Part shown: one piece after another, positions 1 through 25,906 of the stretch
Layout of the letters: each line of letters starts with the position of its first letter
How positions within the stretch are numbered: the first letter of the stretch is position 1
Virus record (IMG/VR): IMGVR_UViG_3300017751_000191
Coordinates: 1 to 25,906 of that record
Length of the DNA: 25,906 bases
Direction: 5' to 3' (one strand)
Source of the DNA: a virus
Translations under genes and position numbers: made by a program
Notes under the pieces: generated by a model
The model's input: only the letters and a program-made list of their open reading frames with translations
Databases searched by the model: none
What the model was told of the DNA's origin: nothing

Positions 1-2
1 CG

Positions 3-3000
3 CCTTTGGTAAAGACCGATGCACCTGTGCCGAAAGGAGGAATGACAACTACCAACTCAGCACCAGATCCTGTCAATCCAGCACCAAGAATACCATCAAT
101 CGCCTCAACATCAATTACTGCTGCTAACGCAGAACTTGGCGACTCACTCACGTTTGCCAATGCAGGAACTGGAAGACAATCACTCTTGACAGAATCTTTC
201 GGTGCTTCAGCAACTGCAAACGTCATTACTTCAACTTTCCTTGAAGGTGAGTTGGTTTATCAAGGTGATGCATTTGAGACTGCAACTGCTACTGGTTATG
301 TCTCTACTAATAATGGTTGGCAAGTTGGACCTAGGGTTCTTAAAATTGTTAATTATGTTGGAGATTTCACTGCCAACTCTAAGATTACTGGTGTGATTTC
401 CAAATCCTCTGGTATCATCAGCGATCTTAAGATTGCAAAGGGTGTTCTTGATATTGGTTCTATCACTAAAACCACAGGTCAGTTTATTGATGACGTTGGT
501 AAGCCTTCGGAAATCATTCAGAAGATTCAAGACTCCTACTATTATCAGGACTTCTCATATGCAGTTAAGTCTTCTGTTTCTATTGATGATTGGAAAGATA
601 TTCTAATCAAGAACGTTCATCCCGCTTCGTTCAAAGTCTTTGGTGAATTGAACCTCATTGAAAAGGGTTTTGTTCCAAACAAAGGTATTGATTTCCAATT
701 AACAAAATCTGTCGAACTTACAAGACAATCGGTTGTTCCTAACATTCAAAGTTTTGCTCTGGTAGAACCAATTTATAGTGAGTTTAATAATACTGAGGTT
801 CTTTTCCGTCAGAAGAGACTGACTTCCTCTGAGAATATTTTGACATCTGTTGTTCAACGTATCGATGATATTTCAAGTCTGTTTGATGGCGAACGAATTG
901 CATTCCCATTGACTGTCGATGGAATCAATGTTGTTGCCAACTCGAATCAGTTGATGATTATTCTCAATGGAGTTGCTCAAACTCCTAATACATCATTTGA
1001 GATTCAGGGTGAGTCTATTGTCTTTAGCGAACCTCCACAACCCCCTGCTAGCGTGAAGTATGTAAATATTTCAGTAGATCCAATTTCTATCGTAGCATTT
1101 ACATTCATCAATACTAGTGGTATTTTCCCTAATGTCGGAAATACACTTATCGGCATCTCTTCGACAGCACGTTTGACGGTCACTAATGTTATTGGACAAG
1201 TTATTCAAGGATTTGTTACTGAAGGAACATTTATCATTAATGAACTTTGCACCGTTGGTGCGACAGGATTCTCTGGCAATCTTCAGCAGAATAATAGTAT
1301 TAGTAATATTGGATTGTTTGCTTTTAATGAGACTGTTACTAATTTAGATGGAGATACTGCTAGAGTTGAGCAAATCAACTTACAGAGAGGTCAAGAAACA
1401 CCTTTAGCTAGACTACGTTATACCATTGGTGCAGCAACAACTACTTTTGAGGTTATTGATGCAACTTCTGCTACGGATTCACCCATTGCAGATGGAACTT
1501 TGGTTTCTGGCAGTGATTATCAAATAGGATCCGAAATCTTTACCATTACTAATATCATTCAGGGTTCTGAATCTACTAGTATTACTGTAACTAGAGGAGT
1601 AAATGGTACTAATGCGGTTGCACAACAAGAAGATATTCCCATCTATAGCACTACTATTACCATCACGAATGATCTTACTTTAAGTAAGACTGCTGGTACA
1701 TATCAATCAACACCTGGTCTATATGACATTCAATTGAATGATATTATCATTGGTGCATCTTCTGGTGTTGTTGCTCGTGTCACATCGACGGCAGTGTATG
1801 TAGATCCTACTACTAACGAATCTATTGGACAAGTTAATATTTCTGATGGATCTTCGTTCTTTGGTCTCCTGTTCAACAGAATTGCATCTCAGACATATCC
1901 AAACATCGTTCTTGATGATATTTCTAAATCACAAGTAAGCATTGTTGATTTTGATGATAAAGATACAGCATATGATCTTAAGTTCCCTTCAAATGAACTT
2001 ATTAATAATTATGTGATTCCTTACGATAATGCAAGTGGTGACATCCAACAAGATGAGTTTATTCGTAATTACAAAGTAGAATATGGTAACAATAGTGGTG
2101 AATTTACACCAAATGAAGGTGGTGTAGTAAGGAAACTTACTTTGAAGGATCGCATCGGCACAGGATTCTTTGCTGCAGGTCAAGTTATTAAATCCACTGA
2201 TACTAAAGCAGAGGTTGTTGGTTATAATCAAGCAAAGAGTACTTTGTTCCTTGGTAAAGTTGGTAGATGTCAATCTACTGGTGCTGATTACCATACAGCA
2301 ACATTTAATAATAGTGCTCAATTAGATACAGCACAAAAGCAGTTTGGAACTGCATCATTGCTATTAGCAAGTGGAACTACCGATTATCTTTCCATTCCAA
2401 CTTCAACTGAATTTGGTTTTGGTACAAATGCACTTACAATTGAGTGTTGGATTCGTCCTGCTAATGTTACTGGCGCTAAAGCAATTCTAGATTTTAGAAC
2501 TGCTGGAACTGAAGTTTCTCCTTATCTGTATCTGGATGGTTCAAACATTAAGTATTTGGTCAATGGTTCGGTCACAATCACTGGTACAGCAAGTCTAGTC
2601 GCAGATACCTGGTATCATGTTGCGATTTCTAGATCTGGTTCTACAACTAAGATGTTTGTGAATGGAACACAAGATGGTGGTGATTATAGTGATGCTAGTG
2701 ATTATGGATCTACAAAACCACTTAGAATTGGTGCCACAATAACTTCTAGTGACGGTTTTAGTGGTCATATTGATGAAGTTAGAGTTTCAACTAACAATCG
2801 TTACACACAGACATTCACTGCACCTACAGGAATTTTCCAAGGCGATTCGACCACTAAACTTTTACTTCACTTAGACGGTGCTGATGCTCAGACATATACT
2901 GAGGATTGGTCAGGCGTTGAGTCATTCACTAAGGGTGAAGAGTTTAACAATGATGCAATCTTTGCAACATCTAAAGTTACAGGTGCTCCTGCTGGATTCG

Positions 3001-6000
3001 CTGGCAAAACCCACAGATACTATGATGCAGCAAATCTGATTGAAGTCAATAAAGATTTTGTTGCTAAAGAAACAGTTTATCTACTGACTCAGCAATACCC
3101 ATCACTAGTAATTCCTGGTGGTAACGTCAATTGTGAAGATGATATTCGTGATATTTTGTCTGCTCTGATAGAAGATCTTCGTAATGGTTCTAATAATCAT
3201 ATGTGGGATGCTTCGGCATTATATGTTGATAGAACATCTGTACCCATCACTATCAGTCATGTCGATACTGAGATTACTGAAACCTTATGGGCATATGAAA
3301 AGGTTAATGATATGCTTCAATATATCATTAACAATGTTCTTTGGACTGTCTCGGGATCTCATGGATTGACACAGGTAACTGATACCACACTTACAGATTC
3401 TTCAACTTCATCACTGACAACATTTACCCCTGCTACGGGTACAACATACGACCCCGCAACTGGTTTATTGGTACTGGAGATTGGATCTCATTCACTAACA
3501 ACATCATCAAGAGTTTCTTTAGCAAGAGAATCGATTGTATTTACTTGTACTGATGACGGTAACGATAGAGAAATTTCTTATCCCGATGCTGGTAATACCA
3601 CTGCTTATGATCAAGTTCTTGCAGTAACCTCACCAACAGCAACTACTATTACTGTTAATGTTGGAGCATCTCCTGCTGGTCAGCAATATGCACACACATT
3701 CGTAAGTGCTGCAGCAAATGCAGTCACTGAACTGGATTATACAACAGGAGATTGTGCGGATGTTTATAGTACAGTTGGCAATTTAATTGATATTCTTACT
3801 GATACTCTTACTAATGCCGATCTAGTTTCACCTGTAGATCATTTGGCGTCAGTTACAAAAGTACAACCTGCAATTGAATTTATTGGCGCATCTGTAGATG
3901 AATATCTAGAAACAGGATTCAATGTAGATTATCATGATGGTACATCAGACACAATTTACACAAATCAAATTGGTTTAGATACTCAGTATCGATTCAGAGA
4001 TGCTGCAGGTCTCATTCGTGCAAATCGTGGTCCTATTGTTGATAAGGCAGCTGCCGACATGATTGGGCGATATCCTGAACTTGCTCAAGATATGCCTCGT
4101 AATGCCAATGGTGGTAGTACAGACGGTACGCTTCGCTGTAAGACTGACTTAGGTCTGCTACTCGATGCACTAGCAAATGACCTCGAAGAAGGAGGAAATC
4201 GTAATACTGTAACTGGTGCCAAGTTCTATCTTGGAAATAATGATGTACTACAGCACATCAGATTACAAGTCTTCCAGTCTGTATATGCACATGAGCGACT
4301 GGCATTCTACGCCAAGCAAGCAATTACAGGAGATCTGACAGAAGTTAATACCAACTCAATTATTGTTGGTGATTGGGGTATCACTAATGATGCTGGTAAT
4401 TGTGCTAACGTTCAAACTGCAATTGATACTTTAGTTGAAACTGTCAATGACATCATTGCTCCTACTAATCAGGATTTCCAAATTGCTGCAGATAGACTGT
4501 ATTTCAACAGAACATTTATTGCTGAAGAAATTACTGGATTAACCACAGCAGAATTTACTTATGATCTGAACGGCATTCCATTCAGTGCATTGACGTTCCC
4601 TGGTTCTAACGGTCAAACCACTTGTGAAAGAGATCTTAAACTTATTATTCTTAGCATTATTTCAGATCTCCAAACTGGTGGAAGTTATAGCACAATTACT
4701 GCTATTGAACTCTACTTAAATGCAAATCTCACTATCAATCACATTGAGAATGAACTACTTGCAACTTTATATTCTATTGAGCAACTTAAAATCTTCTGTG
4801 AAAGAGCAGCTAGAAATCTACTATACGATCAGTTTAGTGCTGTAACTGGTGATCAGTATGCAGGCACATATTCTACAACAGCAACGTTTAGGGATTCTGA
4901 AAGTCCTACAGATATTGATGAAGTAGTTTATAGAATTAGAGATCTTGTAGATATTTCTGTTGCAATTCTTGCACCAGGTGAGGATGAAGCAAGAAGTGCT
5001 GCTAAGAATCTTCTGTATAACAAGAACTACTATAAAGAAGAGATTTCTACACTTGCCTTAGCACAATTTGGTACTGGTACTTGGACATATAATGATTTCC
5101 TTGATAATTTAGTTGATGACATTGTTCATGATTTAATTACAACAGATACCACAAGTACTATTAGTGCATATACAATCACATTGAGTGCTAACAGCGGAAA
5201 CTTCATTGTTGGCGAAACAGTCACTTCTAGTGGTGGTGGAACTGCAACTGTTCTTGAGTGGGATGCTGAGGATGAGACTCTATATGTCGGTGCTTTCACT
5301 GGTACTGCATGGGTAGCAGCAGATACTCTGACTGCTCCTTCTACAGCAACTGGTACAATCGCTACTAGTGGAGTAAGTTCTGTCTATGACTGGTATGACA
5401 CTCCTACAAACGTTAAGATTCTTTCTAGAGCACAGAATATTACATCTAATATTACTGGGCAAGTTTCTGGTACTAACTTCTTCACTAATCCTGAGGCATT
5501 TGCAGTCAATTGGCAGGCAAATTCTAATGGTGGTGTTGATTCTCTTCTGATTGCAGATAATAGTATTGCTGCTCCTGATGGCACAGTTACTGCAGAGAAA
5601 TTCTTCGCTCAAAACAGTAATGGTGGCGTTCATGATACGTTCAGAGATTACAGTCTGACTGCATTTGAAACGTTTGACTCAGGTTCAGTTAAGTTTGATA
5701 CTTCTAATGAAACCTTTGACACGGGTGCTGTCGGAATTGATGCTAATCAGACATATACATTCTCAATATTCTTTAAGTCTGCTGGATCCAGTTCCCTCAG
5801 ATATAAGATAACTCTTGATCCTGGACTTGCTTCTGAGCAGAACATCTTCTTCGATCTCAATCTCAATGCTGGAACCACAGGATCTCTGTTTATCCCTCAG
5901 GGTGGTATGACAGGCGATGCATTTGGTGCTGTTCCTTACGGCGCCGGATGGAACAGAGCATACATCATAAAAACCTTCGGATGTGGTTTCTCTACACTCA

Positions 6001-8387
6001 GAGGATCAGTTACTGTCAATTCTGCCACTGGCACAACAAGTTGGACTGGTGATGGAACTACAGGTGCATATTTCTGGGGTGCAAAACTCAATAAAGGTGC
6101 TCTTGATCCATACACTGCAGTCAGTGGTGAAATCTTCTACGCCGATACTGAATACAACATCAAGAATTTTGCAATCGATTTACTAGAATTATTCATGGGC
6201 AATTCCCTTGATAATACTCTGGTATCTCCATCTACTAATGCAGGATTCTATAGTTTCTATGATTCAACCAAAGCATCTGACTACACAAAATCCACAATTC
6301 AGATGTTCATTCGTTATGGTCTGAATACTATCAGACAGCAATTAACTACTGATTCTTACTACACAAACCTAATCCAAGTTAATGGTATTAGTGTTCCTGC
6401 CAAGACATTTGGAACAAGAGATGTTCCTGTCGGTATTGATGGTGGATTGAATAATTCTGATTATATCTACGGACTCCTAAGTGGTAATTATGCAGAACTT
6501 GAAAAGATCAGTGTCAATGAAGGCAAAGTAGTTCAGGTCTATAAGAGATTCCGTATCGATGGTGATATTACCGATGGTCCATTCACTATGAATGAGGTTG
6601 TTGCTAAGCAAGGTGCTCCTAGTGTTACTGGTGTGGTTTATGGATTCTACGAAGATGCAAACTTCAAGTATCTGGATGTTAGAGTCACTGCTGGTCCATG
6701 GGCAGTCACGGACACTCTCGTGGGTGCAACAAACTCCACAACTGCACAAATCAGTGCTATTGAAGACAGACTTCATATCATCGATCTGAAAGGTTCTTTT
6801 GAAGAAGATGTTCCATTCAAAGGATATACTAGTGGTGAAACTGCACAACCAACAGTATTCAATAAAGTTCAAGCTGCTACACTATCAAACACTGGTGGTA
6901 CTCTGACAGTTGATACTGAAACTCTCATTGGAACATTTGAAGAGACTTCTGTTGTTTATCCAGAATCTTCCAGACAGTATCTGGATGTTTCACAATATGC
7001 TGGTCTCGATGTTCAGGTTGGACAGAGGATTGCGTCTGAAGGTTACATTCGTCTCGGAGTTAGTGTTATTAGTGGATTGAATGCATTTACAGTCGGTAAC
7101 AGATTGTATAAGGTCACTAACGGTAATCAAGACAGCAGTGTCTATGGTATTATTAGTGAAGTTGATTTAGATAATAACTACATTTACATAAGTCAAGTTG
7201 TTGGTACATTCAATAACGGTGATCTAGTTGGTGATTATGGGTTATCTGCTAACTTCCCTGTTGGTTATGCATCTATCAGCACTAAAGTCACAACCGTTGG
7301 CGCTGCCGCTGCTCTCGTACAGGATATACGCCTAGTCGGACTCTATAAGAGATTATATCTAAGTGATATTCGTGGAATCTTTAATTCTAAAGATTCTATT
7401 AAGAGTATTGATGGATATAGAGCCGTAGTTGTTGCTAAAGAAGAACTCAAGGCAAGGGTTAAGAGAGCGTTTAGAGGATTTGATGGCACTCAAACCAACT
7501 TTAAACTTACTACTGGTAATGGTACGCAGTATCTTCCTGATCCCGCTGGTCACCTACTTATCTTCATCAATGGCGTCTTGCAACCTCCTGGTGCTACAAA
7601 TGCATTCACCGCATTCTCCGATCAAATTCAATTCACAGAATCGCCCGATTTGGGTGCATCATTCACTGGATTCTATATCGGTAAGTTAAGACAACTTGAT
7701 GATATTTCGTTCGAGTTTGACTCTTTACGTCAATCTTTCAACCTGAAGCGTAATGATGTATTCTACTCACTGACATTAACGGACGGTGTTCAATCGAGTG
7801 TCATCCGACCTGAAAATAATATCATTGTTTCTCTCAATGGTGTTCTGCAAGAACCTGGTGTTGGTTTTGAGATTGTTGGTTCTAGGATTATCTTCTCAGA
7901 AATTCCTCGCTTCGGTTCCACGTTTGTGGCATTCTCATACGTCGGTTCTGAAGCTGACGTTGATGCTGCAGAAGTTGTACCACCAGTAGAACCTGGTGAT
8001 TTCATTGACATTCAGGGTGAGACTTCGGATAGAGAGGTTGCTCTAATTGAGTCTTCAAATTCTCTAATCACATTCGATTATCTCGGATCTGTTTTTGGTC
8101 AAGATGCTCAGGCAAGTGCAAACATCACCGCTGGTTATATTAAGAATGTTCAAATCACCGCTGGTGGTTCTGGATACACATCCAGACCTACTGTAAGACT
8201 CGATTCTATCTCTGGTTTCGATGCTAATATTCGAGCATTAGTTGGTGTTGCTGGTGTTGAACTCAGTACTACTGGGTCTGGATATCAAGATCCTATTGTT
8301 GATGTTGAGACTAGCGTTCCTGATGATTGGACTGCACCAGATCTTTCTCAATACGGGGAAGAAATAATTAACCCAGAGATACTATAA
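3..8387 (+). CDS. Giant modular virion structural protein, gp7 position, 5' partial
   Basis: The frame is open from the left edge to a TAA at 8385-8387, giving nearly 2800 residues (numbered here from the TTG at 6). No upstream stop is seen, so the N-terminus is probably outside the window; an ATG at 42 is a possible but less likely start, because the AAAGGAGG before it ends one base from the ATG. Modules in order: GxTSGA-type beta modules (about 80-160); a beta repeat with an LNGVxQ core (about 290-360); a TRG module (about 470-550); a LamG-like jelly roll (about 765-960); helical repeats (about 1005-1725); a carbohydrate-binding-type jelly roll (about 1824-2045); two more LNGVLQ repeats (about 2490-2650); and a GGSGY module near the C-terminus. 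Its place two genes before gp8 matches T4 gp7, but I see no direct gp7 similarity. The likely role is in the baseplate periphery or in host-surface adhesion. Virion location is well supported; exact function is inferred. Confidence 0.85.
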   Translation, partial: PLVKTDAPVPKGGMTTTNSAPDPVNPAPRIPSIASTSITAANAELGDSLTFANAGTGRQSLLTESFGASATANVITSTFLEGELVYQGDAFETATATGYVSTNNGWQVGPRVLKIVNYVGDFTANSKITGVISKSSGIISDLKIAKGVLDIGSITKTTGQFIDDVGKPSEIIQKIQDSYYYQDFSYAVKSSVSIDDWKDILIKNVHPASFKVFGELNLIEKGFVPNKGIDFQLTKSVELTRQSVVPNIQSFALVEPIYSEFNNTEVLFRQKRLTSSENILTSVVQRIDDISSLFDGERIAFPLTVDGINVVANSNQLMIILNGVAQTPNTSFEIQGESIVFSEPPQPPASVKYVNISVDPISIVAFTFINTSGIFPNVGNTLIGISSTARLTVTNVIGQVIQGFVTEGTFIINELCTVGATGFSGNLQQNNSISNIGLFAFNETVTNLDGDTARVEQINLQRGQETPLARLRYTIGAATTTFEVIDATSATDSPIADGTLVSGSDYQIGSEIFTITNIIQGSESTSITVTRGVNGTNAVAQQEDIPIYSTTITITNDLTLSKTAGTYQSTPGLYDIQLNDIIIGASSGVVARVTSTAVYVDPTTNESIGQVNISDGSSFFGLLFNRIASQTYPNIVLDDISKSQVSIVDFDDKDTAYDLKFPSNELINNYVIPYDNASGDIQQDEFIRNYKVEYGNNSGEFTPNEGGVVRKLTLKDRIGTGFFAAGQVIKSTDTKAEVVGYNQAKSTLFLGKVGRCQSTGADYHTATFNNSAQLDTAQKQFGTASLLLASGTTDYLSIPTSTEFGFGTNALTIECWIRPANVTGAKAILDFRTAGTEVSPYLYLDGSNIKYLVNGSVTITGTASLVADTWYHVAISRSGSTTKMFVNGTQDGGDYSDASDYGSTKPLRIGATITSSDGFSGHIDEVRVSTNNRYTQTFTAPTGIFQGDSTTKLLLHLDGADAQTYTEDWSGVESFTKGEEFNNDAIFATSKVTGAPAGFAGKTHRYYDAANLIEVNKDFVAKETVYLLTQQYPSLVIPGGNVNCEDDIRDILSALIEDLRNGSNNHMWDASALYVDRTSVPITISHVDTEITETLWAYEKVNDMLQYIINNVLWTVSGSHGLTQVTDTTLTDSSTSSLTTFTPATGTTYDPATGLLVLEIGSHSLTTSSRVSLARESIVFTCTDDGNDREISYPDAGNTTAYDQVLAVTSPTATTITVNVGASPAGQQYAHTFVSAAANAVTELDYTTGDCADVYSTVGNLIDILTDTLTNADLVSPVDHLASVTKVQPAIEFIGASVDEYLETGFNVDYHDGTSDTIYTNQIGLDTQYRFRDAAGLIRANRGPIVDKAAADMIGRYPELAQDMPRNANGGSTDGTLRCKTDLGLLLDALANDLEEGGNRNTVTGAKFYLGNNDVLQHIRLQVFQSVYAHERLAFYAKQAITGDLTEVNTNSIIVGDWGITNDAGNCANVQTAIDTLVETVNDIIAPTNQDFQIAADRLYFNRTFIAEEITGLTTAEFTYDLNGIPFSALTFPGSNGQTTCERDLKLIILSIISDLQTGGSYSTITAIELYLNANLTINHIENELLATLYSIEQLKIFCERAARNLLYDQFSAVTGDQYAGTYSTTATFRDSESPTDIDEVVYRIRDLVDISVAILAPGEDEARSAAKNLLYNKNYYKEEISTLALAQFGTGTWTYNDFLDNLVDDIVHDLITTDTTSTISAYTITLSANSGNFIVGETVTSSGGGTATVLEWDAEDETLYVGAFTGTAWVAADTLTAPSTATGTIATSGVSSVYDWYDTPTNVKILSRAQNITSNITGQVSGTNFFTNPEAFAVNWQANSNGGVDSLLIADNSIAAPDGTVTAEKFFAQNSNGGVHDTFRDYSLTAFETFDSGSVKFDTSNETFDTGAVGIDANQTYTFSIFFKSAGSSSLRYKITLDPGLASEQNIFFDLNLNAGTTGSLFIPQGGMTGDAFGAVPYGAGWNRAYIIKTFGCGFSTLRGSVTVNSATGTTSWTGDGTTGAYFWGAKLNKGALDPYTAVSGEIFYADTEYNIKNFAIDLLELFMGNSLDNTLVSPSTNAGFYSFYDSTKASDYTKSTIQMFIRYGLNTIRQQLTTDSYYTNLIQVNGISVPAKTFGTRDVPVGIDGGLNNSDYIYGLLSGNYAELEKISVNEGKVVQVYKRFRIDGDITDGPFTMNEVVAKQGAPSVTGVVYGFYEDANFKYLDVRVTAGPWAVTDTLVGATNSTTAQISAIEDRLHIIDLKGSFEEDVPFKGYTSGETAQPTVFNKVQAATLSNTGGTLTVDTETLIGTFEETSVVYPESSRQYLDVSQYAGLDVQVGQRIASEGYIRLGVSVISGLNAFTVGNRLYKVTNGNQDSSVYGIISEVDLDNNYIYISQVVGTFNNGDLVGDYGLSANFPVGYASISTKVTTVGAAAALVQDIRLVGLYKRLYLSDIRGIFNSKDSIKSIDGYRAVVVAKEELKARVKRAFRGFDGTQTNFKLTTGNGTQYLPDPAGHLLIFINGVLQPPGATNAFTAFSDQIQFTESPDLGASFTGFYIGKLRQLDDISFEFDSLRQSFNLKRNDVFYSLTLTDGVQSSVIRPENNIIVSLNGVLQEPGVGFEIVGSRIIFSEIPRFGSTFVAFSYVGSEADVDAAEVVPPVEPGDFIDIQGETSDREVALIESSNSLITFDYLGSVFGQDAQASANITAGYIKNVQITAGGSGYTSRPTVRLDSISGFDANIRALVGVAGVELSTTGSGYQDPIVDVETSVPDDWTAPDLSQYGEEIINPEIL
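879..1080 (+). repeat. LNGVxQ beta repeat, copy 1 (protein level)
   Basis: This encodes a module starting near FDGERIAFPL, with the core LNGVAQTPNTSFEI and the closing stretch IVFSEPPQPPAS. Two related copies occur close to the C-terminus of the same protein (from about 7479). Copies 1 and 3 share the order LNGV, FEI, IxFSExP, which indicates a repeated beta domain and not chance similarity. The boundaries are approximate. Confidence 0.65.
2297..2890 (+). other. LamG-like jelly-roll domain inside the giant virion protein
   Basis: About 200 residues have the hallmarks of the LamG / concanavalin-like lectin fold: a start with FGTASLLL; the strand TIECWIRPA; the strand ADTWYHVAISRSG followed by MFVNG; then PLRIGA; and the closing HIDEVRVS before a run ending in LLLHLDG. 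This fold often binds sugars or cell-surface polymers, so a host-adhesion role is plausible. Ligand residues cannot be judged from sequence alone. Confidence 0.8.
3020..5180 (+). repeat. Four divergent helical repeats (protein level) in the giant virion protein
   Basis: Four related segments begin near 3020, 3990, 4472 and 4983. Each opens with a helix of the type DAANLIEVNKDFVAKE, AAGLIRANRGPI, AADRLYFNRTFIAEE or AAKNLLYNKNYYKEE. Copies 1-3 then carry a conserved Cys followed by an acidic helix (CEDDIRDILSALIEDL, CKTDLGLLLDALANDL, CERDLKLIILSIISDL). Copy 4 lacks the Cys (FLDNLVDDIVHDL) and is soon interrupted by beta modules. Similar repeats are common in long cyanophage virion proteins. The role is probably a spacer or scaffold. 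The repeats are seen directly; the role is inferred. Confidence 0.72.
5476..6150 (+). other. Carbohydrate-binding-type jelly-roll domain in the giant virion protein
   Basis: The segment starts with NFFTNPEAFAVNWQ and continues through IAAPDGTVTAEKF, QTYTFSIFFKSAG, GWNRAYIIKTF, TGAYFWGAKLNKG and DPYTAVSG. This order of motifs is typical of the jelly-roll modules attached to phage tail fibres and other surface proteins. It sits after helical repeat 4 and looks inserted into it. An internal near-repeat, FETFDSG then NETFDTG, lies in a loop. Sugar binding is inferred from the family. Confidence 0.72.
7479..7945 (+). repeat. LNGVLQ beta repeats, copies 2 and 3 (protein level)
   Basis: Two adjacent copies follow one another: FDGTQTNFKL ... 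IFINGVLQPPG ... IQFTESPDLGASF, then FDSLRQSFNL ... VSLNGVLQEPG ... IIFSEIPRFGSTF. They are joined by LRQLDDISFE, which resembles the RIDDISSLFDG that precedes copy 1 near 866. This tandem beta repeat probably forms stacked surface domains. Confidence 0.7.
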
Positions 8388-8390
8388 ATA
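8383..8390 (+). promoter_or_regulatory. T4-type late promoter TATAAATA
   Basis: This is a perfect match to the T4 late promoter octamer, lying 20 bases before the ATG at 8411. It overlaps the TAA stop (8385-8387) of the preceding gene. In T4-like phages such octamers are recognised by the phage late sigma-like factor gp55 with the sliding clamp gp45. It probably starts a transcript covering at least the 408- and 1381-residue proteins. Confidence 0.75.
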
Positions 8391-8410
8391 ACTAAAAATC
8401 CCTACGAGTA

Positions 8411-9637
8411 ATGGCAAAACAAACACTCGGTCTTGGATCCGCCGCCAATGACAACACTGGTGATACCTTAAGGGTCGGTGGAGACAAGATCAATGATAAC
8501 TTTAACGAGTTATATACAGCATTGGGTAATGGGAGTGATCTATCAATCGTTACAACAAACCCTGCTTCTGGGCAAGTTTTACGATACAATGGATCAACCT
8601 TTTTACCCTCTGACTATACGAATCTAACTGCTAGTTTAGACGTTAATGGTTTTTCAATCGTTTCCGCTTCAAACGGAAATATTGCTATTGCTCCTAATGG
8701 AACTGGTAATGTTTCTATTAGTAACGGAAGTATCACCAATACATTTAACGGTTCGACAGGTGTTGTAGATTTTCCTACAACAATTCAATATAAGAATGAA
8801 TATACCGCTTTAAATAATGCTCCTGCATCAGGAACATACCCTGGATACTTTTTCACCGTTGATGGTGATGATAACCCATATGTCAATATGAACATCACTG
8901 CAGGTGGTGCAGGAGATGTTAGAGCGAAAGTTGTGACTGAGTATTCTAGTATCGATCTCCTTGCTGATGTAGATACTACGACTGTAGCACCTACAGCAAA
9001 CCAAATTCTGAAATGGAACGGTACTAATTGGGCACCTGCAGATGATGGTGGAGATGGTGGTGGAACTACTCAAAACTTATTCGAGAGTGTTGCTGCTGAT
9101 ACTGGATCCACAACTGCTAATGCTTCAAATGATACTCTGACGCTCACGGGCGGAACTGACATTACCACCTCTATCACAGGTGATGTTGTTACTATTAACT
9201 ATACAGGTACAGGAATCACAACTCTTGCTGGGTTAAGTGATACTGACTTAACTGGTATCACTCAAGGAAATTCATTATTTTATAATGGGACTGATTGGAT
9301 TGTAGTTGATAGTCCTATTACTTGGTGGGAAATTAATTCTAGCGGAACTAGTGATTATACATTCGCTGGTCCTGGATTTCCAGTCACGGTGAATGATCCC
9401 ACAATCTATGTGCATAGGGGTTTCACTTACGCATTTGACAATTCTGTTCAAGGTGGAGCACACCCATTTAGAATTCAAAGCACACAAGGATTATCGGGTA
9501 CTCCATACACAACTGGTCAATCTGGTAGTGGAACTAGTGTTCTCTATTGGACTGTTCCTATGGACGCCCCTGCAACACTTTATTATCAATGCACTATTCA
9601 TGCTCTCATGAATGGAACTATTAACGTTGTAAATTGA
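8411..9637 (+). CDS. Fibre-like virion protein with C-terminal cupredoxin-like domain
   Basis: A 408-residue protein beginning MAKQTLGLGSAANDNTGDTL. The N-terminal stretch ending KINDNFNELYTALG is common at the start of phage fibre and appendage proteins. The middle holds repeated short beta motifs (QVLRYNGSTF, QILKWNGTNW, SLFYNGTDW). The last hundred residues resemble a cupredoxin: YTFAGPGFPVTV, then GAHPFRIQS, ending LYYQCTIHALMNGTINV. His351, Cys394, His397 and Met400 have the spacing of a type 1 copper site. No strong Shine-Dalgarno sequence precedes the ATG; a late promoter lies just upstream, and the next gene starts three bases after the stop. It is probably a virion appendage near the baseplate. 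The copper ligands are seen; actual copper binding is inferred. Confidence 0.88.
   Translation: MAKQTLGLGSAANDNTGDTLRVGGDKINDNFNELYTALGNGSDLSIVTTNPASGQVLRYNGSTFLPSDYTNLTASLDVNGFSIVSASNGNIAIAPNGTGNVSISNGSITNTFNGSTGVVDFPTTIQYKNEYTALNNAPASGTYPGYFFTVDGDDNPYVNMNITAGGAGDVRAKVVTEYSSIDLLADVDTTTVAPTANQILKWNGTNWAPADDGGDGGGTTQNLFESVAADTGSTTANASNDTLTLTGGTDITTSITGDVVTINYTGTGITTLAGLSDTDLTGITQGNSLFYNGTDWIVVDSPITWWEINSSGTSDYTFAGPGFPVTVNDPTIYVHRGFTYAFDNSVQGGAHPFRIQSTQGLSGTPYTTGQSGSGTSVLYWTVPMDAPATLYYQCTIHALMNGTINVVN
9323..9634 (+). other. Cupredoxin-like domain with intact type 1 Cu ligand set (408-aa protein)
   Basis: Residues about 305-408. The first candidate ligand is His351 in GGAHPFRI. The remaining ligands form the classic C-x2-H-x2-M loop CTIHALM (Cys394, His397, Met400). 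The order His ... Cys ... His ... Met with the last three clustered is the type 1 copper arrangement of plastocyanin-like proteins. Confidence 0.7.
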
Positions 9638-9640
9638 TAA

Positions 9641-12600
9641 ATGGCAAGAACTGTTCCTGGATCTGGCGCTGTCATCGAACCAATCTTCGATGAAATTTTT
9701 GGTGTCCGTGCTGTAAAAGTAATTAAGGGCGGATCTGGATATGATCCATCAGACCCTCCTAGATTGACTGTTGATGGGTGTGGGACTCCAGATGAAGACG
9801 CATTACTATATCCTATAATTGATGCCGATGCAGGAAGAATCACACACGTTCGTGTTCTGGAAAAAGGAAGAGGTTATGATCCACTAAGATTACAAATTAT
9901 TCCCGAACAGGAAACTCCAAATGTAATTAATTCTTTTGATATTAACAGAATTTGGCAGAGACATCCTAATTCTTTAACTTCAGGCATTTTTGATGGTGTT
10001 AATGATCGGTTGAGAATCCAGTCAGATAATCATCCTAAACCAACTTGGACTCAATCAGAATCTGCTCCTGGTGGTGGTCCTCTTGTAGATAGAACGTTCG
10101 ATCAAACTTTCATTTATCGTGGTGGTAAGGATGTCCCAAATCCTGCCGCTAGAGAAGAGCAAAATGATAAGGTTGTAGGTATTTTATCAAATGGTGGTCT
10201 TTTACACACCCCTGAGTGGGGACAAGATGCTGGGGCACCTGTAGGATTTTCTATCGATAGCGTAAAGTATTCGTATATTAAGAATAACGATGTCTATGAT
10301 GCTGTAGTAGAAAATAATATCAAATACTATCAATCTAGTAAGTCGATTGAAGAGTTTAAACTACTGAATGGTGTATTTGAATGGGGTAAGATTAGGCAAT
10401 ATACTTGGAATGTAAAAGTTGAATATGGAAATATACTTCTTTCTGTTACTAATGTTGATGAAACTTTAGGTTCTATTGAAGTTGGTAGGATTGTAGATGA
10501 AGTTGGTGGAAATGCCCGAGGTGAAATCTCAAAAGTTGTCAGAGATGGTAACGGCGATGTCATTAGGATATACTTAAGAGATGTAGTCCCCACTGCAACT
10601 TTTAGTATCACGGATTTATGTTTAGGATCTAACGGATTTACATTTGCTATTTCTGCCGAACCGATTAGTTTAAATGTATATTATATTGATTTCGGTCAAG
10701 ATGCACTTCGTTTTGGTCCGTTTGTTCCTGGTCAATATTATTTTGCTCCAGAAAATATTACTGTCAGAGCAAATGATTTAATTACATTCAATCAAGTCGA
10801 TTCTTCTAATCAAGAAGGAATAGGACATCCTATCAGATTTAGTACGACCCAAGATGGTCCTCTGAATTTGGGAACTTTGTACTATAACAGTACAGGTGCA
10901 GATGCTGCACCTTCTGCAGATTACGAGAACGAGTTCCAACCACTATTCATTATGAATGGTAGTGAGACAAATAGAATCTACTATCATTGTGCATATCACC
11001 GTTATATGTCAGGGTATGCTGGTGATGAAGGTTATATAACCTTAGATTCAACTAGTGATACAACTCCTCTTCAAAATAATTATTATATTCTGGATTATTA
11101 TCAGTCGGATGCAAATGATGCATCCACTATTGATTATTCCAGACATGTGGATGGACATTCCAAAGTTATTGGTATGTCTTTTGATGGATATCCAATCTAT
11201 GGACCTTATGGATATAACAGTGGTGGTTCTGCAGTAAGAATGACAAGTTCTTATCGTTTAAAAACTACTACCGAATTAGCAGGTGCCAGACCAGAAGTAA
11301 TTACAGCAAGTACTGTTACATATGCAGTAACAGTATCAAATAATGAATATCTATTTGATGGATCTCGTCCATCTTTCTTAAATTTAAAACGAGGTAAGAC
11401 TTACATCTTTAATTGTGATGACGCTAGTGTAGATTCTGACACATTCCTTATCTCAGAAACTGAAGATTCTTGGCATTCTACAGGAGATAATTCCAATATT
11501 GGAGATGTCAGTTATGTTTATGGTCTCGGTGTAACCTATGTAATTGATGGTAGTAGCGTTACTTATAGTCAGTACCTATCTCAATTTGCTTCGGCAACAA
11601 CACGAGAATTGAGAATAGAACTTCGTGCAGATGCACCAAGAATTTTGTATTCTTTCTCATACGCACTTTCCAATAGAGGTGTTAGAAGTGTTCAAGATGG
11701 ATATATTTTAGGCGATCTTGTACAAGATTTCATTTATGATTCTTCAGTTGGAACTCTGGATGAATTTAATGGAAAGTTTGCAGTAACTCCAGAATACCCA
11801 AATGGTACATATGGATATTTCATGACAGAGGATTCTAATGGAGATCCTGTCTATCCTTATGCTATTGGTCCTAAGTTTTACAGTGCTCCTTTATTTGAGA
11901 ATGATGTTGTTCCTGATCTTGTATCTCAGTTTCCAACTGGTGCAGAGGGCAAGGTTGTTCTAGATGAGAATGGTCAGGTTTCTTATGTGAAGATGACCAG
12001 ACAGGGGGATGGATTTTTTGGATCTGCAAAAGCAAAAATTCTTGGTGGAGAAGGAACTGGTGCCACAGGAAGTGCTATTGTTCAGACAATTACTGGTCTT
12101 TCCCTTCTTAATAATGGTAGAGATTATGCGACTCCTCCCACACTAATTTTTGAAGGTGGTGGTGGCGGACAAGGTGCCCAAGGTGCTGCAGAGATTGATG
12201 TTGCTGGTAAAATTGCTAGTATTAATATTGTCAATCCTGGAGAGTTTTATCAAGAACCTCCATATATTCTTATTACTGGTGGCGGTGGTCTTGGTGCTAA
12301 AGCAGTAGCAGATATTAATCAAGGTGAAATTACAGGGATTACTGTTACTGAATCTGGGAAGGGTTATACATCCCAACCCAATATCATCTTCACAAAATTA
12401 GTTAATTTAAAGAGAAAATCTCGTGCTCGCCAAGCATTTAATTCATACCAAATTTATCTCACTGGTCTTATAGCAGATGTTACTGCATCAGATTCGGAAA
12501 TTTATGTAAGTTCCACAGATGCATATCCTGGATCAGGATCATTTATTGTCAATAATGAAACTGTTTCATATACATCTAAATCTAGAAGTAAATTCTCTGG

Positions 12601-13786
12601 TCTAACTAGAGGTGTTAATTTCAATTATGATCAACGTGTAATTCTTGATGATACTCAAAATGATTCGCAAGGGGTATCAACTTATGATTTTAATGTTGGC
12701 GACAGAGTAATTCGTAGAATTGAAAATGCTAACAATAAGATTGCAAAAGTTTATGACTGGAATCCAAATACAAGAGAACTTCTCGTTACATTTGAGGTTG
12801 ATGAATTAGCATTTATTGACGGTGGCATTCCTTCTACTGAAGATGCTATTGTTCAATTTGATGCTGGAGTTTCAAATAGTACTACTAGTGCATTCCAACC
12901 TCATGTTATCGAAACTGTTACGGGAAGCACCATTTCATTACTGACAAATCCTATCTCCACTTTAGTAGATAGAGCATTCCAAGATGATGATGAACAAGAT
13001 GGTGCTGGCGATGGTATCCCAGATCTTGTAAATACAGGAACTGATTATGAAAGTCAAATCAATCTTGATGGTGGTATTTACGACTCTCTTTATGGCATTG
13101 AGGAAACTCAAGGTGGTCAAAACACTACATTATTCCAAGTTGGTGACAATGTTAAAGATGCTTCTATCCCATTCAAGTACGCCACAGTTTCTTCTGCTGG
13201 TGGATTGAGTGAAGGTGTAGAGCATATTTCTATCGCCAATATATACTTAGAAAGTGGTAATGGTCAAAACTATAGTGTGAATGAAGTTGTAACTGGTGAT
13301 ATTTCTGGGGTACAGGGGACGGTTGTTTCTTGGAACTCTGTAACTGGTTTGTTACAAGTCAAAGATATTGTCAGATTTAATACTACTAATATCAATGTTG
13401 GTATTAGCGGGTACTTGTATGAGTTCTCTGAAAAGGGAACTATCGTTGATTTCTTTGTTCAGGATGCGGGTACAAACTATACAGGAACACCAACAGTGGC
13501 AATTGAAAATATTGGAGACATTGCCGCAACAGCAACTGTTAATATGACAAGTGCTGGTGACCAGGTTGAGTCTTTAACTATAACTAATGGTGGTTATGGA
13601 ATTGAGCAAACTGTCGATGGAACTTACAACACTCATCCGACAGTCACATTTACCAATGCTGGTGGAGATAGTACTGGATCGGGTGCAGTTGCATACGCAA
13701 TTCTTGGCGGAGAAAAGGTTAATGGAAACGCTGGCGCATCATATAGAATAAAGAGAATTGAATACTCAACTATCGTTCGTTCGTAA
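9641..13786 (+). CDS. Virion protein with cupredoxin-like and split YHYH domains
   Basis: A 1381-residue protein starting three bases after the previous stop, with no clear Shine-Dalgarno sequence. Order of parts: a GGSGY-type module (about 20-90); a region I do not recognise (about 90-340); a cupredoxin-like domain (about 345-470) with His396, Cys450, His453 and Met456; the first half of a YHYH-family domain (about 484-541, including [20 protein letters not shown]); a second cupredoxin-like domain without ligands (about 553-682); the second half of the YHYH domain (about 690-750, [30 protein letters not shown]); glycine-rich GGSGY-type repeats (about 770-920); a TRG module (about 935-1000); a GxTSGA-type module; and further GGSGY-type repeats to the end. 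It is probably a large baseplate-peripheral or fibre protein. The domain calls rest on motifs. Confidence 0.87.
10673..11050 (+). other. Cupredoxin-like domain with intact type 1 Cu ligand set (1381-aa protein)
   Basis: Residues about 345-470: [15 protein letters not shown], then [11 protein letters not shown], then [16 protein letters not shown]. His396, Cys450, His453 and Met456 form a C-x2-H-x2-M cluster with an upstream His, as in the neighbouring 408-residue protein. The segment between the first His and the Cys is 53 residues here and 42 there, so the two are related domains and not recent copies. Confidence 0.7.
11090..11263 (+). other. YHYH-family domain, first half
   Basis: Residues about 484-541 include [20 protein letters not shown] and end in SSYRLK. 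The GHS...[13 protein letters not shown] core is diagnostic of the YHYH family. The matching second half lies downstream at about 11708-11890, beyond an inserted domain. Confidence 0.75.
11297..11686 (+). other. Ligand-less cupredoxin-like domain inserted in the YHYH domain
   Basis: Residues about 553-682. The framework matches the domain at 10673-11050: [16 protein letters not shown] (where HPIRFS would be) and [13 protein letters not shown] (where the Cys-x2-His-x2-Met loop would be). The ligand positions align with Asp600, Ser673, Leu676 and Arg679, so a type 1 copper site is not possible here. Confidence 0.6.
11708..11890 (+). other. YHYH-family domain, second half
   Basis: Residues about 690-750 carry [20 protein letters not shown], then GYFMTED and [10 protein letters not shown], the usual C-terminal portion of YHYH-family domains. 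The signature YHYH string itself is replaced by YGYF, so the family's namesake histidines are absent. Confidence 0.7.
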
Positions 13787-13790
13787 TACA

Positions 13791-13798
13791 CATAAATA
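13791..13798 (+). promoter_or_regulatory. T4-type late promoter CATAAATA
   Basis: This seven-of-eight match to TATAAATA lies in the 39-base gap between the 1381-residue gene and gp8, with 27 bases between its end and the ATG at 13826. The first base of the octamer is known to vary in cyanophages. It probably drives gp8 and the downstream genes as far as the terminator near 23200. Confidence 0.65.
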
Positions 13799-13825
13799 AA
13801 CAAGAGGACAATAATCCCGTAGGAT

Positions 13826-15358
13826 ATGGCAGCTCTATTAACTGATCAATTTAGGATTTTTTCTGCGAAAAAATTCATTAAGGCACTGGAAGGTCCTGAC
13901 GCAACTCAAAGCGATTCGCTGGCAGGTGCTAATCGGGATCGACTGTATCTGTTTATCGGAAGACCTCAAAGTTGGGACAACGAAAACTCGCCCCCGCAAG
14001 CAGTAGATTCTTTTAGTGAATTTGCAGCATCATATGATGATATGATCTCTTTAAAAAGAGTTCTTGCTGCGGATACGGTTCAAGTTGTTCGTCGTATTGA
14101 TTGGGTTTCACCTGAACAAACTACAGGTGGATTGGGTTTTACTTATGACATGTATCGTCATGATTATTCTCCAAGTAAAACTGCTGCGTCTGGTGCTACA
14201 AAACTATATGACTCAGACTTCTATGTTGTAAATTCACAATATCAAGTATATAAGTGTATTTACAATGGCACGTCACCTTCAGATCCTAACGGAAAACCCT
14301 CTACTGTAGAACCTACAGGAACTTCCACATCTATCATTACTACTGGTGATGGATATCGTTGGAAGTATATGTACACTATTCCCGTAGCATCGGTTCTTAA
14401 ATTCTTCTCTAACGAGTATATGCCAGTTTTCACCAATGATGCGGTGAAGACAAACGCAGTCGCTGGTGAAATTGATACTGTAGTTATTAATGCTTCAGGA
14501 TCTGGATATAATAATGGCACATACGATAATGTTGCTATTAATGGCGATGGTGTGGGTGGTCGTGTTTCTATCGTTGTAGATGGTGGTAAAATTATTTCTG
14601 CCACTGTTACATCTGGTGGTACTAGTTATACCTTCGGTAAAATTAGTATTGATTCCATCACTGGTATCGGTACTGGTGCGGGTGGTCAAGTTGATGTCAT
14701 CATTCCTCCTCCAGGTGGTCATGGTGCCGTTGCAGTTGTTGAGATTGGCGCATTCCGTGTCATGATCAATGCCAAACTTTCATATGATGAAGGTGCTGGA
14801 GACTTCCCAATTGATAATGATTACCGTCGTATTGGTTTGATTACTAATCCATTAAAATTTGGTACGGCAGAATTAATTTCTGATTTGACTGTTTCTGCTG
14901 CAAAGGCAGTGATATTCTCTCCTACGTTCCAAGGTAATTATGTTCCTGATGAAATTATCACTCAATCTCGTACAGTAGGTGGTCAAACCGTCACTGCTCG
15001 TGGTCGTGTAATTTCTTGGAATCCCACCACTAAACTTCTGAAGTATTATCAGAATGCTATTGATGGTATTTTCCCAGAAGTTACTGGTACTCAGAACGAG
15101 TTTGATGGATCAAATGTTATCAGTGGAGCAACATCTGGTGCTGCTGGACAACCAGATGTGAATTTTCCAGCAATTCCAAATACCGCTTCTAGGACTATTA
15201 ACAACACTGAATATGATTTGGGTATGAGATTCAATAACGGTTATGCAAAACCCGAGATTGAATCCAACAGTGGTAATGTTGTTTATATAGATAATAGAAG
15301 ATCAATTAGTCGTGCAAACGACCAGGTAGAAGATATTAAAATCGTCATCGAATTCTAA
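13826..15358 (+). CDS. gp8: Baseplate wedge protein gp8 (T4-like), enlarged
   Basis: A 510-residue protein recognisable as T4 gp8, the wedge subunit that joins gp6, gp7 and gp10 in the baseplate. Matching landmarks: RLYLFIGRPQSW near residue 40, an RRIDW near 90, TTGDGYRWKYMYTIP near 172, FFSNEYMPV near 194, YRRIGLITNPL near 333, and a C-terminus SGNVVYIDNRRSI ... EDIKIVIEF that follows the T4 end closely. T4 gp8 has 334 residues; the extra length is mostly two inserts, a GGSGY-type module (about 208-300) and a GxTSGA-type module (about 355-450). A late promoter lies upstream. Only a weak TAGGA lies three bases before the ATG. The stop overlaps the next start by one base (TAATG). Confidence 0.93.
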   Translation: MAALLTDQFRIFSAKKFIKALEGPDATQSDSLAGANRDRLYLFIGRPQSWDNENSPPQAVDSFSEFAASYDDMISLKRVLAADTVQVVRRIDWVSPEQTTGGLGFTYDMYRHDYSPSKTAASGATKLYDSDFYVVNSQYQVYKCIYNGTSPSDPNGKPSTVEPTGTSTSIITTGDGYRWKYMYTIPVASVLKFFSNEYMPVFTNDAVKTNAVAGEIDTVVINASGSGYNNGTYDNVAINGDGVGGRVSIVVDGGKIISATVTSGGTSYTFGKISIDSITGIGTGAGGQVDVIIPPPGGHGAVAVVEIGAFRVMINAKLSYDEGAGDFPIDNDYRRIGLITNPLKFGTAELISDLTVSAAKAVIFSPTFQGNYVPDEIITQSRTVGGQTVTARGRVISWNPTTKLLKYYQNAIDGIFPEVTGTQNEFDGSNVISGATSGAAGQPDVNFPAIPNTASRTINNTEYDLGMRFNNGYAKPEIESNSGNVVYIDNRRSISRANDQVEDIKIVIEF

Positions 15359-18300
15359 TGGCACAAAATACCAATCTAAACGTTACACCTTATTACGACG
15401 ACTTCGATAAGGATAGGAATTTTTATCGAGTTCTGTTCCGCCCTGGATTTCCAATTCAGGCGAGGGAACTTAGCACAATGCAGAGTATTCTGCAAAATCA
15501 AGTCGAATCGGTTGGTTCTCATCTATTTAAAGATGGTGCTATGGTCATCCCTGGACAAGTGGGATATGACTTAAATGTACAGGCAATTTTGCTGCAAGAA
15601 TCTTTTCTTGGTAGTGATGTTGAGACATACAGAACTCAATTGACTGGTACTATCATTGAGGGTTTGACGACAGGTGTTAAGGCAAAAGTATTGTATAGCA
15701 TCTCTGCCTCTGAATCTGAGAGGGGATATGTCACACTATATGTAAAGTATATTGATTCTGGGGATACAACTTCCGAATCTGCATTGAATACTTTCCAAAT
15801 CAATGAACAGTTGATTGCAAGTAAGGAAATTACTTTTGGTACGACGCTGATTGAAATTGGCACTCCATTTGCTCAATTGTTGCCTGTTAATGCAACTGCA
15901 GTCGGATCGACAGCATACATTAGCGATGGTGTTTATTTCATTAGAGGTCATTTTGTTAATGTACCTTCTAGTTATTTGATTCTGAATCAATATGATACTA
16001 ACCCTTCTTATAGAATTGGTTTAGAAATTTTAGAATCTATTATCACCCCCGAAGATGATGAATCTTTGAATGATAATGCTGCTGGAACATCAAATTATTC
16101 TGCACCTGGTGCCCATAGATTTAAAATTGGTACTCAGTTTGTAAAACGATTAATTACTGATGAGGCAGATAAAAACTTTATTGAACTTCTCAGGATCAAT
16201 AACAGTAATGTAGAAAGTTTTGTTGAGAGAACAGCATATAGCGAACTTGAGAAGTCGATGGCTCGTAGGACTTATGAAGAGTCTGGCGATTATGTCATTG
16301 ATACTTTTGATGTAACTCCTCGCGAGCATCTCAATGACGGATTTAATAATGGTGTGTATAGTGCGAACCAGACTTCTAGTAATGGAAACCTTGCTACAGA
16401 TTCTAAGGTAGCATTAGAAGTTTCTCCTGGAACTGCATATGTTAGGGGTTATAGAACAGAGTTTATTACACCTCAATACATTGATGTTGATAAACCAAGG
16501 GATTTCGATACTCGTCAAAATGGAATTATCAACTTTAACCTTGGCAATTTCCTGAAAGTTTATGATGTTTATGGTTGGCCAGAAGTTTCTGGTGATGGAG
16601 TAACAGACGCATATCAGATTCTAGATCTTTATGATGATTATGCTGCGAATGCAACATCATCAGTAAAGGCAGGTGCTAATAGAATTGGTAGATGTAGAAC
16701 TGTTCAGTTACAGAAGTCTTCTACTGCTCTTGCTGCAACGTCACCATTTGGAATTAGTCCTAATATAACTGGTGGTGTTTATGATCTATGGGTATTTGAT
16801 GTTCAGATGTTCACCGTTCTGAACATTGCTAATGCTGTAACACCATATACAGCAGGAACTAGAATTGTAGGTAAAACATCTGGAGCAGCTGGTTACATTG
16901 CTGATACTGGAAATGGTAGTCACTACATTTATCTTGAGCAGGTCAATGGAGTATTCATTAATAGTGAAATTCTAGAAGTAAATGGAAGAACAGTTGGTAC
17001 TCTTGAAGCAGCATGGTCTTATCAGTTAAGTGATACTAGATCGTGCTTTGGTAAGGATAGTGGCAGTAATATTATCTTTGGTTCTAATTTTATTCTGAAT
17101 GACTCTCGACCTGTTGAGGCATCTACAGTTGATATTGATGATACAACAGATGATGAAATTACTGGTTTCAGAACTAGGTTTGAAAAAGATCTTCGTCCTG
17201 GAGACGTTGTTACTCCAACAATTTCTGATTTTGAGGGAGTAAATACTCATCGCATTTTAAGAGTTGATCCTACTGCTATTGCAACAACAGCAGCTAATAA
17301 GAAATCTACAGTTAGTGCTGGAAATGAAATCTTTGATTTTGCAGAGCAAACTGCAAAAATTGATGGCAGTCTGTTGAATGGTACAGTAACTGATGGAGAA
17401 TATAGCGAACTAATTAGATTGCGTCCGTTTATCTTCCAAAAAGATTATCAGAATGGAGAACTTTCATTCGATCTTCCAGAAGATACTATGAAGTCTCTTG
17501 ATGATGAATCATTCTTTGTATATAGAAACTTCTCTTCAAAAACAGTAACCACTGGTTCTATTACCTTTACTGTTCCTGAAACCGAATCTTTCGCAGCATT
17601 ATCTTCTGATAATTATGTCTTAACTGTCGTTAGTAATGGTGGTTCTGGCACATATAGTAATGGTCAAAATATTGATATTGATGCTGAGGTAGATGCTGCA
17701 AATCTAACTGCTTCTTTTGGTGCTAATAATCAATCATTTACGGTTAGTGGATTAGGTTCAGTTGCAACAGTCACTCTGACCGCATTGGTTTCTAAGAACA
17801 CTGTTTCTAAGAAACTGAAGACTGCTTCTAAGATGCAGGCATTAAAAGTATTCAAAACAGTAGAAGACTTAGTAGAACAACCTACAGGACTTACATTTAG
17901 TGCTCTATACGGAACCAGAGTTGAAGATGAAGATCTCTCGTTTGGTATTCAAGATGTATATAGAGTTCATGCAGTATATGAATCGTATGATGAGAATGAT
18001 GCGTCGGCACCATATGTAGTTTTAACTGAATCAGTCTTCTTTGCAGGTGGAACATTAATTATTGGTAAGACTTCTGGTGCTAGAGGTCGTGTAATTTCAT
18101 TCTCTAATGCAGATTTGAAGTTGTACTATGTTGGACTAAATGACATTCCATTCGTTCAGGGTGAAACTATTAATGGTTTCAATTCTGCTAATGAAGATAT
18201 TACTGGTATTATTGATGACTCGGATTCTTCAATTTTTGCTGGTAGTAAAGTAGTTACAAATCAATTTGAACTTGAAGCGGGACAGAAAACTAATTACTAT

Positions 18301-21300
18301 GATGTTTCACGATTAAGAAGATTAAGTACTGCTGTACCTCCGACAAGAAGACTGCTGGTAATCTTTGATTATTTCGCACATGCATCTTCTGGTGATTACT
18401 TCTCATCACAATCTTATAGTGGAATTAATTTCAAAGAGATTCCTAACTATAAATTAGATGGTTCTATTAAGTTTATTAGAGATCAAATCGATTTCCGTCC
18501 TGGTATTAAGAACTTAAGAAATGGATCAGGCACAATCAGTGCTCCATACTTTGTAAATTGTACTACGTTTGATTTTGTATCCAGAGTATTTGATAATACT
18601 GGATCAACAATCTTCGATATCATGCAAGTCAATTCTTCATTCCGTGCAGACTATGCTTGGTATCTTCCTAGAATTGACAAACTATTCTTATCACATGATG
18701 GAGCACTTAGAATTGCTAAGGGTGTTTCTGGTTACTACTTGATTCCACCAGCAGACGTTCAAAATTCAATGCTTTTAGCGACTATTGAATACAAACCATA
18801 CGTCTTTGATCCTGAAAGAGATATTCTGATTACTCCAGAAGTTCTCAGACGTTATACAATGAAGGACATTGGTGATATTGAGCAGAGATTGACTCACGTT
18901 GAATACTATACATCATTGTCTATGCTTGAGTCTCAAGCAGATAATACTAAGACCTATGATGAAAATGGTTTCGACCGTCTGAAAAATGGTTATGTTGTTG
19001 ATGACTTTACTGATCACACCACTGGCGATGTATTAAACGTCGATTATAAGTGTTCTTTAGACTTTAGAGAAGGTCAGTTGCGTCCTCAGCACTATACTAC
19101 TAATGTAGGACTTAGATATAATCCTACAGCATCTACTAATGTCGTTAGGACTAATGGTAATGTAGTAATGCTTCCCTTTGATGATGTTGCAATTGTTACA
19201 CAACCATATGCATCTAGAACTGAGAACGTCAATCCATTCAACGTCTTTACCTTTATTGGTCGTGTTGATTTAACACCTGCATCTGATGACTGGATTGATA
19301 TTGAGCGTCTTCCTGCTCGTGTTGAAAACGTTGAAGGTGATTTCTCTGCTGTTTCTAGAGATCTCAATGTTGATCAGAATGGTTTTGCTCCTATTCAATG
19401 GCAGTCTTGGCAGACAACTTGGAAGGGTGAGACAATTAGATCTAGAAATAGATTTACATCTAGATCTGGTACATATGGTGTTGGTCGTCAGTTAGGTCGT
19501 GCAGGTCACGGTCAGCGTCGTCAAGGTCTATTCTATCTTCACGAACGTCGCACTATTCGTGTTGTTAATAATCAAGCACGTCAGGGTATTCGCACTAGAG
19601 TTATTCCTAAGATTGAACAGAAGTCTTTGGGAGATACAATCCTGTCACGTACAGTAATTCCTTGGATTCGCTCTCGTAATATCGGTTTCAACGTTGATCG
19701 TATGAAACCCCGTACAAGATTCTATGCATTCTTTGACGGTGATAATGTCACTAACTACATCACACCAAAAGTTGTTGAACTTATCAAAAACTCCACCACT
19801 GATAATAGAACCAACGAAACTCCTTTTGTTGTAGGTGAAACTGTTACTGGACAAACCTCTGGTTGCCAACTTAAAGTTGTTGCACCTGATGATGGATATA
19901 AAACTAATCCATATGGTAAGGGTACAGAAACTCTTCCAACTTCATACTCATCCCAAACAGTATATCTAAATCATGATATCACTGAAATTTCTGAGAATAT
20001 ATCACCAAATCATTTTGGTAATGTTCAGGTTGGGGAACTTTTAGTTGGTCAAACGTCAGGTGCAATTGCGGTGGTAAAAGATCGTCGCATCCTCACTGAT
20101 AACGTTGGTAATGTTCAGGGTACATTATTCATTCCTTCCACTAAGAATGATGCCAACCCACGTTGGGCAACAGGTACTCGCTCTTTGCGTTTCACAACTT
20201 CGGAAACTAATCTGAAGACACCTGGTACTGTAGATTCTTCTGCACAAACAACGTATTCGGCAACAGGTACTCTTCAAACTGTTCGTGAAAATATTTTGGC
20301 AGTTAGAAATGCTGAAATTGTTACCGATACTGTTAGTGAAGAAAGAGTTGTCCAGACAACTAGAACAGAGACTCGTCAGGTTGGTTGGTATGACCCTCTG
20401 GCACAGTCCTTCATTATTGAAGAAGAAGGTGGTATGTTCTTAACTGGTGTTGATATTTTCTTCAATACTAAGGATGCGAATATTCCTATCTCCATGCAGA
20501 TTCGTACCATGGAAAATGGATATCCAACTAAGACTATCCTTCCTTTCTCTGATGTAACAATTACACCAGATGATATTGAGATCTCAGAAAGTGCTGCTGT
20601 TCCTAGTAGATTCTCTTTCAAAGCACCTGTTTATATTAAGTCTTCAGTAGAATATTGTTTTGTTCTACTTTCCGACTCAAATGAATATCAGGTTTGGATT
20701 TCTAGAATGGGTGATGTTGATGTAACTGGAACTAGAACAATCTCCGAACAACCATATGCTGGTGTTCTGTTTAAGTCTCAGAACGCATCTACCTGGACTG
20801 CTGACCAGTATGAAGACTTGAAATTCACGATTTATCGTGCAAACTTCACTTCGACTACAGGTACAGTAACTTTAGAGAACGCACCTCAAGGTAAAGGTAA
20901 CAATGGTATTCATAGATTGATTGAAAATCCAATTCAAACAATCAAACCAAAACAAATTCTGTCTCTTGGACCTGCTGTAACTCAATACACATTTAGTCAA
21001 GGTGCTCGTCTTCTACAGCAAACTACTGCTGCTCAAGCTACTATCATATCAACGACAACTTCGAGTTCCGTTTCTGATACTTTGACTATCAATGACGCAT
21101 CTGGGTCTTGGTTACAAGGAACTGCCAACACATATTTGGTAAGATCTTCCGAATCATTAGCAACAATTGTTGCTGGCAGTTCTTCTGGAACATTGGAAGT
21201 TGGTGATATTGTTACTGGTGCAACTTCAAACTCAGTCGGTATTGTTAAGACTTGGGATGGTTCTACTAACTTAGTTCTTCATTATATTACTGGCGCATTC

Positions 21301-22686
21301 ACGGATACAGAAACTCTTTCTGAACCTGGTGGATGGACTGCTACTGTCACTTCTTCTGCTGAGAGTGGTGACTCTTACGGTGCATATTTGACTGCAGCAC
21401 CTACATTTGATAGCGATCAAACTGAAGTCTTGGTTTATCATCAAAACCATGGAATGTACAACAGATCTAATAATGTAAGTGTTGAGGGTGTTATTTCTGA
21501 AATTTCACCAACTACTCTGACAGGTGCATTAGCAGCGGGTGCTACTAGTATATCTGTTCTTGATGCTAATACTTTCCATACTACAGTAAATGGATCAGTT
21601 GTCAGTGGTTCAAATCCTGGATACATTCGTATTAATAGTGAATTAATTCAGTATTCGGCAATCTCTAGTGATGGTAAGACAATCACTGTAGCAACTTCTG
21701 GTAGAGGTTCAAATTCAACTACAGATACTACACATCCATCAGGTTCTGTTGTTGAATGTTACAACTTGGATGGCATTCCACTGATTGATATTAATAAGAC
21801 TCATACATCTGTGTCTTGCCCATGGTTAGATACTTACATGCTACACATCACTGGTGTTGCAAATAGTGGAATCCGAGGTGGTGGTATCAATGTTTATGCA
21901 TCTCAGAATATTCAATTTGAAACTCTGACACCTAGTGTCTCGGTCATGGATCTTCCAGAAACCGATATCACTGCTAGGGTAAATACTACTAGTGCAACAT
22001 CTATTGGAGATGGAAGCACCAGTGTAGATCAAGCATCATTTGTTAATGATGGTTCATATGTTCCAGTAACATTAAATGATCTGAACTTGTTCAATAATCC
22101 AAGAATGATTTGTTCTGAGGTTAATGAACTTGCTAAATTGAGTGGTCAAAAATCATTCACGATGAAGGTAGATCTTTCTACAGAAAAAGATACACTTTCA
22201 CCTGTAGTTGATTTGGATAGATGTTCATTAATCACAACTTCAAATAGAATCAATCAGTGGCCTGGTGGTCCTGATGCATATGGTCAGCAATCACAGATTG
22301 ACACATCGCAAGATGTATCTACTCTGCCTTTCGGTGATCGTAATGACGCGGTTTATATCACTCGTCTTGCAAGATTGATCAGAGAATCTAGATCTCTGAG
22401 AATTGATTTACAAATGTCTCGTCCTCCTGAGGCAGATGTTAGAATCTACTACAGAGCATTTAGTTCTGGTACAAATGATGATTTTGATTCTATTGGTTGG
22501 ACTCTAATAGACACTCCACTGCAATATGATGCTTCTCCTAACGAAGAAATTCTTTGGAAGGATTACTATTATGAAGTCAGTGGTTTGAATTTCAATGCAT
22601 TCCAAATTAAAATTGTAATGAGATCTTCAAATCAGGCAAGAGTACCATTAATTGCAGACCTTCGCTGTATCGCCCTTGCTACCTAA
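15358..22686 (+). CDS. Very large virion structural protein, DUF4815 type
   Basis: A 2442-residue protein whose ATG shares one base with the gp8 stop, suggesting translational coupling. The N-terminus (YYDDFDKDRNFYRVLFRPG, then IQARELSTMQSILQNQ) is the DUF4815 signature of marine T4-like phages. Further conserved blocks: YTMKDIGDIEQRLTHVEYYT near 1165; IPWIRSRNIGF, MKPRTRFYAFFDG near 1435-1465; GWYDPLAQSFIIEEEGG near 1676; and a conserved C-terminus from about 2280 (RLIRESRSLRIDL, VRIYYRAF). About six GxTSGA-type modules are spread through it (near 100, 500, 900, 1490, 1560 and 1950) and one TRG module lies near 2050-2135. It occupies the position of T4 gp9/gp10 after gp8, so a baseplate-to-fibre connector role is reasonable, but I see no direct similarity to those proteins. 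Confidence 0.88.
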   Translation: MAQNTNLNVTPYYDDFDKDRNFYRVLFRPGFPIQARELSTMQSILQNQVESVGSHLFKDGAMVIPGQVGYDLNVQAILLQESFLGSDVETYRTQLTGTIIEGLTTGVKAKVLYSISASESERGYVTLYVKYIDSGDTTSESALNTFQINEQLIASKEITFGTTLIEIGTPFAQLLPVNATAVGSTAYISDGVYFIRGHFVNVPSSYLILNQYDTNPSYRIGLEILESIITPEDDESLNDNAAGTSNYSAPGAHRFKIGTQFVKRLITDEADKNFIELLRINNSNVESFVERTAYSELEKSMARRTYEESGDYVIDTFDVTPREHLNDGFNNGVYSANQTSSNGNLATDSKVALEVSPGTAYVRGYRTEFITPQYIDVDKPRDFDTRQNGIINFNLGNFLKVYDVYGWPEVSGDGVTDAYQILDLYDDYAANATSSVKAGANRIGRCRTVQLQKSSTALAATSPFGISPNITGGVYDLWVFDVQMFTVLNIANAVTPYTAGTRIVGKTSGAAGYIADTGNGSHYIYLEQVNGVFINSEILEVNGRTVGTLEAAWSYQLSDTRSCFGKDSGSNIIFGSNFILNDSRPVEASTVDIDDTTDDEITGFRTRFEKDLRPGDVVTPTISDFEGVNTHRILRVDPTAIATTAANKKSTVSAGNEIFDFAEQTAKIDGSLLNGTVTDGEYSELIRLRPFIFQKDYQNGELSFDLPEDTMKSLDDESFFVYRNFSSKTVTTGSITFTVPETESFAALSSDNYVLTVVSNGGSGTYSNGQNIDIDAEVDAANLTASFGANNQSFTVSGLGSVATVTLTALVSKNTVSKKLKTASKMQALKVFKTVEDLVEQPTGLTFSALYGTRVEDEDLSFGIQDVYRVHAVYESYDENDASAPYVVLTESVFFAGGTLIIGKTSGARGRVISFSNADLKLYYVGLNDIPFVQGETINGFNSANEDITGIIDDSDSSIFAGSKVVTNQFELEAGQKTNYYDVSRLRRLSTAVPPTRRLLVIFDYFAHASSGDYFSSQSYSGINFKEIPNYKLDGSIKFIRDQIDFRPGIKNLRNGSGTISAPYFVNCTTFDFVSRVFDNTGSTIFDIMQVNSSFRADYAWYLPRIDKLFLSHDGALRIAKGVSGYYLIPPADVQNSMLLATIEYKPYVFDPERDILITPEVLRRYTMKDIGDIEQRLTHVEYYTSLSMLESQADNTKTYDENGFDRLKNGYVVDDFTDHTTGDVLNVDYKCSLDFREGQLRPQHYTTNVGLRYNPTASTNVVRTNGNVVMLPFDDVAIVTQPYASRTENVNPFNVFTFIGRVDLTPASDDWIDIERLPARVENVEGDFSAVSRDLNVDQNGFAPIQWQSWQTTWKGETIRSRNRFTSRSGTYGVGRQLGRAGHGQRRQGLFYLHERRTIRVVNNQARQGIRTRVIPKIEQKSLGDTILSRTVIPWIRSRNIGFNVDRMKPRTRFYAFFDGDNVTNYITPKVVELIKNSTTDNRTNETPFVVGETVTGQTSGCQLKVVAPDDGYKTNPYGKGTETLPTSYSSQTVYLNHDITEISENISPNHFGNVQVGELLVGQTSGAIAVVKDRRILTDNVGNVQGTLFIPSTKNDANPRWATGTRSLRFTTSETNLKTPGTVDSSAQTTYSATGTLQTVRENILAVRNAEIVTDTVSEERVVQTTRTETRQVGWYDPLAQSFIIEEEGGMFLTGVDIFFNTKDANIPISMQIRTMENGYPTKTILPFSDVTITPDDIEISESAAVPSRFSFKAPVYIKSSVEYCFVLLSDSNEYQVWISRMGDVDVTGTRTISEQPYAGVLFKSQNASTWTADQYEDLKFTIYRANFTSTTGTVTLENAPQGKGNNGIHRLIENPIQTIKPKQILSLGPAVTQYTFSQGARLLQQTTAAQATIISTTTSSSVSDTLTINDASGSWLQGTANTYLVRSSESLATIVAGSSSGTLEVGDIVTGATSNSVGIVKTWDGSTNLVLHYITGAFTDTETLSEPGGWTATVTSSAESGDSYGAYLTAAPTFDSDQTEVLVYHQNHGMYNRSNNVSVEGVISEISPTTLTGALAAGATSISVLDANTFHTTVNGSVVSGSNPGYIRINSELIQYSAISSDGKTITVATSGRGSNSTTDTTHPSGSVVECYNLDGIPLIDINKTHTSVSCPWLDTYMLHITGVANSGIRGGGINVYASQNIQFETLTPSVSVMDLPETDITARVNTTSATSIGDGSTSVDQASFVNDGSYVPVTLNDLNLFNNPRMICSEVNELAKLSGQKSFTMKVDLSTEKDTLSPVVDLDRCSLITTSNRINQWPGGPDAYGQQSQIDTSQDVSTLPFGDRNDAVYITRLARLIRESRSLRIDLQMSRPPEADVRIYYRAFSSGTNDDFDSIGWTLIDTPLQYDASPNEEILWKDYYYEVSGLNFNAFQIKIVMRSSNQARVPLIADLRCIALAT

Positions 22687-22934
22687 TGAAAGAATTGAAT
22701 GAAGAAAAGTTAATCCCTGTGGAGGGGAAGGAGGGGTGGTATAGAGACCCCTCCTCTAATGCCATTATTAGTGCCAGTCAATCTGACTATGATAAATATA
22801 TGGCGTCCTATAATAGACGCCAAAAGGATTTGACAGAAAAGAAAGCTTTACAAAAAGAGGTTTCTGAGTTAAAATCTGATATGAACGATATCAAATCGCT
22901 TCTACTAACGTTAGTCCAAAATCAAAATAGTTAA
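22686..22934 (+). CDS. Small conserved-type phage protein with C-terminal coiled coil
   Basis: An 82-residue protein whose ATG overlaps the preceding stop by one base (TAATG). The N-terminal half carries EGKEGWYRDPSSNAII followed by DYDKYMASYNRRQ; the C-terminal half (about 50-78) is a heptad-like helix, KALQKEVSELKSDMNDIKSL. Small proteins of this design, a short GxYRD motif plus a coiled coil, are common beside baseplate genes of marine T4-like phages as I recall. Function unknown; assembly or oligomerisation of a neighbouring structural protein is a guess. Confidence 0.8.
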   Translation: MKELNEEKLIPVEGKEGWYRDPSSNAIISASQSDYDKYMASYNRRQKDLTEKKALQKEVSELKSDMNDIKSLLLTLVQNQNS

Positions 22935-22936
22935 TT

Positions 22937-23179
22937 ATGACAGTTGAAACCGTTTCTCAAAGTGAGATGCTTGCTCAATTCAAAGAGCGTTTTTCTAAGT
23001 TGATTGCAGAAAATCAGCAACTTGCTAATAAAATCAAAGAAAATGAAACAACAGCACTCAAACTTCAAGGTGCTATTGAAACACTAGAGTACTATAATCC
23101 AGAAGAAGAAGAAGAGGAAACGATGTCTCTTCCTCCAGAGGAAGATTCTGAGGATCTTCAGGTCGGTTTAACCGAATAA
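22937..23179 (+). CDS. Small coiled-coil protein with acidic tail
   Basis: An 80-residue protein starting two bases after the previous stop, with no clear Shine-Dalgarno sequence (TTAATT precedes the ATG). Residues about 10-50 are predicted helical with heptad-like spacing (FKERFSKLIAENQQLANKIK). Residues about 54-75 are strongly acidic (NPEEEEEETMSLPPEEDSED). I do not recognise the family. A Rho-independent terminator begins six bases after its stop, so it ends the gp8 transcription unit. Confidence 0.75.
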   Translation: MTVETVSQSEMLAQFKERFSKLIAENQQLANKIKENETTALKLQGAIETLEYYNPEEEEEETMSLPPEEDSEDLQVGLTE

Positions 23180-23184
23180 TACCA

Positions 23185-23207
23185 GGGAGGAGAAATCCTC
23201 CCTTTTT
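23185..23207 (+). terminator. Rho-independent terminator
   Basis: A perfect 7-bp stem GGGAGGA / TCCTCCC closed by a GAAA tetraloop is followed directly by five T. It lies six bases after the stop of the 80-residue gene and six bases before the next late promoter. Confidence 0.9.
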
Positions 23208-23212
23208 AATGG

Positions 23213-23220
23213 CATAAATA
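23213..23220 (+). promoter_or_regulatory. T4-type late promoter CATAAATA
   Basis: The octamer CATAAATA lies just after the terminator and 36 bases before the ATG at 23257. The terminator-promoter arrangement sets the fibre gene apart as its own late transcription unit. Confidence 0.7.
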
Positions 23221-23256
23221 ACTCAGAAGCATTAACTGTACGGGTTGTCGTAAAAA

Positions 23257-25906
23257 ATGGCAAATAGAATTCAATTAAGGAGGGGTGGTGCTCAGGAATG
23301 GGCGAACGCGAACCCAACTCTCGCTCAAGGCGAATTGGGAATCGAACTTGATACTGGACGTTTCAAGATTGGTGATGGCGTTTCTCCCTGGAATACATTA
23401 CGATATGAACGTCCTGTTGAATCTACTTCAAACACAGCAAACACTCTTGTGCAAAGAGATGCTGATGGTAATTTTTCAGCAGGTACAGTTACTGCAACAT
23501 TAATTGGTAATGCTTCAACTGCTGCTCGTCTTGCATCATCTAGACAGATTACTCTTGGTGGTGACCTTGACGGATCTGCTATCTTTGATGGTTCAACAAA
23601 CATCACGATTTCAGCAGATTTAGATTTAGTACCAACACTTCCACATTATGATGGTACTAACACGTCAAGTGCAACATATACAAAAGTTGTAGTTGATTCT
23701 AAAGGTAGAATTACTAATGCATCTTCACCAACCAGTCTTTCAGAATATGGTCTGGATGGAACAGTAGAAGGTCAATCAGCACAGGCATATGATCTTGACC
23801 TGGCAGCAATTGCAGGTCTTACCACCACGGGTATTATTTCCAGAACTTCTGGCGGTAATATGCAAACCAGAACTATTACTGGTACTGCAACTAGAATTTC
23901 TATCAGTCAAGGTGCTGGTATTAGTGGTAACCCAACCATTGATATGATCACTACAGCAGTAACTGCTGGAGATTATAATACAGAATCACTAACATCAGTT
24001 TCTGGTGCTGGATCTAACTCAGAACCATTTGGTACAGAAACTGTAAATGCTACAAAATTTACAGTAGATGCCTATGGCAGACTGACAAGTTCAACAAACG
24101 TACCTATTGCTACTGCTACCGAAGGTAGTAAGTATGCGGCATATGCAGGAGGTACAACATATGTTAGATATGATATTATTGAAGATAGTAGTAGAGTATA
24201 TCAATCAATTACAGGAATCGCTGCAGGTGGTGGTGCTCCAACTCACACTGATGCTTCAGATGCTGGTGGGTGGAGATATCTCGGTGCAGCAGCAACAGAG
24301 CAGAAAGGACTTGCTTCTTTCGCACAAGAAGATTTTGATGTTGATGCCAACGGACATGTAACTATTGCTGCTGTTGGTGTAGATAATACACAATTACAAA
24401 ATAATCGTATTGGTTTCGCTGACGGTAATACCGTAGAAAATTTTGAACTGGATCAGGAACTTACTGCAACCACTGGATACAGAGGATTCAATTATCTTAA
24501 CTATTTTAAAGTTAATGATACGAGCGGTAATCTACTCGTTGGCGCTAATAATACGGGGGACAGCGGAGCTGGCGAACTTGATGTTAATGTACGGTCGTAT
24601 TTCTCTGACCCTGATATTACTCTTGACGGCGATGTTAATCAGACACTGGATAAAACTGGGGATGGTAACCTTTTCCTTCAACTAACTCAGAATAGTGCAA
24701 CTGCTAGAACCTTCAGCATTCTTTCTACAAATTCTGGTTCTGGTGCAGCAAACATTGTTGTTGCTGCAACTGATTTAGTTGATATTCAGGCAAGCGATGC
24801 AGCAGGTAAGGTATATGTAGAAGATGCAAGATTTCAAGATAACTATATTGCTACAGCAAACGCGACATTAAACCTTGATCCTGGTGATGACCGTGCTGTA
24901 GCTGGTACTGTTCGTGTCTGGGGTAACCTCCAGGTTGATGGAACTACTACAACAGTAAATTCATCGACTCTACAAGTTGATGACCCTATCATTACTCTTG
25001 GTGGTGATACTGCTCCAGTTGCTGACGATAATCTAGATCGTGGTATTGAATTTAGATATTACGATACCGAAGCACGTCTAGGTTTCTATGGTTGGGATAC
25101 TAACTATACCGACTTAGCTGGTCATGGTGGTGGTTATAGTTTCCTCCATGCTGCTACAAATACTGCTGAAGTTTTTACTGGTACTGCTTCTGGTAACACT
25201 TCTATTGCTGGCACATTAGGTGTTACAAACATCGCTACCTTCTCTAATAATATTGATGCTAACGGTGATGTTGCAATTGCAGGTAACATTCACTCTGAAA
25301 GCACTAACGATATTACCACTGCTAAGAACTCAGAAACAGGTGTATGGGAGATTCAGTCTAGTGACTATGGATCTCTGAGAGTTGATGGTGGTGCATATGT
25401 TGCAGGATCTGCTCTAATTGATGGCACACTACACGTTAATGGTGCGATTGAAGTTAAGGATAGCGCGACAGAGGCAGAATCGAGACTGAACTGGTTGCGT
25501 GTCAGATACAGAGGTCGTTTCGGTGATTCTTATCAGGCAACTCCCTCCTATGCATCTCACAACACTACAACTCTGAGAGCACATGGTGGTGCTGGTATTG
25601 AAAGAACCCTTCATGTTGGTGGTACGGGATCTGGTGAAGGTCTGTTTGTTGGTAAGAGATACAATAGTGATACTGTTAAGTTCTCTGTTCTGGGTGCATC
25701 TGGTGATACAGAAATCCAAGGTACGTTGCTTGTCGAAGATAATGTAAATTTCAACGGCACTCTGGATGTTGATGCAGACTTTGCTGTTAGAAACGGTACA
25801 ACTGATAAGTTCTTTGTTGATAATGTAACTGGTAACACCGATATCCAAGGCACTCTGGATGTCAACGGTGCAACCGAGATTACAAACACTCTGGATGTCA
25901 GCAACG
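23257..25906 (+). CDS. Long tail fibre protein with Mtd-like N-terminus, 3' partial
   Basis: The frame starting ATGGCAAATAGAATTC stays open to the right edge (883 complete codons), so the C-terminus is missing. The first 50 residues, MANRIQLRRGGAQEWANANP then LAQGELGIELDTGRFKIGDG, match the N-terminal domain shared by the Bordetella phage major tropism determinant and many phage fibres. Later parts contain typical fibre motifs (DADGNFSAGTVTATLIGNAS, STNITIS, TVNSSTLQVDDPIITLGGD) and, near the end, short beta repeats such as DIQGTLDVNGATEI. It probably trimerises and attaches by its N-terminus to the baseplate, with the missing C-terminus likely to contact the host. No Shine-Dalgarno sequence is seen before the ATG (CGTAAAAAATGG). 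A late promoter and a terminator lie upstream. Confidence 0.88.
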   Translation, partial: MANRIQLRRGGAQEWANANPTLAQGELGIELDTGRFKIGDGVSPWNTLRYERPVESTSNTANTLVQRDADGNFSAGTVTATLIGNASTAARLASSRQITLGGDLDGSAIFDGSTNITISADLDLVPTLPHYDGTNTSSATYTKVVVDSKGRITNASSPTSLSEYGLDGTVEGQSAQAYDLDLAAIAGLTTTGIISRTSGGNMQTRTITGTATRISISQGAGISGNPTIDMITTAVTAGDYNTESLTSVSGAGSNSEPFGTETVNATKFTVDAYGRLTSSTNVPIATATEGSKYAAYAGGTTYVRYDIIEDSSRVYQSITGIAAGGGAPTHTDASDAGGWRYLGAAATEQKGLASFAQEDFDVDANGHVTIAAVGVDNTQLQNNRIGFADGNTVENFELDQELTATTGYRGFNYLNYFKVNDTSGNLLVGANNTGDSGAGELDVNVRSYFSDPDITLDGDVNQTLDKTGDGNLFLQLTQNSATARTFSILSTNSGSGAANIVVAATDLVDIQASDAAGKVYVEDARFQDNYIATANATLNLDPGDDRAVAGTVRVWGNLQVDGTTTTVNSSTLQVDDPIITLGGDTAPVADDNLDRGIEFRYYDTEARLGFYGWDTNYTDLAGHGGGYSFLHAATNTAEVFTGTASGNTSIAGTLGVTNIATFSNNIDANGDVAIAGNIHSESTNDITTAKNSETGVWEIQSSDYGSLRVDGGAYVAGSALIDGTLHVNGAIEVKDSATEAESRLNWLRVRYRGRFGDSYQATPSYASHNTTTLRAHGGAGIERTLHVGGTGSGEGLFVGKRYNSDTVKFSVLGASGDTEIQGTLLVEDNVNFNGTLDVDADFAVRNGTTDKFFVDNVTGNTDIQGTLDVNGATEITNTLDVSN
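25758..25898 (+). repeat. Short direct repeats in fibre gene (CACTCTGGATGT)
   Basis: The 12-mer CACTCTGGATGT occurs exactly at 25758-25769, 25851-25862 and 25887-25898, each in frame as the T-L-D-V core of a beta repeat (for example QGTLDVNGATEI). The array probably continues past the window edge. Such arrays form stacked triple-stranded beta shafts in phage fibres. Confidence 0.7.

Follow-up and report, generated by a model that had tools for sequence, protein, structure and literature searches.

A baseplate protein identified from its sequence matches as gp9 of a T4-like marine cyanophage ends in a domain with the cupredoxin fold and a complete set of putative type 1 copper ligands, and copies of this domain recur in other virion proteins of cyanophages. 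The DNA analysed (the window) is positions 1 to 25,906 of IMG/VR virus record IMGVR_UViG_3300017751_000191. The cupredoxin fold and its copper site are already known; that they serve virions as a common module in which a copper-type site is maintained is, as far as we have found, undescribed, and a literature search, which had most subscription journals outside it, returned no report of virion proteins of phages with a cupredoxin domain. The gene and the domain lie in the window as follows.

8411..9637, + strand: gp9-like protein linking the baseplate wedge to the tail fibre, 408 aa (PHROG, Pfam and PDB matches)
9320..9634, + strand: cupredoxin-like domain, gp9 residues 304-408 (AlphaFold2, Foldseek and profile matches)

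The product of ORF 8411-9637 matches phrog_677 (E 2.7e-197), Pfam T4_gp9_10_N covers its residues 3-71 and T4 gp9 and gp10 in the PDB match its N-terminus (phmmer E 1e-4, residues 3-63). The protein is identical to gp9 of Synechococcus phages ACG-2014a and S-MbCM100, and it is followed by a gp10-like baseplate gene and then gp8, the products of both being identical to those of ACG-2014a. The two hallmarks of a T4-like gp9, the gp9/gp10 N-terminal domain and a position among baseplate genes, are therefore both present, and the matches identify the protein as the one that joins the tail fibre to the wedge of the cyanophage baseplate. The original prediction had seen a fibre-like protein, with the copper domain at its tip and folding stability, redox activity or host contact as possible uses. 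That label gives way to the connector on the PHROG and Pfam evidence, and the location at a fibre tip finds no support, given the role of gp9 and the frequent N-terminal position of the domain in fibres. The homology found to T4 gp9 is confined to the N-terminal region; for residues 304-408, no T4 gp9 match was found by phmmer against PDB sequences or by Foldseek against the PDB. Positions 3-8387 of the window are a piece of a very long virion gene, which measures 18 kb in S-MbCM100 and is annotated there as a YadA domain protein.

Computation shows residues 304-408 of gp9 to be a true cupredoxin-fold domain. An AlphaFold2 model of residues 302-408, built from 74 aligned copies, is a nine-strand beta-sandwich of high confidence (pLDDT 97.3, pTM 0.89), in keeping with the Greek-key sandwich of about eight strands that defines the fold. 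The top Foldseek matches in the PDB are the nitrite reductase NirK, rusticyanin, amicyanin, a pseudoazurin with an amicyanin loop, cytochrome oxidase (CcO) subunit II and laccases; the 50 matches listed are of the cupredoxin kind except for a titin domain in last place. TM-scores to the PDB cupredoxins are moderate, about 0.5, which makes the domain a remote relative of them. Searched against PDB sequences, a profile built from 34 copies finds NirK (3.9e-7), amicyanin (1.5e-5), plastocyanin (1.9e-5) and also rusticyanin, and its alignment places the His, Cys, His and Met on the ligands of amicyanin. Pfam Copper-bind is matched at E<=0.01 by 29 of 74 domain copies, a P-SSM2 spike with one domain copy scores above the curated cut-off of that family, and NCBIfam rusticyanin and amicyanin models match some copies. 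The gp9 sequence alone reaches no Pfam cupredoxin family, a weak match to a plant At5g54830-like family falling below the cut-off, so it is through the family profile that gp9 is assigned to the cupredoxins.

Four residues of the domain form the putative copper site.

9461..9463, + strand: His351, putative copper ligand (the N-terminal His)
9590..9592, + strand: Cys394, putative copper ligand and the sole Cys of gp9
9599..9601, + strand: His397, putative copper ligand
9608..9610, + strand: Met400, putative axial copper ligand

The original prediction had named these residues as a type 1 copper ligand set. All four are present in the translation of 8411-9637, with the last three as C-x2-H-x2-M (C-T-I-H-A-L-M), and the reading of their order and spacing as such a set within a cupredoxin fold was borne out by AlphaFold2, Foldseek, the family profile and Copper-bind. 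His, Cys, His and Met follow in the order of a type 1 site, with a short C-terminal loop of the amicyanin type. The fold match and the ligand alignment together imply that the four would converge in space. Besides its sole Cys, gp9 has only three His (335, 351 and 397). Composition shuffles of the eight window proteins give an expectation of 0.0045 for C-x2-H-x2-M and of 0.0015 when an upstream His is added. The motif is found twice in the window proteins, in gp9 and in the product of the next gene. The PROSITE-style copper_blue pattern, in the form used here, matches neither protein. That signature calls for Pro or Gly just ahead of the second His, a place taken by Ile in gp9 and by Tyr in the gp10-like protein; the signature is a motif convention and no property of the copper site. 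The HxH pairs of type 2 and type 3 copper are absent from both proteins, so neither is a multicopper oxidase.

Amicyanin of Paracoccus (PDB 1aac, 2gb2) is among the nearest known systems, sharing with the gp9 domain the fold, the aligned His, Cys, His and Met and the C-x2-H-x2-M spacing. It is, however, a soluble electron carrier, whereas the gp9 domain forms the C-terminal part of a baseplate protein, and the sequence similarity is weak. Plastocyanin has the same fold and ligand types, but its ligand loop is longer, C-x2-H-x4-M. Cyanophages also carry plastocyanin, encoded by petE (PMC3037559), as a separate soluble metabolic gene, in contrast to a domain that is part of a structural protein. 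Putative metal sites in phage tail proteins have a further parallel in the iron-binding HxH tail fibres of T4 gp37 and Alteromonas phage R22Y (PMC11705849). There, paired histidines of the fibre trimer hold an octahedral Fe, while in gp9 the His, Cys, His and Met lie within one domain.

Retention and loss of the four residues go together. In the first IMG/VR scan all were present in 82/82 gp9 copies. Among 87 non-redundant copies (<70% identity), four, three, two, one and no ligands are kept in 67, 2, 0, 7 and 11, respectively, against 36.9, 35.3, 12.6, 2.0 and 0.1 expected under independent loss. The intact copies have a mean pairwise identity of 32%, and C-x2-H-x2-M is present in 66 of the 67. 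Joint retention across such divergent copies, with loss only en bloc, makes the site more than a motif, and free loss of the four residues among homologues, which the original prediction had set as its own refutation, is not seen. Where the ligands are gone, the core residues G337, F342 and Y391 persist and the site neighbours P352 and Y392 vanish with the ligands. Twelve of the 18 copies with one ligand or none come from the gp9-scan loci, where they correspond to segment three of the gp10-like protein; most are thus one paralogous lineage, and independent loss events are fewer than the counts suggest. Others are in unrelated proteins, among them the S-B05 tail fibre (L090), L283 and L245. 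One alignment (A2) has invariant ligand columns because its rows were chosen that way, and it is the other counts that are the evidence for conservation. From this pattern the type 1 copper-like site appears to be under selective maintenance. In L283 (frame from 644), intact and ligand-less copies adjoin in one protein, a natural test of what the site contributes.

The gene after gp9 holds two more cupredoxin-like segments.

9641..13786, + strand: 1381-aa gp10-like subunit of the baseplate wedge (phrog_708), in which a YHYH domain is split and two additional segments are cupredoxin-like
10748..11014, + strand: second cupredoxin-like domain, with intact His396, Cys450, His453 and Met456 (E 1.3e-19)
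11363..11662, + strand: third cupredoxin-like segment, which lacks the ligands (residues 575-674; E 1.4e-5 and 1.1e-4)
11654..11839, + strand: part of the YHYH domain that scores best in Pfam, with residues 672-733 aligned to profile positions 127-185

The second domain keeps its His, Cys, His and Met in 74 of 77 gp10-like copies. This second intact site was overlooked by the original prediction, which was right about the site in gp9 and mistaken about its protein context. The ligand-less third segment, with a pLDDT of about 90 over most residues, appears to be inserted within the YHYH domain. Iyer et al. predicted that YHYH domains are tail-associated metal-dependent hydrolases (PMC7824862). 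In the YHYH region of the window (10658-11920; 16 protein letters not shown), YGYF stands where the YHYH motif is expected, and relatives have YAYF. Foldseek lists laccases for the gp10-like protein, but a laccase-like multidomain enzyme was rejected, as HxH pairs are absent and the whole-protein model is poor (pLDDT 67.9, pTM 0.39, rmsd about 26 A).

By sequence, the gp9 domain is matched in 346 phage records, and 336 of these bear the name of Synechococcus, Prochlorococcus or cyanophages. Copies are found, among other proteins, in fibres of S-SCSM1, Sf-CH8 and the podovirus P-GSP1, twice in the P-SSM2 spike and in a subtilase protein of S-H9-1. Where the protein is complete and lies outside the first scan, an intact copy stands at the N-terminal side in 70 cases, internally in 57 and at the C-terminal side in 56 (redundant counts), a mixture that argues against a purely host-facing tip. 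By this distribution of sequences, the domain is a widespread, mobile virion module attached to cyanophage baseplate, fibre, spike and tail-protease proteins. A scan of bacterial genomes with the gp9 domain as query identified no cellular source; its one match, 76% identical, is in a Rhodopirellula metagenome-assembled genome (contig NZVD01000020.1; L290), possibly a phage contig binned with it. Two further IMG/VR loci, L219 (863-3937) and L242, each have four consecutive cupredoxin-like matches with the ligands nearly all intact.

Taken jointly, these observations are on balance probably best explained by a mobile module of cupredoxin fold with a maintained copper-like site and a copper-stabilized role in docking. 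The putative site would take up a copper ion, either inside the host or once the virion is free in sea water, and the copper would lock the ligand loop to give a rigid, stable beta-sandwich. The sandwich would then serve protein-protein docking or surface interaction around the baseplate-fibre junction, not the carriage of electrons. The site very likely binds a metal, copper is the most likely one and a rigid docking or stabilizing module is the most likely role. Docking is suggested by the connector role of gp9 and by the many fibre-like proteins that have the domain on their N-terminal side; it is read entirely from the position of the domain. Virions are assembled in a reducing, copper-poor cytoplasm, and this counts against copper; zinc at the site, or an empty site, is possible. 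T4 has 18 copies each of gp9 and gp10, and if these numbers hold in the cyanophage, there may be up to 36 intact sites per particle. A bolder and doubtful extension would make marine cyanophage particles copper proteins, with tens of type 1 sites in their baseplates and fibres acting in the baseplate switch or in adsorption. Loading would take place in sea water or inside the host, and the sites would act by redox chemistry or by metal-controlled locking.

The alternatives differ in what, if anything, the site holds and in what the metal does. A metal other than copper, likely zinc, might be held for stability, as often happens in recombinant cupredoxins. Assembly in the cytoplasm would suit this, and Zn(II) is generally known to suit His2Cys sites; zinc would not obviously need the axial Met and the amicyanin-type loop of 66/67 intact non-redundant copies, however, and we regard it as unlikely. 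A redox role for copper bound in the domain, with electrons transferred or oxidants or reductants sensed at the host surface and the baseplate perhaps triggered in this way, seems distinctly improbable. The ligand set and loop are indeed those of electron-transfer cupredoxins, all four ligands are kept, the axial Met included, and the neighbouring protein combines a second intact site with a YHYH domain, a predicted metal-dependent hydrolase (PMC7824862). However, the window encodes no evident redox partner, the lack of type 2/3 histidine pairs excludes a multicopper oxidase and the virion is without a known electron source. It is very unlikely that the four residues are retained merely as part of the fold, with no metal, as the ligand-less copies preserve the fold core, so that the fold does not require these residues, which elsewhere are kept jointly and at fixed spacing. 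Least probable of all is that copper on the tail acts as bait for the copper uptake of the host or as a scavenging device, like that proposed for iron-carrying tail fibres, for although the number of intact sites per particle could be high and iron-binding HxH motifs have been proposed in marine phage fibres (PMC11705849), the domain sits in the connector and often on the N-terminal side of fibre-like proteins.

The copper-site reading leads to a clear and measurable prediction: copper should be present in the virions of a group that is dominant among ocean viruses. If true, this would connect phage structure with the chemistry of trace metals. The assignment also gives a fold and a name to a recurrent domain of baseplate, fibre and spike proteins, many of which bear no label beyond hypothetical or structural, and adds the cupredoxin fold to the building blocks of virions. 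Beta-sandwich proteins of Pithovirus LCPAC302 and LCPAC304 and of Marseillevirus LCMAC201 also match the gp9 domain in structure, with E-values down to 5e-7.

Follow-up and report, generated by a model that had tools for sequence, protein, structure and literature searches.

Residues 346-472 of a 1381-residue cyanomyovirus protein (domain 1) probably form a divergent cupredoxin-type β-sandwich in which the type 1-like copper ligands are all present, and the same reading, held jointly as probable, makes domain 1 one copy of a mobile module on baseplate and tail-fibre proteins of marine tailed phages, with two adjacent genes carrying one copy each (Table 1). The window, i.e. the whole stretch of 25,906 nucleotides analysed, belongs to a cyanomyovirus, and its positions 8411-13786 are 100% identical in DNA to Synechococcus phage ACG-2014a (Kyanoviridae, Acionnavirus). 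A very large structural protein gene is followed by those for the 408-residue gp9/10-type protein, the 1381-residue protein, gp8 (PF09215) and more structural proteins. The phrog_708 profile matches the 1381-residue ORF over its full length (residues 1-1381, E=0), and annotation and synteny point to a virion baseplate component. In records KF156340.1 and OQ504979.1 the homologue is labelled 'neck protein', whereas PHROG and other records give baseplate wedge.

Table 1. Coordinates in the window of the two baseplate genes, the predicted ligands and the neighbouring domains.
Feature	Position	Strand	Basis or remark
408-residue ORF, T4 gp9/10-type N-terminus	8411..9637	+	PF07880; PHROG 677 'baseplate wedge tail fiber protein connector'
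Intact C-terminal module copy of the 408-residue protein (H351, C394, H397, M400)	9311..9634	+	
1381-residue ORF	9641..13786	+	PHROG 708 'baseplate wedge subunit'; between the gp9/10-type and gp8 genes
Intact cupredoxin-like domain (domain 1), residues 346-472 of the 1381-residue protein	10676..11056	+	AlphaFold model pLDDT 93; masked-module profile link
H396, predicted first His ligand	10826..10828	+	99/99 full-length homologues
C450, predicted Cys ligand	10988..10990	+	99/99 full-length homologues
H453, predicted second His ligand	10997..10999	+	99/99 full-length homologues
M456, predicted axial Met ligand	11006..11008	+	98/98 homologues with a residue there; deleted in L101/L102
YHYH (PF14240), first part	11153..11293	+	profile 91-137
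Companion cupredoxin-like domain without ligands, residues ~551-690	11291..11710	+	hhalign, fold match; inserted in the YHYH region
YHYH (PF14240), second part	11654..11839	+	profile 127-185; signature His residues replaced

The first-pass annotation had proposed an intact copper-type site formed by H396, C450, H453 and M456 in the loop CAYHRYM (C-x2-H-x2-M), and these residues and their spacing were verified in the 1381-residue ORF, as were its claims that the neighbouring 408-residue ORF also holds all four (H351, C394, H397 and M400) and that the gap from the first His to the Cys is 53 residues in the larger protein versus 42 in the smaller. The order conforms to the type 1 copper signature H ... 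C-x(2-4)-H-x(2-4)-M, with two His, one Cys and an axial Met. C-x2-H-x2-M occurs once in each protein, against a chance expectation of 0.0002 for the composition of the larger one (4 Cys, 13 His and 8 Met in 1381 residues), and C394 is the sole Cys of the 408-residue protein. A disulfide role for the ligand Cys was considered and rejected for want of a partner, since C394 stands alone in the gp9-type protein and C327 and C592 are not conserved.

The C-x2-H-x2-M loop spacing is that of amicyanin, and amicyanin, plastocyanin and pseudoazurin (PF00127) present His, Cys, His and Met in the same order as the phage module; unlike in these proteins, the first ligand of the module is followed by Pro, and whereas they are small soluble electron carriers, the module is part of large virion proteins and its metal is predicted. 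The combination of a single Cys, a pair of His and a Met with such a loop is the blue copper set, the nearest solved sequence relatives are all copper proteins, and neither zinc nor ferric iron is bound well by Met. These points count against a different metal, for example iron or zinc, with virions acting as metal carriers or as users of metal uptake receptors (the Ferrojan horse). This alternative is considered unlikely; ligand residues by themselves do not set metal identity, and HxH motifs in gp37 of T4 and other tail fibres of marine phages are reported to hold iron (PMC11705849), sites which likewise place metal in phage tail proteins but differ from the present one in fold, ligands and metal. 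A cupredoxin is also known from the same kind of phage, as cyanophages encode plastocyanin (petE; PMC3037559), but as a separate gene for a soluble carrier and not as a virion domain; the fold similarity of the domain 1 model to the plastocyanin of S-WAM1 is weak (E 0.25).

The relation to copper proteins is clearest for the module as a whole. Searched against the PDB, the module profile (A1) retrieved copper nitrite reductase (2e-8), rusticyanin (1e-5), amicyanin (5e-5) and plastocyanin (2e-4), and in the alignments inspected the phage ligands fell on those of the copper proteins. Masking the ligands still left cupredoxins in all of the first 14 places among PDB sequences, at weak E values of 0.003 to 0.4. 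Rusticyanin and copper nitrite reductase domains are the best PDB profile matches in both the unmasked and the masked state; neither an enzyme partner domain nor a type 2 copper site was seen with the phage module. By sequence profile, the module is a member of the cupredoxin superfamily and domain 1 joins it through the module. The membership of domain 1 rests on a chain of homology via phage copies because its own fold search does not decide: the domain 1 model (pLDDT 93) found no PDB match by Foldseek at E 0.001 or better, and VIA gave Z scores of 4.1 for the purple cupredoxin 5fc9 and 3.8 for plastocyanin, with Ig domains tied (cupredoxin matches at Z ~4: 5fc9, 2gim, 1ag6 and 1mda). Profiles dominated by domain 1 yielded no significant cupredoxin, plastocyanin appearing at E 0.93 and Ig chains ranking first. 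Direct searches of Pfam and, by phmmer, of the PDB found no cupredoxin either, and PF00127 (Copper-bind), run against the two full proteins, gave no match at E 1 or better and so fell short of the cut-off; single module copies of other phages were matched weakly, in 8 of 14 divergent cases and at best with 4.5e-4.

The standing of Ig domains in the VIA comparison and at the top of the domain 1-based searches could be taken to mean that domain 1 is an Ig-like adhesin whose likeness to copper proteins arose by convergence at the Y-x-C strand. Such an origin is judged very improbable. Ig V domains require a second Cys for their disulfide and none is present here, the whole-module profile favours cupredoxins with and without the ligands, and in VIA the sequence identity is 16-20% for single-domain copper-protein rows versus 4-13% for most Ig rows.

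That domain 1 is a copy of the shared module is indicated by profile comparison, hhalign giving 94% (E 1e-7) for domain 1 against the unmasked module profile and a probability of 86 (E 5e-6) for residues 346-472 with the module's ligands masked. When the masked module was compared with eight segments of the 1381-residue protein, only 346-472 and 551-690 were matched, the six controls remaining at or below 1.2%. Masking the nine-row domain 1 alignment as well lowered the match to 13.8% (E 0.002), so the masked link between domain 1 and the module depends on alignment depth. In a library of viral protein structures, the domain 1 model matched many marine phage virion proteins, including one of gp9 type. 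The module recurs in many PHROG families labelled tail fibre, baseplate, structural or unknown, and tblastn with the gp9-type domain reached 346 phage records, the matches including the P-SSM2 tail spike, the podovirus P-SCSP2, S8-peptidase proteins and others. Cellular copies are rare, with 5 among the 121 genomes searched in the Prochlorococcus family, and the four new host copies keep all four ligands. One of the cellular records (locus L170, 5845-7065) is a protein of Prochlorococcus, encoded among cellular genes, whose module has all four ligands, and an archaeal lipoprotein-like copy of the module was also seen (L162).

Comparison of the ligands with their surrounding positions had been set beforehand as the test of the proposed site, and its outcome did not refute the proposal, being modest within the family and strong across families. 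Within the family, the four ligands are 100% conserved in 99 full-length homologues of the 1381-residue protein wherever a residue is present; in 94 distinct copies of domain 1 (down to 42% identity) and 82 gp9-type copies they are invariant, with the exception of one copy that lacks the Met. In the 1381-residue family, 22 of the 121 columns of domain 1 are invariant, i.e. 18 beyond the ligands, and four given columns would all land among them with P ~9e-4; H69, H189, H506, H1088 and C47 elsewhere in the protein are equally invariant. Because other columns and other His and Cys residues are conserved to the same degree, conservation inside this family is a modest test and was rejected as sole proof.

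Across families, every ORF of 252 loci was searched with an HMM whose four ligand columns had been masked, and copies of the companion domain (described below) were set apart by their position in PHROG 708 ORFs and not by sequence. In the 59 non-redundant copies that are not companions, the first His was found in 59/59, the Cys in 57/58, the second His in 58/58 and the Met in 55/56; the ligand columns are thus 98-100% conserved, and all four rank in the top six of 111 columns. The single non-Cys is an alignment slip in locus L124, the sequence of which does carry the motif. In 14 divergent copies, taken from phage records, IMG/VR and the window, no column is invariant besides the four ligands, one Gly and one Tyr; the set is to be read as illustrative, some of its members having first been spotted by the motif itself. 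The ligands are also the top four columns of a mixed alignment (A4); since ligand presence had been the selection criterion for many of its rows from other families, the main evidence is taken from the masked-profile set, to which no such filter was applied.

The 1381-residue protein offers an internal comparison, as of its two copies one has the site and the other lacks it. The companion domain matches the ligand-masked phage module in hhalign (96.8%, E 2.6e-10), and its model (pLDDT mostly >90) matches rusticyanin (Z 8.4) and multicopper oxidases. In 19 non-redundant companion copies, the first His is present in one and the other three ligands in none where aligned, so that ligand loss is nearly all-or-none, a pattern that may be overstated since copies with strongly decayed ligands may escape detection. 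Two copies also stand in tandem in the 4458-residue structural protein of P-HM2 (L276, record 50956-51633), the first lacking the ligands and the second intact. As the companion domain keeps the fold without the ligands, selection on the site is separable from reuse of the fold. The earlier suggestion of selection on metal binding beyond fold reuse is supported, as far as sequence comparison reaches, by the cross-family conservation together with the loss in the companion, metal, and copper in particular, being the presumed occupant of the site. The same comparison bears on a metal-free account, in which fold packing, or a reactive thiol such as a Cys-His pair, explains why the residues are kept. 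The other invariant His and Cys residues of the 1381-residue protein and the tie of cupredoxins with Ig domains in VIA speak for this account, which nevertheless appears improbable: a confidently cupredoxin-like companion without any of the four residues means that the fold is independent of them, a Cys-His pair leaves a Met at fixed distance unexplained, and the four are retained or lost as a set.

Rare exceptions among the site-bearing copies affect the axial Met. In one ORF (L137, 3271-5139) an additional module copy, inserted just ahead of the usual one, has Gln in place of the axial Met (YYWCHYHTGQG). In two others (L101, 6335-8992, and L102, 1627-5472) the loop is shortened to CKNHGSYHPEE, with the axial Met deleted and the two His and the Cys kept. 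Known type 1 copper sites vary at the axial position likewise, with Gln in stellacyanin and none in some laccases.

Under the preferred copper-site reading, the site would be occupied by one metal ion, copper being the likeliest, with the three equatorial ligands essential and the axial Met replaceable. The C-terminal position of the gp9-type copy and the central location of the other within the neighbouring wedge protein would plausibly put both on the outer baseplate, though this placement is proposed with less confidence. The C-terminal domain of T4 gp9 is where gp9 meets the long tail fibre. The favoured role, again put forward more cautiously, is that the metal would lock or stabilise a domain for display or attachment at the rim of the baseplate. 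Other possible roles are electron transfer, for which no sign of a partner was seen, metal scavenging and the use of receptors by way of the metal. Copper loading could take place in seawater, after lysis. The broader proposition of a widespread copper-binding cupredoxin module in marine tailed phage virions, shuffled among genes for baseplate proteins, tail fibres and tail-associated proteases and bringing several copper ions to each tail, is given an even chance of being correct.

Cupredoxins are already known, and the novelty here would lie in a module that is shuffled among virion proteins and keeps its site intact. Literature searches covering freely available journal papers returned no description of a virion cupredoxin module. 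If copper is bound, some of the most abundant viruses of the sea would carry it on their tails, with a bearing on attachment, stability and trace-metal chemistry, and a copper-carrying tail module would represent a new class of metallo-virion component. The proposal also gives a functional hypothesis to a domain in many PHROG families that now have only the generic labels given above.

A further domain of the 1381-residue protein, YHYH, has been linked to metal in its own right. YHYH domains are reported to be fused to tail and baseplate proteins and to have a predicted zinc site (PMC7824862), and they are also reported from structural proteins of pelagimyophages (PMC7029224). The protein shares the PF14240 domain with these phage proteins, but the zinc hydrolase site predicted for the domain is disrupted: the conserved GHF and YHYH histidines were absent from it and from seven homologues when all were aligned with a cyanobacterial YHYH protein, and likewise from a 43-sequence consensus, GHF being replaced by GKF or GRF and YHYH by YAYF or YGYF (GKF and YGYF in the 1381-residue protein). 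With its His residues lost, the YHYH zinc site was rejected as a metal centre for this copy. Domain membership itself is clear from a PF14240 score of 68.1 bits against a cut-off of 25; the match falls in two pieces, and the YHYH domain is interrupted by the companion cupredoxin-like domain.
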